From assembly GCF_026013645.1 (NCBI RefSeq), contig NZ_CP110224.1, positions 2,418,001 to 2,482,000 on the forward strand: a stretch of 64,000 bases of DNA, given 5' to 3'. A program made the translations under genes and the position numbers. Below the pieces are notes generated by a model. It saw only the letters and a list, made by a program, of their open reading frames with translations, was not told the origin of the DNA and did no database searches. Positions 1 through 64,000 of this stretch are shown here, one piece after another. Each line of letters starts with the position of its first letter. Positions within the stretch are counted from its first letter, which is position 1. The DNA is from Virgibacillus natechei (GTDB lineage: Bacteria; Bacillota; Bacilli; Bacillales; Amphibacillaceae).

Positions 1-409
1 CAAATTCATTATCTAAATAGGTCCTTATATGTGTACTGAACTTTTCAATAGTATGCTTATTTGCAAAAATAACTTCTTTCAATCTGTCATGATCTACTGC
101 TATATAGTCGTGCACAACCATTTTGCGTAACCGTATGATCTCTTTATAGGTTTGCTCTTCTTCTCGGGGCAACACTTGCTCATCGACTAAAATGTCAATA
201 ATATCTTCATACCCGCCTGGATCGCGCATAATAAACCCATCTATCATCATATTACCTACATCCAGCGTTGATTCAATTAATACATGAACCATTCTTTCCA
301 AGCTTAATTTTTCCACCAATGATTCATAACGATGAAGGCTCAACTCCTGAATTATTTCTTCCATATATAAAAGTGTTTGTTCAATTTTACTTTGATCAAC
401 AAAATACAT
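1..409 (-). CDS. yutE: YutE-like HepT/DUF86 family protein, 3' end outside window
   Basis: The reading frame starts at ATG 409 with GGAGG about 8 nt upstream and stays open to the window edge, giving 136 residues. The protein is all-helical in character and carries the DUF86/HepT signature R-x4-H-x-Y (R95, H100, Y102; RKMVVHDY). In HepT toxins this motif forms the RNase/AMPylation-target site of a MntA-HepT (type VII) pair. The stand-alone Bacillus YutE has no nucleotidyltransferase partner and its role is unknown, and no partner is visible here either. It heads a block syntenic with B. subtilis yutE-yutD-yutC-lytH. Only the last few residues should be missing. Family assignment is firm; function is not. 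Confidence 0.8.
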   Translation of the reverse strand, partial: MYFVDQSKIEQTLLYMEEIIQELSLHRYESLVEKLSLERMVHVLIESTLDVGNMMIDGFIMRDPGGYEDIIDILVDEQVLPREEEQTYKEIIRLRKMVVHDYIAVDHDRLKEVIFANKHTIEKFSTHIRTYLDNEF

Positions 410-510
410 AGGTAAAACCTCCAATTCCTATACTAGTCCCTCTATAATAACATATTTCAAATGAATAAAAGTAGGTAATATGGTATAGTTATAGAAGATT
501 AAATAATTTT

Positions 511-1959
511 ATGGGGGTATTAAAAATATCCGAATTCATTCTTAACATGGATGCTACGTCGATTGCTAAAGCGATTCAGAATGGGGAAATAACAAGCCTC
601 GAAGCTGTGACTACCTATATAGAGCAAATAAAAAAAATAAATCCCAGTATTAATGCTCTTGTAGAGGATCGTTTTGCGGAAGCCTTAACGGAAGCGAATG
701 TTGTGGATAATAACGAAAATATCGAGAATAAACCATTATATGGTGTTCCTATCAGTGTGAAAGAATCTTTTCATGTGGCTAATATGAAGACAACTGGTGG
801 ACTTGAACATCGGCAGGATTTAATAGCTAGAAATGATGCAGAAGTGGTCAGCCTGTTAAAAGAAGCAGGTGCGATAATACTGGGTAAAACAAATACTCCT
901 GCATTATGTTTTTGCCAGGAAACAGAAAATAAATTATACGGGCGAACGAATAACCCATGGGACCCTACCCGAACTGCAGGTGGCTCAAGTGGTGGAGAAG
1001 GTGCGCTGCTTAGTGCGGGGGGATCTGCATTAGGAATTGGCTCGGATATTGGTGGTTCTATACGTTTCCCTAGTCATTTTAATGGCGTCATCGGCTTTAA
1101 GCCCGGGATGGATCAAGTTTCAGCTGTTGGACACTTTCCTGCCATTTACCATCCATTGCAGAAAAGAATGCTAGCAATGGGACCAATGGGGAAATCGGTT
1201 CAAGACATGGAGCTTATGTATCGTATTATAGCGAATAATACAATGTCTACGCTTACACTGCAGGATTTTAAAATTGAAATTTTACCAGGTAATACAAACT
1301 ACCCACTATCAGAAAGTACAAAAGAGATTCTCGACCAGATCGAAAATTTTTTAACGGTGTCCCACTCAACGACTAGAAGGGTGCCTCCGTTCTTCGAGGA
1401 TAGTGCGCTATTATGGCAGGAGATTATGTCCATACAAGGTAGCAAACTCGTACAAAATGAAGCGTTTAACAATGATCGATCAAATGTGTTGAAGGCTTAT
1501 TTGAAAGAAAAATTAACCCAAAGAACAACGATCCACCCCTATTTATCCTGGGCGCTTCTTGGCTCCAAGCTATTCAAACCTTCCAAGAACAGGGTAAAGG
1601 AAATAGAGACGGTTATCCACAATGGGGACACTGATTTAGCTACGTATCTGGATAAGCGCTTACTAATTTTTCCTGTATATCATTCAGGTGCACTTCATCA
1701 TGGGAAGGTATATAAGGAGATTTTCTCCATTCGTAAAACAGTGTTAGCGTATATGCCTTATGTAGCTTACGCAAATGTATGGGGATTACCCTCCTTAACC
1801 ATCCCTGTTGGTACAGATGAAAATAACATGCCAATAAGCATCCAAGTGATGAGCGCCATTGGAAATGAAGACGCACTGTTTCAATTAGGGAAAATACTGG
1901 AGAAAAAATTTGGTGGTTATATTCAAAGTGATCCAGTCCATTCGCTCCAGTTCGTCTAA
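511..1959 (+). CDS. Amidase signature (AS) family enzyme
   Basis: A 482-residue AS-family hydrolase (GatA/fatty-acid-amide-hydrolase fold) that cleaves an amide bond; the substrate cannot be told from sequence. The Ser-cisSer-Lys triad is visible: Lys84 in GVPISVKESF, the glycine/serine loop GGSSGG at 157-162, and the nucleophile Ser183 in DIGGSIRFP. It is monocistronic, lacks gatC/gatB neighbours, and is followed by its own terminator, so it is unlikely to be the tRNA amidotransferase subunit. The start is uncertain. ATG 511 has only a weak AGAAG upstream; an internal ATG at 547 is an alternative, but residues before it already align with the family N-terminus, which favours 511. Confidence 0.85.
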   Translation: MGVLKISEFILNMDATSIAKAIQNGEITSLEAVTTYIEQIKKINPSINALVEDRFAEALTEANVVDNNENIENKPLYGVPISVKESFHVANMKTTGGLEHRQDLIARNDAEVVSLLKEAGAIILGKTNTPALCFCQETENKLYGRTNNPWDPTRTAGGSSGGEGALLSAGGSALGIGSDIGGSIRFPSHFNGVIGFKPGMDQVSAVGHFPAIYHPLQKRMLAMGPMGKSVQDMELMYRIIANNTMSTLTLQDFKIEILPGNTNYPLSESTKEILDQIENFLTVSHSTTRRVPPFFEDSALLWQEIMSIQGSKLVQNEAFNNDRSNVLKAYLKEKLTQRTTIHPYLSWALLGSKLFKPSKNRVKEIETVIHNGDTDLATYLDKRLLIFPVYHSGALHHGKVYKEIFSIRKTVLAYMPYVAYANVWGLPSLTIPVGTDENNMPISIQVMSAIGNEDALFQLGKILEKKFGGYIQSDPVHSLQFV

Positions 1960-1976
1960 TATCAAGGCATAAACAC

Positions 1977-2013
1977 AAAAGTGATCCTCTAATTTTATAG
2001 GATTACTTTTTTT
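1977..2013 (+). terminator. Rho-independent terminator of the amidase gene
   Basis: AAAAGTGATCCT pairs with AGGATTACTTTT (one G-U), followed by a run of seven T residues. It starts 18 nt after the stop codon. Confidence 0.85.
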
Positions 2014-2016
2014 CAT

Positions 2017-2180
2017 TACTCAATGGTAGCCTTTCTGCCATATCAACTAATTCATCATTTCAAGTTCCCTTTGTTTGATATTATAAATAATTCTATCCTT
2101 TAATATATTCTTCTTGATCCAGTACTTCAATAACATTAGACCAGTGTAAAGCAGTTCCTACACTCTTGCTCCCTCGTTAA
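2017..2180 (-). pseudogene. Possible decayed reading frame
   Basis: The minus strand encodes protein-like pieces in shifting frames: GTALHWSNVIEVLDQEEYIK, then KDRIIYNIKQRELE, then DELVDMAERLPLSNE. These look like one protein broken by two small frame changes. I do not recognise the family and no start or ribosome site is preserved. The rest of the 1960-2560 gap holds the upstream terminator and a family A repeat. Confidence 0.25.
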
Positions 2181-2295
2181 TGAAACAACCACGAATAAAA
2201 TTAATAAATTTTTGCTAGTTGTATAAAATAAGGTAAGAACAACACTAAAATCTACGGTTGATAATAATGAATAAATATGATGATAAGACTAACTA

Positions 2296-2483
2296 GCGGA
2301 GGAAAAACACGGAGACTCCTCGAAAATACAAACCAATTTTCTTCGTGCGATGCAATGCTGCCGTAGCCTTCCTTGTCCTGTGGGAAAGCGCAGTGGGAAG
2401 ACCCCGCAGGAAAAAAGCGAACTTCTTTTTTCCGAGGTGGCTGAGCTCAAGCCCACGGAAAGCGTAGTGTTTTTCTGCAGCGG
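2296..2483 (+). repeat. Family A repeat, copy 1 (long GC-rich hairpin)
   Basis: Starts GCGGAGGAAAAACACGGAGA and ends GGAAAGCGTAGTGTTTTTCT followed by GCAGCGG. The ends are inverted repeats of each other, with an inner GACCCCGCAGG pairing to the CTCCTGCGGG-type left arm seen in other copies. This copy contains an extra segment, CTCCTCGAAAATACAAACC, also found near 28109. Other copies: 8248, 27844 (inverted), 28189, and a remnant at 48913. It makes spurious reading frames on the minus strand. Confidence 0.75.
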
Positions 2484-2560
2484 CACTATAATTTATAATT
2501 ACAGCTAGTTTGTCAACAATAGATTTTGGTGAAGAGCCAAAAAGGAAGGAGGGATTCAAT

Positions 2561-2839
2561 ATGAAGAAAAAGGAGAAAAAGAATTACTCCGATTTTTCCA
2601 ACGTGGACAGTATGAGGAATAACTTAATACCAGAAGAATTCCCAGAAGGGCCATCAGGTTCTATCATCCATAAAGATGAAGAAGTTGAAAGTAAATCAAC
2701 ACCATGGAAGGAAGGCCAAAAACGAGAAAGCGCCTATGTATTTCCATACAAGGAATTGCATGATGACCTCCCAAGACAAGCCCCTGGTGCTCATCCTATA
2801 CACGATGAAGATGGAGATCCCAAAGAAAAAGACGAGTAG
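2561..2839 (+). CDS. Small hydrophilic hypothetical protein (92 aa)
   Basis: The frame could extend upstream, but ATG 2561 follows AAGGAGGG at ideal spacing, giving 92 residues. The protein is very hydrophilic and rich in Glu, Asp and Lys, with no membrane segment and no cysteine. It has a Lys-rich N-terminus (MKKKEKKNYSD) and an acidic C-terminus ending DEDGDPKEKDE. Its terminator hairpin overlaps the stop codon, which supports a compact, genuinely expressed gene. I do not recognise the family; such low-complexity proteins in spore formers are sometimes spore- or stress-associated, but nothing here proves it. Confidence 0.7.
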   Translation: MKKKEKKNYSDFSNVDSMRNNLIPEEFPEGPSGSIIHKDEEVESKSTPWKEGQKRESAYVFPYKELHDDLPRQAPGAHPIHDEDGDPKEKDE

Positions 2840-2863
2840 TTGACTCAGAACTACTCCTCTTTT
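2834..2863 (+). terminator. Terminator overlapping the stop of the 92-aa gene
   Basis: GAGTAGTT (2834-2841) pairs with AACTACTC (2849-2856), followed by CTCTTTTG. The stop codon TAG lies inside the left arm. It may also serve the convergent yutD gene. Confidence 0.7.
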
Positions 2864-2877
2864 GTTCCTGCATGTTC

Positions 2878-3150
2878 CTAATTCATCTTTTTTAATACAA
2901 AATAAGCACAACCAAAGTTACAGTACTCATACAGGTAATCATCCAATGCAGTTATTTGGGAATCCAAAGATGCTTTTATATTTTGATCATTGTAAAAACC
3001 CTTGAGCCTTAGCTGCTCATAGCCCCAATCGCCTACAATATAATCATATTTAGATAAAATATCAGAATAACGTTCTTTGAAGGCTTCTTCTTCAAATCCT
3101 TCTTTTATTTCCTCAACAATTTCATAATTTTTCCCATGTAACTCAACCAA
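2878..3150 (-). CDS. yutD: YutD family protein (DUF1027)
   Basis: A 90-residue protein with the YutD hallmarks YDYIVGDWGYEQLRLKGF (residues about 35-52) and the C-terminal EYCNFGCAYFVLKK containing a conserved Cys. It starts at TTG 3150, preceded by GGGGTGAG at good spacing; no ATG fits better. YutD is a small conserved Firmicutes protein without an established biochemical role. It is transcribed divergently from the yutC-lytH pair, as in B. subtilis where the same genes adjoin. Family assignment is confident. Confidence 0.9.
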   Translation of the reverse strand: MVELHGKNYEIVEEIKEGFEEEAFKERYSDILSKYDYIVGDWGYEQLRLKGFYNDQNIKASLDSQITALDDYLYEYCNFGCAYFVLKKMN

Positions 3151-3288
3151 TGATACTCACCCCACTTAACTTGTATATAGTTTATCATATTTCCTATATC
3201 ACAAACCAGCAATATTTATATGCATGAATTCCTTTTGTATACAGACACTATGAAGGATAAATTCAATTTCCTGTAGAGGAGGGAAACC

Positions 3289-3852
3289 ATGATGCATTCA
3301 AAGAATTTTTTGATCGCTTTTCTCATGTTTATCTTCAGCCTGGCAGCATGTGGGCAAATTGATAACACTGCAGAACCAAATGATGAACCGCTAGATCCGA
3401 CCAGAGAACAAAGGCAACAACAAACACCCGCTGATGAAGAGTTGGAAAATGATCTGGGTTATGTTCGATATACAGAAGATCAAATGGATAATGACCGCGA
3501 AAGAAACCGTACCATGGAGATAGATCGAAACGAAATGGCTAATATGATTACACGAAACATTTTACGAAATGATGGATTTGAAGAAGTTGCAACACTTGTT
3601 ACCGATGAGGAAGTATTAATCGCCTATCAAAAGGATGAAAGTAAAGATGAAGACAGCGCTGCTGACATTGCAAAGAAAACAGCAATGTCTATCATGCCAG
3701 CATTCTTCGAAATATATGTTTCAGACAACCATCTCTTAATTGAAGATATACACAGTTTGCATAATTCAAGCACAACTCCGAATCATGATTACGATAACAC
3801 AACCGATCGAATAATAAATGAAATGGAAAAATCTTCACAAGGAAACAATTAA
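3289..3852 (+). CDS. yutC: YutC-type sporulation lipoprotein (YhcN/YlaJ family)
   Basis: The N-terminus is a lipoprotein signal: basic start, hydrophobic stretch 7-19, lipobox S-L-A-A-C with Cys21 as the lipidated residue. The mature part (residues 80-165) matches the YhcN/YlaJ layout: RNEMANMITRNIL..DGFEEVATLVTDEEVLIAYQ, then a region with ADIAKKTAMSIMP.FFEIYVSDN. These proteins are spore-membrane lipoproteins that affect germination or outgrowth. GAGGAGGG lies upstream of the ATG ATG pair. It lies 44 nt upstream of lytH on the same strand; B. subtilis has yutC beside lytH too. Assignment to yutC rests on order plus family. Confidence 0.85.
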   Translation: MMHSKNFLIAFLMFIFSLAACGQIDNTAEPNDEPLDPTREQRQQQTPADEELENDLGYVRYTEDQMDNDRERNRTMEIDRNEMANMITRNILRNDGFEEVATLVTDEEVLIAYQKDESKDEDSAADIAKKTAMSIMPAFFEIYVSDNHLLIEDIHSLHNSSTTPNHDYDNTTDRIINEMEKSSQGNN

Positions 3853-3868
3853 ATCAAGCAATAACTAT

Positions 3869-3877
3869 CATATAATA
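3869..3877 (+). promoter_or_regulatory. Possible SigK -10 element upstream of lytH
   Basis: CATATAATA matches the SigK -10 consensus CATAnnnTA. No clear AC -35 lies 16-17 nt upstream, so this is a weak call. B. subtilis lytH is SigK-dependent, which is why it was looked for. Confidence 0.3.
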
Positions 3878-3896
3878 GTTCAGGGGGTGAAATACT

Positions 3897-4865
3897 TTGC
3901 TCTATCGATACATTTTCAGCTTTTTAATTATTTTTATCATGATATTTTCCTATTCAGGGACGCTGAATGCCGAAGATGACGAAGAGGATATTTATGATGA
4001 GCGAATGGCGCTTTTCAAAAAAACAGAGGCTCTTACACAAATCCCATGGTATTACTTCGCAGCTATCGATAACTTTGAAAGAAACATAAAAGAAAACGAT
4101 GACGATGAACAAGTTATTTCGATTGATATCCCAGCTGATCGTTGGTTTGGAATAGGGAATAGTGCCATGATTAAAGATAAGCGCATCATTGAATTTTTTA
4201 ATGGAGTAGGGAAAGATGGAAGTGGGAATGGGAAAGCTGACCCAAATGATCCTGAAGATATCCTGTACACAATGGCAAATATACTTCTCGAGTCTGGGCC
4301 AACAAAAGATGATATCAAGATTGCCCTGTGGAACTATTATAAACGAGATCTAACCGTACAAACCATTATAAATACTTCCAAAGTATTTAAAGAATTTCAG
4401 GAAATTAATTTAACAAATAGGGATTTCCCAGTTTCTACAGAATATAATTACAGCTACAATAATACATGGGGGGACAGACGTGGCTTCGGCGGTTTGCGAA
4501 TCCATGAAGGAACAGATATATTTGCAGATCATGGGACGCCAGTAAAATCCACAACCTATGGTGTAGTTGAAATAATGGGATGGAACTTATATGGTGGATG
4601 GAGAATCGGCATACGTGATATATTTAACATTTACCATTATTATGGGCATATGAATGGATACAGTGATGACCTGAAAGTAGGTCAAGTTGTTCAGCCAGGA
4701 GATGTTATTGGAAGTGTCGGCTCTACTGGTTACGGGCCTCCAGGGACATCTGGAAAATTCCCACCTCATTTGCACTATGGCATGTACAAGGATAACGGGG
4801 AAAGGGAATGGTCATTTGATCCTTATCCTTTCCTACAGAAATGGGAAAGAATAGCAAAAGAATAA
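3897..4865 (+). CDS. lytH: LytH, sporulation L-Ala-D-Glu peptidoglycan endopeptidase (M23)
   Basis: A 322-residue exported peptidase. Residues 1-25 form a signal peptide or membrane anchor ending around LNAED. The C-terminal M23 (LytM/lysostaphin) domain spans about 195-305, with zinc ligands His203 and Asp207 (RIHEGTDIF) and the HLH pair His291/His293 (FPPHLHYG). In B. subtilis LytH trims stem peptides to single L-Ala in the spore cortex. It starts at TTG 3897 behind AGGGGGTGA. The length is close to the B. subtilis protein. It follows yutC and ends at a strong hairpin. Confident by motifs and synteny. Confidence 0.9.
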   Translation: MLYRYIFSFLIIFIMIFSYSGTLNAEDDEEDIYDERMALFKKTEALTQIPWYYFAAIDNFERNIKENDDDEQVISIDIPADRWFGIGNSAMIKDKRIIEFFNGVGKDGSGNGKADPNDPEDILYTMANILLESGPTKDDIKIALWNYYKRDLTVQTIINTSKVFKEFQEINLTNRDFPVSTEYNYSYNNTWGDRRGFGGLRIHEGTDIFADHGTPVKSTTYGVVEIMGWNLYGGWRIGIRDIFNIYHYYGHMNGYSDDLKVGQVVQPGDVIGSVGSTGYGPPGTSGKFPPHLHYGMYKDNGEREWSFDPYPFLQKWERIAKE

Positions 4866-4869
4866 TCGT

Positions 4870-4914
4870 ATACACGTAAAGAGCCTGATCAAATGATCAG
4901 GCTCTTTACGTTTG
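4870..4914. terminator. Bidirectional terminator between lytH and the NhaC-type gene
   Basis: A perfect 16-bp stem (CGTAAAGAGCCTGATC with its complement at 4895-4910) with an AAAT loop, followed by TTT on the plus strand. It lies between convergent genes. Confidence 0.9.
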
Positions 4915-5046
4915 GCTTTTTATACTTTATATCATTAAAGAAGAAACTTTCTATACCCGGAAGCCATTTCCCAGGCATCGATACACAAGCTACTAGGTGG
5001 ATATGATGAATGCTGCTACAACACCCAAGCAACCACTTCCCCCTTT

Positions 5047-6606
5047 TTATGCCTTATTTATTTTTGATTTGTTTACAAAACCAATTATTATCCCAATACC
5101 TATAACAACAATGAAAGTAGCTAATAATGGCAGTAAAACTTGGTTTGTTACACCAATAATAAGATAACCAATACTAGCAGCGACTGCTGCTAGGATAGCG
5201 TACGGCAATTGTGTTAGAACATGATCAATATGATTGGATCCAGCTCCAATGGAAGACAAGATCGTTGTATCCGAAATTGGCGTACAATGATCACCAAAAA
5301 CGGAACCAGCTAACACAGCAGCTAACGAGGGTAGAAGCATGTTGATGTCTGTAATAACAGCTACTTCTGCTGCAATTGGCAACATGATACCAAATGTTCC
5401 CCACGATGTCCCCGTTGAGACTGCCATCACCCCAGCGATAAAGAAGAAGAGGAATGGCAGTAACGACGCGCTAATCGAGGCATCATTTACAATTTGCGCT
5501 AAATACTCCCCTGTTTCTAACGTGCCAATTATCGAACCGATCATCCATGCCAATACTAATATATATATAGCTGGAAGCATGGTTTTTATACCTTCTATAA
5601 AAATGGTAAGTCCATTCGCTCTCGGTTCTTCTTGTTGCAAATGGAATACAAGACCGGTTAAAACTGCACTTAAACCACCGATAAACAAGGACAAATTAAC
5701 ATCTGTATTTGCAAAAGTAGTTAAAATTGTAACGTCACCTTTACTGGCATTAGCACCCGTAACAATCATCGAAACAACTGTAGCTCCAATTAACATAGCA
5801 ATTGGTATTAATAAATGAAATATCTTACCACCTTTATGAGGTACAAAGGTATCACCCAGATCCCCTGGTGCATTATCTTTTTCTGGATTTAACAGCTGCC
5901 CTGTTTCAATTGCTCGTTGTTCATGCGTACGCATCGGGCCGATATCCATTTTAAAATAGGCTACCAGAAAAACAAGTAATAGTGCTGATAATGCATATAA
6001 GTTCAATGGAATCATTTGAATAAAAGCCTCAAGTGGTTGAATATCGGTTATTCCATTAGCAGCAAATAAGCCACCGAGTATCCCAATAATATAAGCTCCC
6101 CAGCTTGATATAGGTGAAATCACGGTTATCGGAGCTGATGTTGAATCAATGAAATAAGCAAGTTTTGCCCTTGATACTTTATGACGATCGGTTAGCGGTC
6201 TAGCTATTTGTCCAACAGCAAGACTATTGAAGTAATCATCTATAAAAATAACTAAGCCCAGTACAGGAGTCATAATCTGCGCACCTGTTCTTGTCTTCAC
6301 ACGCTTTATCATCCATTCACCAAACGCTCTGCTCCCACCAGATGCTTGCAGGAATGCTGTCATCGTACCTAGTAATAGCAAAAAAGCAATAAGTAAAATA
6401 TTACCTGTATTTAATGCCCCATCCAAAATAAAGATTTCATAAAAAATAGTCCAAATCTCTCGTATCGAATCCAAGATTGCGAAATCATGAATGAATAATG
6501 CCCCAATCAGAATGCCTGTACCAAGCGAAATCAATACATTCCTCGTTATTAATACGAGTACAAGCATTAATACTGCTGGAATTATTGAAAAAATGGTTCC
6601 TTCCAT
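5047..6606 (-). CDS. NhaC-superfamily transporter, probable lysine transporter
   Basis: A 519-residue polytopic membrane protein with 11 or more hydrophobic segments. It carries the NhaC-superfamily core around residues 120-175: IDDYFNSLAVGQIARPLTDR, then SRAKLAYFIDSTSAPITVISPISSWGAY. Such proteins are annotated as Na+/H+ antiporters but include amino-acid transporters. Here a lysine riboswitch with a terminator directly precedes the gene, so lysine uptake (LysW-like) is the better inference. ATG 6606 follows AGGAGG. It is monocistronic. Family membership is certain; the substrate is inferred from the leader RNA only. Confidence 0.85.
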   Translation of the reverse strand: MEGTIFSIIPAVLMLVLVLITRNVLISLGTGILIGALFIHDFAILDSIREIWTIFYEIFILDGALNTGNILLIAFLLLLGTMTAFLQASGGSRAFGEWMIKRVKTRTGAQIMTPVLGLVIFIDDYFNSLAVGQIARPLTDRHKVSRAKLAYFIDSTSAPITVISPISSWGAYIIGILGGLFAANGITDIQPLEAFIQMIPLNLYALSALLLVFLVAYFKMDIGPMRTHEQRAIETGQLLNPEKDNAPGDLGDTFVPHKGGKIFHLLIPIAMLIGATVVSMIVTGANASKGDVTILTTFANTDVNLSLFIGGLSAVLTGLVFHLQQEEPRANGLTIFIEGIKTMLPAIYILVLAWMIGSIIGTLETGEYLAQIVNDASISASLLPFLFFFIAGVMAVSTGTSWGTFGIMLPIAAEVAVITDINMLLPSLAAVLAGSVFGDHCTPISDTTILSSIGAGSNHIDHVLTQLPYAILAAVAASIGYLIIGVTNQVLLPLLATFIVVIGIGIIIGFVNKSKINKA

Positions 6607-6691
6607 TGTTATTACCTCCTAAGTTTTTACGTTTGTGCAGGGATTGAGGTTTTAGAAATTAATGTTTCAATACATCTTTAAAAAAACATAC

Positions 6692-6728
6692 AAAAAAGAC
6701 AATGATAGGAAATAACTTATCATTGTCT
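6692..6728 (-). terminator. Riboswitch expression-platform terminator
   Basis: On the minus strand AGACAATGATA pairs with TATCATTGTCT around an AGTTATTTCC loop, then TTTTTTG. It sits between the lysine aptamer and the transporter start, so ligand binding would give premature termination. Confidence 0.85.
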
Positions 6729-6752
6729 AGCGATATAGGTTATCCTCCATTT

Positions 6753-7019
6753 CGATCGGTAGTCCTCCATGCACAAACGTTTAGCATGACAGTACATCCC
6801 TTATTCAAAGACATACCAGCCATAATAAGTTTGACCCTTATTATAGCTTCGGCAAACGATCCTTTCATTTAGAAAACTTGGCATTCGCAAAGGCTTTAGG
6901 CGAATGTCCTTAGTCTGCACTTATGCAGTAGGAAAGGAATACTTTCCTATCTGCCAACGATCAAAGGTGTCAACCTCCCGTTGATTACTCTTATCATTTG
7001 CTCCTCTACCTCACCGATC
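6753..7019 (-). promoter_or_regulatory. Lysine riboswitch (L box), expanded by an inserted repeat
   Basis: On the minus strand GATCGGT (7019-7013) pairs with ACCGATC (6759-6753) as P1. It is followed by the L-box strings GAGGTAGAGGAGC and AAGAGTA, then TGAAAGGATCGTTTGCCGAAG-type sequence and GGCTGGTATGTC..TTTGAATAA..GGATGTACTGTC. P2a arms GCAAATGAT and ATCGTTTGC pair. A normal aptamer is about 170-180 nt; this one is about 267 because a repeat of about 94 nt lies in the P2 arm (6862-6955). Lysine should repress the downstream transporter if the aptamer still folds. The family call is firm; activity is unknown. Confidence 0.85.
6862..6955 (+). repeat. Family D repeat inside the lysine riboswitch
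   Basis: Contains TTAGAAAACTTGGCA at the left and CTATCTGCC at the right, the same ends as copies at 36637, 59983 and 62333. The unit is flanked by two copies of AACGATC (6855-6861 and 6956-6962), consistent with a 7-bp target duplication. It has internal stem-loops such as GTAGGAAAG with CTTTCCTA-type arms and TGCACTTATGCA. Confidence 0.75.
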
Positions 7020-7089
7020 AGTAAGGTTTAATTATTTAATTTGTAAGTATCTACTATACTAAATTCTTAGCCAACCTGCAAGACAAAAT

Positions 7090-7848
7090 TTAGTCCTGAA
7101 AGTCTTCTCTTGGTACAGATATTGATGGATCATTATTCCCCCCACCGAAGAAATCTGGCACTTCTCCCATAACGGTTCCAGAGTCAATATAAATTTTCGT
7201 AGTCACTTCTGCAACTTCGGTCGTAAATGGAATGACAATTTGCACATCAGCTTCCACGATTAGATATAGGATAAGTAAAGCACCATTTATTCCAAATGGC
7301 TCTATCTCATGAACGACATCGGTTCTAACAGCACCCACAAGTTCAAGGTTAACGGGAATAGTCGGACCTAAATTAGCAAGAATTGCATTTCCAGTTGCTT
7401 GCCCGATTGGAACCTCGATTAAAGTCGGGTCTTGCTCAACATAACTAGCGTCACCTTCAGCATCGATTGGTTCTTCAAGGGGGGTGTCAAAGCTTAATGG
7501 CTCCCCTCTGTTCATCTTATAAAAAAACTCTTCCACACGATCTGTTGATACTCGATTTATTTCACTTACAATGTTTGAACTCCATCCGTATGTCGTAATA
7601 TTCCCTTCATTATCTCTGGTCATTTCTGTAACCTCTTCAAAATCATACTCCTCCGCAAATCGGACTGCGGAATTAATAGCACGTGTTGCAAATTCTTCTG
7701 TTCTTAACTCAGCTATTTCCATTAACGTTGGAGTGATTCCATCGTTAATTATCCATATACTTAATAAAACAAATATAACAAACAGAATCATTGTAATCAC
7801 TAACATATTTTTTACTCTAGACGGCATTCTATTTTTACGAAATCCCAT
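7090..7848 (-). CDS. yunB: YunB sporulation protein
   Basis: A 252-residue protein with one N-terminal membrane segment (residues about 14-33, IDG-type loop after it) and an extracytoplasmic remainder. Family features are visible: IPIGQATGNAILANLGPTIPVNLELVG at about 148-174 and the PFGINGALLILYLIVEADVQIVIPF stretch. YunB is a SigE-controlled mother-cell protein needed for proper spore formation; its molecular role is unknown. The ATG at 7848 has no Shine-Dalgarno at normal spacing. An in-frame CTG four codons upstream lies 8 nt after GGGGG and might be the true start. Order before yunC matches B. subtilis. Confidence 0.88.
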   Translation of the reverse strand: MGFRKNRMPSRVKNMLVITMILFVIFVLLSIWIINDGITPTLMEIAELRTEEFATRAINSAVRFAEEYDFEEVTEMTRDNEGNITTYGWSSNIVSEINRVSTDRVEEFFYKMNRGEPLSFDTPLEEPIDAEGDASYVEQDPTLIEVPIGQATGNAILANLGPTIPVNLELVGAVRTDVVHEIEPFGINGALLILYLIVEADVQIVIPFTTEVAEVTTKIYIDSGTVMGEVPDFFGGGNNDPSISVPREDFQD

Positions 7849-8071
7849 TCGATGTCTCAGATAAAAAACCCCCTTAAAACAAACTATGCTTGTTTTAAGC
7901 AGGTTAGAATTTAAAATTATCGGTTTTAATAATGGAAAGCATAATCGTTTTTCAAGATATTATCACGCTAGCCAGACCAATCTCATACATTTTTTCACCT
8001 GCGACATTCTCACAACTTCGGTGGTATGATAGTTCCAACGTAACAAAACATCTTAAAGTAAGACTCTAAGT

Positions 8072-8459
8072 ATTGTTGCTTTTAAATCTTCGTAGTTGAT
8101 ATAAAAGACGACGTAACTTGAAATTAGGGATGATACTTTTACCCCGCTACGGAACATACACTACGCTGGTAAGATGCTTTTCAACTTCATTAAAATTGCT
8201 TAATATATAACAAATATAGCCATGCACTCTTATAAAGGTTGATTGGAGCGGAGTACAGTCGACTCCTGCGGGAATAGCACGATTCTGAAGACCCCGTAAA
8301 ACTATCCTAAGGAAGGTCGACTACATACCGTTCTTTGCGAACAACGTCGACATACCCTTTGCCAGGGCAAATCCGTGCCCGCGGAAAGCGACTGTACGCA
8401 GCGGAAATCAACCTGGTAGTTACGTCGTCTTTTATAGATTTTGTGTCTAAAACAACAAT
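8072..8459 (+). mobile_element. Family B MITE-like element, copy 1
   Basis: The left end begins ATTGTTGCTTTTAAATC and contains ATAAAAGACGACGTAAC at 8099-8115. The right end contains GTTACGTCGTCTTTTAT and finishes AAAACAACAAT. The two 17-mers are perfect inverted repeats and the outer ATTGTTG ends also pair. It has no coding capacity. A family A hairpin (8248-8404) is nested inside and a family C stem-loop abuts the right end. Confidence 0.7.
8248..8404 (+). repeat. Family A repeat, copy 2 (nested in MITE B1)
   Basis: Begins GCGGAGTACAGTCGACTCCT and ends GCGGAAAGCGACTGTACGCA followed by GCGG; the ends are inverted repeats (ACAGTCG with CGACTGT). The middle is divergent relative to other copies. 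Confidence 0.65.
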
Positions 8460-8460
8460 T

Positions 8461-8525
8461 CTTTTCGGTGGAACGAGTAACCGCAAATGTCTTCGGTGGG
8501 ACGAGTAAGCGCAGTCCCAGTCCCA
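8461..8525 (+). repeat. Family C stem-loop repeat, two tandem units
   Basis: Two units of the type TTCGGTGGGACGAGTAA..CGCAGTCCC lie in tandem. The second forms GGGAC...GTCCC around a GAGTAAGCGCA loop. It directly follows the right end of the family B element. Confidence 0.65.
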
Positions 8526-8551
8526 ATTTTCAGGAAACGTCTTAAAGTACT

Positions 8552-8587
8552 AAAAGAATGCCTTCCAATCTGACTGGAGGGCATTCT
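8552..8587 (-). terminator. Terminator downstream of yunC
   Basis: On the minus strand GAATGCCCTCC pairs with GGAAGGCATTC, followed by TTTTAG. It begins a few nt after the yunC stop. Confidence 0.75.
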
Positions 8588-8592
8588 AATGC

Positions 8593-8904
8593 TTATGATA
8601 TTTTAACTAAGGCGTCCCTTCCGATCATGCCTTCTTCCCAGCCATATGCTTCCTTTGAAGCGTCCGTAATTTTTTCCAGTGGAGCGTTTAACAGTTCATC
8701 AATTGTTCTTACTCCAACTGCTCGACCAGCGATCACCTCACGCTTTTTCAATTTTTCATTCTCGTTAAAGATATCCACATCTAAGGCCGCACACATTATA
8801 TATCCTATGTCATTTGATATCACTAATAAATTGGTTTTTGGCAGCTCTACCCGTGTTGCCATAAATACAATTCCATCTACCTCTAATGGATTTACTGTAA
8901 TCAT
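8593..8904 (-). CDS. yunC: YunC family protein (DUF1805)
   Basis: A 103-residue soluble protein with the YunC/DUF1805 pattern: LPKTNLLVISNDIGYIMCAALDV (about residues 23-45), followed by a Lys-rich helix and AGRAVGVRTIDELLNAPL. ATG 8904 is preceded by AAGGAGGC. A longer plus-strand frame over the same region is its shadow. The function of YunC is not established. It lies between yunB and yunD as in B. subtilis, 60 nt from yunD, so it may be co-transcribed with yunED. Confidence 0.9.
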   Translation of the reverse strand: MITVNPLEVDGIVFMATRVELPKTNLLVISNDIGYIMCAALDVDIFNENEKLKKREVIAGRAVGVRTIDELLNAPLEKITDASKEAYGWEEGMIGRDALVKIS

Positions 8905-8964
8905 TAAAAAATGCCTCCTTCTTCATAACACTATATCTGTATGCAAGAAAGAGGCCTATTGTCA

Positions 8965-10365
8965 CTATTTATCTCCAAATTTAATTCGTAACGTATCAGC
9001 AAGTATATCCCTTAGAAATTCAGGAAGAAAATAATGCTTATTTTCCGACTTGGCTATTTCAGGTAACAGCCGACCAAACGTAAACGTGTCTGCTGTTGCA
9101 ACCTTATAGGTCCGTTCAGCATCCAAAGGCTCTCCATCAAACCAAACATGTTGAACATATTCTTCGCCCGTCTCATGTACATATGTCTCCACTTCTATGC
9201 CCGAAAATTGCATCCGTCCTAAAATCTCTCCACGAAAGCCAAATCCTTTCAACTTCAATTCCATAAAATCCTTAGTAAAGGACGCACGAATCACCTCAAG
9301 CAACTCGTTACCTTTGAGATCGATTACAACCGGATTGATTGGATGTGGACAAATTTGATGAATGTCCTTATATGTAACATCTCCAGCAGGAATTTGATCT
9401 AATAAAAGTCCTGCATTCAACATCGCACAATCGGCATTCGTCCAGTCCTGTACAGTGTTGGTCAGCTCCTGCATGATTACTGTATCTTTGAACCACTTTA
9501 CCTCAATTGGTGAATGGATATGAACAATCTTTTCCTCTAGAATTTTATCCGCTTCTTCACTCAACTCATATAACTTTTGTTCCGTTTCTAAATCTTTTGC
9601 AAGATGCGTAACATCCGTGGTATATGCTTCTTTTGTCACTAGCTTTCCCTGATCATGATCCCATGTTAAAATAACTTCTCCAATAAATGCGCAATGCTTA
9701 CCAGCAGCTGTAATCACTGTATTGTTGATATGTTCCCCTGTTCTCAATAAATGGTGTGTATGTCCACCAATAATGACATCAATATCTGCAAACCTTCTTG
9801 CTATCTCCTGATCTTCGCTTAATCCCAAATGAGACAATAAGATAATAACATCTGTAGACTGTTTCAGCTGCTTCACGTATTTTTTCAATGTTTGGTATGG
9901 CGAGGCTACATGCCAATCAAGTAATTCATAAAAAGCGTTAAATGGTGCAGTTAGACCAATAACACCAATTCTAACACCATTAATAGATTCAATTTTCACA
10001 GAAGGATGAAGCCAATCCGGCTCCTGATTATCCATGCTGTGTAAATTCGCGCAAACTACTTGAAACGCTGCATCATCATACAAATGAAAGAAATCATCTC
10101 GAGATAATGTAATTCCTTCATTATTTCCGATTGTTGCTAAGTCATAGCCTGCATCATTCATTAATTCCACATTTGCTTTCCCCATAAATGCTTCAGCAAT
10201 TGGATGAACACGATCCACATGATCCCCAATATCAATTGTCCAGGTAGATTCATTTGCTGCTTCTTTCATTGCTTTTTTTTCTTTTAAAAATCCAGTAACA
10301 CGTGCCCACTGGTCAAAATTGCTATGTAAATCATTTGTATAATAGAAATAAAGTTTTTCCAGCAT
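8965..10365 (-). CDS. yunD: YunD, 5'-nucleotidase/metallophosphatase family protein
   Basis: A 466-residue cytoplasmic protein of the calcineurin-like metallophosphatase plus 5'-nucleotidase C-domain architecture. Metal-site motifs are visible: TNDLHS (10-15), GDHVDR (47-52), GNNEG (80-84), SHLG, and GGHTHH in the middle of the chain. The C-terminal half (from about 270) is the nucleotidase substrate domain. There is no signal peptide, unlike exported 5'-nucleotidases. It starts at ATG 10365 after TAAGGAGT, 12 nt downstream of yunE, so the two are translated as a unit. The substrate is unproven. Confidence 0.88.
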   Translation of the reverse strand: MLEKLYFYYTNDLHSNFDQWARVTGFLKEKKAMKEAANESTWTIDIGDHVDRVHPIAEAFMGKANVELMNDAGYDLATIGNNEGITLSRDDFFHLYDDAAFQVVCANLHSMDNQEPDWLHPSVKIESINGVRIGVIGLTAPFNAFYELLDWHVASPYQTLKKYVKQLKQSTDVIILLSHLGLSEDQEIARRFADIDVIIGGHTHHLLRTGEHINNTVITAAGKHCAFIGEVILTWDHDQGKLVTKEAYTTDVTHLAKDLETEQKLYELSEEADKILEEKIVHIHSPIEVKWFKDTVIMQELTNTVQDWTNADCAMLNAGLLLDQIPAGDVTYKDIHQICPHPINPVVIDLKGNELLEVIRASFTKDFMELKLKGFGFRGEILGRMQFSGIEVETYVHETGEEYVQHVWFDGEPLDAERTYKVATADTFTFGRLLPEIAKSENKHYFLPEFLRDILADTLRIKFGDK

Positions 10366-10377
10366 ATGTCATACTCC

Positions 10378-11196
10378 TTAAGCTAGTCCTTGAAAAATCA
10401 TGCGTAATCCTATCATTATCAATAGAATGCGTAATATCCATTCGAGGGTTTTCCCTGGCAGCATCTGGTTTACCGCTACACCGAGTTTCCCACCAATCCA
10501 CGCACCCACAATAAAAAATAAAACATATTCCCATGCGATATGTCCAAGTATAATATGTGTGCTACCACTTATCGCACTTACAAAAAGAATCATAAACATG
10601 GAAGTTGCTGTGGCGATATGTACTGGAAATCCGAATAACATTATCATAGCAGGTACCATAATTGCCCCGCCACCAATTCCAAACAATCCCGATAGTGTAC
10701 CTACAAATAGTGAAAGAACAAACGCTAGCCAGATCGACACGGTGTAATGATAGGTAATCCCATCTACACGAAATGTTCGCATTACCTGCCATTTACCGGT
10801 TACAGGCTGTTCCTTTGGTTTTAGTTTCACAAAAAATAGTAATGATATCATAATCATTACAAAGCCGAAATACAGTAAAAAATCATTCGTATGGACAAAT
10901 TGATTGAACCAGGATCCCAACACACCACCAGGAATGCTGCCTGATAAAAATAATAATCCTGTTTTATAATCCACGCGCCCTATTTTAGAATAGGCAATCG
11001 TTGATGATAATGCAGTAAAAATCATTGTCACTAGTGAGATGCCTACAATCGTTTGCGGTGACACCCAAGCAAATGAATCCATAAAACTACTTAAAAACAA
11101 CAAGATAGGTATGAGGATAACCCCGCCACCAAGTCCCATTAAACTACCGATAAATGCAGTCGTCAAACCAATTAAAATACATAGTATAAAAACCAA
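10378..11196 (-). CDS. yunE: YunE, TauE/SafE family membrane transporter
   Basis: A 272-residue membrane protein with about eight hydrophobic segments and the two-fold TauE/SafE repeat: SLMGLGGGVILIPILL near residues 19-34 and SGLFGIGGGAIMVPAMIML near 170-188. The family exports or imports anions such as sulfite or sulfoacetate. No sulfur genes adjoin here, so the substrate is unknown. It is directly followed by yunD. The order yunE-yunD-yunC-yunB on one strand mirrors B. subtilis. Confidence 0.88.
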   Translation of the reverse strand: MVFILCILIGLTTAFIGSLMGLGGGVILIPILLFLSSFMDSFAWVSPQTIVGISLVTMIFTALSSTIAYSKIGRVDYKTGLLFLSGSIPGGVLGSWFNQFVHTNDFLLYFGFVMIMISLLFFVKLKPKEQPVTGKWQVMRTFRVDGITYHYTVSIWLAFVLSLFVGTLSGLFGIGGGAIMVPAMIMLFGFPVHIATATSMFMILFVSAISGSTHIILGHIAWEYVLFFIVGAWIGGKLGVAVNQMLPGKTLEWILRILLIMIGLRMIFQGLA

Positions 11197-11284
11197 TAGC
11201 TAACCCTTCCATTTCTCATTAACTCTTACTCTATATTAGCACTGATTATCATTGATTCCCATCCATAAACATTCTACAAACCAA

Positions 11285-11375
11285 TAAAGTTAAACTTCAT
11301 TCAGTGAGGTTCGACGCATAGGAGTTAGTGCAGACGTGGCTGATTTAGTCGACCTGCCCGTTAAACTTCGATCAT
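11285..11375 (+). repeat. Family E repeat, copy 1
   Basis: AAACTTCATTCAGTGAGGTT followed by CGAC and later AGTCGACCTGCCCG. The same start and AGTCGACCTCTCCG end recur at 50986-51090. Non-coding; lies between yunE and the suf terminator. Confidence 0.5.
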
Positions 11376-11393
11376 TTTAAACTAAAATCCATA

Positions 11394-11422
11394 TAAAAAG
11401 AGCCCACCAAAGCGAGCTCTTC
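11394..11422 (-). terminator. Terminator of the suf operon
   Basis: On the minus strand AAGAGC...GCTCTT with a CTCGCTTTGGTGG interior, followed by TTTTTAT. It lies 13 nt after the sufB stop. Confidence 0.8.
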
Positions 11423-11434
11423 TTACTTTAAAAT

Positions 11435-12832
11435 TTAACCGATTGAACCTTCCATTTCATGCTTGATCAGGCGGTTCATTTCAACTGCATATTCCATTGG
11501 AAGTTCTTTCGTGAATGGCTCAATAAAGCCCATTACGATCATGTCCGTTGCTTCTTGTTCACTAAGCCCTCTACTCATTAAGTAGAACAGCTGCTCTTCT
11601 GAAACTTTAGAAACTTTCGCTTCATGCTCCAATGAAATATTGTCATTGTATATTTCATTATATGGAATTGTATCAGATGTTGATTGATTATCCATAATTA
11701 ACGTATCACACTCAATATTCGACCGAGCACCATCTGCTTTACGTCCAAAGTGAACGATTCCGCGGTAGGATACTTTACCACCTTTTTTCGAGATGGACTT
11801 TGAAACGATAGATGATGACGTATTTGGTGCCAAGTGATGCATTTTAGCTCCAGCGTCTTGGTGTTGACCTTTACCAGCGAGTGCAATGGAAAGCGTCATT
11901 CCACGCGACCCTTCTCCTTTTAGAAGAACAGATGGATATTTCATGGTAAGTTTTGATCCCATGTTGCCATCGATCCATTCCATGGTACCATTCGCATCAA
12001 CGGTTGCTCGTTTTGTAACTAGATTATATACATTATTAGCCCAGTTTTGAATGGTTGTGTAACGGCAATATGCATCTTTTCCTACGAAAATCTCAACCAC
12101 TGCACTGTGCAGGGAGTTTGTTGTAAACACTGGTGCTGTACAACCCTCTACATAATGAACAGATGCACCTTCATCAACAATGATTAGTGTTCGTTCAAAT
12201 TGTCCCATATTTTCCGAGTTAATTCGAAAATAGGCTTGTAGGGGAGAACTTGTGTGTACTCCTTTTGGAATGTAGATGAATGAACCACCAGACCAAACTG
12301 CGGTATTCAATGCAGAGAATTTATTATCAGCGGCTGGAATTACTTTACCAAAGTACTCCTTGACTAATTCTTCGTTCTCTTGAAGTGCAGTATCTGTATC
12401 CTTAAAGATAATTCCTTGTTCTTCTAAATCTTTTTCCAAGCTATGGTAAACAACTTCTGATTCATATTGTGCAGATACACCTGCTAAATATTTCTGTTCT
12501 GCTTCTGGAATGCCCAGTTTATCAAAAGTTTCTTTAATTTCTTCTGGTACTTCATCCCACGTTCTACCTTGTGTTTCAGAAGCTTTTACATAGTAGACGA
12601 TTTCATCAAAATCTAATTCATCTAGGTCTCCGCCCCATTGTGGCATTGGTTTACTATAAAAAACTTCCAACGCTTTTAGACGTTTCTCAAGCATCCATTC
12701 AGGTTCGTCTTTCATCCGTGAAATTTCCTCAACAACAGCCTTCGTTAAGCCTCTTTCTGTACGGAAGACCGATACGTCTTTATCCTGAAACCCATACTCA
12801 TAACCTTCCATTTCTGGAATTTCTTTTGCCAT
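11435..12832 (-). CDS. sufB: SufB, Fe-S cluster scaffold
   Basis: A 465-residue SufB, the scaffold subunit of the SufBCD complex on which Fe-S clusters are assembled. Characteristic segments include the central beta-helix region and the C-terminal block [20 protein letters not shown] followed by [23 protein letters not shown] 12832 follows AGGAGG. It is the last gene of sufCDSUB, separated from sufU by 68 nt, and is followed by the operon terminator. Length and motifs are normal for Firmicutes. Confidence 0.97.
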
Positions 12833-12900
12833 TATTAAAAACCTCCTATTAGATATTCGTACTTTAAGCTTATGCCTTTGTACTCTAATCCTTTGGCTTT

Positions 12901-15846
<2,946 letters not shown>

Positions 15847-15863
15847 AGTACCCCTCCTAACTA

Positions 15864-16655
15864 TTAAGCTTCTTGCCCTTGGCCTACTGTTTCGTCTTCA
15901 ATGCCTAATTCTGTTTTAATCCACTCATAACCTTCAGCTTCCAAACGCTGTGCTAGTTCAGGTCCACCAGATTTAACAATGCGTCCTTGCATTATAACGT
16001 GTACATGGTCTGGCGTAATATAGTTCAATAAGCGTTGGTAGTGTGTAATGATTAAGCAACCGAAATTCTCATCACGTAATTTATTAATTCCTTTTGAAAC
16101 TACTTTTAATGCATCAATATCAAGTCCTGAGTCAATTTCATCCAAGATTGCGATTTCAGGTTTTAATAGCATTAATTGAAGAATTTCATTACGCTTTTTC
16201 TCGCCACCTGAGAACCCTTCATTTAAATAACGTTGTGCCATGTTTTTGTCGATTTCCAGGTAATCCAATGTATTATCCATTTCCTTAATGAATTTCATCA
16301 AAGGAATTTGATCGCCTTCTTCACGGCGTGCGTTGATAGAAGAACGCAAGAAATCAGATGTCGTTACACCACTGATTTCACTTGGATATTGCATGCCTAG
16401 AAACAGGCCAGCGCGTGCACGTTCATCAACTTCCATCTCCAATACGTCTTTCCCATCAAAATGTATACTTCCTTCAGTAATTTCAAATTTAGGGTGTCCC
16501 ATAACTGCAGAAGCCAGTGTCGATTTCCCAGTACCGTTTGGTCCCATTACTGCATGAAATTCGCCACCATTTATCGTAAGGTTTAAACCTTTTAATATCT
16601 CGTTCCCTTCAATATTTACATGAAGATTCTTGATTTCTAGAGTTGATCCTGCCAT
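15864..16655 (-). CDS. sufC: SufC ATPase of the SufBCD complex
   Basis: A 263-residue ABC-type ATPase that drives Fe-S assembly. Walker A is GPNGTGKST (38-46), the signature is FSGGEKKRNE near residue 150, and Walker B is IAILDEIDSG. The degenerate signature ending KKRNE is the SufC hallmark. ATG 16655 follows a GGAGG-type site. It is the first gene of the operon; the 300 nt upstream hold the promoter region but I see no recognised operator. Confidence 0.97.
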   Translation of the reverse strand: MAGSTLEIKNLHVNIEGNEILKGLNLTINGGEFHAVMGPNGTGKSTLASAVMGHPKFEITEGSIHFDGKDVLEMEVDERARAGLFLGMQYPSEISGVTTSDFLRSSINARREEGDQIPLMKFIKEMDNTLDYLEIDKNMAQRYLNEGFSGGEKKRNEILQLMLLKPEIAILDEIDSGLDIDALKVVSKGINKLRDENFGCLIITHYQRLLNYITPDHVHVIMQGRIVKSGGPELAQRLEAEGYEWIKTELGIEDETVGQGQEA

Positions 16656-16906
16656 TCTGATACCTCCAAGTACTAGTATTATTGTTTAAAATGAATATGA
16701 CATCCATTCTCAATCTATTCTCATTACAATCTTAAAGCATTTCGAATTTAATATCAACTCTTTTAGGCTATTAAGTCTTGTAAGAATCTAACTTTCTGGA
16801 CGTCCATAAAATGTTCCTATCTAGATGAAAAATTATAAATCAACTTTTAGTGTGAGGAACTATTTGCTTCCACCACATTATACCGTTTTTCCTACATCAG
16901 TCAAAA

Positions 16907-16952
16907 TAAAAGGCTACTGTTGTCCTTTTTATAAGAACAACAGTAGCCTTTT
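16907..16952 (-). terminator. Terminator downstream of the 56-aa frame
   Basis: AAAAGGCTACTGTTGT (16909 onward) pairs with ACAACAGTAGCCTTTT ending 16952. On the minus strand it starts 7 nt after the stop of the small frame at 16959 and ends in a T-rich tract, arguing that something is transcribed there. Confidence 0.8.
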
Positions 16953-16958
16953 CCATTA

Positions 16959-17129
16959 TTATTTTTGAAGTTGACTAACAAATTCAGCTGATAGTTTTTT
17001 ACATTCGGCATATTCCTGATCTCTTCTTTTCTCTACTGCGATGCGTTTTTCAAATTTTCTTTCGTATTCAGCATAACAAATCTTATTCGATTGCTGCATC
17101 GCTTTCTCCATCTCTGGAGTGTAATTCAA
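16959..17129 (-). CDS. Possible small charged protein (about 50-62 aa)
   Basis: The frame from TTG 17129 gives 56 residues with a helical, charged sequence: NYTPEMEKAMQQSNKICYAE, then EYERKFEKRIAVEKRRDQEY and AECKKLSAEFVSQLQK. Two Cys residues are present. The immediately following terminator supports a real gene. The start is unclear: ATG 17111 and TTG 17129 lack a good Shine-Dalgarno, while an ATT at 17147 lies 6-7 nt after AAAGGATGG. I do not recognise the family. It could also be the surviving 3' end of a longer gene, since the frame stays open to about 17205. Confidence 0.45.
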   Translation of the reverse strand: MNYTPEMEKAMQQSNKICYAEYERKFEKRIAVEKRRDQEYAECKKLSAEFVSQLQK

Positions 17130-17353
17130 ACTTATACCACTATTAATAGTGAACCATCCTTTCGACTTAAGTACAATACTAATCGTAACACGGGGATGAT
17201 TCCCCTAACAAAGCGTGTATAAACCCATTAACAAGGATTATTTCGAACATGAAAGGCTGAATCTATACAGCGACATTTCTCCATAATCATATAACGAATT
17301 ACTGGCAAATACGATGTATTGCTCCAAATTTGCTAAAAAAGTTATTCGAAAAC

Positions 17354-18208
17354 TTAGTTATTACCTCCAACAGGAACGACAGCTCCGTTATATGTTTCCG
17401 TAATATAGGTTTGAATTTCTTCTGACTGCAATACGTTGACTAGTTCATTCAACACTTCATTGTCTATATCTTCTGATTGAACGGCAATCACATTCACATA
17501 TGGAGATTCATCATCTTCTATAAAGAGTGCATCCTCCAAAGGATTTAAATCTGCATCAATTGCATAATTCGTATTGATTGTAACTAAGGCATCCTCTTCA
17601 GAAAAATACAACTCAGGTAAAAGTGCTGCGTCAACATCTGCTGAAAACGTTAAGTCATGTGGATTTTCAACAATATCACTTACTTCTGCATCTACCTTTT
17701 CTACGTCTTCGTCTAAAGTAATCAGACCATTCTGTTCAAATAATGCTAGGACTCGCCCGTGATCAGCTACAGAACGACTTAGAATTACTTCTGTTCCATT
17801 CTCTATCTCGTCAATATCAGTTATGTTTTGAGAATAAACCCCCATCGGCTCGATATGAATGCCATCAATATAATCAAAATCATAACCGATTTCCTCTATT
17901 TGACCCTCTAAATATGGGATATGCTGGAAATAATTAGCATCTAGATCTCCCGTTTCCAAATCATCATTTGGTAATACATAATCCTGGTACTGTTCAACTG
18001 AAAGTGATATTCCCTCTTCCTCTAAAAGCGGTTTGGCTTCTTCCAAAATCTCCGCGTGTGGTGTACTTGAAGCACCAACTGTGATTTCCACTGGTTCAGA
18101 GCCATTATCACCCGTATTTTCATCTGTATCTCCATCTGTATTTCCATCCCCACAAGCTGCTAGTACTAATACTACTAGTAGCATTAAAAATGCCACGTTC
18201 CTTTTCAT
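17354..18208 (-). CDS. metQ: MetQ, methionine-binding lipoprotein
   Basis: A 284-residue NlpA/MetQ-family binding protein. The lipoprotein signal ends LAAC with Cys19 lipidated. After a Thr/Asp/Gly linker come family motifs EITVGASSTPHAEILEEAKP and YFQHIPYLE, with NTNYAIDADLNP near residue 195. It captures D/L-methionine for the MetNP importer. It lies 20 nt downstream of the permease gene and is last in the SAM-riboswitch-controlled operon. Confidence 0.95.
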   Translation of the reverse strand: MKRNVAFLMLLVVLVLAACGDGNTDGDTDENTGDNGSEPVEITVGASSTPHAEILEEAKPLLEEEGISLSVEQYQDYVLPNDDLETGDLDANYFQHIPYLEGQIEEIGYDFDYIDGIHIEPMGVYSQNITDIDEIENGTEVILSRSVADHGRVLALFEQNGLITLDEDVEKVDAEVSDIVENPHDLTFSADVDAALLPELYFSEEDALVTINTNYAIDADLNPLEDALFIEDDESPYVNVIAVQSEDIDNEVLNELVNVLQSEEIQTYITETYNGAVVPVGGNN

Positions 18209-18228
18209 TATAATCTCCCCTTATATTT

Positions 18229-18906
18229 TTATCTTTTATCTAATTTAGTAGACAGATAATCTCCGATAAATTGGAAAATAAATACAATGACTACAATCAA
18301 AATGGTACAAACAAGTACCACATCAAAATCACGGCGTTGAAAACCGAAGAAGTATGCATAATCTCCTAATCCTCCAGCACCAATAACGCCCGCCATCGCG
18401 GTGTAACCAATTAACGCTATTGCAGTAACAGTTATCCCAGACACCAATGCTGGCATAGATTCCGGTAATAGAACCCGAAAAATAATTGTCCGTGTCTTTG
18501 CTCCCATTGAGGTTGCTGCTTCAATCACGCCTTTATCAACTTCCTTTAGCGCAATTTCCACCAGTCGTCCATAAAATGGTGCTGAACCTATAATCAATGC
18601 AGGTAAAGCTGCAGTGGGACCCCGAATAGTTCCAATTAAAAAGTCAGTGAATGGAAATAACAATAAAATTAATATAATAAACGGAATAGCTCTGAACACA
18701 TTTACAACCGTAGCTACAATAAAGTTAAGTGTTTTGTTTTGCCACATGCCGCCTTGCATTGTCAGGTATAAAAGTAAACCTAGAATAATGCCTAAAATTA
18801 TGGTCCCTGCCAATGCGAACAACGTCATATAAAAGGTTTCATACGTTGCTTCCACCAAGTCTTGAACATCTAGATTTGGAAATAAGTCATTCAGCATGAC
18901 GAACAA
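18229..18906 (-). CDS. metP: MetP (MetI), methionine ABC permease
   Basis: A 225-residue integral membrane permease with about five to six membrane helices and the ABC-permease EAA loop EAATSMGAKTRTIIFRVLLPES (approx. 130-151). This contacts MetN. It overlaps the 3' end of metN by 20 nt. Length and sequence are typical of the MetI family of Firmicutes methionine importers. Confidence 0.95.
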   Translation of the reverse strand: MFVMLNDLFPNLDVQDLVEATYETFYMTLFALAGTIILGIILGLLLYLTMQGGMWQNKTLNFIVATVVNVFRAIPFIILILLLFPFTDFLIGTIRGPTAALPALIIGSAPFYGRLVEIALKEVDKGVIEAATSMGAKTRTIIFRVLLPESMPALVSGITVTAIALIGYTAMAGVIGAGGLGDYAYFFGFQRRDFDVVLVCTILIVVIVFIFQFIGDYLSTKLDKR

Positions 18907-19918
18907 CCTCCACTTCTACCGAGGTCTCATCATGAATAAAGCTTACTGCCCTATTTATTTCCTCTGAATCTCCTTCAACTTGAACAAACAATGTACCGTA
19001 TGCGGCCGCCTGGGTCTGGGTAATTTTCCCCTGGAGGATGTTAATAGCTATATCAAACTTCTTGGCTACTTGACTTATTAATGCTTGATTTGCTGTTTCA
19101 CCAATAAAATGAAGTCGAATGATTATTCCTTGGTCATACGTATCAATCAAATGACTTACACTTTCGTCTTCATCATCTGCACCCATAACCTGCTCCACAA
19201 ATTTTCTTGTCACCGTTTCCTTTGGACGCCGGAATACATCCAGTACTTCACCTTGTTCTACGATTTTCCCTTGTTCCATTACTGCAACCTGGTTACATAT
19301 TTTGCGTATAACATGCATTTCGTGGGTAATAAGAATAATCGTTAATCCCAGCTTCTCATTAATATCCACCAGTAAATCAAGGATAGAATTCGTCGTTTCT
19401 GGATCTAATGCTGAAGTTGCTTCATCGCATAATAATACTTTCGGGTTATTTGCTAACGAGCGAGCAATACCCACACGCTGCTTCTGTCCTCCACTAAGTT
19501 GAGAAGGGTAGGCATCCTCTCGTCCGGAGAGACCGACTAAATTAATTAACTCCTGTACACGTTCTTGCCGTTCAGCTTTTGCTACTCCTGCTATTTCAAG
19601 TGGAAAAGCAATGTTATCTCGCACAGTACGTGACCAAAGTAAATTAAAATGCTGAAAAATCATCCCAATTTCCTGTCGTGCTAGCCGAAGTTTTTTTGCA
19701 TTTAATTTTGTTATTTCCTGGTTGTCAATCACAACTTGACCATCTGATGGATCCTCCAACCGATTAAGTAAACGTACAAATGTACTTTTACCTGCACCAC
19801 TATAGCCGATAACGCCGAATATCTCACCTTCTTTTATATTAAGGGTCAGATCATCAACAGCTGTTATTCTTTGTTTATTTGATGTGAAATATTTACTTAA
19901 ACCCTTAATCGAAATCAC
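18887..19918 (-). CDS. metN: MetN, methionine ABC importer ATPase
   Basis: A 343-residue ATPase. Walker A is GYSGAGKST (about 38-46), the signature is LSGGQKQRVGI near 140, and Walker B is VLLCDEATSALD. The C-terminal 80 residues form the NIL domain that senses methionine and inhibits transport. ATG 19918 follows an AGGAGG site. It is the first gene after the SAM riboswitch terminator. Confidence 0.96.
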   Translation of the reverse strand: MISIKGLSKYFTSNKQRITAVDDLTLNIKEGEIFGVIGYSGAGKSTFVRLLNRLEDPSDGQVVIDNQEITKLNAKKLRLARQEIGMIFQHFNLLWSRTVRDNIAFPLEIAGVAKAERQERVQELINLVGLSGREDAYPSQLSGGQKQRVGIARSLANNPKVLLCDEATSALDPETTNSILDLLVDINEKLGLTIILITHEMHVIRKICNQVAVMEQGKIVEQGEVLDVFRRPKETVTRKFVEQVMGADDEDESVSHLIDTYDQGIIIRLHFIGETANQALISQVAKKFDIAINILQGKITQTQAAAYGTLFVQVEGDSEEINRAVSFIHDETSVEVEVVRHAE

Positions 19919-19972
19919 AAATAATCCTCCTTAAATGGTACATACCATGCTTATTATACCAAACCAAAACAC

Positions 19973-20005
19973 AAAAACGCCTTCCTGTAAGAGAACAGAA
20001 AGACG
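19973..20005 (-). terminator. SAM riboswitch terminator
   Basis: On the minus strand CGTCTTTCTGT pairs with ACAGGAAGGCG through 11 pairs (some G-U), followed by TTTTTG. It lies between the S-box aptamer and metN. Confidence 0.9.
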
Positions 20006-20023
20006 TAAATAATCGTTTTCTCG

Positions 20024-20140
20024 TTCCCTCATCTGCCAAAGCGTACACTTTGCAGGAGTTGGCACCTTTCAGACTTCGTAATGTTCTGAAGGTTGCCGCA
20101 GTTTCACAGGGCCAGTCCCTCCACCGCTCAAGATAAGAGA
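20024..20140 (-). promoter_or_regulatory. SAM-I riboswitch (S box)
   Basis: On the minus strand the canonical S-box order is present: CTTATCTTGAGCGGTGGAGG, GGACTGGCCCTGTGAAAC, CGGCAACC, AGGTGCCAACTCCTGCAAAG and a closing GGCAGATGAGGG. SAM binding would favour the terminator at 19973-20005 and switch off metNPQ. Confidence 0.96.
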
Positions 20141-20260
20141 TATAATCGTACCGTTTAGCTTTGAAAGCTTTAATTGTACTGATGCAGGTAGGAACATTTA
20201 TACTCTCCTACTGCAAAAATACTAGCACACTAGTTTTCTAGTGTCAATATTGTTATTTCA

Positions 20261-20584
20261 TTAACTTTTTACGAACAGGTCTGGTTTATACTCTGTCAGA
20301 TAGCTGTAAATATTTGCGATAGACCGAAAAGCATAAATTTTTTCTTTTACTTCATTACCTTCCTTAATTAACAAGCAGGGGACACTCTCTATTTTGTGTT
20401 CCTGCATAAATTCAGCATACAGTGAAGCGTTCATTTGGTAAAAAATAGTTTCTTTGTGCACCGACTCAATTTTTGTTAACATCGTTCGCGCTACATGACA
20501 TGTACCACAAAAAGGAGTATAAATATATAATATATAGCTATCTTGTTCCAGTACTTCGTTTGTTATCTCTTGCAACACTACCAC
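20261..20584 (-). CDS. yusE: YusE-like thioredoxin-family protein
   Basis: A 107-residue thioredoxin-fold protein with active site CGTC (Cys26, Cys29) in PFCGTCHVAR and a cis-Pro in ESVPCLLI. It has no signal peptide, so it acts in the cytoplasm. The start abuts the yusF stop. The order yusF-yusE beside gcvH, yusI and the fad genes matches B. subtilis. The physiological partner is unknown. Confidence 0.85.
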   Translation of the reverse strand: MVVLQEITNEVLEQDSYILYIYTPFCGTCHVARTMLTKIESVHKETIFYQMNASLYAEFMQEHKIESVPCLLIKEGNEVKEKIYAFRSIANIYSYLTEYKPDLFVKS

Positions 20585-20585
20585 C

Positions 20586-20936
20586 CTAAATTAAAAATAT
20601 TGGATTAACCGCTATTCGTTTACTCAGTAAAGCAGTAGCAAGTACATGCTCAGGAGTTGTCGCTACTTCACGATATTCACTGCTCACATAGATATGCTCG
20701 GCATGCGGAAGCTCATGTCTCAATTGTTTACGTAATTTTATGCCTGAATAATCTTCATCAACAAATATCAATACATTTTTATTATCTAAATCATAGGTTT
20801 CCAAGAGATCATCAAACTTCTCAACACCAAGGGTACCATTCGTACAAACAATAGCGACATCATCGGTAATTATCTTCTCAATTTGCCTTTTATCTGTTAA
20901 TCCTTCGACTATAATAACTATTTCATGTGCCATCAT
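20586..20936 (-). CDS. yusF: YusF-like toprim-domain protein
   Basis: A 116-residue single toprim domain. The catalytic/metal residues are present: Glu11 in IIVEGLTDK and Asp60/Asp62 in IFVDEDYSG. Free-standing toprim proteins of this type are related to RNase M5 and small primase-like nucleases, but no substrate is known. ATG 20936 or the next ATG follows AGGAG. It lies one base upstream of yusE. Confidence 0.85.
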   Translation of the reverse strand: MMAHEIVIIVEGLTDKRQIEKIITDDVAIVCTNGTLGVEKFDDLLETYDLDNKNVLIFVDEDYSGIKLRKQLRHELPHAEHIYVSSEYREVATTPEHVLATALLSKRIAVNPIFLI

Positions 20937-21057
20937 CCCACAACACTCCTAATGAAATCAAGCAAAAATGCTTCTGTTATATGTATACTATGATACAAAC
21001 GTGGCCAACTATACAACATTGTTGCAAGTTAGCCAGTTATAGTCGCTATTCATGATA

Positions 21058-21447
21058 TTAGTCTTCTTCTTGGTCCGTAACTGCATCATATTGCTCTGCT
21101 GATAATAGACGATCAAGATGCGACGAATCAGATGGCTCGACCACGATCATCCATGCCTTATCATATGGTGAGTCATTTACAAATTCAGGATTATCTTCTA
21201 AATCCTCGTTCACTTCAATAACTTTTCCGCTTAGTGGAGCATATAACTCAGAGACTGTTTTAACGGATTCAACACTTCCAAAAGGCTCATCTAATTCAAT
21301 CTCTTCTCCAACCTCAGGAAGTTCAACGAATACAATGTCTCCGAGTTCATCCTGTGCAAAATCTGTAATACCGATACGTACTTGTTCGGCTTCTTTCTTA
21401 ATCCACTCATGTTCTTCTGAATATAATAAATCCCCTGGTACGCTCAT
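21058..21447 (-). CDS. gcvH: GcvH, glycine cleavage system H protein
   Basis: A 129-residue lipoyl-domain protein. The lipoylated lysine is Lys63 in [15 protein letters not shown]. In Firmicutes GcvH carries the aminomethyl group in glycine cleavage and also relays octanoyl/lipoyl groups for lipoate assembly. The other glycine cleavage genes are not in this window. ATG 21447 is preceded by a GGAGG-type site. Length is standard. Confidence 0.97.
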
Positions 21448-21638
21448 TGATATCCCTCCGTTTATTCATTCCATTATAACTATACAATGTAAGCATGGAT
21501 TTTTCTAGTGTTTTACAATAATTCATTGACGCTGTTCTAACTCCCATCATATGATAAGCGGGAAACCTCTACGTTGACTAATTTATTACACTACTCACGT
21601 ATGATGGATAGGCTTTTACTAAAACTTCCCTACACACA

Positions 21639-21995
21639 TTATAGCCAATTTTCATTAAACGTTTCTTCCTTAAATCCAACTGTCACGTTTAGTCCGTCCG
21701 TTACGATTGGCCGCTTAATCAGCATCCCATCCGAAGCTAAGAGTTCTACCATTTCTTCAGTGTCTGCATCTTTTATTTTTTCTTTCATATTCAACTCACG
21801 GTATTTTTTCCCGCTTGTGTTGAAAAATTTTTTTGCAGGCAAATTACTTTTTTCAATTAGTTCTTTTATCTCTTCTTTTTTCGGTGGTGTATCCACTATA
21901 TGTATGGTACGGTACTCAAGTTTATTCTCATCTAACCACTTCTTCGCTTTTTTACATGTACCACAGCTTGGATACCAATAAAATGTAAGTGCCAT
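21639..21995 (-). CDS. yusI: YusI, ArsC/Spx-family protein
   Basis: A 118-residue ArsC-like thioredoxin-fold protein with WYPSCGTCKKAKKWL containing a CxxC pair at residues 10-13. It has the downstream ArsC/Spx pattern LASDGMLIKRPIV near 80-93. The frame could begin at 22043, but ATG 21995 (MALTFYWYP) lies 9 nt after GGAGG and gives the same 118-residue length as B. subtilis YusI. It may be an arsenate reductase-like or Spx-like redox protein; the Spx RNA-polymerase-binding Gly is not obvious, and function is unproven. Confidence 0.88.
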   Translation of the reverse strand: MALTFYWYPSCGTCKKAKKWLDENKLEYRTIHIVDTPPKKEEIKELIEKSNLPAKKFFNTSGKKYRELNMKEKIKDADTEEMVELLASDGMLIKRPIVTDGLNVTVGFKEETFNENWL

Positions 21996-22116
21996 ATACA
22001 TCATCCTCCTTCGTAAATGTATTGATATTTTTAATTCTATCATGACTATAGCTAATTATTCATTCTTTTCGTTTGATAATTATGTACTAGCGTTTTTGAA
22101 CTGCTTAACTGCTTAT

Positions 22117-22156
22117 AAAAAGATAGCTCTCCCTATTTTAATAGGAACGAGCTATC
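22117..22156 (-). terminator. Terminator of the fadN-fadA-fadE operon
   Basis: GATAGCTC...CCTAT/ATAGG...GAGCTATC forms a two-part stem; the minus strand continues TTTTTATAAG. It lies just after the fadE stop. Confidence 0.9.
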
Positions 22157-22177
22157 ACATATTCTTCCTGAATTATA

Positions 22178-23962
22178 TTAAACGATATATTCTTCTTCCT
22201 CTATAATTTTAGCTGCAACCTCCCGCTTTTTCGCTATTACATTTGTTGGTGTATGGCGAGTTAGCTTACGAAGTGACGACAACATCGTACGTAATGTGTC
22301 CCCTTCTTCGACTGCAATTAATGTTTCTTTTGCATCTGCTTCAATTCGGTTGAAAGCTTCCTGTACATAAATTTGAGTGTATAATAATTTTTGTTTGTTT
22401 TTCTCATCGCCTGAACGATTGATCGCCTTTTCAGTACGAAGAATTGCAGCTTCCATGTTATATACTTCTGCAGTCATATCTGCTAGGTTAACTAAAATTT
22501 CTTGTTCCTTTTCAATCTTCTGCATATACTTCTGTGCGGCTAGACCAGCGCCAAGTAAAACAATCTTCTTGGCATTTTTCAACAGGTGTTTCTCTTGCGC
22601 TAAACGCTCGTCGCCCACTTCCTCCGGCATCATCATCATTAATTCTTCTTGTAACGCTTGCGCTTTTTGCAGTAATGGAAGTTCGCCCTTCATTGCTTTT
22701 TTCAACAATGTTCCAGGTACGATTAGTCGATTGATTTCATTTGTACCCTCAAAAATACGGTTAATTCGTGAATCACGATAGATTCGCTCTACTTCATATT
22801 CTTGCATAAACCCATAACCACCATGCAATTGTACTGCTTCATCTGCTGTATAATCCAATAATTCTGTAGCCATATATTTATTCATCGAACATTCAATTTG
22901 GTATTCAGCTATGGCACGTGCTACTTCACGTCCATCCTTCATTTGTTCGTCTGTCAATGCGCCCATACGCTGTTCAAATAAACCAACTGTTCGGTAGACG
23001 GAACTTTCATTCGCATAAATCTCCGCAGCCATTGTTGCTAATTTTTCCTGCGTTAAGGAAAAGCTGGAAATTGGTGTATCGAACTGTTTACGTTCATTCA
23101 CATATTTTGCCGATAATTCCAGGGCACGCTTGGATCCACCAACACCACCAATCGCAAGCTTATAACGTCCAACATTGAGAATATTAAATGCGATAATATG
23201 GCCTCGCCCTTTTTCCCCTAATAAATTCTCAACAGGAACTTCTGCATCCTCTAAAACGAGTGTGCGAGTAGATGAGCTCTTAATACCCATTTTCTTCTCT
23301 TCTGGACCGGTTGACACACCGGGGAATTCACGTTCAACGATAAATGCTGTGAAATGCTCTCCATCTATTTTTGCGTATACAACGAACACATCTGCGAATG
23401 CGGAGTTTGTGATCCATTGCTTTTCACCGTTTAAAATATAATGCGTTCCAGCTTCATTTAATGTCGCTGTTGTTTTTGCCCCCATTGCATCAGAACCTGA
23501 ACTTGGTTCTGTTAGTGCATATGCAGCTAATAGTTCTCCAGTTGCAAGCTTAGGTAAATATTTCTGCTTCTGGTCATCATTCCCAAAAAACACAATTGGA
23601 AGGGAGCCGATCCCTACATGCGCCCCATGTGTCACCGAGAATCCACCGGCACGTGAAAATTTCTCCGTTATTAAAGAAGAGCTAATTTTATCCAAAGCAA
23701 GACCGCCATATTCTTCAGGGACGTCAACACCCAACAGCCCTAAATCACCAGCCTTTTTTAATAAATCAACAGAATGTTCGAATTCATGATTTTCTAGGTT
23801 TTCAATCTTTGGTAAAACATCACCTAATACGAAGTCTTCTGTCGTTTTGGCAATCATTTTATGTTCCTCTGTGAAATCCTCTGGTGTAATGACATCATCT
23901 GCAGTCAAATCTTCCGTTAAAAATGCTCCACCCTTGAAAACCTTATCTTTTGTTTCACTCAT
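22178..23962 (-). CDS. fadE: FadE, acyl-CoA dehydrogenase
   Basis: A 594-residue acyl-CoA dehydrogenase that makes trans-2-enoyl-CoA with FAD. The N-terminal and middle ACAD domains include AYALTEPSSGSDAMG and GEKQWITNSAFADVF. The C-terminal core has QLHGGYGFMQEYEVERIYRD followed by the catalytic-site context EGTNEINRLI. About 190 extra C-terminal residues form a helical extension seen in the YusJ-type enzymes, longer than the 380-residue ACADs. It is last in the operon, 50 nt after fadA. Confidence 0.95.
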   Translation of the reverse strand: MSETKDKVFKGGAFLTEDLTADDVITPEDFTEEHKMIAKTTEDFVLGDVLPKIENLENHEFEHSVDLLKKAGDLGLLGVDVPEEYGGLALDKISSSLITEKFSRAGGFSVTHGAHVGIGSLPIVFFGNDDQKQKYLPKLATGELLAAYALTEPSSGSDAMGAKTTATLNEAGTHYILNGEKQWITNSAFADVFVVYAKIDGEHFTAFIVEREFPGVSTGPEEKKMGIKSSSTRTLVLEDAEVPVENLLGEKGRGHIIAFNILNVGRYKLAIGGVGGSKRALELSAKYVNERKQFDTPISSFSLTQEKLATMAAEIYANESSVYRTVGLFEQRMGALTDEQMKDGREVARAIAEYQIECSMNKYMATELLDYTADEAVQLHGGYGFMQEYEVERIYRDSRINRIFEGTNEINRLIVPGTLLKKAMKGELPLLQKAQALQEELMMMMPEEVGDERLAQEKHLLKNAKKIVLLGAGLAAQKYMQKIEKEQEILVNLADMTAEVYNMEAAILRTEKAINRSGDEKNKQKLLYTQIYVQEAFNRIEADAKETLIAVEEGDTLRTMLSSLRKLTRHTPTNVIAKKREVAAKIIEEEEYIV

Positions 23963-24012
23963 ATTTATTCTTCCTTCCTTTTTGGAATAGTTTAATTTAG
24001 ATAAGAAGCCGA

Positions 24013-25188
24013 TTACAATAGTTCAAAAACACCAGCAGCCCCCATGCCGCCACCAATACACATGGTTACAACACCATATTGCACGTTGCGGCGTTTCATT
24101 TCATGAATAAGGCTTAATGTCAGTTTTGTCCCTGTCATCCCAAGTGGATGGCCAAGCGCAATGGCACCGCCGTTAACATTAACTTTATTTATATCAAGAT
24201 CCAGTGCTTGAATAACACGGACGGCTTGAGATGCAAATGCTTCATTCAATTCAAATAGACCAATATCTGATAGGTTTAAACCTGCTATTTTCAATGCTTT
24301 TGGTACGGCTTCTACAGGTCCTACCCCCATTATTTCCGGCTCTACACCTGCTACTGCAAATGAGCGAAATTTCACTAATGGTGTTAGCCCTTCTGCTTCT
24401 GCTCTTTCTCGATCCATGACTAGTACGGATGCTGCACCATCACTCATTTGCGATGCATTACCTGCAGTAACAGACCCTTTTATATTAAATGCTGGACGAA
24501 GCTTACCAAGTACCTCCGTCGTCGTCCCGGGACGTACGCCTTCGTCCATATCAAATTGAAAGGACTTCTCTTCAATCTTATTTTTATCTCCTACTATTCG
24601 GTTTGTCACGCCGACAGGAACAATCTCGTCTTTGAATTTCCCTTCATTAATAGCTTTTTCTGCTCGCTCATGGCTTTGAACAGCAAATGCATCCTGATCA
24701 GCTCGTGAAATACCAAACCGATTTGCTACTTCCTCTGCTGTATGACCCATTTCCATATAATAGCCAGGTGCGTCCTGAACCAATTTTGGATTCGGCTTAA
24801 TTACATGACCACCCATTGGAACGAGACTCATAGACTCAGCTCCACCAGCAATGATAGAATCGCTCGCACCAATCATGATCCGTTCTGCTGCAAAGGCGAT
24901 ACTTTGTAAGCCTGATGAACAGTAACGATTAATCGTAATTCCTGGCACATCATTCTTCAGTCCTGCAAGCCCAGCGATATTACGTGCCATATTCATGCCT
25001 TGTTCTGCTTCTGGCATCGCATTTCCAATAATCACATCATCAATATTGCCATCATAATTCCCTGCACGTTTTAACGTTTCCTTTATTGTTATCGCTGCTA
25101 AATCATCTGGTCGACTATCAGCTAGTGCACCTTTATTTGCTTTTCCTACAGGGGTTCTTGCACCTGCAACAATTACTGCTTCCTTCAC
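24013..25188 (-). CDS. fadA: FadA, acetyl-CoA C-acyltransferase (thiolase)
   Basis: A 391-residue 3-ketoacyl-CoA thiolase. The nucleophile Cys90 lies in NRYCSSGLQS; the C-terminal acid/base motifs are NGGAIALGHPLGMTG (His) and MCIGGGMGAAG (Cys). It starts at GTG 25188 behind GGGGGAAGGA. It lies 19 nt downstream of fadN, in the same transcription unit. Performs the last step of beta-oxidation. Confidence 0.96.
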   Translation of the reverse strand: MKEAVIVAGARTPVGKANKGALADSRPDDLAAITIKETLKRAGNYDGNIDDVIIGNAMPEAEQGMNMARNIAGLAGLKNDVPGITINRYCSSGLQSIAFAAERIMIGASDSIIAGGAESMSLVPMGGHVIKPNPKLVQDAPGYYMEMGHTAEEVANRFGISRADQDAFAVQSHERAEKAINEGKFKDEIVPVGVTNRIVGDKNKIEEKSFQFDMDEGVRPGTTTEVLGKLRPAFNIKGSVTAGNASQMSDGAASVLVMDRERAEAEGLTPLVKFRSFAVAGVEPEIMGVGPVEAVPKALKIAGLNLSDIGLFELNEAFASQAVRVIQALDLDINKVNVNGGAIALGHPLGMTGTKLTLSLIHEMKRRNVQYGVVTMCIGGGMGAAGVFELL

Positions 25189-25207
25189 ATTCCTTCCCCC
25201 TATTCAA

Positions 25208-27607
25208 TTAGTTTCGTAAAGGTTTTCCTTTTACAAGCATGTGCTGCATTCTAGCTTGCGTTAACGGTTCCTGAATCAAGCTCAAGAATGCTTCGCGTTC
25301 TAGATCGAGCATTACCTGTTCATCGATAACTGTTCCTTCTTTTATTCTTCCACCTGATAACACATATGCCAATTTTTCAGCAATTTTCACATCATGATCT
25401 GAAGCATACCCACCAAATCGTAATGATTTTGCACCTAGGAGCATTGCTCCATAACCTGCATCCCCTACGACCGGTATTTTTTCACGCTTAGGCGCATGGT
25501 ATCCTGATCTTGCCAATTCCAACACCTTCTCTTTTGCATCATGTAAAAGGTGATCCGGATTAGCGCTTATACCATCTTGATTATCTAAAAATCCATTTTC
25601 ACGTGCTTCAGCAGCTGACGTTGATACTTTAGCCATTGCTACTTTCTCAAATACATCATTCGCTACTTTTGTGAGATCAAAATGAATACCTTCAGGCAAA
25701 TTGCGAAGTTCTTTCAAGTAAAGCTCCTTCGTCCCTCCACCACCAGGAATTAATCCAACACCAAATTCAACCAATCCTATATACGATTCTGGTGATGCTT
25801 GAATGGCAGCTGCTGGAAGGGAAACTTCAGCCCCACCCCCTAACGTCATATTAAAAGGGGCGGCAACAACTGGTTTATTGGCATACTTAATGTTCATTCC
25901 CATATTTTGAAACTGACGAATGACCATATCCAATTCAAAGATATTATCGTCCTGCGCTTCCATTAACATCATGGCAAGATTTGCACCGACACAGAAATTC
26001 TTCCCCTGATTCCCAATAACAAGGCCTTTATAATTCCTATCTACTTCCTCAAGTGCGTAATTAACCATTTGAATGATATCAAGGCCGATTGCATTACTTT
26101 GAGAATGGAATTCAAGACAAGCAACACCGTCACCTAAATCGATTAAACTGGCACCAGCATTCTTTTTAATAACTCCATTGACATCTTTTAACTTTTTGAG
26201 ATTAATCTCTTTCTTATTACTAATTTGTTGTTTATACTCGCCATGGTCGTAGTAATATACATTTCCATTTTCCTGTTTATAAAAAGATTCATTCCCATCT
26301 TCAAGTAGCTTAAGTACCCATTCAGGAACCGTTTCTCCTTCTTCCTGCATGCGTTCGACTGATTTACGCAACCCAATGGCATCCCATGTTTCAAATGGAC
26401 CAACTTCCCAACCGAATCCCCATTTCAGCGCTTGATCAATGGAAACCACGTCATCAGCAATTTCATCAATCAAATCAGCGGAATAGATTAATACGGGCTT
26501 CAATACGGACCATACAAGGTCTCCCGCTTTATCTCCTTTTGATCGTATAAGCGCTTTCAATTTATGCTTGGTTCCTTTTTCCTGTTTCGCCATTTCTGTT
26601 GCAGCTGTATTTAACTTTGTACGATCCTCGTATTCTAGTGTTTCTGGATTTAATTCATAGATTGTACTGCCATCTTTTCCTTTTTGCTTTAGGTAGAATC
26701 CTTGGCCACTTTTCGCACCTAACCAGCCTTTTTCATGCATTTTCTTCATAAAGTCTGGTACATCAAAGACTTCCTTTTCCGCGCCATCCACTTGGTCATA
26801 CACATTTTTGGCCACATGGATGAATGTATCTAAGCCGACAACATCCAATGTACGAAACGTCGCACTACTCGGGCGACCGATCATTGGACCTGTTACAGAA
26901 TCCACCTCACCGACGCTGTACCCTCCTTTTTGCATTTCTCTTACGGTTACAAGTAAACCATACGTACCGATACGGTTTGCAATAAAGTTCGGTGTGTCTT
27001 TTGCTTCAACAACGCCTTTGCCCAGCACATCTTCACCAAATGTTTTCATGAATTCCAATACTTCCGTGTCCGTGTCTTTCGTTGGAATAACCTCTAGTAA
27101 TTTTAAGTAACGAGGCGGATTAAAAAAGTGAGTCCCAAGAAATGATTTACGAAAGTCTTCCGTACAATCTGCAACCATATCCTCTACAGAAATCCCTGAT
27201 GTGTTAGAGCTTACAATGGTACCTTCTTTACGATGTTTTTCTACATTTGCAAATACCTTTTTCTTAATATCCAGATTTTCAACAACTACTTCAATAATCC
27301 AATCAACATCAGCTAGTTTTTCCATGTCATCATCCATATTACCGACCTCAATTAAATCAAGGCTCTTCTTCGTCGTAATTGGAGATGGTTTTTGTTTTAA
27401 AAGTGCTTTTTTACTTTGAGAAGCTGCTCGGTTACGTACGACTGAATCCTCTAATGTAAATCCTTTATTTTGCTCTTCCTTCGTTAATTCTCTTGGTACA
27501 ATATCAAGCATAATTGTTGGAATACCTACATTAGCCAAGTGGGCGGCAATACCAGCCCCCATAACCCCGGATCCTAGCACCGCAGCGCGCTTGATTGATT
27601 GCTTCAT
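25208..27607 (-). CDS. fadN: FadN, 3-hydroxyacyl-CoA dehydrogenase/enoyl-CoA hydratase
   Basis: A 799-residue bifunctional protein. Residues 1-300 form the NAD-binding hydroxyacyl-CoA dehydrogenase part (AVLGSGVMGAGIAAHLANVG) with ETKDTPNFIANRIG-type sequence near 205. The C-terminal portion from about 470 is the crotonase fold with GKNFCVGANLAMM and GLIPGGGGTKE. Domain order (dehydrogenase first) is that of B. subtilis FadN, not E. coli FadB. ATG 27607 is preceded by AAGGGGG. A FadR operator lies directly upstream. Confidence 0.96.
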   Translation of the reverse strand: MKQSIKRAAVLGSGVMGAGIAAHLANVGIPTIMLDIVPRELTKEEQNKGFTLEDSVVRNRAASQSKKALLKQKPSPITTKKSLDLIEVGNMDDDMEKLADVDWIIEVVVENLDIKKKVFANVEKHRKEGTIVSSNTSGISVEDMVADCTEDFRKSFLGTHFFNPPRYLKLLEVIPTKDTDTEVLEFMKTFGEDVLGKGVVEAKDTPNFIANRIGTYGLLVTVREMQKGGYSVGEVDSVTGPMIGRPSSATFRTLDVVGLDTFIHVAKNVYDQVDGAEKEVFDVPDFMKKMHEKGWLGAKSGQGFYLKQKGKDGSTIYELNPETLEYEDRTKLNTAATEMAKQEKGTKHKLKALIRSKGDKAGDLVWSVLKPVLIYSADLIDEIADDVVSIDQALKWGFGWEVGPFETWDAIGLRKSVERMQEEGETVPEWVLKLLEDGNESFYKQENGNVYYYDHGEYKQQISNKKEINLKKLKDVNGVIKKNAGASLIDLGDGVACLEFHSQSNAIGLDIIQMVNYALEEVDRNYKGLVIGNQGKNFCVGANLAMMLMEAQDDNIFELDMVIRQFQNMGMNIKYANKPVVAAPFNMTLGGGAEVSLPAAAIQASPESYIGLVEFGVGLIPGGGGTKELYLKELRNLPEGIHFDLTKVANDVFEKVAMAKVSTSAAEARENGFLDNQDGISANPDHLLHDAKEKVLELARSGYHAPKREKIPVVGDAGYGAMLLGAKSLRFGGYASDHDVKIAEKLAYVLSGGRIKEGTVIDEQVMLDLEREAFLSLIQEPLTQARMQHMLVKGKPLRN

Positions 27608-27626
27608 TTTTTGTCCCCCTTCACTT

Positions 27627-27645
27627 TGAATGAATACTCATTCAT
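27627..27645 (-). promoter_or_regulatory. FadR operator in front of fadN
   Basis: ATGAATGAGTATTCATTCA is a near-perfect palindrome matching the Bacillus FadR (TetR family) site TGAATGAnTAnTCATTCA. Long-chain acyl-CoA should release repression of fadN-fadA-fadE. fadR itself is not in this window. Confidence 0.9.
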
Positions 27646-27843
27646 TTTATTGGTAAAAAGAAAAGATAGTTCCCTATCCGTCTATTTTCTACTATAAATT
27701 ATAATCAGATATTTCGCAATAAAAAACTCTTTTTTAGAAGGATCTTTTCGTAAGTATCTTCGTAGTTGATATAAAAGACGACACAGTGACAATTCTCTTT
27801 CGTGACGCTGCCTCTCGTTCTAATGATGGTTGGTGCTTGGATT

Positions 27844-28003
27844 CGCTACGGCAGAATACTCCGCTTTCCGTGGGCACGGCCTCAGCCTCCTCGCGGAAGA
27901 TCGCCGCTGCGGGGTCTTCGGTCACGTGCTGGGGCTGCGCGTAAATGCTCGCCCCACCGAAAACCATTGTTCCCACAGGAGTCTACGTATTCTGCCTTCG
28001 CTG
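27844..28003 (-). repeat. Family A repeat, copy 3 (inverted), with nested family C unit
   Basis: Reverse complement of the family A unit; ends CGCTACGGCAGAATACTCCG and GTATTCTGCCTTCGCTG form the terminal stem. An inverted family C stem-loop (GGGGCGAGCATTTACGCG, about 27925-27972) sits inside it. Confidence 0.7.
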
Positions 28004-28188
28004 ATTTGAGGATTTCTGATTATCGATTTGTTATAGACCATGAAATCAACGTTTTGCTTAGCTCTCTCACATGAAAAGAAACGGTTCGAAGCCGCGGAAA
28101 AACGCGAACTCCTCGAAAATACAAACCGATTTTCTCACGAAGATGTAATGCTGACGAATCTTTCTAAAAAGTTACAAAGAACAATACC

Positions 28189-28306
28189 AGCGAAGGAAAT
28201 ACACGGAGACTCCTGCGGGAATAGTGGCCAGAGTGAGACCCCGCAGAACGGAGTTCGAGGAGGCTCACGGGTCACCCGCGGAAAGCGAAGTGTATTTCCG
28301 TAGCGG
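28189..28306 (+). repeat. Family A repeat, copy 4 (most complete)
   Basis: GCGAAGGAAATACACGGAGA...CTCCTGCGGG...GACCCCGCAG...CCCGCGGAAAGCGAAG..GTATTTCCGTAGCGG. The outer arms GGAAATACAC and GTGTATTTCC pair perfectly, and CTGCGGG pairs with CCCGCAG inside. Confidence 0.75.
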
Positions 28307-28375
28307 TTTAAAAAGCATCAACCTAATTTTCAAGTTACATCGTTTTTATAAATTTTGTGTTAAAAACAACAATTC

Positions 28376-28410
28376 CTTTCGTTGGGACGATTAACCACAG
28401 TCCCAATCTT
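28376..28410 (+). repeat. Family C stem-loop, copy 2
   Basis: CTTTCGTTGGGACGATTAAC followed by CACAGTCCCA; GGGAC pairs with GTCCC. It directly follows the right end of the family B element. Confidence 0.55.
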
Positions 28411-28464
28411 TTAGAATACGTAGCATTCGTATTTGCTAAAAATACATAATCGTAACGATTCCTA

Positions 28465-28493
28465 TTTACAAATCGTAATCATTACGTTAATAT
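28465..28493 (+). promoter_or_regulatory. znu promoter with embedded Zur box
   Basis: TTTACA (28465-28470) and TAATAT (28488-28493) are 17 bp apart and form a SigA-type promoter. The spacer region AAATCGTAATCATTACGTT (28470-28488) is a Zur operator. Zn-loaded Zur bound here would exclude RNA polymerase. The regulator is encoded at the end of the same operon. Confidence 0.9.
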
Positions 28494-28517
28494 CTATAAG
28501 GTAAGGAGGAATGGACA

Positions 28518-29477
28518 TTGAGCTTATTAAATAAAATTACATGTATCATTTTGATTAGTATTGCTATAATTGGTTGCAGTCCAACAGAACAAGGAACTAC
28601 AGAAGCCGATTCTTCTAATCTTACAATCTATACGACCATTTATCCCATTCAATATGCTGTTGAACAAATCGGTGGAGAGGCAATAACTGTAGAAACTGTT
28701 TATCCCCCTGGAGTGGATGCACATACATATGAGCCTACCACAAGGGATATGACAAAAATAGCTGATGGTGATGGATTCATTTATTTAGGTGCTGGAATGG
28801 AAGGTTTTGCTGAAACTGCTGCTGATGCACTAGCTTCACAGTCTGTTAAATTAATTGAAATTGGTGAGCATGAAGAACTTTTTAGTGACGCATCCCATGA
28901 AGGACATGATCACGAAGATCAGGAAGAAGATTCTCACCATGGTCATGATCATGGTGACCATGACCCGCATATTTGGTTAGATCCGCAACGCATGACAGAA
29001 ATGGCACACATTATTAAAGATGAATTGATTGCGTTAAATCCAGAAAATGAATCATTATTTAATGAAAACTTACAAGCATTAGAAGAAGATTTAATGGAAC
29101 TCGATCAGAACTTCACTGATGTCCTAGAAACGAAAAACAATACGAAAATACTAGTATCGCATGCAGCTTTTGGATATTGGGAAGAGAGATATGGCATTGA
29201 GCAAATTTCGATTCATGGGTTATCATCTGAGAATGAACCTTCACAGAGAGAGCTCATCGAAATAGTAGATCATGCTGAAGAACACGAATTGGACTATATT
29301 ATTTTTGAACAGAATACGTCTACTCAAGTATCAGAAATTATTAGAGATCAAATTGGCGCAGAAACGTTAGTCATTCATAATCTTGCTACTTTACGAGATG
29401 AAGATATAAGCAATAATGAAGATTATATCTCTTTAATGAATTATAATTTAGATATTTTGGATGAAGCCACGAAATAG
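28518..29477 (+). CDS. znuA: ZnuA, zinc-binding lipoprotein of the Znu importer
   Basis: A 319-residue cluster A-I (TroA/ZnuA) binding protein. The lipobox IIGC places lipidated Cys20. A His/Asp-rich loop spans about residues 117-151 (HEGHDHEDQEE.., HHGHDHGDHDPH), typical of zinc rather than manganese proteins, and His69 lies in GVDAHTYEPT. It starts at TTG 28518 behind GGAGGA. It is first in a four-gene Zur-controlled operon. Confidence 0.95.
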   Translation: MSLLNKITCIILISIAIIGCSPTEQGTTEADSSNLTIYTTIYPIQYAVEQIGGEAITVETVYPPGVDAHTYEPTTRDMTKIADGDGFIYLGAGMEGFAETAADALASQSVKLIEIGEHEELFSDASHEGHDHEDQEEDSHHGHDHGDHDPHIWLDPQRMTEMAHIIKDELIALNPENESLFNENLQALEEDLMELDQNFTDVLETKNNTKILVSHAAFGYWEERYGIEQISIHGLSSENEPSQRELIEIVDHAEEHELDYIIFEQNTSTQVSEIIRDQIGAETLVIHNLATLRDEDISNNEDYISLMNYNLDILDEATK

Positions 29478-29519
29478 GTTATCTATTAGGAGTAGATCCG
29501 AAGAAAGGAAGTGCTACGA

Positions 29520-30275
29520 ATGACCGAATCAGTTGTCTCCATGAAAAATATTAGCTTTACGTACGAGCAGAAAAAAGTACTGGATCACATAAATTTCGAA
29601 ATTCCACGTGGTGCGTTCATGGGATTACTTGGACCTAATGGTGGCGGTAAAACAACGCTAATCCGTTTAATTCTTGGTTTGCTGCAACCGGATGAAGGAT
29701 CTATCCATTTACTACATCAACCTATTGAGAAATTTAAACAACGAAATAAGATAGGTTTTGTATCGCAAAAAGCAAGTGCATTTAATGCAGGCTTTCCTTC
29801 TACGGTGTTTGAAGTCGTCTCGATGGGTTTGACAGCCAAAGTAGGTTATCTGAAATTCTTCAAACAGCAACATAAAGAGAAAATACTTCATTCAATTGAT
29901 CAAGTTGGAATGCTTGACTATGCTTATGAAAACATTGGAAACTTATCTGGTGGGCAACAGCAACGTATATTTATTGCACGTTCCCTCGTTAATGAACCAG
30001 AACTGCTCATCCTGGATGAACCAACAGTCGGAGTTGACTTTGAAAATGTGCAACGTTTTTATGAACTATTACACTATCTAAATGAAACTAATAACATTAC
30101 ATTATTGCTTGTAACTCATGATACGGGTACGATAACGAAACATGCAACAGACATTGTTTGTTTAAATAAAACATTGCATTTCCATGGAAATCCTACTGAG
30201 TATAATTCATTAACCGAAAAAGATTTATCACAATTTTATGGTCATCCCATAAACATTGTCACCCACGATCATTGA
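29520..30275 (+). CDS. znuC: ZnuC, zinc ABC importer ATPase
   Basis: A 251-residue ABC ATPase. Walker A is GPNGGGKTT, the signature is LSGGQQQRIF, and Walker B is LLILDEPTVGVD. The frame extends 9 nt upstream to a GTG, but ATG 29520 (MTESVVSMK) lies at better distance from AAGGAAG. It lies 42 nt after znuA. Its 3' end lies 16 nt before the likely znuB start. Confidence 0.93.
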   Translation: MTESVVSMKNISFTYEQKKVLDHINFEIPRGAFMGLLGPNGGGKTTLIRLILGLLQPDEGSIHLLHQPIEKFKQRNKIGFVSQKASAFNAGFPSTVFEVVSMGLTAKVGYLKFFKQQHKEKILHSIDQVGMLDYAYENIGNLSGGQQQRIFIARSLVNEPELLILDEPTVGVDFENVQRFYELLHYLNETNNITLLLVTHDTGTITKHATDIVCLNKTLHFHGNPTEYNSLTEKDLSQFYGHPINIVTHDH

Positions 30276-30291
30276 TGTTGGAGGCGCACTT

Positions 30292-31143
30292 ATGCTAGCA
30301 GATTTTTTTCAATATGACTTTTTACGTTACACCTTTTTAACCGGGATACTAATTGGAATTATTGCACCTCTATTGGGGACATTCATTGTAGTAAGACGGT
30401 TATCATTAATAGCAGATGCATTATCACATGTAACACTAGCTGGAATTGCCTTCGGATTAATGCTTGAAAAATTCGCCATTACATTTTTCACCCCATTATA
30501 TAGTGGGATGTTTTTTTCCGTTATCGGTTCTGTTTTAATTGAAAAATTAAGAAGTGTTTACAAAACCTATCAAGAACTCGCCATCCCCATTATTATGTCT
30601 GGCGGTGTTGGGTTAAGTGTTATATTCATATCAGTAGCGGACGGATTCAATACAGATCTATTTAACTATCTGTTTGGTTCCGTTTCAGCTGTTAGTCAAA
30701 ATGATTTCTATTCGATACTTGGTATTTCTATCTTCATTATATTGGTTGTTACATTATTTTATAAGGAATTATTTACTTTATCATTTGATGAAGAACATGC
30801 TACTGTATCCGGCATTCACACAAGAGGCATTCATATGCTTTTTACCATCTTAACAGCATTGGTAATCGCCGCATCCATTCGGATAGTAGGTGTATTATTA
30901 GTTTCGGCATTAATGACACTTCCTGTAGCTGCGAGCATGCGAATTGCAAAAGGATTTAAGCAAATGATGTTTCTATCCGTTGTCTTTGGTGAAATAGCTG
31001 TTATTATAGGGTTAATATCCGGTTATTATTTAGATATACCACCTGGTGGAACAATTGTAATGGTAGCAATTCTTATTTTATTACTTAGCATTGGTATTAA
31101 ACGTTTTACGTTAACGTCTAAAAAAGTGAGGGAAGCTGAATGA
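30292..31143 (+). CDS. znuB: ZnuB, zinc ABC importer permease
   Basis: A 283-residue ABC-3 family permease with about eight hydrophobic segments, including RRLSLIADALSHVTLAGIAFG at about 38-58. The frame is open upstream to 30256, but ATG 30292 (MLADFFQYDF) follows TTGGAGGC at good spacing and gives a normal N-terminus. Its stop overlaps the zur start (ATGA), showing coupling. Confidence 0.93.
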   Translation: MLADFFQYDFLRYTFLTGILIGIIAPLLGTFIVVRRLSLIADALSHVTLAGIAFGLMLEKFAITFFTPLYSGMFFSVIGSVLIEKLRSVYKTYQELAIPIIMSGGVGLSVIFISVADGFNTDLFNYLFGSVSAVSQNDFYSILGISIFIILVVTLFYKELFTLSFDEEHATVSGIHTRGIHMLFTILTALVIAASIRIVGVLLVSALMTLPVAASMRIAKGFKQMMFLSVVFGEIAVIIGLISGYYLDIPPGGTIVMVAILILLLSIGIKRFTLTSKKVREAE

Positions 31144-31553
31144 ATTTAAATGAAGCGATCGATCTTTTAAAAGAAAAAGGGTATAAAACAACTGGAAAAA
31201 GAAAAGACATTTTAACCTATTTTGAAAAAGCGGACGGTTATCGTACTGCTAAGGATTTAATCCAATATATGGAGCTTAGCCATGAAGGAATCAGCTTTGA
31301 CACCGTCTATCGAAACCTTCATCTATACGATAAGGTTGGCATATTAGAAACAACAGAGTTAAATGGAGAGAAACAATTTCGCATGAACTGTACAGACCAC
31401 CATCATCACCACTTTATTTGTAATGATTGTGGAAAAACAAAACCATTAGAAGTATGTCCAATGGATGATATAGAAAATAAACTGGCTAATTATGCAATTG
31501 AAGGGCATAAGTTTGAAATTTATGGTTTATGTCCAGGTTGTATAAGTGCATGA
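31140..31553 (+). CDS. zur: Zur, Fur-family zinc uptake regulator
   Basis: A 137-residue Fur-family repressor. The N-terminal winged helix contains YKTTGKRKDIL and ISFDTVYRNLHL; the dimerisation domain has the His cluster DHHHHHFIC and two CxxC pairs (CNDC, CPGC) forming the structural Zn site. Location at the end of znuACB and a Zur box in the operon promoter favour Zur over Fur or PerR and indicate autoregulation. Confidence 0.93.
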   Translation: MNLNEAIDLLKEKGYKTTGKRKDILTYFEKADGYRTAKDLIQYMELSHEGISFDTVYRNLHLYDKVGILETTELNGEKQFRMNCTDHHHHHFICNDCGKTKPLEVCPMDDIENKLANYAIEGHKFEIYGLCPGCISA

Positions 31554-31649
31554 GAAATTAATTAGAAAGACTCGGCTGCCTCTCGACTTTGCAAAATTTA
31601 GAAACCAGGGCGGCGTTTCCAAGCGTAATTAACACAATAAATAACATAC

Positions 31650-31681
31650 AAAAATGCTTGGAATAATTCCAAGCATTTTTA
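31650..31681 (+). terminator. Terminator of znuACB-zur
   Basis: AAAAATGCTTGGAAT pairs with ATTCCAAGCATTTTT around a very small loop. It lies about 100 nt after zur. Confidence 0.85.
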
Positions 31682-31740
31682 AATTCTTTCTATTTTTCTA
31701 AATACGCGTCTTTAGTTGAATAAAACTTCTGTTTCCTTTC

Positions 31741-31779
31741 TAGGAATTGGCTTATCAAGATTTGATAAGCCAATTCCTA
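31741..31779. terminator. Strong hairpin between zur and yfiT, possible terminator
   Basis: TAGGAATTGGCTTATC and its exact complement at 31764-31779 enclose a 7-nt loop. Neither side has a strong T tract, so it may be a terminator for yfiT or an mRNA-stabilising stem. Confidence 0.5.
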
Positions 31780-31789
31780 AAATATTACA

Positions 31790-32299
31790 TTATTTTGATA
31801 ATGCGATTTTTATATGTTCCAAGTGATGCTGTTGGTGCCAATCTAATTTTGCTACCTTTTTTGCAACTGTTATTTTTCCGTTTATCTGGTGAGTAAAAGC
31901 TCGGGTCAATTGCTCTTCAGTTAAACTTTGGCCCAAAGATACGATGCGCTCATTTATGCCTTCCAGCATTTTAATAGAACTTTCTATAGGAAGCTTTGTA
32001 TCAGGTTGAACAGCCCACTTATCTTGATCAAAACTTGGTACAGTTGGATTCTCATCTGTTAAAGCCAGTTTCAAACGTTGATACATGTTCAATTGAGAAT
32101 CTGCGATGTGATGAACAAGCCCGCGAACTGTCCAACTACCCTCACGATAAGTTTTGCTTAATTCCTCATCACTTAATAAGTCGACAGTTTCTCTTAATCG
32201 AATCGTGTACGTTTCTATTTGTTTTAACCATTCTTGAATATTTTCAAGTGTTACCTTTTCGGGTACTTGTAATTCGCCAATTGGGTATCTTACATCCAT
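31790..32299 (-). CDS. yfiT: YfiT/BstA-type DinB-family metalloenzyme
   Basis: A 169-residue four-helix DinB-superfamily protein. The three metal-binding His are visible: His in GLVHHIADSQ (near 64) and two in DWHQQHHLEH (near 153-160). The N-terminus DVRYPIGE and length match B. subtilis YfiT, described as a bacillithiol S-transferase (BstA) family member. It probably conjugates bacillithiol to electrophiles in the cytoplasm. Monocistronic; no partner genes adjoin. Confidence 0.85.
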   Translation of the reverse strand: MDVRYPIGELQVPEKVTLENIQEWLKQIETYTIRLRETVDLLSDEELSKTYREGSWTVRGLVHHIADSQLNMYQRLKLALTDENPTVPSFDQDKWAVQPDTKLPIESSIKMLEGINERIVSLGQSLTEEQLTRAFTHQINGKITVAKKVAKLDWHQQHHLEHIKIALSK

Positions 32300-32402
32300 T
32301 CTCCATCCCCCTTTCCCCTATTACATTATATTTCTATATTAACCTATAATATACCTATCTACTTAGCTTTTGTAAATCAATTGACGTAGTTATACTCATC
32401 TA

Positions 32403-33191
32403 TTAGCCAAATACTTCCTGAAGTACTTTCGACTCTTCATGATCCAGCATATTCTTTTGAATGACTTCATTAACAGGTTTGTTCATCTGTTCTTTCAATT
32501 CATTTGCAGGGTCCGACTCACCTATTACATATATATTCTCCCAGCTTTTATCCTTCGCCTGCTTATCCAATTTTGGTGCAATTTTCTTATACCAACGTTG
32601 CTGATTCGCTTCAACTCTGTCTTCAAATTTCTCCGTATGTTGGTTGGTTGACCCAGATCCCGTATCTGTAGTCGTTTTTTCACGCCAATCATCTGTATCA
32701 AGATCCAACTCATAGGAAAAGGTATCTTCTATTTCATTTAAATAGGAATCGATAACTTTCACCTCATTTTGTTGGATGAGTATGATACCTGTCTTTGGAT
32801 AATCGACACTAAGTTGCTTCAACTGCTCCAAATGAGGAGTTTCCTGCCAATTAAAAGCTGTCTCCAATGGTATTTGTACGCGAGTCGCAAACCATACTTC
32901 TTCATCCGCAGTTGCAAATAATACAATTCCCTTTAAAAATTTCTGCTCATTACCTACAACGAATCTTTCTACCTTTTCTTTCACCGCTTGAAAATTCTTC
33001 AACTCTTCCTTGTCATCGTCTTCCTTTAGGTATTGTTCAAAATTGCGTAGCCCATTTTTTAAATGAATTTTCCATTCTCCACCCTGCTGTTCAGGATCAG
33101 ATAGATCTGTGTTTAAGTACATCGTAAATACTTTATTTGAATTATCGTTTCTTATCGTTTCTAATTTTTGAATTTGCTTGTTTAAATCCAT
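32403..33191 (-). CDS. VLRF1/baeRF-like (bacterial aeRF1-type) protein
   Basis: A 262-residue soluble protein resembling bacterial archaeo-eukaryotic release-factor-like (baeRF/VLRF1) proteins. It starts MDLNKQIQKLETI, and has NKVFTMYLNTDLSDPEQQGG, a central KGIVLFATADEEVWFATRVQ and a C-terminal Rossmann-like ENIYVIGESDPANELKEQM. Such proteins are proposed to act on ribosomes or stalled peptidyl-tRNA. Some stand-alone members lack the catalytic GGQ; none is seen here. The family is recalled, not searched, so treat it as probable. Confidence 0.65.
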   Translation of the reverse strand: MDLNKQIQKLETIRNDNSNKVFTMYLNTDLSDPEQQGGEWKIHLKNGLRNFEQYLKEDDDKEELKNFQAVKEKVERFVVGNEQKFLKGIVLFATADEEVWFATRVQIPLETAFNWQETPHLEQLKQLSVDYPKTGIILIQQNEVKVIDSYLNEIEDTFSYELDLDTDDWREKTTTDTGSGSTNQHTEKFEDRVEANQQRWYKKIAPKLDKQAKDKSWENIYVIGESDPANELKEQMNKPVNEVIQKNMLDHEESKVLQEVFG

Positions 33192-33285
33192 AGACAGTAT
33201 CGCTCCTTAAAAAGAATTATTCCTTCACTTAGTAGTATTTATCCTTTTCGCCTATGGTTTAAACATTCGATTGCCTGAAGGCTCA

Positions 33286-34485
33286 TTAGTTACCATGCTT
33301 GAACAATTCAAACTTTATCTTTTCTAGCTGTTCGTTTAATTCTTCTAATTCTTTATCGCTCACATTTTCGTCACCGTATCTGGCCTTTTGATATACAGCA
33401 AGCTGTGTATGTATTCCAAGTCGTCTCAGCCATTCTTCGATCGTTTCAAACTTTAGCCTGCCATAATTGCTTTGTGCCGCCTGCCGCTCAAATTGGAAAA
33501 CCATTTTACGGGCAGGATGCTTAGGTCTTTTAAAAAGGGAAGTGAGTCTACTTTTGGCAAATGCTTTTCCTTTCGTCTGTTCACCTAATGTACTGTAAGA
33601 AACACTTTCGTTAACCTCGGGCTGCTTTAATGCAGTAAATTTGCGTTTATGCAACATTAAAACCAGAACGATCACAATCCCGATAATTAAAATAGTGATT
33701 CCAAGATAAGAAAGTATATATGTCGCTACACCATCTAAAATAGATGTGCCAAGTTCCGATTCTTCCTGGTATTGGACCGATTCGATTGTTTCTGGATGCT
33801 GCTCTGCTTCATAATCTATATCCCCAAAAAATCCTGCTAGCATACTCGCACCGTAACCGAGCAGATAGGTAATTCCATTCCAAATACTTGTAATGATATA
33901 GCGAACCGTATCAAACAACAGAAACACAACTGATGCACCTAGGGCAAGAAATAAAGAAATATACAACCAAAATCTATGATCAAACTGTTTTCGTTCATGC
34001 TTGTTAACAATTGCTGCATGACTGCTAATATAACCAGCAACTAATAGAATGAACTGAAAAAAAAGGTACAGTAAAACGCGATTCTCTTCAATCCACAGTA
34101 ACAATATAGTTGTGAGCACAATTGTAAATAAAATATAACTATTTTCCCGGCTAATCATACCCTCCTGTCGTATATTGCTATATCTCCATGTCAATAAAAC
34201 AGAAAAAGAAACACTCATCACCATTGGATAATCACATACATAAAACAGCCCCACCATAAATGGTACAAGCCCTATATACCACAAATAATGCTTCGTGTAC
34301 GTTGTAAGGACTGAAAAAACGAAACAGATTAAAAGAATAATAGCTAAATAACTCCAATAAGGCGGGCCCCATTCGTAATGAAAATGCATGATAGGCAATG
34401 CTAACAGAAATATAATGATTGCTTCACTCATAAAATGATACGCATATGTAATAGTCGGGTGGTTATTTTGCATCAGTATACGCAT
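33286..34485 (-). CDS. Polytopic membrane protein of the MoxR-DUF58 operon
   Basis: A 399-residue membrane protein: six to seven hydrophobic segments in residues 15-195, an extracytoplasmic acidic stretch (about 225-255), another membrane helix near 262-285, and a charged cytoplasmic C-terminal domain of about 110 residues (WLRRLGIHTQ.., KARYGDENVS). The C-terminus resembles DUF4129-type tails. B. subtilis has the larger transglutaminase-domain YebA at this position, but no Cys-His-Asp transglutaminase core is visible here. It overlaps the DUF58 gene, so it acts with MoxR and DUF58. Role unknown. Confidence 0.75.
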   Translation of the reverse strand: MRILMQNNHPTITYAYHFMSEAIIIFLLALPIMHFHYEWGPPYWSYLAIILLICFVFSVLTTYTKHYLWYIGLVPFMVGLFYVCDYPMVMSVSFSVLLTWRYSNIRQEGMISRENSYILFTIVLTTILLLWIEENRVLLYLFFQFILLVAGYISSHAAIVNKHERKQFDHRFWLYISLFLALGASVVFLLFDTVRYIITSIWNGITYLLGYGASMLAGFFGDIDYEAEQHPETIESVQYQEESELGTSILDGVATYILSYLGITILIIGIVIVLVLMLHKRKFTALKQPEVNESVSYSTLGEQTKGKAFAKSRLTSLFKRPKHPARKMVFQFERQAAQSNYGRLKFETIEEWLRRLGIHTQLAVYQKARYGDENVSDKELEELNEQLEKIKFELFKHGN

Positions 34486-35680
34486 CCTTTATAATAGGTT
34501 TGATTACTGCCCCATCACTCGTTTGAGCGATATGAAATACCGTATTCTGCGCTTGTTTCCAAGCATTCATCAGTTTTGTTGCACCTGGAGGCACCTCACC
34601 AATAACAATGATCGTTTTCGGTTTAAAAAATTGTTTCCCCACTTGATGGAGCATATTGTTAAAAGGTATGATCATTGACTGCTTATGATTTCTTGCCAAT
34701 GTTTCTAATGCTAGCCCGTAATGCTTGTTACCTTCCCCTTCCCGCAAATGAACATAGGGAACTTTCCCTGGCTTTCGTGCATTGATAATAATTTCATAAG
34801 CAACGCTCTTTTCGGTTGCGTATTTCGCTAGATACGCTGTGTAGGATAAGAGGCTTTCTAGATTTTCATTAAACGTTGCCATGTTTACGCTATTTTCTGA
34901 CTGGAGATTCACGATAAAAACAAACGACCTATCGACGATTTTTTCATATACATTGGTTTGTAGCTGTTGTGACTTAAGCGAAGCATTCCAATTAATACGA
35001 TGAAAGGGATCCGTGTAGCTGTAATCTCTCGTGCCAAGCTGGCTCTGAATATCCTCAAACGGTGAAAAATTTGAACGTCCGGTTCCCGGTATCATGTGAA
35101 AAACTGCCTCAGCTCCATGTACAGGAAGCAGACTAGGAAACACGATAAATTCCGTATGATAAAAAGGTTTATACTTTAATGTGATGCTGTCAAAATTAAG
35201 TAAATGTGGGAAAAGAAAATGAATATTACTAATCCTTGAAATGCCTCGTTCTTCAGCGATGACAGGCAATTCGATGAACGTCTTTTTTCTTTGAAGTATA
35301 GATAACGGGATTGTTATGGGTCTCCAGTATTTTGAAGCATCTTCTACATGATCAAATGCCTTAATGGCAGGCCCGGTCTGTAAGCTGAACGCTCCGTTAA
35401 TCATAGGAAATATGGACCTATTCCGTAATTCAAACTTCAATTCCATTTCCTCACCTGGAAACAGCCTTATTGTACGACGCGGGTTTTCCAACTCTAATCT
35501 TCTCCCAATACTTTTATCATATAGCTTATAAACAATAAGAAAGCTTGCGAGTATACCCGCTCCACTAAATACAATTTGATTTTGAAACAGAATACCAATG
35601 ATAAAAAATAGAATCATAGCTACAAGGATATAGTCGAATGTCTTCATATGCGCTGAACCATATTCCTTCTTCCACATCAT
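34463..35680 (-). CDS. DUF58 protein (YeaD-like)
   Basis: A 405-residue protein with two adjacent N-terminal membrane helices (about 14-48) followed by a beta-rich domain and the DUF58 signature SQLGTRDYSYTDPFHRINWN with ASLKSQQLQTNVYEK (about 215-250), a vWA-like fold. DUF58 proteins are encoded with MoxR ATPases and are thought to be their clients in envelope or metal-insertion assemblies. It overlaps the MoxR gene at its start and the membrane gene at its end, giving a tightly coupled trio. Confidence 0.85.
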   Translation of the reverse strand: MMWKKEYGSAHMKTFDYILVAMILFFIIGILFQNQIVFSGAGILASFLIVYKLYDKSIGRRLELENPRRTIRLFPGEEMELKFELRNRSIFPMINGAFSLQTGPAIKAFDHVEDASKYWRPITIPLSILQRKKTFIELPVIAEERGISRISNIHFLFPHLLNFDSITLKYKPFYHTEFIVFPSLLPVHGAEAVFHMIPGTGRSNFSPFEDIQSQLGTRDYSYTDPFHRINWNASLKSQQLQTNVYEKIVDRSFVFIVNLQSENSVNMATFNENLESLLSYTAYLAKYATEKSVAYEIIINARKPGKVPYVHLREGEGNKHYGLALETLARNHKQSMIIPFNNMLHQVGKQFFKPKTIIVIGEVPPGATKLMNAWKQAQNTVFHIAQTSDGAVIKPIIKDAYTDAK

Positions 35681-36621
35681 TCGCCTCCTGCTCCTACCTC
35701 GACAGGAACTGGTACTTCCCTCATAATTTCACGCACAACCTCTGCAGATGTTTTTTTAATCGAACCTTCCATGGTTAGAATAAGACGATGTTCAAAGACA
35801 TATGGCGCCAGCACTTTTACGTCATCTGGAGTAACAAATTTACGACCCTGCAAATAAGCACGAGCTTGTGAAGCGCGCATTAAAGCAAGCATGCCTCTTG
35901 GGCTAATACCCAGATCCACCTCATCATGTTCTCTTGATTGATGGATGAGGTTTACTAAATAATCGCCAGCAACATCTGATAATGTTACCTGTTGGATTTC
36001 ATCTTGCAGTGATCGTATTGTTTCTACTGTAAGTGAAGGCATAATTTCAGTAAAAGGATCTTTTGTACGATATGTATGCAAAATCGTTTTATCATCCGCT
36101 TTCGATGGATACCCTAAATCAATTTTAAATAAGAAGCGATCCAACTGTGCTTCAGGAAGTGGGAATGTTCCATAATTACTTTCCACAGGATTCTGTGTAG
36201 CAAGGACAATGAACGGAGCATCTACCTTAATCGTTTCCCCATCAATGGTAGCTTGAAATTCTTCCATGACCTCAAGCAGGCTGGACTGTGTTTTCGGGGT
36301 TGCTCGATTAATTTCATCAGCCAGCAAAACATTAGAAACAACTGGACCAACCCGTAGCTCAAAATCCGTTGTTTTCGGATTGAAGAAACGAATCCCGGTC
36401 ACGTCACTTGGCAAAACATCAGGAGTGAACTGCACCCGACTAAATTTACCGTCCATTATTTTCGCAAAACTTTTGGCCAGTTTTGTTTTCCCTGTTCCAG
36501 GAACACTTTCAAGCAGTACATGACCCTGGGCAAGTAAGGCAATAAATAACAAATCAACCACCTCCTCTTTACCATAAATCACCTTATTCAACGCTTCCTT
36601 TGCTTGTTTGATATTTTCCAC
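35677..36621 (-). CDS. MoxR-family AAA+ ATPase (YeaC-like)
   Basis: A 314-residue MoxR ATPase. Walker A is SVPGTGKTKLA (near 40-50), Walker B is LLADEINRATPKTQ, and sensor region LATQNPVE is followed by PLPEAQLDRFLFK. MoxR proteins act as chaperone-like ATPases for partner vWA/DUF58 proteins. First gene of a three-gene operon with DUF58 and a membrane protein. A family D repeat lies immediately upstream (36637-36779), close to where the promoter should be. Confidence 0.9.
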   Translation of the reverse strand: MENIKQAKEALNKVIYGKEEVVDLLFIALLAQGHVLLESVPGTGKTKLAKSFAKIMDGKFSRVQFTPDVLPSDVTGIRFFNPKTTDFELRVGPVVSNVLLADEINRATPKTQSSLLEVMEEFQATIDGETIKVDAPFIVLATQNPVESNYGTFPLPEAQLDRFLFKIDLGYPSKADDKTILHTYRTKDPFTEIMPSLTVETIRSLQDEIQQVTLSDVAGDYLVNLIHQSREHDEVDLGISPRGMLALMRASQARAYLQGRKFVTPDDVKVLAPYVFEHRLILTMEGSIKKTSAEVVREIMREVPVPVEVGAGGE

Positions 36622-36636
36622 GCTTATACCACCTTT

Positions 36637-36779
36637 TTAGAAAACTTGGCATTTGTTAAAGGGATTCTTAAAAAGCGTTCTTTGCTTTGTTAGGCAGCTA
36701 TCACTATTAAAAATCCTTATACTTTGGAGTGCATGTCTTAACAGTAAAATCCTTAGTTGCACTTTCTTATCTGCCAAGA
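36637..36779 (+). repeat. Family D repeat, copy 2
   Basis: TTAGAAAACTTGGCA at the left and TTATCTGCCAAG at the right; CTTGGCA and TGCCAAG are perfect 7-bp inverted repeats. The inside includes AAGGGATTCTTAAAAAGCGT and CTTATACTTTGGAGTGCA, shared with the 59983 and 62868 copies. It lies 16 bp upstream of the MoxR gene. The rest of 36622-37085 holds one family C unit and the cwlO terminator. Confidence 0.65.
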
Positions 36780-36971
36780 TTAATAATTTTCATTATTGTA
36801 CCATAATTTTGATATGGGTAGAAGATGGGTAGGTTTCTATTTCTATTCATAATTTCCCGTAAACGATCATACAATTTAAAGAAAGGGCTTGGACAAGGTA
36901 GTTAGCTTGTAATTAAAGAAATAGTTGCCATAATTACAGGAATGCTTTCCTATCTACCAAAAACAACAACT

Positions 36972-37003
36972 TTTTTCGGTGGGACAAATAACCGCAGTCC
37001 CAA
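36972..37003 (+). repeat. Family C stem-loop, copy 3
   Basis: TTTTTCGGTGGGACAAATAA followed by CCGCAGTCCCAA; GGGAC pairs with GTCCC. Confidence 0.55.
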
Positions 37004-37033
37004 CCCTTTATAAAACAGCTATTATTTATGAAA

Positions 37034-37073
37034 GAGAAAAAACCTACTCTTTTAATTTTAAAAGAATAGGTTT
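37034..37073 (-). terminator. Terminator of the cwlO-type gene
   Basis: On the minus strand AAACCTATTCTTTTAA pairs with TTAAAAGAGTAGGTTT with one mismatch, followed by TTTTCTC. It begins 13 nt after the stop. Confidence 0.85.
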
Positions 37074-37085
37074 ATAGATTTTCTA

Positions 37086-38393
37086 TTAATTTACACGACG
37101 CACATGACCGTTAAAATTGTCTTTCCAATACCCACTGGTCATATCAGCTACATCTAATCCCGTTGAATTTTGGGCTCCAATAAATTGACCTCCACCAAGA
37201 TAGATGCCTACATGGCCGTTTGTTCCTGGTCCTCCTGTGGTATCAAAGAATACTAGATCACCAGGTTGTGCATTACTGTATGAGACTTTAGAACCTGTGC
37301 CTGCTAGTGCTCCTGTTGTGGATGGAATAGAATATCCTCCTTGCGCGAATGCCCATGATACAAATCCGGAGCAATCAAACCCACTAGGTGTTTTACCTCC
37401 CCAGGTATATGGTACTCCGATATGATCAAATCCAGCATTAATAACTGTGCTCATGCCGCTTCCACTGTTGTTATTGTCGTTATTATTATTGTTACTGCTA
37501 TTGCTGCTATCATTGTTACTATTACTTTCTTCACTGCTCAATGTTGTAAGATTACCTTCCACTTCGTCGTCCAACTCCGGCTCCGATGATTGGGCAACAT
37601 TTTGTGAACTGGATGGTTCTGGACGATTTGCAGCTGTAATGCTCTCGCTGACTTCACCTTCCAGTGCTGCTAAATCACTATCTTCAATCTCCAACTCTTC
37701 TTTTAATGTCGTTAAATCATCTTGCCTTGCCAATAATTTTTCCTCGGACTCCTCGTTTTGCTGTTGCTGATCTTCAATCAATACCAATATTTCATCAAGG
37801 TCTGCCTTCATATTCTCTAACTCTTCAAGCTTGTCCAATACTTCATCTTGTTTCGCTTTTACTTTCTGCTTATCTTCTTCCTGCTGTTCGATCAAGGATG
37901 CATCAGAATCAGTAATTTTATTAATCGCTGATACGCGATTAACGAAATCTCCAAAATTCTGAGAACCAAATATTACTTCAAGATAATTAATGTTTCCCCC
38001 ATTTTTTTGATAGGAAACAATTCTCTCTTCTAGAATAGCAAATCGTTGTTCAATCGTTTCTTCTAATGTGTCAATCTCTTCTTCCAATGATGTTACTTTT
38101 TCTTCACTTTTTTCAATACTCTCTTCGGTTTCATCCATCTTAGTCGTGTTATGTTCTAATGCATCATCAACACGATTCATTTCTTCATTTAATTCTTCTA
38201 GTTCAAATAGAATATCTGCAATCTCTGACTCCGCTTCTGATAGATCCGCCTTTATATCCAAGCGTTCACTTTCGATCTCAGTTTGTCTGTCTTCTAATTC
38301 ATCGACCGTATTTGCATGAGCAGATATACCAAAGAACGCACTACTTATACCAACCACAGCTACTGTGGTCATTCCAACTACCATCTTTTTCAA
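37086..38393 (-). CDS. cwlO: CwlO-type D,L-endopeptidase (coiled coil plus NlpC/P60)
   Basis: The frame opens at GTG 38417, but TTG 38393 (MKKMVVGMTT) lies 7 nt after GCGAGG and gives 435 residues. Residues 1-28 are a signal peptide ending SAHA. Residues 30-250 are a long acidic coiled coil, then a Ser/Asn linker, then an NlpC/P60 domain (about 315-435) with Cys341 (GFDCSGF) and His394 (NGHVGIY). This is the CwlO layout: a cell-wall hydrolase cutting gamma-D-Glu-DAP bonds for elongation, in B. subtilis gated by FtsEX. PcsB-like is the alternative name. Confidence 0.88.
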   Translation of the reverse strand: MKKMVVGMTTVAVVGISSAFFGISAHANTVDELEDRQTEIESERLDIKADLSEAESEIADILFELEELNEEMNRVDDALEHNTTKMDETEESIEKSEEKVTSLEEEIDTLEETIEQRFAILEERIVSYQKNGGNINYLEVIFGSQNFGDFVNRVSAINKITDSDASLIEQQEEDKQKVKAKQDEVLDKLEELENMKADLDEILVLIEDQQQQNEESEEKLLARQDDLTTLKEELEIEDSDLAALEGEVSESITAANRPEPSSSQNVAQSSEPELDDEVEGNLTTLSSEESNSNNDSSNSSNNNNNDNNNSGSGMSTVINAGFDHIGVPYTWGGKTPSGFDCSGFVSWAFAQGGYSIPSTTGALAGTGSKVSYSNAQPGDLVFFDTTGGPGTNGHVGIYLGGGQFIGAQNSTGLDVADMTSGYWKDNFNGHVRRVN

Positions 38394-38719
38394 TTTTATT
38401 CCTCGCTTCCCGTTCACAACCTATCAAACCTTATGTCTATTATGTATGTATCTTACTTCACGTAGGTCGTGATATCTATTTATTTCTATGAATCTATCTT
38501 CTACTTATTAGGTAATTTGAATTATATCAAAAGATCATGACAGTCATGTAATAGAAATATTACAATTGTATTTCATTTATTGACAAAATATTCTCCAAAT
38601 GTCAAATATCTACAAATTGATTCATTGAAACAAAAATACCCCCGCAACCACGATGGTTGCGGGGGGAATTGAGGTTATTTGTCTTTATTGCAAAGCATAA
38701 TGGATTCAAAACTTGTATA
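38394..38719. other. cwlO leader and promoter region plus aceA terminator
   Basis: On the minus strand a SigA-like promoter is possible: TTGTCA and TAATAT 18 bp apart (near 38582-38555). A palindrome TGTAATAGAAATATTACA lies at 38547-38564. The B. subtilis gene is WalR-regulated, but this is an inverted repeat, not the direct-repeat WalR box. The roughly 150-nt leader has no recognised RNA family. Confidence 0.35.
38630..38666 (-). terminator. Terminator downstream of aceA
   Basis: A GC-rich perfect stem, CCCCCGCAACCA with TGGTTGCGGGGG around CGA; on the minus strand it is followed by TATTTTTG. Confidence 0.92.
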
Positions 38720-39994
38720 TCATTTGCTAAACTGTTCTTTTTCCGTAGATCCTGTCAAAGCCCCTGTCGAAGATAATCCACCAGAAATAACTTGAGCCAC
38801 TTCATCAAAATACCCAGTTCCTACTTCACGTTGATGACGTGTAGCACTATAGCCATACGTTTCACTGGAAAATTCGGCTTGCTGTAACTCGGAATATGCT
38901 GCCATTCCTTCTTCTTTATACTTTCTAGCCAGGTCGAACATACTATGATTCAATGCATGGAAACCAGCTAATGTAACAAACTGGAACTTATATCCCATTT
39001 CTCCTAATTCTACCTGAAAGCTAGCAATTTCACTATCTGATAGTTTCCGTTTCCAGTTAAAGGATGGCGAACAATTATACGCTAATAATTTATTTGGATA
39101 CTTTGCATGTATCGCATCAGCGAAACGTTTTGCTTCCTCTATATTTGGCTCAGAAGTTTCACACCAAATCAGATCAGCATAAGGGGCATATGCCAGTCCG
39201 CGAGCAATTGCCTGATCAATACCAGCCTCTGTTTTGAAAAAACCTTCCGATGTACGTTCTCCTGTAATAAAATCTGCATCATTTGGATCAACATCACTTG
39301 TAATCATATCAGCTGCGTTTGCATCCGTTCTGGCAATAATCACAGTCGGTGTGCCCATTACATCTGCTGCAAACCGGGCAGCTATAAGGTTTTTAATTGC
39401 CGTTTGTGTTGGCAGTAATACTTTCCCACCTAGATGCCCGCATTTTTTCTCCGAAGACAGCTGATCTTCAAAATGAACAGCAGACGCTCCCGCTTCAATC
39501 ATTGCTTTCATTAATTCAAACACATTCAATTGACCGCCAAATCCTGCCTCGGCATCTGCAACAATTGGGGCAAACCAATCCGTAGATGTATCTCCTTCCG
39601 AATAATGAATTTGATCCGCACGTTGTAGGGCCTGGTTAATCCGTTGTACAACATTCGGTACACTGTTTACAGGGTATAAGCTCTGGTCTGGATACATTTG
39701 CCCAGCCATATTCGCATCTGCCGCTACTTGCCATCCGCTCAAATAAATTGCTTGTAATCCTGCTTTAACCTGTTGTACGGCTTGGTTTCCGGTTAGTGCT
39801 CCTAGTGCATTTACATAGTTTTCCTGGTTAACAAGCTCCCATAACTTCTTCGATCCTACACGCGCAAGTGTATGTTCAATATCTAGTGACCCTCGCAACC
39901 GAATAACATCCTCTGCTGTGTAATCACGCTCAACACCTATCCAGCGAAAATCATTTTCCCATTCCGTTTTCAATATTTCTATACGTTTATTCAT
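38720..39994 (-). CDS. aceA: AceA, isocitrate lyase
   Basis: A 424-residue isocitrate lyase that splits isocitrate to glyoxylate and succinate. The catalytic motif KKCGHLGG carries Cys185. Other family blocks: [17 protein letters not shown] and [14 protein letters not shown]. Its start overlaps the aceB stop by 8 nt, so both shunt enzymes are made from one mRNA. B. subtilis 168 lacks this shunt; its presence here fits growth on acetate or fatty acids, consistent with the fad operon nearby. Confidence 0.97.
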
Positions 39995-41588
39995 ACTTCA
40001 TTCCCCCTTTTAATAGTTTGCGATACGCAGGCAATGTTAGAAATTCTACAAAATCATCCTGCTTGATAAGTTCATCAAATATCTCTGCTGCCTGTCGGTA
40101 ATTTAGGCTGAAACCTTCATTCGAATCTTTCAAAATAAATTGTAATTCTTCTTCTAGAAGCTGATCAACCAGTTCAAATGTTACGTTTCTGCCATCTTCC
40201 AGCACCCCTTTTGGATGGCGGATCCATTGCCAAACTTGAGCCCGTGAGATTTCTGCAGTTGCTGCATCCTCCATTAAATTATTGATAGGGGCAGCACCGT
40301 GACCCGATAACCAGTAGGTGATATATTGAATGCCAACATTAATATTCATACGCAGCCCTTTCTCCGTAATCGCTCCATTCGGAACTTCCAATAAATCTGC
40401 TTGTGTAATCGTTCTAGCTTCATATGTTTTTGCGATTTGATTCGGTTCAGGCATGCCTTTATCAAAGATAGCTTTAACAAATTTAACCATACCTGGGTGT
40501 GCAACCCATGTACCATCATGCCCATCCCTTACTTCACGTTCTTTATCCACACGAACTTTTTCAAACGCCGCTTGATTCGCTTTTTCATCATTTTTCACCG
40601 GGATCTGTGCGGCCATTCCTCCAATTGCTGGGCTGTTTCTTTTATGACAAGTTTGAATCGCCAGTAAGGAATAGGCACGCATAAACGGCACTTCCATCGT
40701 AACGACAGATCTGTCAGGTAAAATAATAGCTGGATCATTTTGAAACTTTTTAATATAGCTAAATATATAATCCCATCTGCCACAATTAAGCCCTGCTGAA
40801 TGTTCACGTAATTCATATAGTATTTCATCCATTTCAAATGCAGCAGTAATTGTCTCAATCAGTACTGTTGCTTTAATGGTACCTTGTGAAATGCCAAGTT
40901 CATTTTGAGAAAAAATAAATATATCATTCCATAAGCGTGCCTCCAGATGATTCTCCAGTTTTGGTAAATAAAAATAGGGGCCAGTTCCTTGCTTCAATAA
41001 TTCTTGTGCATTATGAAATAAGTAAAGTCCAAAATCTACGAAACTTCCAGAAATAGATTCTCCGTCTACTGTTATATTTTTTTCTGTGAGATGCCATCCA
41101 CGAGGTCGCACCATTAATACAGCTGTTTCTTGGTTTAACGAATAAAATTTTCCGTTTTCACCTTGAAAATCAATTTTTCTTCGGACAGCATCTTGTAAAT
41201 TAAGCTGCCCATTCATTACGTTTTCCCATGTGGGTGACGTTGCGTCTTCAAAATCAGCCATAAATCCTTTTGCTCCAGAATTGAGTGCATTAATAATCAT
41301 TTTTCTATCAACTGGTCCTGTGATTTCCACTCTACGATCCTGCAAATCTTTCGGTAATGGTGCAACCTCCCAGTTCCCTTCACGAATCGTTTTGGTTTCT
41401 GGCAGAAAATCTGGTTTTTGACCCTTATTAAATTGCTCCTGCGTTTGATTTCTCATTTTCAATAACGTTCTTCTTCGTTCGTCAAAGTTGTTGTGAAGCT
41501 TTTGCAGAAATTCCAGCGCTTCAGGTGTTAATACCTCTGCAAATTTTTCTTGATTCTTGACCTGTACATTTGAATTCTTTATCAGCAT
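39987..41588 (-). CDS. aceB: AceB, malate synthase A
   Basis: A 533-residue malate synthase A joining glyoxylate and acetyl-CoA. Motifs include [27 protein letters not shown] (catalytic Arg) and [17 protein letters not shown]. The late [11 protein letters not shown] block is also present. ATG 41588 follows AGGAGG. It lies 69 nt downstream of a tiny zinc-ribbon gene on the same strand and overlaps aceA. Confidence 0.97.
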
Positions 41589-41657
41589 ATAATACCTCCT
41601 TTGTTATAATACATGTTTAAAATAAAATTATTGTTCTATAACAGCATGCATAAAAAA

Positions 41658-41771
41658 TTATTCTTCCTTTTTGGATAGACAGTATTCACATTCCAGCATA
41701 TAACTTTGCGGATCAACATGATTTCCACCACATTCTGAGCATGTAGCAAGATTTTTTGTTTTTTCCATCAT
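41658..41771 (-). CDS. Small zinc-ribbon protein (37 aa) ahead of aceBA
   Basis: ATG 41771 follows AAAGGAGAG, giving 37 residues: MMEKTKNLATCSECGGNHVD, then PQSYMLECEYCLSKKEE. Two CxxC pairs (C11/C14 and C28/C31) spaced 13 apart make a minimal zinc ribbon. No other domain is present. It lies 69 nt upstream of aceB with no terminator between, so it is probably the first gene of the aceBA transcript. I do not recognise a named family. It could be an RNA- or protein-binding regulator, but no function can be claimed. Confidence 0.75.
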   Translation of the reverse strand: MMEKTKNLATCSECGGNHVDPQSYMLECEYCLSKKEE

Positions 41772-41830
41772 TTCCACTCTCCTTTTAAATGTTATGTAAC
41801 AGATTATCATTTATCTTGTTGTTATAATAC

Positions 41831-41859
41831 AGTCTATTCGAAGATTGGTAAAATTGCAA
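41831..41859 (-). promoter_or_regulatory. Candidate promoter of the zinc-ribbon-aceBA unit
   Basis: On the minus strand TTGCAA (41859-41854), a 17-bp spacer, then TAGACT (41836-41831). A second TATTAT lies a little downstream. No cre-like catabolite operator was found by eye. Confidence 0.5.
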
Positions 41860-41926
41860 CCCCTTTTTTTAAAAATAATTAAAATGTTATAATAGTTTTA
41901 TATATCGGTTAAAGGTGGTTGGAAAC

Positions 41927-42946
41927 TTGAGAAGATTTCATTTTTTTGGTAGCCGTGTTGTAAAAACGGGAGTGGCCATTTTTCTTACGGCTTGGATTTG
42001 TGAAATGTTAGGATGGCCACCTGTATTTGCGGTCATAACAGCTATTGTTACAATAGAACCTACTGTGTCTGATTCCATAAAAAAGGGGTTAGTTCGCTTT
42101 CCCGCATCCGCTATTGGCTCAGCATATGCTGTATTATTTATTTCTTTATTAGACAACTCACCATTAACCTATACACTTGCAGCTGTTTTTACAATTGCCA
42201 CATGTTTCAGGCTAAAATTGCATGCAGGTCTGCTTGTTGCGACACTCACAGCTGTTGCCATGGTCGAGGTTATTCACAGCAATTATTTGATTTCATTTTT
42301 TATTCGACTAGGGACAACCACGGTCGGACTATTGGTTTCGACAGGAGTAAATATGTTTGTATTACCACCGGATTACACAGAAGACATTGTCAAAAATATT
42401 CGAGCCATGAGCAAACGAACAGGAAAAATCATTGATATTGTTTTCCGGGATATACTGGAAGATAAACATGATCAGGACACGCTTGAAAAGAATATGGTGG
42501 ATCAGCTTGAAAAAAAGATCATGCAAACCGAAACCTTAATCCGTTTTCAAAAAGAAGAAGCAAAATACCATCCGCTTGTAGGGAGCGAAAAACTTCAATT
42601 TGACCATGCACAAAATCAAATGGCGCAACTGCGTTTATTCCATTACCATATCGATAATTTAATTAACACACCTCTAAAGATGAACAATTGGTCGAAAGAG
42701 GAAAGAACTATTATATTACATGCTGTTACGGAGCTGGCTCAAGCAATGGAAAACGTAGCGTACTACAATCCAGTAAAACATCAGCAGGAATTGCAACAAA
42801 TAACGGAAATTTTTTGGGAGGATAATGAAAAAATCACGAAAAATAGTAAAAACTATCCGACAAATTTCCCACCAGAATTAATTATCTTGTATGAATTACT
42901 CTCGATCTACAATATTGTTACAAAATTTTATAAAGAGAAAAATTGA
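41927..42946 (+). CDS. Aromatic acid exporter-like membrane protein (ArAE/FUSC family)
   Basis: About 339 residues from TTG 41927, which lies 8 nt after AAAGGTGG; a GTG at 41915 is in frame but inside that site. Residues 1-140 hold four to five membrane helices of the ArAE_1 type (GWPPVFAVITAIVTIEPTVSDSIKKG). Residues 150-340 form a cytoplasmic helical domain with conserved YHIDNLI and ELIILYELLSIYNIVTKFY. Similar to B. subtilis YqjA-type proteins. Likely an efflux component for organic acids; the substrate is unknown. A single gene with its own terminator. Confidence 0.82.
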   Translation: MRRFHFFGSRVVKTGVAIFLTAWICEMLGWPPVFAVITAIVTIEPTVSDSIKKGLVRFPASAIGSAYAVLFISLLDNSPLTYTLAAVFTIATCFRLKLHAGLLVATLTAVAMVEVIHSNYLISFFIRLGTTTVGLLVSTGVNMFVLPPDYTEDIVKNIRAMSKRTGKIIDIVFRDILEDKHDQDTLEKNMVDQLEKKIMQTETLIRFQKEEAKYHPLVGSEKLQFDHAQNQMAQLRLFHYHIDNLINTPLKMNNWSKEERTIILHAVTELAQAMENVAYYNPVKHQQELQQITEIFWEDNEKITKNSKNYPTNFPPELIILYELLSIYNIVTKFYKEKN

Positions 42947-42974
42947 AAAAAGCCACATGTTAGGTGGCTTTTTG
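42946..42974 (+). terminator. Terminator of the exporter-like gene
   Basis: AAAAAAGCCAC pairs with GTGGCTTTTT around ATGTTAG, ending in T residues; it could also serve the convergent liaR. Confidence 0.88.
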
Positions 42975-43035
42975 TATGGGTGCACTCGGGTTGATATTTC
43001 TGCTATGCGGTTGACTCTCAAGCTTTCCAACCAAA

Positions 43036-43668
43036 TCACTTAATCAAATCATGCTTAAACGCATAAATCACAGCTTGTGTCCGGTCCTGGACTTCTAATT
43101 TACCTAAAATATTGCTCACATGCACTTTCACAGTTTTTACTGCGATAAATAATTCATCCGCGGTCTCCTGGTTTGTCTTCCCCTGAGCTACTAATAACAA
43201 AATTTCCATTTCACGGTCTGTCAATTGATCATGCAGATTTTCAGCAGGTTTTTCCCGCATACGATTCATGATTTTCCCTGTAACTTCAGGTTCCAGGATT
43301 GATTGCCCTTCATACGTAGCACGGACTGCTTTAGCGATTTCACTTGCTTTTGACGTTTTCAACATATAGCTCGTTGCACCAGCTTCCAGTGCCGGATAAA
43401 CTTTTTCATCATCAAGAAAACTTGTAACAATAATAATTTTCGCTTCCGGCCACTGTGCAATAATCTGGCTGGTTGCTTCAATCCCATCCATTTCTTTCAT
43501 AACAAGATCCATCAAAATAATATCCGGTTTTACTTCCAACGCTTTCTCAACAGCAGGCCCGCCATCATCCGCTTCAGCAACAACTTCCATATCGAGTTGA
43601 GCAGAAAGGTATGATGAAACACCAATCCGTACCATTTCATGATCATCGGCGAATAGAATTTTAATCAT
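43036..43668 (-). CDS. liaR: LiaR, response regulator of envelope stress
   Basis: A NarL/LuxR-type response regulator, 210 residues from ATG 43668 ([11 protein letters not shown]), which lies 9 nt after GAGG; a TTG three codons earlier is also in frame. The receiver aspartate is in IILMDLVM (Asp54 from this start), with conserved Thr/Lys later. The C-terminal HTH is [20 protein letters not shown]. It overlaps liaS by 8 nt. Activated by LiaS on cell-wall antibiotic damage, it switches on the liaIH genes upstream. Confidence 0.92.
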
Positions 43669-44704
43669 TATGCTCAACCTCTTTTCTTAAATTTGGAACT
43701 TTTACCTCTAACTGTGTACCTTCATTGGGCACACTGATAATTTTAAAGATACCTCCAACCTCATAAGCACGTTCACGCATATTTTGTAGACCATAAGAAC
43801 CTGTTCTTATATTTTCCATATCAAAGCCCTTTCCATTATCAACTGTTCGTAAAATTACTGTTTCATCTCGTTCAATTAACATGACATGAAATGTGATAGC
43901 TTCAGCATGTCGAAGTGTATTCGACATCGACTCTTGCAGGATGCGAAAAAGTTGATCTTCCACACCTTTATCCACAGTGAACTCCTCAACCTTCCAATCA
44001 ATCTCCATCGGTACTTTTTGGGTCATTTCAACCAACAATTCCTCGACGCCTATTTGCAATGATTTCCCTTTTAATGCAACTGGACGTAGATGCAATAATA
44101 ATGCACGCATTTCGAGTTGGGATTGATGGATCATGTTTTCCACCATTTGCATCTGTTTTTTTATCGATTCATTCTCCGGTGGATTCGATTCATTGATAGC
44201 TGACATCATCATCGATGCGGCGAATAACTGTTGACTCACCGAATCATGCAACTCCCGTGCCAGTCGATTTCTTTCCTGAACAACGACTTCCTGGAGACTT
44301 TGCTCCCGTTCATTGGCCCTTTCTGTAGCTAGCCGCTGTGAATACTCTGCTTGCTTTCTCATTTTCTCCTGCAACTGCCCGATTTGCTGCTCTATGCTGT
44401 CCAATTCCTTGTAGGACTCATCATCTACGGTTACTTTTTGACCCTTAACCATTTCATCCAGCTTACGATCAATCTGCTGAAGTCGCTGTTTCCAGTACCA
44501 TCCTGTAGACATACCAAGTATCGTACCCGCCATAATCGGTATTCCAATCACTATTAGCAGAAATGAAACATTGCCGATTTCTTGTTTAAAAATAAGCGAC
44601 CAATCATCTAAAGGAAAAGCCAGTAATGTTACACCAACTAACATAAGTGCAATGAATAGACTAACTAATATTGCGGTAAAAACATGTCGTATAATTGTAG
44701 TCAT
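43661..44704 (-). CDS. liaS: LiaS, sensor histidine kinase
   Basis: A 347-residue intramembrane-sensing kinase with two N-terminal membrane helices (about 8-30 and 46-68) and only a short extracellular loop. It continues with a coiled-coil linker and a HisKA_3 domain with phospho-His153 ([15 protein letters not shown]). The C-terminal ATPase has DNGKGFD and [12 protein letters not shown]. It overlaps liaF by 4 nt. The short loop is diagnostic of LiaS/VraS-type kinases. Confidence 0.93.
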
Positions 44705-45432
44705 GTTCGCTTCACCTCGATATCTCCGGAAAATATAGAGGTAATGATTTTTACACGTGGGTACGATTTGTCATAGTTTGGGGTTTGATAGAAGAGCGAT
44801 TTATTCATTAATTTCCAGTGATGTTTTCCAAAAATATGTGCCCTGCCAAAAACAGAGCTATGATGGATACTAACTTCCACTTCGTAGGGAACATAAATTT
44901 CAATATTTCCCATTAGGTGTCGTATGGAAATGATCGCCGTGTCTTTAGGCAAAACCGTGTTGCTCAAGTCAATTATGCGCTCCCCAAACACCCCGTGGAT
45001 ATTTACATCCCGCCATTGATACGCAGCATCCACCGTTTCCTGATCATCAAACAGTTTATGTTCAAATAAAGGTTTCATCTCTATTACAGGATCCGTCCTT
45101 ACCTCATCAACACCAGGAAGAATCGGATTTATGCGCTCTGCTTCTTTTTTAGACTTTGAATAATTAAGTATGAATAAGACAATTGCTGCAATTATCAAGA
45201 ACCGGACCGCCAACAAATTCAATACAGAAAACACTAGACCAATTAATGAAATCCAAAATAAAATTTTGCCCCATAATTGGTCGAATTTTTTCCAGCCGAT
45301 ATACATAAAAAAACCGGAGAATAATGCCGGGATGATCGTACCACCAAAAAAGAAGGCTATTTCAAAAATAAAGAGGATCACTCCAATAATCAGGATCCAG
45401 TTGTACGTATCTGTTGTCAGCTTTTTGAACAT
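44701..45432 (-). CDS. liaF: LiaF, inhibitor of the LiaSR system
   Basis: A 243-residue membrane protein: four hydrophobic segments in residues 10-95, followed by a cytoplasmic beta-rich domain (about 135-243) with IDLSNTVLPKDTAIISIRHL and MGNIEIYVPYEVEVSI, the LiaF C-terminal domain. It keeps LiaS off in unstressed cells. ATG 45432 follows AAGGGGG. It is separated from liaH by a 92-nt gap containing a hairpin; the small soluble liaG of B. subtilis is absent. Confidence 0.92.
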   Translation of the reverse strand: MFKKLTTDTYNWILIIGVILFIFEIAFFFGGTIIPALFSGFFMYIGWKKFDQLWGKILFWISLIGLVFSVLNLLAVRFLIIAAIVLFILNYSKSKKEAERINPILPGVDEVRTDPVIEMKPLFEHKLFDDQETVDAAYQWRDVNIHGVFGERIIDLSNTVLPKDTAIISIRHLMGNIEIYVPYEVEVSIHHSSVFGRAHIFGKHHWKLMNKSLFYQTPNYDKSYPRVKIITSIFSGDIEVKRT

Positions 45433-45454
45433 GAGAGTGACCCCCTTCTCTATT

Positions 45455-45487
45455 ATGTAAAACAGGCACAGCAGACTGCACCTGTTT
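45455..45487 (-). terminator. Internal hairpin between liaH and liaF (partial terminator)
   Basis: On the minus strand AAACAGG...CCTGTTTT around a 14-nt loop that can pair further (TGCAG/CTGT), followed by ACATAATAG. It could let a strong liaIH transcript end here while some polymerases read into liaFSR. Confidence 0.6.
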
Positions 45488-45524
45488 CAGTATAGCATTT
45501 TTTCTCGAAAATTGGATAGACCAT

Positions 45525-46157
45525 TTAGTTTGCTTTATCTTCCATTTCTTTTTCAAGCTTGGCCATTTTACTGTCGAATGTACTTCGGTAATAGGAGCTA
45601 TTTACTTTATACTCCAAGCCCTCAATATACTGTTCCATTTCCTCAAAGCGAGAAATTGGCTTATTTGAAGCTTCTTCGACAACTTTGTTTATCTGCTGAT
45701 TCGCATGTGCAATATTCTCTCGTCCCATCAATTCCATACGACGTAAATGCATGTCTTTTAACTTATGCTTCATTTCTTCATATTTTTGTTCCAGTGTTTC
45801 CAGTTGTTCAACCGCATCTGCACGGGAATGCTTCATACGATCTGCTCGCACGTTGTATTCCTCATATTCCTTGATCGCAAATTCACGCATTTGTTCTTCA
45901 CCGGCTTTTTCTGCAATATTTGCCTGCTTTAACCGTTTATCTGCAAGATCCTGTGCCTTATGATACTCTCTCGTAAATTCATCCTTTAATTTATATTGGC
46001 GATCTACCAGTTTTCTGACTTTTTCCTTTTCCTGCTCACTTTGACGCAGGTATTGATTTAAAGCTGCGATTGGGTTTTTTTGTTCCTTTTGATCCACCAT
46101 ATTGTGTAAATCTGCTGAGATTGATTCTTTCATACGTGTAAATATGTTTGTAGACAT
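45525..46157 (-). CDS. liaH: LiaH, PspA/IM30-family membrane-stress protein
   Basis: A 210-residue, almost wholly coiled-coil PspA/IM30 protein: MSTNIFTRMKESISADLHNM at the N-terminus, IAALNQYLRQSEQEKEKVRKL, and a highly charged helical remainder ending EKEMEDKAN. These proteins form ESCRT-III-like assemblies on damaged membranes. ATG 46157 follows a GGAG-type site, 18 nt after the LiaI-like gene. Confidence 0.92.
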   Translation of the reverse strand: MSTNIFTRMKESISADLHNMVDQKEQKNPIAALNQYLRQSEQEKEKVRKLVDRQYKLKDEFTREYHKAQDLADKRLKQANIAEKAGEEQMREFAIKEYEEYNVRADRMKHSRADAVEQLETLEQKYEEMKHKLKDMHLRRMELMGRENIAHANQQINKVVEEASNKPISRFEEMEQYIEGLEYKVNSSYYRSTFDSKMAKLEKEMEDKAN

Positions 46158-46175
46158 TGATATTCGCTCCTTTTA

Positions 46176-46532
46176 TTAGTTATTAATTTCCGACCATTGT
46201 CTTTCAAAATTTGTAAACGGGTCATCATCATTTACCACATGTACAACTGGATCCCTGTTATCTTTCTTCCAGCTTGAATAAATAAGATACAATGCATAGG
46301 CCGCCACTAAGCCGATCACCGCAAATATATTGGATAATGCGATACTAAGTAGAATCAAGCCAACGATCACCCAACCAACTTTTCCTGCTGTTGAATTACT
46401 CTTCACGAATTTCTTAAAGACTACATATAGCAACCATACGCTAAGCGCCAATAAAACCATTGGCCCAAGATTAGCAAGTAAAATAATTAACGCAACTAAT
46501 CCACCAACAAACAACATAAATTTCTTCATCAC
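46176..46532 (-). CDS. liaI: LiaI-like small membrane protein
   Basis: A 118-residue protein with about four hydrophobic segments (4-22, 24-42, 51-70, 72-88) and a short charged tail ending ERQWSEINN. AAGGAGGC precedes the ATG ATG start. It is first in the liaIHFSR run and is the probable membrane anchor for the PspA-like LiaH. It is somewhat different from and larger in its hydrophobic part than a minimal LiaI, so the name rests on position. Confidence 0.78.
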   Translation of the reverse strand: MMKKFMLFVGGLVALIILLANLGPMVLLALSVWLLYVVFKKFVKSNSTAGKVGWVIVGLILLSIALSNIFAVIGLVAAYALYLIYSSWKKDNRDPVVHVVNDDDPFTNFERQWSEINN

Positions 46533-46672
46533 TTCGCCTCCTTTCTTTATCCTAATTTCATTTTACCGAGGAAACGAAACAACAGTAATGAGCCTGCGCC
46601 ATATTTTGGACTAGGTCTTCGGACGTATTGGGGAGTGGTTTTTGGTTTATGAAGCATATAATGGAAGAATAA

Positions 46673-46714
46673 ACAAGCCACTAAAGGGAATAACATCTCC
46701 CTTTAGTGGCTTGT
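46673..46714 (-). terminator. Terminator of the LLM oxidoreductase gene
   Basis: ACAAGCCACTAAAGGGA with its exact 17-nt complement around TAACATC-type loop; the minus strand ends TTGTTTATTC. It abuts the stop codon at 46715. Confidence 0.9.
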
Positions 46715-47704
46715 TCATGATATGGTAGACCCGAATTCTTTTGCAATCAGCTCATATGATTTTTTTCTAGTTTCATAGTTATGTGTAATTGTAACGATCA
46801 TGAACTCATCGGTCCCATATAAAAGTTGTAACGCTTGAAGTTGCTGTTTGACTTCGGGTGGGTTGCCGATAATCGTATTCTTTCTCACATCCTCAACTGT
46901 ACCTTTTTCCGCATTGGAAAACTTATATGCCTTCGCTTCTTCCACAGATGGAACACCGTCTTTTCCCTCGCCTATCTCTTGTTGAACTTTCCAGAGAAAG
47001 TTGCTTAATGCAAGCTCTTCCGCTTCTTCGGTTGTTTCTGCACAAATAACAGACACTGCTATAATTGCTTTCCCCTCTGGAAAACGTTCATGGTATGTCT
47101 TTACAATTTGAGGGCCATCCTGATCGGTCATAAAATGACCAAACGCATAGGGAATCCCTTTTTCTGCTGCTAAAATGGCACTTTTTTCACTTGTTCCTAA
47201 TAACCATGGATCCGGTAGCTCTTCAGGAACTGGTGCCGCCGTAATTTTCGAAAACATATGATCTTTTGGAAAGTCATCATGTAAAAAGGTTAGCAGCTCA
47301 GATAAAGATTCAGGCATTTTACGAACCTGTTCGAGGAAATTATCTGACAGAGCCATCGTCACTTCCGCTGATCCACCTGGAGCTCGTCCTATACCTAAGT
47401 CCACTCTCCCTGGATACAAGGTTGCTAACATATTATAACGTTCCGCAATATTATAGGGTTTATAGTGTGGCAATAATACAGCACCTGCACCGATTCGAAT
47501 TCGTTCTGTTTGTGATCCAATTATTCCGAGCATGATATCCGGAGCTGGGGATGCAAGTCCTGACAGATCATGATGTTCAGCAACCCAGTACCTTGTGTAT
47601 CCTAATTCATCAGCATGCTTAGCGAGCTCTACCGTCGCACGTAATGCTTCTTGAGCAGTTTTCCCAGATGAGATTGGTGATTGATCTAATATGCTGAGTC
47701 TCAA
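46715..47704 (-). CDS. LLM-class flavin-dependent oxidoreductase
   Basis: A 329-residue luciferase-like TIM-barrel protein of the MsnO8 group: LSILDQSPISSGKTAQEALR at the start, YTRYWVAEHHDLSGLASPAP, IRIGAGAVLLPHYKPYNIAE and DLGIGRAPGGSAEV. Uses FMN or F420; MsnO8 members in Bacillus use FMN. Substrate unknown. It lies 28 nt downstream of the M42 peptidase gene with no terminator between, so the two may be co-transcribed. Confidence 0.9.
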   Translation of the reverse strand: MRLSILDQSPISSGKTAQEALRATVELAKHADELGYTRYWVAEHHDLSGLASPAPDIMLGIIGSQTERIRIGAGAVLLPHYKPYNIAERYNMLATLYPGRVDLGIGRAPGGSAEVTMALSDNFLEQVRKMPESLSELLTFLHDDFPKDHMFSKITAAPVPEELPDPWLLGTSEKSAILAAEKGIPYAFGHFMTDQDGPQIVKTYHERFPEGKAIIAVSVICAETTEEAEELALSNFLWKVQQEIGEGKDGVPSVEEAKAYKFSNAEKGTVEDVRKNTIIGNPPEVKQQLQALQLLYGTDEFMIVTITHNYETRKKSYELIAKEFGSTIS

Positions 47705-47732
47705 TGTGTCATACCTTCTTTCTGGCTCTATA

Positions 47733-48788
47733 TTAATAGGAAACTATTTCAGAGTGTACATAATGATATACCAACTGTTCTGTATTATCCAATGATGTTT
47801 CATGCGTTCTTTCATAGGCATGCGATGAATCAATTCCCGGACCTATAAGTCCGTGAATAATATCATGACCAGCACGGATTGCTGCTGAAGCATCTGATCC
47901 GTAATAGGGATATATATCTTTTTTATAAGCAATATGATTCGCTTCAGCTAACTGAACAAGATGCTCCCGTAATCCGAAATGATAGGGGCCGCTCGCATCT
48001 TTCACACAAATGGAAGTCGTATATTCATCGGTTGATTGTCCATCCCCCATAGCCCCCATATCTACAGCCAAATATTCAACGGTTTCAGGTGTAATATTAG
48101 AATTTCCTCCATAGCCAATTTCCTCATTGTTAGAAATAAGAAAGTGGGTTGTATATGGTAATGCCTTCTTTTCTTCTTTCAATCTCTTCATTAACTGCAT
48201 CAAAATGGCAACACTGGCTTTGTCATCGAGATGGCGGGATTTTATAAAGCCGTTATCTGTCATTTGCACACGAGGATCAAAGGAAACAAAATCCCCAACT
48301 TCGATTCCAAGTGCACGAATATCATCCGCATTTTCCACCTTTGCATCAATACGGAGTTCCATATTTTCTTGATTGCGCTTCGCTTTACCTGCATTCTTGT
48401 ACACATGAACAGAGGTTTGATGCATCAGGATCGTTCCTGTGTAAATCTTCCCGCCAGAGGTATGGATTTCACAATACTCACCTTCTATAGCGTTATATTT
48501 AAAACCACCAATAAGATCGAGTCGAAGACGACCATTGCTCTTTATTTCTTTTACCATGGCACCAAGTGTATCAACATGTGCTGTTAACATTCGATGCTCG
48601 TTGTTATTTTCTCCAGGTAGAGTTGCGATTAAACCACCCTTCCGATTCCTTCTCGTTTCTATATTTAACGCTGTAAGAAAACCCTCCACATATTGAATTA
48701 CTTTCTTCGTATTTCCTGATGGGCTAGGGATCGACACTAACTGTTTAATAATTTCTTTTGTTTCTTTACTATTTGGATATGTACGCAA
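47733..48788 (-). CDS. M42-family glutamyl aminopeptidase-like metallopeptidase
   Basis: A 351-residue M42 peptidase/deblocking aminopeptidase. Metal and catalytic residues are visible: His/Asp in LTAHVDTLGAMV (about 69-80), Asp in SRHLDDKASVAIL (about 185-197), Glu-Glu in ISNNEEIGYGG (about 219-229), Asp in LAVDMGAMG, and a C-terminal His in GIDSSHAYERTH. Similar to B. subtilis YhfE/YsdC. Cytosolic, trims peptides. The upstream gap 48789-49110 is filled by family B and C repeats. Confidence 0.9.
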   Translation of the reverse strand: MRTYPNSKETKEIIKQLVSIPSPSGNTKKVIQYVEGFLTALNIETRRNRKGGLIATLPGENNNEHRMLTAHVDTLGAMVKEIKSNGRLRLDLIGGFKYNAIEGEYCEIHTSGGKIYTGTILMHQTSVHVYKNAGKAKRNQENMELRIDAKVENADDIRALGIEVGDFVSFDPRVQMTDNGFIKSRHLDDKASVAILMQLMKRLKEEKKALPYTTHFLISNNEEIGYGGNSNITPETVEYLAVDMGAMGDGQSTDEYTTSICVKDASGPYHFGLREHLVQLAEANHIAYKKDIYPYYGSDASAAIRAGHDIIHGLIGPGIDSSHAYERTHETSLDNTEQLVYHYVHSEIVSY

Positions 48789-48830
48789 AATAATTACTCC
48801 TTTATAAAAAATGACTCTTTTCTTAAGTGT

Positions 48831-48999
48831 CTGTTGCTTTTAAAACTTCGCAGTTGATATAAAAGACGACACAGTGACAATTCATTTGCAAACGCTGGTT
48901 GAGAGCAGGGATTCGCTACGGAAACACATTTCTCTTTCCGCGGAAATCAACCTGGTAGTTACGTCGTCTTTTATAGATTTTACGTCATAAAATAGCAAT
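48831..48999 (+). mobile_element. Family B MITE-like element, copy 3 (short form)
   Basis: The left end has TTGTTGC-like CTGTTGCTTTTAAAACTTCG and ATAAAAGACGACACAG; the right end GTTACGTCGTCTTTTATAGA. Only about 170 bp, with a deleted family A remnant (GATTCGCTACGGAAACACAT, about 48910-48946) inside. This shows A nested in B and largely lost. Confidence 0.65.
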
Positions 49000-49000
49000 T

Positions 49001-49045
49001 CTTTTCGGTGGAACGAGTAACCGCAGTCCCAGTCTTTTAGAAAAC
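49001..49045 (+). repeat. Family C stem-loop, copy 4
   Basis: CTTTTCGGTGGAACGAGTAA followed by CCGCAGTCCCAGTC; again placed immediately after the right end of a family B element. Confidence 0.55.
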
Positions 49046-49125
49046 AGCCTAAAAAATAGATAACTCTATTATACCGAAATTTTTACTCTTTTCAATTCAG
49101 CGTATTCACAAACAAATCACAATGT

Positions 49126-49163
49126 TAAAAAACGCTGACCAGATAATATCCAGTCAACGTTTT
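49126..49163 (-). terminator. Terminator downstream of the first YjcZ gene
   Basis: On the minus strand AAAACGTTGACTGGAT pairs with ATCTGGTCAGCGTTTT with three G-U pairs, then TTTTTT. It lies about 150 nt after the YjcZ stop with no other gene between. Confidence 0.75.
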
Positions 49164-49313
49164 CAACAGGTAAGAAGAGCCAAATATCATTTACCGTTTC
49201 ATAGAAATAAAGGAAGAAGCAATCTGGACTTTACTGCTACTTAGTAACGGAGAGCGTTCAAACGGTGATACTTGAAAGGAAATTTGACATTCTGACCCCA
49301 CTACCATTAACCA

Positions 49314-49418
49314 TTAATAACCAACTCCACCGAAGCCACTTCCAGCTCCAATAATTATTAACAGGATGAAAAGAACAACAATTAACGCAAATCCTCCACC
49401 TGCACCATATGCACCCAT
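49314..49418 (-). CDS. YjcZ-family sporulation miniprotein (34 aa)
   Basis: ATG 49418 follows GGGAGGTGG. The 34-residue product is MGAYGAGGGFALIVVLFILL plus IIIGAGSGFGGVGY: a Gly/Tyr-rich head, the family core GGGFALIVVLFILLIIIG and a Gly-rich tail. It is a single membrane-spanning peptide of the YjcZ/SscA class, which in Bacillus is made during sporulation and found in spores. One of three copies around the hsp20 gene. Confidence 0.85.
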   Translation of the reverse strand: MGAYGAGGGFALIVVLFILLIIIGAGSGFGGVGY

Positions 49419-49617
49419 TTATTCCACCTCCCTTTATGAATAGGATATGTAATAATTCGTTTAACGAGTGGGTTAGCATACTAGGGCCTTTAAGATTAGG
49501 CAAATTATTGGTAGCTTATTTTTTAAAAAATTAGTGTGATTCCCATTGTTTGCCCAGTACTCTTTTTATTTAGAGCATACATTATTAATGGAATTAATTT
49601 AGAAAAGAGGTGTAAAA

Positions 49618-50061
49618 ATGGCTCCTGATAAAGAAAATTTCTCTAAACGCCGCCATTCATCATTTGATGATCTGCTCAATAGTATGGATTCATTTCTCAA
49701 CGGATCCTTTAATCATTTCAATTCCTTTATGAATCCCAAATTTGTCGTTCAAACCTATGAGACGGATACCAATGTTGTGATTAAAGCAGAATTACCTGAT
49801 ATAAATCGTGACCAAATTCAGCTAGAAATCATCAGGAATCAAGTACGAATTTCCGTTGAAAACGATACAGACCTTACAGAAAAAAAAGATTCTAATAAGC
49901 AGCTTTTTAATCAACAAGCTTCTCAACGGATGGAACGCACCATCTCCCTACCCTTTATTATTTCAGAAGAAGATACTAAAGCCAGATATAGAAATGGGAT
50001 ATTAAAAATTTCCACCCCAAAAAATAAAGAAACAAGAAAGTTTATTAAAATAAACGAATAA
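49618..50061 (+). CDS. Hsp20/alpha-crystallin small heat shock protein
   Basis: A 147-residue sHSP. The alpha-crystallin domain spans about 43-140, with VVIKAELPDINRDQIQLEI and the signature ARYRNGILKISTPK (A-x-x-x-N-G-V/I-L). The N-terminal arm has a Phe/Asn-rich stretch. ATG 49618 follows AGAGGTG. Similar proteins in spore formers can be spore-coat associated (CotM-like). The surrounding YjcZ genes favour a sporulation link, but that is inference. Confidence 0.88.
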   Translation: MAPDKENFSKRRHSSFDDLLNSMDSFLNGSFNHFNSFMNPKFVVQTYETDTNVVIKAELPDINRDQIQLEIIRNQVRISVENDTDLTEKKDSNKQLFNQQASQRMERTISLPFIISEEDTKARYRNGILKISTPKNKETRKFIKINE

Positions 50062-50063
50062 AA

Positions 50064-50106
50064 CAAGTAACGCATGAGGTTGTTGTATACCTCATGCGTT
50101 ACTTTC
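50064..50106. terminator. Bidirectional terminator, hsp20 versus the 80-aa gene
   Basis: AAGTAACGCATGAGG and its exact complement CCTCATGCGTTACTT around a 10-nt loop. It lies between convergent genes; T-rich on both exits. Confidence 0.9.
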
Positions 50107-50136
50107 AGTCAATTAATTGTTTTGCCGGATTTTCCA

Positions 50137-50379
50137 CTACCAGAAGAAAAATGGAAGTAAGGCTAGTGTAGCAATAGAACCTAGTGCAATTCCAGCCCCC
50201 AAGCCCCAAAAACCAAATCCAAATCCACCTAAAGATTTACCACCAAGCGACTGCAAATATACGCAGCGCCCGTCAACATGACCAATTATACCTCGGTGCC
50301 TTTTTCCATCTTTTGTAGTTATTTCAACAGCTCTTCCTTTGTATTTATGGCATAGTTCATTGTAATGTGCAACTGACAT
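50137..50379 (-). CDS. Small LSm-like protein with Gly-rich hydrophobic tail (80 aa)
   Basis: An 80-residue protein. Residues 10-45 (YKGRAVEITTKDGKRHRGII and GHVDGRCVYLQ) read like a short LSm/Sm beta-barrel strand pattern. The C-terminal half is GGKSLGGFGFGFWGLGAGIA followed by a membrane-like LGSIATLALLPFFFW. ATG 50379 follows GGGGTGAG. It is flanked by hsp20 and YjcZ genes, so a spore-associated role is plausible. I do not recognise a named family. Confidence 0.75.
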   Translation of the reverse strand: MSVAHYNELCHKYKGRAVEITTKDGKRHRGIIGHVDGRCVYLQSLGGKSLGGFGFGFWGLGAGIALGSIATLALLPFFFW

Positions 50380-50597
50380 TATCTCACCCCCCCATATCGC
50401 ATCAAAACCCTATGACATCATATGTACGAATACGAACTTACGTAAAGGCTAATGCAATGGATGTAAAATAAAGTCTAATATAGGTCGACCCTTCATTCTC
50501 TTACCAATTTAGCCGAAAAACCTATACAATCTGGGTTTCTATCCATATCAATAATGGTTGATTAACATATAGTAAGGATTATGGAGGTGTTGTATCA

Positions 50598-50705
50598 ATG
50601 AGTGGTGCTGTTGCAGGAGGCTATGGCGGAGGATTTGCCTTTGTTGTAGTATTGTTTATCCTATTAATCATCGTTGGCTCTTCTGTCGGAGGATACGGCT
50701 TTTAG
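50598..50705 (+). CDS. YjcZ-family sporulation miniprotein (35 aa)
   Basis: ATG 50598 follows TGGAGGTG. The product is MSGAVAGGYGGGFAFVVVLF plus ILLIIVGSSVGGYGF: the family head GGYGGGFA, a VVVLFILLIIVG membrane segment and a Gly/Tyr tail. It lies 50 nt upstream of another YjcZ copy on the same strand. Confidence 0.88.
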   Translation: MSGAVAGGYGGGFAFVVVLFILLIIVGSSVGGYGF

Positions 50706-50755
50706 TAGTTAACTATAAATGAAACCAAAGTAGCAAATTTCTAGGAGGAGTTTAT

Positions 50756-50881
50756 ATGTCATTTTGTGGTTGTGGTGGATATGGACATGGATATGGCGCA
50801 CCTGTTGCTGGAGGCGGAGGTTTTGCGTTAATAGTCGTGTTATTCATCCTTCTTATCATTGTTGGTGCAGCTTGGTTCTAA
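50756..50881 (+). CDS. YjcZ-family sporulation miniprotein with Cys-Gly head (41 aa)
   Basis: ATG 50756 follows AGGAGGAG. The product is MSFCGCGGYGHGYGAPVAGG plus GGFALIVVLFILLIIVGAAW-F. The N-terminal CGCGGYGHGYG is a typical YjcZ variant head that could cross-link or bind metal through Cys/His. Probably co-transcribed with the copy at 50598 and ended by the hairpin at 50946. Confidence 0.88.
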   Translation: MSFCGCGGYGHGYGAPVAGGGGFALIVVLFILLIIVGAAWF

Positions 50882-50945
50882 ACCGTTTTTAAAGTATATT
50901 AGATAAATAGAATTACGATATGAGAATTAAATCTTTTAAATCCAT

Positions 50946-50983
50946 CGCAGGCTGCGAATTGTGACAGCCTGTGATTTTTTTTG
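50946..50983 (+). terminator. Terminator of the two plus-strand YjcZ genes
   Basis: CAGGCTG (50948-50954) pairs with CAGCCTG (50965-50971), extended by flanking CG/TG, followed by eight T residues. Confidence 0.88.
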
Positions 50984-50985
50984 CA

Positions 50986-51090
50986 TAAAGTGAAACTTCA
51001 TTCAGTTGGGGTTTTACGACATACATGTTTTCGATGGGGCAAGTAATCGCAGTCCTAGGACATGCGTATTCAGTCGACCTCTCCGTATGG
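50986..51090 (+). repeat. Family E repeat, copy 2, with family C core
   Basis: AAAGTGAAACTTCATTCAGT at the left and CAGTCGACCTCTCCG at the right, as in the copy at 11285. Between them lies a family C unit, TTTTCGATGGGGCAAGTAAT..CGCAGTCC (51022-51062). The rest of the 50882-51247 gap has no gene. Confidence 0.5.
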
Positions 51091-51247
51091 AATCGATGGA
51101 AAAAATGCCTAACTTTTTAGGGTAGGATTTCTTTGCAAGTATTGATAATTTAGCAGATGTCAGAGTGGATATATATGACTTAGATACAGAGTGTTTTTTG
51201 TGATAATTTATGAAACTGCGAATATAATAAACTGATTGTCTTTAAAC

Positions 51248-51828
51248 ATCGGTAATATAAACAAGGCATTGGAAATATGATGTAGCTTTTATCGGTGCTC
51301 CGTTCGACATTGGAACAACATACCGTGCAGGTACCAGATTCGGCCCTGAAGTCTTATGACGAATTTCAAAACTATATGATACCTACAGCTTTGAACTAGG
51401 TGTGGATCTAAAGGAATCCTTAAAAATGTGTGAAGTTGGAGATATTTTTACGATAGCAAATATTGAAAAGGATTTTGACCAAGTCTATAAAGCTGTCTCC
51501 CATGTGTTCAATCAAGGAACGTTTCCTGTATTGCTTGGTGGTGACCATTCTATCGGCTATCCATCCCTAAGGGCTATTGCTGACAATATGGATGGAAAAG
51601 TTGGTATTATTCACCTCGACCGCCATCTTGATCTTCAGGAATAAGATATGGATAAACGTATGCATACAACGCCTTGGTTTCACGCCAGCGATATCCCAAA
51701 CCCTCCACCAGAAAATCTCGTCCAAGTTGGAATCGGTTGATGACAGGTACCTAGAGATGCAGTAGAAAATGTGTGGAAATTTGATACGACTGTTATTACG
51801 ATTGATGATATCGAAAGACTCGGTGTAA
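51248..51828 (+). pseudogene. Decayed ureohydrolase (agmatinase/guanidine hydrolase-like)
   Basis: Translating from 51276 gives YDVAFIGAPFDIGTTYRAGT, LLGGDHSIGYPSLRAI, IHLDRHLDLQE and HTTPWFHASDIP, a ureohydrolase (arginase) family protein with GGDHS and DxHxD metal motifs. In-frame stops are TGA 51357 (probably CGA before), TAA 51642 (AAA) and TGA TGA 51738 (GGA TGG), each a single-base change. The N-terminus seems to need a frame change and the C-terminus, including the second metal motif SxDxDxxDP, is lost where a family C repeat begins. It is dead. The HTTPWFHA context recalls nickel-dependent guanidine hydrolases, but that is only a recollection. Confidence 0.85.
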
Positions 51829-51830
51829 TA

Positions 51831-51890
51831 ACAATTCTTTTTTACGGTGGGACGAGTAACCGCAATCTCAATCTTTTAGTAAACAGCTTA
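51831..51890 (+). repeat. Family C stem-loop, copy at the pseudogene end
   Basis: CTTTTTTACGGTGGGACGAG followed by TAACCGCAATCTCAATC and TTTAGTAAACAGCTTA. It replaces the 3' part of the ureohydrolase gene. Confidence 0.55.
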
Positions 51891-51982
51891 AAATAATGAT
51901 GTAAGAATACCAACCTGCTTCTACCCTTATGGCGACAGGTGTTTAATCCAAGTATTCTAATAAAGGAGTTGTGATAATTGAA

Positions 51983-52807
51983 ATGAATGCTATCGAAATA
52001 AAAAACGTGACCTATCGCTATCAAAACAATATGGATGCTTTAAAAGATCTTACATTACGCATTCCACATGGAGCAAAAGTAGCAATATTAGGACCAAACG
52101 GCGCGGGGAAGTCTACCTTATTACATCATTTGAATGGATTAAAGATTCCGAACGAAGGATCTGTTTCGATAATGGGCAATCCCTTAACGAAAAAAACGGC
52201 ACTCTCTATCCGTAAACATGTAGGACTAGTCTTTCAAGATCCTGATGATCAAGTATTTTCCGAAACTGTTTGGGAGGATGTGGCATTTGGACCACGTAAT
52301 TTAGCCATGACGGAAGAAGAAATTGAAGAAGTATGTGGAGCTGCTTTAGGAAATGTAGGAATGTTGGAGCATAAAGACAGAGCGCCCTATCATTTAAGCT
52401 ATGGACAAAAGAAAAGAGTGGCTATTGCTGGTATTCTTGCAATGGGACCAGAGATCGTGATACTAGATGAGCCTATGGGATTTTTAGATCCTGCTGGTCA
52501 AGATGATATCGCAGGACTCCTGCAAGGATGGAACTATATGGGCAAAACAATACTATTGTCCACACACGATGTAAACTTTGCTGCTTCGTGGGCCGATATG
52601 GTTGTCCTCCTAAAGAACGGAGAACTTCTAGTGGCAGGTAATGTAGATTTGTTAGTAGAAGAGAAGTGGCTTAGAAAGGCAGATTTGCATCTACCTATCA
52701 TTGCTAGGTTATTTAAATTGATCCCAGAACTGGCGACTGATACGCTCCCCAAAAATGAATTTGAAGCATCACGTATGCTATTCAAACTATTAAATGATCA
52801 AGATTAG
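51983..52807 (+). CDS. NikO/CbiO-type ECF transporter ATPase (Ni/Co)
   Basis: About 275 residues from ATG 51983 (MNAIEIKNVTY). Walker A is GPNGAGKST, the Q-loop is VFQDPDDQVFSETV, the signature is LSYGQKKRVAI and Walker B is IVILDEPMGFLDP. VFQDPDDQ and LSYGQKKR are typical of CbiO/NikO energy-coupling ATPases. The Shine-Dalgarno AAGGAG lies 14 nt before this ATG; a GTG at 51971 or ATT at 51977 are in-frame alternatives. It is followed by a 630-nt gap before the rest of the transporter genes, unlike usual operons where the ATPase gene is adjacent. Confidence 0.85.
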   Translation: MNAIEIKNVTYRYQNNMDALKDLTLRIPHGAKVAILGPNGAGKSTLLHHLNGLKIPNEGSVSIMGNPLTKKTALSIRKHVGLVFQDPDDQVFSETVWEDVAFGPRNLAMTEEEIEEVCGAALGNVGMLEHKDRAPYHLSYGQKKRVAIAGILAMGPEIVILDEPMGFLDPAGQDDIAGLLQGWNYMGKTILLSTHDVNFAASWADMVVLLKNGELLVAGNVDLLVEEKWLRKADLHLPIIARLFKLIPELATDTLPKNEFEASRMLFKLLNDQD

Positions 52808-52860
52808 AAAACCCTTATGCTTTGAAGTGCAAGCTTTATGATAATAGCCAAAGCCGTATT
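52806..52860 (+). repeat. Family D fragment
   Basis: AGAAAACCCTTATGCTTTGA followed by AGTGCAAGCTT matches the internal CCCTTATACTTTGGAGTGCA part of the copies at 36637 and 59983. It is directly after nikO and runs into a family C unit. Confidence 0.45.
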
Positions 52861-52874
52861 TACGACGCACAAAT

Positions 52875-52912
52875 GTTTTCGATGGGGCGAGCATTCACGC
52901 GCAGTCCCAAGA
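52875..52912 (+). repeat. Family C stem-loop, copy 6
   Basis: TTTTCGATGGGGCGAGCATT followed by CACGCGCAGTCCCAAG, the GATGGGGCGAGCATT variant also found at 62743 and (inverted) at 27925. Confidence 0.55.
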
Positions 52913-52993
52913 CTATAAAATCCCTTATCCATATGGATTCTTAAACACCAAACATCATCAAACTGAAAATCATGTACCGTATGAAATGAAGAA

Positions 52994-53171
52994 CAAAAGC
53001 GCAAGCGCCCGTTTAGCAACGTACAAACTGGAGCACTTCGCAATGAGATAAAGGAAACACGACGAACGAAGTGAGTCGATGTTGACTTATCGTAGTGGAG
53101 GAGTGTGAAGTTTGATAGTTGCTGGGCGCTGGAGCTGGACGTGGCTATTCCAGTGTATAAGTTATCCACAG
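52994..53171 (+). repeat. Long inverted-repeat element with terminal DnaA-box-like site
   Basis: AAAAGCGCAAGCGCCCGTTT with AGCAACGTACAAACT at the left and AGTTTGATAGTTGCTGGGCG with CTGGAGC at the right form a long hairpin (AGCGCCC with GGGCGCT, GTTTAGCAAC with GTTGCT). The right flank continues to TTATCCACA (53162-53170), a consensus DnaA box. I recall similar sequences dispersed in Bacillaceae genomes. No coding potential. Confidence 0.6.
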
Positions 53172-53269
53172 CTTTTAAATTCTATAGTTTCCTATGCAAA
53201 CAAAAAACCGTTTATAACGACCTTTATACCTCAATTCCCTAACTTCCTTTACTCCTAGAACATAATTTC

Positions 53270-53308
53270 CATAAGGAAGACCGTGTTAAACCTACGCGGT
53301 CTTTCTTA
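53270..53308 (+). terminator. Hairpin in the nikO-nikM gap
   Basis: AAGGAAGACCG pairs with CGGTCTTTCTT across a TGTTAAACCTACG loop and ends T-rich. It would terminate transcription coming from nikO before nikM, so nikM probably has its own promoter downstream. Confidence 0.65.
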
Positions 53309-53436
53309 TGGTTCTACATTGAATGATACCTTCATTTATTAATTATCAGTGGACAGGCATAATAAATCGGGTATTTCAATATAGTTATTGGAGTAGCAAA
53401 AGGTTCAGTTCAGTATAGGAGGGAGGATCGTTATTT

Positions 53437-54075
53437 TTGCATATTGCTGACGGTGTGTTAAGTTTTTCTGTTGCTATTACGACAACAGTTGGTGCAGTTG
53501 GCATATTGGCTTATTCTCTAAAAGGGACGAAAGAAGAAGAAATCCCCAAAATAAGCCTTCTTTCTGGTGCTTTTTTTGTTGCTTCCTTAATTAATATTCC
53601 TATTGGCCCTACTTCCGTTCATCCACTATTAGGAGGTTTCCTCGGATTAGTTCTTGGTCGCCGTGCTCCTTTTGCTATATTTATTGGCCTTATACTTCAA
53701 GCTATTTTATTTCAACATGGCGGAATTAGTACGTTTGGTGCCAATACATTATTAATGTCTATACCAGCCCTGTGCATCTATTGGCTCACCATTTTCTTAA
53801 ATAAATTTCACTTATTTTGGAGAGGGTTTATTGCGGGTTTTTCAGCCATTCTTATCGGTGTTGGTTTACTAATCATTCTCCTTCTATTCTCTGATCAACG
53901 ATATGGCGAAGGTTCGTTTTCTGTTATTCGAATTGTCGTATTGGCCTATTTCCCTCTCGCATTACTGGAGGGTGTACTAACTGGGTTTTCTGTGAAACAT
54001 TTACATACCTTGATGCCGCGTTTTTTTGGCATTACCCCTACAATTAATGGAGGTGATAACAAAGAACATGAATAA
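53437..54075 (+). CDS. NikM/CbiM-type substrate-binding membrane subunit
   Basis: A 212-residue S-component with about seven hydrophobic segments. It starts at TTG 53437 behind AGGAGGGAGG, giving MHIADGVLS. In CbiM/NikM the metal is bound by the Met1 amino group, His2 and further His residues, so this exact start matters and is well supported. The second metal His lies in GPTSVHPLLGGFLG (about His67) and another in ILFQHGGIST. Cobalt versus nickel is not fixed by sequence; the two extracytoplasmic partner genes that follow favour a nickel-type NikKMLQO system. Confidence 0.88.
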   Translation: MHIADGVLSFSVAITTTVGAVGILAYSLKGTKEEEIPKISLLSGAFFVASLINIPIGPTSVHPLLGGFLGLVLGRRAPFAIFIGLILQAILFQHGGISTFGANTLLMSIPALCIYWLTIFLNKFHLFWRGFIAGFSAILIGVGLLIILLLFSDQRYGEGSFSVIRIVVLAYFPLALLEGVLTGFSVKHLHTLMPRFFGITPTINGGDNKEHE

Positions 54076-54514
54076 AATGAACAAAATCCTATTCGTAGTG
54101 TTGTGCTTTGGGTTGGTTTCTTCCGCTTTGATTTATCCGAATTCAAATACGGTTTTCGCACATCGAATGATTGTTGAAACGGTAGAAGATGGTCTTATTC
54201 ATGTTCGCTATGATGATGGTACGGATGCTCCTTTAGCTGTTGTTTCTATATATGATGAGGACGGGAAACAGCTGGTCGAAGGGGAAGTTGATGAAGATGG
54301 TTATTTTTACTATGACGAGGAAATAGACGTACATCGTATTGTTGCAGATGACGGAATGGGACATCGAGCATCTTCTGTTAGCGAAGAAGAAGAAAGCATT
54401 GTGGAAAAAATTCCACTTTTCATCAGAGCACTCTTAGGTGTGTCCGTATTACTGTTTATTGCTTCCACCTTTTATTTTCGTTCTAATAAAAAAAGAAGTG
54501 AGGAATTGTCATGA
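54068..54514 (+). CDS. NikL-like extracytoplasmic accessory protein
   Basis: The frame is open from 54026, but ATG 54068 (MNKMNKILFVV) follows GGAGGTGAT and overlaps nikM by 8 nt, giving 148 residues. Residues 4-33 are a signal peptide ending NTVFAH; the mature N-terminal His (AHRMIVE) could bind metal. A carboxypeptidase-regulatory/Ig-like beta domain (about 34-110) with DGLIHVRYDDGT..AVVSIYDEDGK follows, and then a C-terminal membrane helix (about 120-138). Position between nikM and the next gene matches NikL-type partners of ECF nickel transporters. Confidence 0.7.
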   Translation: MNKMNKILFVVLCFGLVSSALIYPNSNTVFAHRMIVETVEDGLIHVRYDDGTDAPLAVVSIYDEDGKQLVEGEVDEDGYFYYDEEIDVHRIVADDGMGHRASSVSEEEESIVEKIPLFIRALLGVSVLLFIASTFYFRSNKKRSEELS

Positions 54515-55341
54515 AAAAAAGAAGTCTGATAGCCTTTATCGGCCTAACCATTGCTTGTTCATTATTTTTTTCTCAAAAGGTTTCAGCACATGAACTATAT
54601 ATTGAAGTAGATGAGTTTACAGATAGTGAAGAGCTACGAGTAGATATCAAATGGGGACATATTCGTGATTATGTTGATCCGGCCGATGTGGAAGATTATC
54701 AACTACATGTTCGTTATCCAAATGAGGATGTCGAACAATTGGATTTGGAAGAATCGGGGGTTTATGTCAGAGCATATGTACCGATAGAGGGAGATGGCGA
54801 TTACGTATTTTGGGCAGAAAGAAAACCGATTACTTACGAGCCAGATGACAGTGTCACCCAACTAAGTAATCAAATGGCGAAACATATCCACCATGTTGGT
54901 GATGGAAACTCAACTGCAAATGAAGCTGTTGAGGCAGAACTAGAGGTTATTCCTACTATGAATACGGCCAATTTTTCTACTGGCAATTTTAGTGGGACCA
55001 TTATTTTGGATGGAGATGAGGTGAACGACGCAACAGTAACAGCGTATGGACCTGAATTCGAAGTACTGGAAACGGTATCCGCTGATGACGGAACGTTTGA
55101 TTTTACATTCGACTCTGCTGGTAAGTGGTTAATAAGGGTAAATGTAGAAGTTGATGAACCAGGGTCCATTGAAGGTGAAGAATACGAACTTATAAGTCAT
55201 ACTTCAACATTGCTAATCGATACAGAACAACCAGCGGAAGATGAAGCGGGGGATTCTAATATTTGGTCACTTGCCTCCATGCTTGTAGTCGGTTTACTAA
55301 TTGGAGCTTCTGTAGGAATGCTGATTCTAAGGAGAAAATAA
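54511..55341 (+). CDS. NikK-like extracytoplasmic metal-uptake protein (DUF4198-like)
   Basis: A 276-residue exported protein. Residues 1-25 are a signal peptide ending VSAH; the mature chain would start HELYIEVDEF, again exposing an N-terminal His. Residues 26-190 resemble the DUF4198/nickel-uptake NikK domain (WGHIRDYVDPADVEDYQLHV, YVFWAERKPITY, HIHHVGDG). A second Ig-like domain (about 160-230) and a C-terminal membrane helix (about 250-272) follow. Its ATG overlaps the previous stop. Likely captures Ni2+ outside the membrane for NikM. Confidence 0.72.
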   Translation: MKKRSLIAFIGLTIACSLFFSQKVSAHELYIEVDEFTDSEELRVDIKWGHIRDYVDPADVEDYQLHVRYPNEDVEQLDLEESGVYVRAYVPIEGDGDYVFWAERKPITYEPDDSVTQLSNQMAKHIHHVGDGNSTANEAVEAELEVIPTMNTANFSTGNFSGTIILDGDEVNDATVTAYGPEFEVLETVSADDGTFDFTFDSAGKWLIRVNVEVDEPGSIEGEEYELISHTSTLLIDTEQPAEDEAGDSNIWSLASMLVVGLLIGASVGMLILRRK

Positions 55342-55371
55342 CGTTAATTTTACGTAGGTGGTGAGAATAAA

Positions 55372-56115
55372 TTGGCCAATAATGGTGCAGTTGAAGCAGT
55401 GACTGGGGTATCAAAATGGGCATTTTCATGGGAACCAAGAGCAAAATTGCTGGCAGCTATCTTTTTCATTTTCGGTGTAATTAGTTTAACCACACCTTCT
55501 ATTGCCGCTGGTGCATACTTAATATCCATTATTGCAATCCTTTTATCGGGAGTGTCTTTTACGCTATTGTTAAAAAGATACTTAATCATACTACCCTTTC
55601 TTTTATTAATGACTGTCCCACTATTATTCGGCCAGGGGCTTTCTTATACATCAGATAATTTATCTTTTGCTACCCTAATCTTCATCAAAGCATTTACATC
55701 CATGACAATTATTACGATTGTATTAGATTCACAATCACTTGATCAATTTATGAATGGCCTTGCAGGTTTAAAAATCCCTTCTGTCATGATTACTGTTTTA
55801 ATCCTCTCCTACCGTTATGTGTTTTTATTTCTGGATGACATTCAGAAGATGCAAACGGCTGCTAAATCGCGTTTCTTTAATGGCGGGGTTCGAATACGTA
55901 GTTTGAAAGTTTATGGTCAACTTACCGGTATGCTGCTTATTCGATCACTTGACCGCGCCGATCGAATGTATCAGGCAATGGCATCACGAGGTTTTAATGG
56001 ACGGTTACGCTTCAAGGAATCACAAAAGATAACGAGATTAGATTTGTTTAAGACAGCCCTCGCTTCTATCATTATCATTTCATTAGTCGTTATTGAAATA
56101 GGTTATGTTCGTTGA
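55372..56115 (+). CDS. NikQ/CbiQ-type ECF transmembrane (T) component
   Basis: A 247-residue membrane protein with about five hydrophobic segments. The CbiQ coupling motifs that dock onto the ATPase are visible near the C-terminus: MQTAAKSRFFNGG and YQAMASRGFNGRLRF (Ala-x-x-x-Arg/Ser-Arg-Gly). It starts at TTG 55372 after TAGGTGGTGAG. It is last in the nikM-L-K-Q run and is followed by a hairpin at 56170. Confidence 0.88.
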   Translation: MANNGAVEAVTGVSKWAFSWEPRAKLLAAIFFIFGVISLTTPSIAAGAYLISIIAILLSGVSFTLLLKRYLIILPFLLLMTVPLLFGQGLSYTSDNLSFATLIFIKAFTSMTIITIVLDSQSLDQFMNGLAGLKIPSVMITVLILSYRYVFLFLDDIQKMQTAAKSRFFNGGVRIRSLKVYGQLTGMLLIRSLDRADRMYQAMASRGFNGRLRFKESQKITRLDLFKTALASIIIISLVVIEIGYVR

Positions 56116-56169
56116 CTCCATTATAAGGGGGCTGTTCGATTTTACATCCCTCTCCATTCCTTTAGAACT

Positions 56170-56202
56170 TACAAATGCCTCTCCTAATGAGTGGCATTTG
56201 TA
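56170..56202. terminator. Hairpin after nikQ, probable terminator
   Basis: TACAAATGCC pairs with GGCATTTGTA around TCTCCTAATGAGT; a weak T-rich exit on both sides. It lies between convergent nikQ and the HepT-like gene. Confidence 0.55.
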
Positions 56203-56253
56203 GTATTATTGATCATTACTAGAAAGCGTTTCACATTTGCTGTAACGCATTAT

Positions 56254-56632
56254 TCATTCGCTCCATCCATTTTCGCAGAAACTGATAATATGGGGGTGAA
56301 TTGCTGAAAATTCAACGGCTAATTCTTCATTGTACGTGTGTACAGTCAGATTGCGTTCATTCACCATATGCAAACCAAGAACTGTTTCATCTTCAGACAA
56401 CATCCCGATTGCACGAAAAGAACGTAAAACACCTTTAGGAGAATCCATATCTAATCCCTCTACATCGTATAAGTTCTGTTTTTCCGCTTTCCAGCAAGCC
56501 TCGAAACTATATTTGAACCGCTGAAATTCCAGCATCTCTTTGGATAAGAGAAGGAGTTTTAATGTCAACGATTTCTTGAAACGTATCTAAAGCTTTCTCT
56601 GCGCTTTGTAGTCGTTCGTGCAATCTCTCCAT
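56254..56632 (-). pseudogene. HI0074/HepT-like nucleotidyltransferase-partner gene with a +1 frameshift
   Basis: Starting at ATG 56632 behind GGAGGGGAG, the first frame gives MERLHERLQSAEKALDTFQE, then IVDIKTPSLIQRDAG and stops soon after. A one-base shift at ATTTCAG (near 56530) joins it to IQRFKYSFEACWKAEK and MVNERNLTVHTYNEELA, the HI0074-type substrate-binding/HepT-like fold. Removing one T restores about 125 residues. The usual MNT nucleotidyltransferase gene is absent on both sides. Either a dead antitoxin/toxin remnant or a sequencing error. Confidence 0.75.
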
Positions 56633-56812
56633 AAGCTCCCCTCCCCCTATTTTCTCGTTTCTGATTTAGAAAAAGAGATATTTCCCAGTAGCTTCGAATC
56701 AGCCGCATAAGGTTAACTGATAGTACATTATTTTGGTTCATTTATTCAAAAACCTCCATTGGCTATCTTCATATCCTAATTATACCATACAGAAAATAAT
56801 GTAAATAACACA

Positions 56813-56846
56813 AAACTGCCCTCATACTTAGTATGAAGGCAGTTTG
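56813..56846 (-). terminator. Terminator of the pgs-ggt genes
   Basis: On the minus strand AAACTGCCTTCATAC pairs with GTATGAGGGCAGTTT with one G-U pair, followed by TGTG; it lies 20 nt after the ggt stop. Confidence 0.85.
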
Positions 56847-56864
56847 CATTATTTTCTGTTGTAT

Positions 56865-58691
56865 TTATTCCTCAGATCCTCCTTCGATTTGCCAAGAACC
56901 ATTTCTACGAGGATCTCCTCCGCCGTACATGCCTTGTGTCTCCCCGTTTTCATTAAGGATAACTCCTAGGCCTTGAATACCTCCATAGAAAAGAGGGGAG
57001 TCATGTCCAATGACAGAATATCCCATATCACGGAGCCTCTGAGCCGTTTCTTCAGGAAGTGCCTCTTCTACATAAATAACTTCCTCTTCATTATAAAAAC
57101 GCGGCGCTTCAATGGCTTGTTGCAGGCTAACCCTTTCATCATCTTCGTTAAAAGCATGCTGGTATTGCATAATCGTTTGAAAGAGCATGGCCGGTATACG
57201 CCTTCCACCTGGGGTACCTATTCCAAGAATTGGCTGGCCACTCTGTTCAAAGATCAACGGTGATACAAATGATCTCGGTCTTTTTCCAGGTTCATAGCGA
57301 TTTAAGGATTCGTCGTTCGGACTGAAGTTTTCCATTTGGTTATTGAGAAAGAATCCATTTATATACCTTCCCGATCCATAAAATTCCCCTAACGAATGGG
57401 TGGCTGAAACCATCCTTCCCTCTTTGTCTACAATAACAAAGTGTGTGGTATGCCTTGAATCTCCTTCTTCTGCAGGTGAATCAAATAGCGTGGATGTATC
57501 TGCTTCCGTTATTTCGTCATATGAAATCTCATCAAACAAATCATCTATATGTGCTTCGCTGGTTAGGACCTCATGATCGATCTGATCATATTGCGGATCA
57601 CCTAATGTATCCAGACGGTCGTTGTAGGTTATTTTCGTAATCTCATTAATTAAATGCGTATAAACGTGATGCAGTTCTTCATGATTAACTAAGTCCCCAA
57701 ACGCAAGATTCTCTGGAATATTTTCCTCAGGAAACATTTCCGTAAGGTCTATTCTCTCAGCCATTTTTAATGCTTGAAGTACAACAGTTCCTGACGAAGG
57801 TGAAGAACCACCATAAACGACCTGGTTCCCGATTTCTGCTTCAACCGGATCTGATAGTTGTGGTTCATATGCCTCTAAGTCTTCCGCCGTAAAATCTAAT
57901 TCCTCCTGGAGTGATTCCCCAACTGGCCCACTATAAAAACCATCCGATCGATTTTCCTGGATAAGCCTCAATGTTTCCGCCAGCTCATTTTGCACAAGGT
58001 GATCATTGACTGCCAATACCTGGCCGCCAGGAAAGAATAATTCACTTTGCTGTTCATCCAGCTGAAGATAACGTACAGAGCTACTTGTCTGCTGATTAAA
58101 AATTTCCCCGACTTGAAATCCTTCCTCGGCTGTTTCTATAGCCGGGGCTAAAAGTTCTTCCCAAGACAACTCGCCATGATTTTCGTGAATAGAATCCATC
58201 CCTTTAACGAGACCTGGAACAGCGACCCCTCGTTCTGGCCTCTCCTCACTTTCAGGTGCGGCTTCTCGGTAATCATAGCTGACAGCCCCTTCTTCAGGAT
58301 CATGATAAAGCATTTGGCCACCACCGCCTATACCCGAGCCATATGGTTCAACAACATTGAGCATAAACGAAACAGCCACAGCTGCATCGATGGCGTTTCC
58401 TCCATCTTCAATAATTTGCATACCTACATCTGCAGCTAGCGGATGAAGTGAACTGACCCCGTAAATCTCGACCTGTGGCTCCGCCGTGGCATCATTCGTA
58501 TTCATGTCATCTTGGCTATCGTTACTATCCACTCCTACAGATTCCACTTGTCTTTCTGTAAAATCTCCACCAGAATACGGTTCTCTGAACGGGTCAAATT
58601 CATCTTCAAAATAAAAATTCCAGCCAATTAATCCAATCAAAACAATTCCTGCAATAAGATAGGTGATTTTTAAATCACGTTTGACATTCAT
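56865..58691 (-). CDS. ggt: Gamma-glutamyltransferase (CapD-like), poly-gamma-glutamate processing
   Basis: A 608-residue GGT-family Ntn-hydrolase with an N-terminal membrane anchor (about 10-27). The autoprocessing site is SRHTTHFVIVDKEG with nucleophile Thr415, followed by GSGRYINGFFLNNQMENFSP and the GTPGGRRIP substrate loop. N-terminal GGNAIDAAVAVSFMLNVVEP is standard. In capsule operons such enzymes (CapD) cut and anchor poly-gamma-glutamate or release it. Its start overlaps the pgsA stop (ATGA), so it is a member of the capsule operon rather than a general GGT. Confidence 0.92.
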   Translation of the reverse strand: MNVKRDLKITYLIAGIVLIGLIGWNFYFEDEFDPFREPYSGGDFTERQVESVGVDSNDSQDDMNTNDATAEPQVEIYGVSSLHPLAADVGMQIIEDGGNAIDAAVAVSFMLNVVEPYGSGIGGGGQMLYHDPEEGAVSYDYREAAPESEERPERGVAVPGLVKGMDSIHENHGELSWEELLAPAIETAEEGFQVGEIFNQQTSSSVRYLQLDEQQSELFFPGGQVLAVNDHLVQNELAETLRLIQENRSDGFYSGPVGESLQEELDFTAEDLEAYEPQLSDPVEAEIGNQVVYGGSSPSSGTVVLQALKMAERIDLTEMFPEENIPENLAFGDLVNHEELHHVYTHLINEITKITYNDRLDTLGDPQYDQIDHEVLTSEAHIDDLFDEISYDEITEADTSTLFDSPAEEGDSRHTTHFVIVDKEGRMVSATHSLGEFYGSGRYINGFFLNNQMENFSPNDESLNRYEPGKRPRSFVSPLIFEQSGQPILGIGTPGGRRIPAMLFQTIMQYQHAFNEDDERVSLQQAIEAPRFYNEEEVIYVEEALPEETAQRLRDMGYSVIGHDSPLFYGGIQGLGVILNENGETQGMYGGGDPRRNGSWQIEGGSEE

Positions 58692-59962
58692 GATGTGATT
58701 TCCACTCCTTCAAGGACACCTGCTTTGTCTAAGTCAATGTTAAGCCGGCCGTCTTCCACCGTCCACCATTCATTGTCTAACTCCTTCCTCAGAGTCCTGA
58801 ATATGCGGTAGTCTCGATAAAATTTCGTCAAACCTGCCGTTTCTCTCGGCCGAGTATCTTCAATATACATTGGTACAAACGAAAGTTGTTTGGAACCGTC
58901 ATCCAAGAAATCAAGTTGAGCGATAGCGGATTCCTTCGTGCGGGTCCAGCCCTGATCGAACACGAAATTCCCCATGCTATTCATAACTATTGCGCGATTT
59001 CCATCTACTCCTTCGACGACAGTGACAGGTTCCAGTACATGCGAGTGATGTCCAATGATAATATCTGCGCCATAATTGGCTAAGTATTGAGCACGTTCCT
59101 CTTGAGTGTCATTGGATCCAACCTGGTACTCATCCCCCCAATGAATATGGACAATAACAACATCTGCCTCACCTCCACCGTCTTCTTCAGCAGCTTTTGC
59201 TTGAAGCAGGCGATTCCTTAGCTCCATCAGCCCTTCATTCTGTGGTGTGAATACGCCTCCTACGTAGTCCTGAGCACTGAACCCTTGTACAAAAACATCC
59301 GTAAAGCCAATGATGCCCGCTCGAACGTCGTCATTGATGTCAAAATAGGACATTTCAGCAGCATCAGTTGCCCCTTCCTCTATTTCCTCATCCGAAAGGT
59401 TCATAGCATCACCGATTCCCACTGTCTCAATTGGCGCATCTTCAATATGTTCCAGCGTTTGCTGAAGCGATAAATCACCGAAATCAAGTGCATGATTATT
59501 GGCAAAGCTAACAGAATCAAATCCTGCATTTACAAGCGCATCCATAGCCCATGGTTCTGAATAAATATGGATATCTTTATTATGCAGTTCTGCATCGTCC
59601 ATCACTGCAGCTACTTCTTCGTCATCAACATTTAGTATCGGGGTTTCAAAATTTCCTGTAACATAATCCGATTCCTCAAAAAAAGGGTGAACATAGTCAA
59701 AAACACGGTCAATCGGTTCATTACTTCGTATCGCAGCGTCATGTACATGGCGTCCCATCATCATATCACCCACCATGGACATCCGATACTCTACATTATC
59801 CGGCCTGGTATCAGATGGCGGGGATGCAGAAAAGAACAACTGATGACCGAAGAAGGGAATAGCCAACACAATGAGCGCAATGATCGAATGAAGCAATGCT
59901 TTGTCACGATGGCGAATCGTCCACAATTTTAGTCTTTCTTTAAAAGATAATTCTTTCGACAT
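58688..59962 (-). CDS. pgsA: PgsA/CapA, poly-gamma-glutamate export protein
   Basis: A 424-residue CapA-family protein with a membrane anchor at about 23-45 and an extracellular metallophosphatase-like domain: MVGDMMMGRHVHD near 63-75, NFETPIL, FANNHALDFG near 153-162, VIVHIHWGDEY and IIGHHSHVLEP near 315. PgsA works with PgsBC in export of the polymer. It begins at ATG 59962 after a 258-nt gap filled with repeats, whereas pgsC and pgsA are normally adjacent. Confidence 0.92.
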   Translation of the reverse strand: MSKELSFKERLKLWTIRHRDKALLHSIIALIVLAIPFFGHQLFFSASPPSDTRPDNVEYRMSMVGDMMMGRHVHDAAIRSNEPIDRVFDYVHPFFEESDYVTGNFETPILNVDDEEVAAVMDDAELHNKDIHIYSEPWAMDALVNAGFDSVSFANNHALDFGDLSLQQTLEHIEDAPIETVGIGDAMNLSDEEIEEGATDAAEMSYFDINDDVRAGIIGFTDVFVQGFSAQDYVGGVFTPQNEGLMELRNRLLQAKAAEEDGGGEADVVIVHIHWGDEYQVGSNDTQEERAQYLANYGADIIIGHHSHVLEPVTVVEGVDGNRAIVMNSMGNFVFDQGWTRTKESAIAQLDFLDDGSKQLSFVPMYIEDTRPRETAGLTKFYRDYRIFRTLRKELDNEWWTVEDGRLNIDLDKAGVLEGVEITS

Positions 59963-59982
59963 TTTTTAATGCACCTACTTTT

Positions 59983-60110
59983 GAAAACTTGGCTTTGTTA
60001 AAGGGATTCTTAGAAAGCATTCTTTGCTTTATTAGAAACCCTTATACTTTGGAGTGCAAGCTTTTATGGCAAAGCCTTAGTTGCACTTACGACGCACAGG
60101 ACGTGCTAGT
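59983..60110 (+). repeat. Family D repeat between pgsC and pgsA
   Basis: GAAAACTTGGCTTTGTTAAA, then GGGATTCTTAGAAAGCATTC and CCCTTATACTTTGGAGTGCA, matching the 36637 copy almost base for base, but the right TGCCAAG end is missing. It runs into a family C unit (60128-60165). Confidence 0.6.
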
Positions 60111-60127
60111 ACTGGCGTTGTCACAAA

Positions 60128-60165
60128 TCTCTTCGGTGGGGTGAGCATTTACGCGCAGCCCCAGG
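60128..60165 (+). repeat. Family C stem-loop, copy in the pgsC-pgsA gap
   Basis: CTCTTCGGTGGGGTGAGCAT followed by TTACGCGCAGCCCCAGG; GGGG and CCCC form the stem. Confidence 0.55.
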
Positions 60166-60189
60166 ACGTGACGGTTTTAGCCAGTGAGC

Positions 60190-60218
60190 AGAAAAGGAAG
60201 TTGTAAACTTTCTTTTCT
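60190..60218 (-). terminator. Hairpin right after pgsC
   Basis: On the minus strand AGAAAAGAAAGTT pairs with AACTTCCTTTTCT around TAC. It starts 3 nt after the pgsC stop. There is no long T run, so it may be an attenuator or a stabilising stem rather than a full terminator. Confidence 0.5.
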
Positions 60219-60220
60219 AC

Positions 60221-60670
60221 CTAAAATAAATGGTAAATAGTAATAATGACAAATGTAAAAAAGGCAATGATAAATGTTGATGAGAATGTGGGAAGAACTC
60301 CCTGTTTATGAATCGAATTGGCTATTAATCCAGGCACAATAACCCCTATCCCTCTTAACTCCATCATCGGAAATGGTGTTAGCGGATAGAGATAATCCAT
60401 CCCCATTTTCAGCAATACCCCTACAGTCAGCATGGCCGCAAACTTGCGCCGTCCATATAATACGGTCATTCTCCCTATTACCTGTGTGACAATGAGATAT
60501 GTCAGTAAACTGATCACTGCCACAACGACAATGTACAATAATTGATCGAAAACAAGAGCAAGATATCCCGGGACAACTAGGCCTGCGGGGACAATTCCTG
60601 TTTTTTCAGCATATAACAGGGAAAACAGAACCCCTATAATAATAGCAATATACAAATCTGTTCCAAACAC
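60221..60670 (-). CDS. pgsC: PgsC/CapC, poly-gamma-glutamate synthase membrane subunit
   Basis: 149 residues from GTG 60670 (MFGTDLYIAI), preceded by AAGGAGTTG; this matches the standard PgsC length and N-terminus. The frame is open for another 45 codons upstream, but that part is unlike the family. It has about five hydrophobic segments, with YAEKTGIVPAGLVVPGYLAL near 20-39 and GRRKFAAMLTVGVLLKM, then MELRGIGVIVPGLIANSIHK. It forms the membrane synthase with PgsB. Synteny is intact but there is a 218-nt gap before pgsB. Confidence 0.93.
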   Translation of the reverse strand: MFGTDLYIAIIIGVLFSLLYAEKTGIVPAGLVVPGYLALVFDQLLYIVVVAVISLLTYLIVTQVIGRMTVLYGRRKFAAMLTVGVLLKMGMDYLYPLTPFPMMELRGIGVIVPGLIANSIHKQGVLPTFSSTFIIAFFTFVIITIYHLF

Positions 60671-60888
60671 GTTTCTGCCAACTCCTTCATTTAAATCCTG
60701 CCCCGTATCCCATTTCCTTCTATCTCTGTTTAAGAGGATGCTCAAAAATCCCAGTGACTGACATATTGTAGATAGGGGGTCTTCTACTTTGCCCGCGCAC
60801 GGCAATAGTCAACTGTAGAGTTAGACAACAAACCCACTACGGGTACTGCGCTGTCTTGAACCTCTTGTCTCCTTTTTAAACACGCACT
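60671..60888 (-). other. Unexplained 218-nt spacer between pgsB and pgsC
   Basis: pgsB and pgsC normally nearly touch. Here the spacer has AAAAAGGAGACAAGAGG just after pgsB, resembling a ribosome site with no gene. It also has small stems (ACCC..GGGT and GCCGTGCGCGGGC) and the string GACCCCCTATCTACAATATG. It could be an inserted element that separated pgsC from its original ribosome site, or an attenuator. It does not match repeat families A to E. Confidence 0.4.
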
Positions 60889-62157
60889 TTAAGAAGGCGT
60901 TTGGGCAAAAGCATTTTCTTTTTTGAGTGATTTAAGGTTATTTTGTTTCTCCATTACTGTATCATCGGTAACGTTTATTTTCTCCAATTCCTGTCGTTCA
61001 ATGGCGTCCGCTAGTTCTTGGCCACCCCCGTGGATATTTCCGATGCCATAAATCGAGCTTTTTTCCGGCAATTCCCTAATCTTCGCCAAGATTTGCTCGG
61101 TCGATTGTTTTTCAAGATTAATAAGCTTATTTACTGGCAGTTTTCCACTCTCATATGCTTGTACAACCGAATCAACACCTTTCCCTGTCAAAATAAGGGT
61201 ATCGGCGTTTATTTGGGGGAGCACCTCTTCAGAAAACTGGATTGTTCGACCTACACGATCGTCCCGGCAATTCATGATCACCACATTATGTTCGCAGGGG
61301 TAGTCTTGATCCTGTATTTTGTTCCAAATGTTAATGGTAGAAGTGGTATCATTTGCTGCAAAGCCGTTAAAGAAAAAGCTCGGAGCTGTTTCTTTACCAA
61401 ATGCATGAACCCGCATTGCACCTGGATCCACGGGCGCGTTAAGCATACCACGAAGTGCAACATCACGGTCAATCTCAAGAATATCAGCAACAGCTAAACC
61501 AATCGCAGCATTTTCGGCAAACATCATAAATGGGAATTCAGTTAAATACGCTTCATCGATGAGATCCGTATCTGCGACGACTACTTCACTACCGCGGCTC
61601 TCAGCTATCTCCGCAAAATAATGATGATAGCTTGTAGGAGGGATGACGACGTAACCATTATGGGGAATCGTTCGGCCAAATGCTTCCGCAATCTGGTCAA
61701 TAGTAGGCCCCATGACATCTAAATGGTCTTCCATTACATTCGTAATAACCGTGATATTCGCCTTCACAAAACGTTCTTGAAAGACATTCTGGTATTCTGG
61801 ATTCACAGCCATACATTCTGTCACAAATGCGTTCACCCCACGTCTTGCTACTTTATTAACCATTACCTTTTGCTCGGATATATTTGGTCCTTGCAGACTT
61901 CGAATGATTGGTTCCTCTTCCTCTTTGTCCCAATAAAATAAACGCGGGGACGTACCAGTCGTTTTACCAGCTACACGCTGTTTATCTTCTTTAATAATTC
62001 CCATTAGCAATCGTGTTACGGTAGATTTACCTCTAATACCGTTAACGAGGATCCTTGTGGGAATTCGTTTTATATTCCTATCCAATTTATTTCGTTCACG
62101 GATCCCTATGTATAAAACAATTGCGGCAAAAAATGTCAAATAAATCAGTTCATTCAT
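60889..62157 (-). CDS. pgsB: PgsB/CapB, poly-gamma-glutamate synthase ligase subunit
   Basis: A 422-residue amide ligase related to Mur ligases and folylpolyglutamate synthase. It has an N-terminal membrane helix (about 4-18), ATP-binding NGIRGKSTVTRLL (39-51), the carbamylation/metal region FVTECMAVNPEYQ and VITNVMEDHLDVMGPT, and a C-terminal FNGFAANDTTSTINIWNK. It polymerises glutamate via gamma links. ATG 62157 follows AGGAGG. A promoter is visible upstream. First gene of pgsB-pgsC-pgsA-ggt. Confidence 0.95.
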   Translation of the reverse strand: MNELIYLTFFAAIVLYIGIRERNKLDRNIKRIPTRILVNGIRGKSTVTRLLMGIIKEDKQRVAGKTTGTSPRLFYWDKEEEEPIIRSLQGPNISEQKVMVNKVARRGVNAFVTECMAVNPEYQNVFQERFVKANITVITNVMEDHLDVMGPTIDQIAEAFGRTIPHNGYVVIPPTSYHHYFAEIAESRGSEVVVADTDLIDEAYLTEFPFMMFAENAAIGLAVADILEIDRDVALRGMLNAPVDPGAMRVHAFGKETAPSFFFNGFAANDTTSTINIWNKIQDQDYPCEHNVVIMNCRDDRVGRTIQFSEEVLPQINADTLILTGKGVDSVVQAYESGKLPVNKLINLEKQSTEQILAKIRELPEKSSIYGIGNIHGGGQELADAIERQELEKINVTDDTVMEKQNNLKSLKKENAFAQTPS

Positions 62158-62182
62158 TTTAAACCTCCTATTAATCTATAAA

Positions 62183-62211
62183 AGTATACTACTTTCATCA
62201 TAAATCGACAA
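62183..62211 (-). promoter_or_regulatory. Probable SigA promoter of pgsB
   Basis: On the minus strand TTGTCG (62211-62206), a 17-bp spacer and TATACT (62188-62183), about 25 nt upstream of the pgsB start. Confidence 0.65.
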
Positions 62212-62332
62212 ATAAAAAGACCCTCTCACGATAATCTAAAATCTCAGTTTACTAGATACAAACTAAGCTATCTCGTCTCTGTTTTCAATTAGTTGCTAAA
62301 GGCTAATTTACAGCATTCTTGTTCAACATTGA

Positions 62333-62378
62333 TTAGAAAACTTGGCAGTAGGAAAGTTTATAAGGTCCTATCTGCTGA
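62333..62378 (+). repeat. Minimal family D repeat
   Basis: TTAGAAAACTTGGCAGTAGG followed by AAAGTTTATAAGGTCCTATC and TGCTGA: only the ends of family D with GGCAGTAGGA pairing to TCCTATCTGC. It shows that the ends alone form a hairpin. Confidence 0.55.
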
Positions 62379-62413
62379 AAAAACGGGCAGCGTAAACAGA
62401 TATACGCTGCCCG
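62379..62413 (-). terminator. Terminator downstream of sda
   Basis: CGGGCAGCGTA (62384-62394) pairs with TACGCTGCCCG (62403-62413); on the minus strand it is followed by TTTTTTCAGC. Confidence 0.9.
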
Positions 62414-62481
62414 AATCACTGTCATGGAAACAATGATTTTGTTTTCATGCCCTTTCCCTAACGATTAAAAACACAGTATAT

Positions 62482-62631
62482 TCAATCAAGATTTTCTATG
62501 TTTTTAAAAGAAAAATGGAGCTTTCTTCTCACTAACTCTCTTTCCAAAACCCGAATGAAGTCTTGATTTAAATCAAGATCCAATGCTTTTTTATACGAAT
62601 CAATCAAAAGCTTATCGGATAGATATTCCAT
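62482..62631 (-). CDS. sda: Sda, sporulation checkpoint kinase inhibitor
   Basis: A 49-residue protein starting at ATG 62631 after GAGAGGGGG: MEYLSDKLLIDSYKKALDLD, then LNQDFIRVLERELVRRKLHF and SFKNIENLD. It matches Sda by the LSDxLLIxSYxKA..L..DFI..ExELxRR pattern, a helical hairpin that blocks KinA autophosphorylation when replication is perturbed. In B. subtilis sda is induced by DnaA; no clear DnaA box is visible in the repeat-filled upstream region. It is slightly longer than the 46-residue B. subtilis protein. Monocistronic with its own terminator. Confidence 0.85.
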   Translation of the reverse strand: MEYLSDKLLIDSYKKALDLDLNQDFIRVLERELVRRKLHFSFKNIENLD

Positions 62632-62690
62632 ACTGCACCCCCTCTCCTCATGAAATTTGAAAAAGTGGTTTCCGCATCACCTCCTTTCAA

Positions 62691-62814
62691 TAAGATAGCT
62701 TGGCATTCGCCAAGCCTTAAGGCGAGCATTTACACGCACAATTATTTTCGATGGGGCGAGGAATCGTAGTCCCAAATGTATTCGATGGGACAAGCATTTA
62801 CGCGCAGTCCCAAG
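62691..62814 (+). repeat. Mixed family D and tandem family C repeats upstream of sda
   Basis: AAGATAGCTTGGCATTCGCC (D-like start) is followed by two family C units, TTTTCGATGGGGCGAGGAAT..CGTAGTCCC and TTCGATGGGACAAGCATTTA..CGCGCAGTCCC (62743-62814). Confidence 0.55.
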
Positions 62815-62866
62815 ACGAGACAGTTTTATCCAATGAAGCTGAAAAAATATGGATACATTTTTCACT

Positions 62867-62932
62867 GGTTAGAAAACTCGCCATTCGTTTAAGGGAATTT
62901 TAAAAAGCGTTCTTTGCTTTCTTATCTGCAAA
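62867..62932 (+). repeat. Family D repeat, short decayed copy
   Basis: TTAGAAAACTCGCCATTCGT, AAGGGAATTTTAAAAAGCGT, then TTCTTATCTGCAAA. Both D ends are present but CTTGGCA/TGCCAAG has decayed. Confidence 0.55.
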
Positions 62933-62939
62933 TAAAAAA

Positions 62940-63006
62940 AGCATATCAGAAAGAGTAAGGTCGAGTGAATCTGTTTAAATTTGACCTGATTCTTTGATAT
63001 GCTTGT
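62940..63006. other. Long imperfect stem-loop of unknown type
   Basis: AAGCATATCA at 62940 pairs exactly with TGATATGCTT at about 62995-63004, and the inner AAAGAG..GGTC and GACC..TTCTTT pair imperfectly around a 19-nt loop. No gene adjoins, so it could be a small RNA, an orphan terminator or a decayed element. Confidence 0.4.
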
Positions 63007-63015
63007 TGTTTACAT

Positions 63016-63752
63016 CTTTTCATACGAGTGGTTGCTCCTGAATCAATTTTCTCAAAGTTATAAACTATGCGCAAATTATTGGACATGGATCAACATGCAA
63101 CCCCTTATCGCGGGAAAATAGTCATAATAGTAATTATTCCAACTATTAAGAAGGCAGTAGTGAACATTCTAGCGAAAATTGGGATCGACATTCCAGTATT
63201 TCCTACCAGTAAAAAATGATATTATCGAACGTAGCGGGGACAGAGTCAAGTACCATAAGTCATACTTCAACTAATAACCATAACTATTTCTATAACAAGA
63301 TTTTTAACTAAATATAATGTAAACTAAAAGTAAGTAGAATACCTAGAACGGGTTCTTTAATTAGCAGATAAGTTATTCCTTCCTGCTTATGTGCTAGGTT
63401 TCGGTCAATCATCATTAATGCGCTTACCATTAAATACCCCATTTATAAAAATTGAAACAGGTCATCTATTTAAGTAGAATTTAATAATGAAGGAATATGG
63501 GTCAACCGATGCACGCCCTTATTCCCCTATATAGTCGCATCGTTTCCTAACAAACTTCCGAATAGCTTCTCTGAATTTCCATGTATTACGTTTCTTTTAT
63601 ATGTCGGTATAATCACAATATGGTACATGCAATTCCATTTTATATGTATGTAATAAAGCATTTTCTTTTAGGGTTTCTGCGCATAGCGTGGGACTTAATC
63701 TGGAGTAAAAATTTGGTTAAACTCATGAGTGGTGTCAACCTACCAGTAAAAC
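63016..63752. other. Gene-free stretch
   Basis: About 740 nt of AT-rich sequence. I see no frame with a ribosome site, no RNA family and no repeat of families A to E. A 44-codon frame at 63085-63219 lacks a Shine-Dalgarno. The sequence GTAGCGGGGACAGAGTCAAG near 63232 resembles flanks of small transposons but no transposase is visible. Confidence 0.4.
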
Positions 63753-63908
63753 ATGAGTGAGGATGATCATATAAAGCAAAATGCCTCCTATTCCTTTAGA
63801 CCAGCAGGTGAATGTCCGCCTACTTGGTATGACGAACCCTTTGTGGGCCAATATAAACTTCATTGTTTTTATGAACCAATAGTAGCAGAATGTGAAGAGT
63901 ATTTATAA
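63753..63908 (+). CDS. Possible small Cys-containing protein (51 aa)
   Basis: ATG 63753 opens a 51-residue frame: MSEDDHIKQNASYSFRPAGE, CPPTWYDEPFVGQYKLHCFY, EPIVAECEEYL. The composition (three Cys, Trp, several Tyr/Phe, acidic ends) looks protein-like rather than random. There is no recognisable Shine-Dalgarno and an in-frame TAA lies one codon upstream, so it may be a remnant of a larger gene or a leaderless/weak gene. Family not recognised. Confidence 0.35.
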   Translation: MSEDDHIKQNASYSFRPAGECPPTWYDEPFVGQYKLHCFYEPIVAECEEYL

Positions 63909-64000
63909 TACGTTCTTACTATAAACTATTTTCAGCAGGCCAGCCCCTTTCCCCATTATTAACTACGTGCTAAACGTCTTTCACTTTCTCTTGCTCTTTG

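Follow-up and report, generated by a model that had tools for sequence, protein, structure and literature searches.

The locus described here raises the question of whether a mobile repeat has entered the aptamer of a lysine riboswitch and, if so, whether the switch could still work. In the window (the whole stretch of 64,000 nucleotides that was analysed), a lysine riboswitch aptamer is located on the minus strand at positions 6752-7016, as the preliminary description had proposed from the L-box landmarks. A cmscan search with RF00168 covered model positions 1-182 of 182 with a score of 95.2 bits (E 6.1e-24; gathering score, 30), and a whole-genome search with the same model recovered this aptamer as a local match to model positions 16-167 at 63.5 bits. 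All of the features described below are also on the minus strand unless otherwise stated.

Both an expression platform and an NhaC-family gene are present downstream of the aptamer. The platform, recognized from its sequence and folding, is an intrinsic terminator at 6692-6727, formed by GACAATGATA / TATCATTGTC (stem 6727-6718/6707-6698) and a run of six Ts (6697-6692). The terminator scan did not report this hairpin, the loop of which exceeds the limit of 8 used by the scan, and a hairpin and T-run resembling it were found in the orthologous leaders L068 and L069. A likely promoter, TTGCAG-17-TATAGT (7053-7081), is absent from the output of the promoter scan and was identified by reading the sequence and aligning it with L068 and L069, in which the -10 box is TATAAT. 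Another promoter-like site, ATGAAA-17-TATAAT, lies inside the aptamer at 6840-6868, but such sites occur at chance level (3 in the region vs. 1.9 expected). The gene under the riboswitch (5047-6606) is a full-length ORF for a 519-aa protein of the Na+/H+ antiporter family (NhaC/LysW-like; PF03553, E 2.5e-70). Its orthologs were found at 36 loci (46-81% identity in the best segment), and the top match among named genomes was from Virgibacillus indicus (81% protein identity), although the nearest records may be missing from the search. Because lysW, a transporter gene under a lysine riboswitch, is placed in the NhaC superfamily (PMC5584792), the 519-aa protein is a likely candidate for a lysine transporter.

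The element in question is an 86-nt dispersed-repeat insert with two hairpins, GCAGATAGG...TTTTCTAA, located at 6869-6954, and its extent is supported by empty sites, orthologs, and a covariance model of the repeat (R1), which matched 6869-6957 at 99.3 bits. The preliminary description had estimated its length at about 94 nt and regarded its edges as uncertain, but a relative of the same genus (G001) reads straight through the site and resolves the junction at the base level. When positions 6690-7040 of the window were used as a query, bases 2-86 and 173-349 hit adjoining bases in G001, and the base-level alignment stops at GTTG and restarts at ATGAAAGG. The orthologous leader of a second relative of the same genus (G002) reads GTTGACGAAAGG at the empty site; both relatives thus carry the leader without the insert. 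The edges at the aptamer site cannot slide because flank and insert differ on either side. Orthologous leaders carrying the insert, or loss of the L-box match, would have spoken against the preliminary description, but neither was found: lysine aptamers were found in 32 of the 36 orthologous loci (20 of 20 in the first set and 12 of 16 in the second), none of the 32 contains the insert, and the L-box match in the window stands. Thirty of these aptamers are 174-184 nt long, and the remaining two are 203 and 207 nt long. Across the 36 orthologous loci and four loci of the same genus, the repeat model gave six matches, none of which is inside an aptamer. The 86-nt element is a genuine insertion of a mobile-type repeat into the aptamer, with an exact empty site. 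Repeats are classic assembly traps, and an assembly or sequencing error might also have put the repeat into the leader. This explanation is extremely unlikely: the genome is a single contig and 99.8% complete, the inserted copy is unique (the next best is 85% identical over the full length, or 88% identical over 64 nt), and the insert shares its edges with two other copies for which empty sites exist.

In the lysine riboswitch, the P2 arm comprises, in order, P2, a sarcin-ricin bulge, P2a, a K-turn, and P2b (PMC2258182). Reading of the sequence and comparison with the orthologous P2 strings assigned AUCAACG (6979-6985) to the 5' arm of P2a and ATCGTTTGC (6852-6860) to the native 3' arm of P2, which pairs with GCAAATGAT (6993-7001) at a mean predicted pair probability of 0.94. 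L2, read as UUGAC (6969-6973), is complementary to L3, GUCAA (6831-6835), so that the kissing loop is kept. The native 3' arm of P2a, CGTTG (6955-6959), abuts the insert. Directly after the insert lies AUGAAAGG (6861-6868), which contains the last two bases of P2a and what we take to be the letters of the 3' strand of the sarcin-ricin (loop E) motif. The first two bases of AUCAACG would pair with the AU at 6867-6868, past the insert.

This arrangement bears on the two AACGATC copies flanking the repeat, which had been viewed as a 7-bp target duplication that kept the P2 arm intact. Both copies are native. In P2a, the native 3' arm is formed by the upstream GATCGTTG, and the first AACGATC (plus strand) overlaps CGTTG at 6955-6959. 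In P2, the native 3' arm is formed by the downstream GATCGTTT, with ATCGTTTGC corresponding to the second AACGATC. The insert-free loci L043, L053, and L056 contain both arms, GATTGTTG and GATTGTTT. The P2 arm survives not through a duplication but because the point of entry of the repeat lies between P2a and the strand of the sarcin-ricin motif. Twelve copies in one region were compared with G001; 10 had enough flank, and seven were aligned, yielding two clean empty sites (positions 508058 and 579715 of the genome carrying the window), one rough site (579257, a decayed copy), and four sites without a usable junction. At the two clean sites, the edges are the same as in the aptamer, except that the edge at 508058 can slide by one G, and the length of duplication is 0 bp at these sites as well as at the window site. 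Target duplication was therefore rejected. The left target was already present at the three empty sites (TTGTTG, TCCTTG, and TTTTTA), and the left flanks of 28 copies contain, relative to the starting GCAG, T at -3 in 26 copies, T at -6 in 26, and G at -1 in 18. On the basis of these letter counts and the ortholog and empty-site alignments, CGTTG in P2a also represents the left target (T..TTG). The copy at 508058-508148 (locus L016) lies within a gene for which G001 has an uninterrupted ORF of 201 aa.

The repeat belongs to a dispersed family, in agreement with the earlier view of the sequence in the P2 arm. In the genome carrying the window, at least 40 matches including the insert itself were obtained by DNA search (best 40 of 153 candidates), and 116 matches were obtained by the covariance model at E <= 0.001 (150 of 2425 candidates scored). 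R1 was built from 28 copies; of the 34 rows aligned, six were left out (L023, both L009 rows, and the second row of each of L017, L028, and L030), and the window copy is two bases short in this alignment. The repeat had been reported at four or more other places in the window. The other matches there are weak: four at E 9e-5 to 0.0034, two of them overlapping at 20160-20241, and two more at E 0.021 and 0.037. No second strong match was found by R1 within the 64-kb window, and the family is therefore mainly distributed over the whole genome rather than bound to the window. In the taxonomic family, 57 of 120 genomes contain matches to the repeat model (up to 36 candidates scored per genome); 27 of the 57 contain 10 or more matches, and seven contain a single match that may be due to chance (E 4.8e-4 to 9.2e-4). 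No Rfam family overlapped the repeat at the gathering score in the 40 copy loci scanned, and no description of the repeat family was found among the literature matches listed. Bacillaceae-1 RNA (RF01690) occurs once in the window (60093-60196, minus strand) and four times in three of the 40 repeat loci (L004, L016, and L029), and may also be dispersed.

The consensus of the repeat forms two hairpins. Over the 28 copies, 90.8% of paired cells are standard pairs, compared with 83.2% in shuffles; double-changed cells number 44 vs. 16.2 (0 of 500 shuffles as high) and double-changed pairs 8 vs. 5.1 (7 of 500), although the kinship of copies can inflate such counts. This signal was lost when the pairing partners were slid, and further pair types in the hairpins are at the chance level (18 vs. 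18.0 over the 28 copies). The divergence of the insert copy from the consensus is 8.2% (gaps left out), the fourth smallest among the 28 copies, which range from 6.7 to 19.3%. If the origin of replication is assumed to lie at the contig start (GC skew was viewed in one 20-kb stretch), 28 of the best 30, 42 of 50, 60 of 80, and 83 of 116 copies are oriented with the replication fork. In two places (G069:C25:41840-42107 and 3866100-3866281 of the genome carrying the window), head-to-tail copies were found about 88-89 nt apart, with model matches overlapping by a few bases.

As for the class of the element, no terminal inverted repeats were seen by eye in the 28-copy consensus, the edges of which are GCAG...CTAA, and with neither these nor a target-site duplication the repeat differs from MITEs. 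Transposition of the IS200/IS605 type proceeds through single strands and is not known to generate a target duplication. The repeat resembles elements derived from this type in the lack of duplication and the preferred left target, but not in shared ends. The GT[AG]G of REP/REPIN sequences was not found at the hairpin foot, where GCAG is present and is itself paired in hairpin 1. The genome carrying the window contains eight Y1-transposase matches; a single IS200-type gene present in three copies accounts for three, and another three are RAYT-like (59.7, 71.2, and 73.1 bits, all under the curated cut-off of 80). The RAYT-like genes were rejected as the mover because no clear repeat copy lies within 1.5 kb of any of the three, and the resident IS200-type element (three copies) was rejected as the autonomous parent because its ends differ from those of the repeat. 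Among 17 Y1-transposase loci with 1.5-kb flanks, a clear repeat match was found at one, which is of the IS200 type. RAYT matches were present in 41 of the 57 genomes with the repeat vs. 34 of the 63 without it (p 0.06), in a search at E <= 0.001 that also catches IS200-type genes (the curated cut-off was passed by 27 of the 120 genomes), and five of the 21 genomes with 20 or more repeat matches have no RAYT match (genome list compiled by eye). Thus, neither ends, neighbourhood, nor co-occurrence linked the repeat to the resident Y1 genes. An apparent tandem array of units of approximately 163 bp (from the spacing of repeated ORFs) is located beside an IS200-type transposase gene at about 2000-2950 of L135.

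Apart from the insert, the aptamer is well preserved. When the insert was removed and the sequence was compared with 34 other leaders, differences were found at 0 of 75 positions conserved in >=95% of leaders, 0 of 69 invariant positions, and 2 of 91 positions conserved in >=90%; a leave-one-out comparison at the last level gave 3 to 9 deviating positions for at least 12 of the 35 leaders. This finding supports the initial claim that a mobile-type repeat entered a lysine riboswitch and removed no invariant aptamer base. Changes specific to the window leader number 4 vs. 3 in L069 and 5 vs. 4 in L068, indicating no speed-up in this lineage, but the lack of decay proves little if the insertion is young.

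Secondary structure prediction gave mean pair probabilities of 0.97 for P1, 0.94 for P2, 0.93 for P2a, and >=0.99 for P3-P5 with the insert, compared with >=0.99 for all of these stems without it. Shuffled inserts gave a mean of 0.37 for P2a, and 7 of 60 reached the value of the real insert. The insert is predicted to fold mostly on itself (24.5 expected pairs within the insert vs. 4.4 between the insert and the rest). It was rejected as a terminator, none being reported inside it by the terminator scan (loop limit of 8).

The position of the insert is a concern, as only two pairs of P2a separate it from the sarcin-ricin motif on the 3' strand. The letters of the motif are kept, but the insert parts its UGAAAGG strand from P2a. 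The two A-U pairs closing P2a below the insert are predicted to be unformed (probability of about 0.001), and pairing is predicted between the insert tail, UUUUC, and GAAAG in the motif (0.47-0.93 per base). Nearest-neighbour energy models cannot score sarcin-ricin pairing, and the predicted probabilities there therefore cannot decide the matter. The sarcin-ricin motif is described as more highly conserved than the K-turn (PMC2258182), and the K-turn, the kissing loop, and the L4-P2 contact are described as important for folding or termination (PMC3764141, PMC4316175). It is thus possible that the insertion broke or badly weakened the switch through loss of the sarcin-ricin motif and of the P2 arm geometry that docks L2 on L3, leaving the transporter constitutive or poorly controlled and the aptamer a young relic. 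The proximity of the insert to the motif and the predicted capture of GAAAG favour such a loss, and the presence of one detected lysine aptamer in this genome vs. two each in G001 and G002 fits, without proving, reduced lysine control. We nevertheless consider this outcome rather unlikely, since none of the 69 invariant positions has changed, evolution in this lineage is no faster than in its sisters, the terminator and promoter are kept, and P2 and P2a are kept in the predicted secondary structure.

Our preferred reading is that the lysine switch probably still works, perhaps in a weakened form. The 86-nt non-coding repeat entered the 3' strand of P2a behind a T-rich target (T..TTG), which was not duplicated, and would fold by itself into two hairpins that form a side-branch at the P2/P2a boundary. 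Because the core junction, kissing loops, and terminator are unchanged, lysine sensing and the stop of transcription by the leader have most likely been retained, perhaps with less sharpness. For folding in the cell, lysine binding, and regulation, we infer this from the sequence and its predicted structure.

The interrupted aptamer is a singleton. A search of 75 genomes of the taxonomic family yielded 121 lysine aptamers, among which it has a span of 235 nt in the local match and is the sole one exceeding 207 nt, the other 120 spanning 159-207 nt; the search used strict filters, by which weak, interrupted aptamers could be missed. It is also the only lysine aptamer detected in its own genome. 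When 37 lysine, T-box, and SAM aptamers of this genome were considered (8 of them below the gathering score), seven had a repeat copy inside or within 100 nt, a copy between two T-boxes being counted twice, and the lysine aptamer alone had a copy inside. No enrichment of copies in riboswitch leaders is claimed: the uniform expectation is 0.42 of 37, but 2.8-3.5 would be expected if all copies are restricted to 12-15% of the genome, a fraction that was assumed.

Copies located directly downstream of T-box aptamers were found in L029 (1501-1589), L030 (1501-1590), and L017 (1043-1098), corresponding to genome positions 3023158, 18285, and 579335, respectively; these are near terminator-like T-runs, and one lies between two T-boxes, as does a pneumococcal BOX element. 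In the window, a decayed 5' half of the repeat (20160-20217, minus strand; E 9e-5) is located between a TTGACA promoter-like box and a SAM aptamer (20026-20139, minus strand), approximately 20 nt before the aptamer.

The repeat might also have been co-opted as a working part of the switch, its hairpins tuning the lysine response or adding a second input. Its location within the one lysine switch detected in this genome, its undecayed state (8.2% from the consensus, fourth closest of 28), and the 7 of 37 aptamers with a copy inside or nearby are in line with such a role. It is, however, highly unlikely, because none of the other 120 lysine aptamers has a comparable span and 7 of 37 exceeds the number expected under confinement by no great margin. 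A broader proposal, which we regard as doubtful, is that the family represents an RNA-benign mobile cassette, in which strong folding of each copy on itself would let copies insert into transcribed RNAs with a structure, an aptamer included, without stopping these from working. When 27 other copies were placed in silico at the aptamer site, both P2 and P2a exceeded 0.8 for 19; of 100 86-mers taken at random from the genome, 11 did as well (Fisher p 2.8e-9). This effect needs a better control because the 86-mers were drawn from 110 kb of the genome regardless of genes, and 7 of 60 shuffles reached the P2a value of the insert. Neutrality would be bought in such a cassette as in self-splicing introns, but without splicing.

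Among known systems, the lysine riboswitches of LysW (NhaC superfamily; RF00168), as described in PMC5584792, share with the window the full model, the conserved core, and an NhaC-type gene downstream, whereas the window aptamer differs from ortholog L-boxes in the 86-nt mobile repeat in P2a. Riboswitches can accommodate variable insertions that fold into stem-loops of their own (PMC2258182), and the window likewise contains extra sequence predicted to fold separately with the core undisturbed; here, however, the insertion can be traced to a dispersed repeat family and to an empty site in relatives. It thus shows how riboswitch variable insertions can arise from a traceable mobile repeat, and provides a natural insertion experiment in a well-solved aptamer with exact sequences before and after the event. 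REP/REPIN sequences with RAYT, and elements moved by IS200/IS605-type transposition, resemble the window repeat in hairpins, many copies, a preferred target on one side, and a strand bias (PMC6006769). The lack of a target duplication is a further shared trait, but the window repeat lacks the GT[AG]G foot, could not be clearly tied to RAYT, and has ends unlike those of the resident IS200-type element. It has been called conceivable that MITEs form riboswitches or terminators (PMC10969869). Among the literature matches listed, none described a mobile repeat within an aptamer, and the nearest precedent found is the BOX element in the trp leader of Streptococcus pneumoniae (PMC3049150). There, as in the window, a structured dispersed repeat resides in a regulatory leader, and the authors think that the switches still work; the BOX element, however, lies between two T-box riboswitches, whereas the repeat in the window lies inside the aptamer itself.
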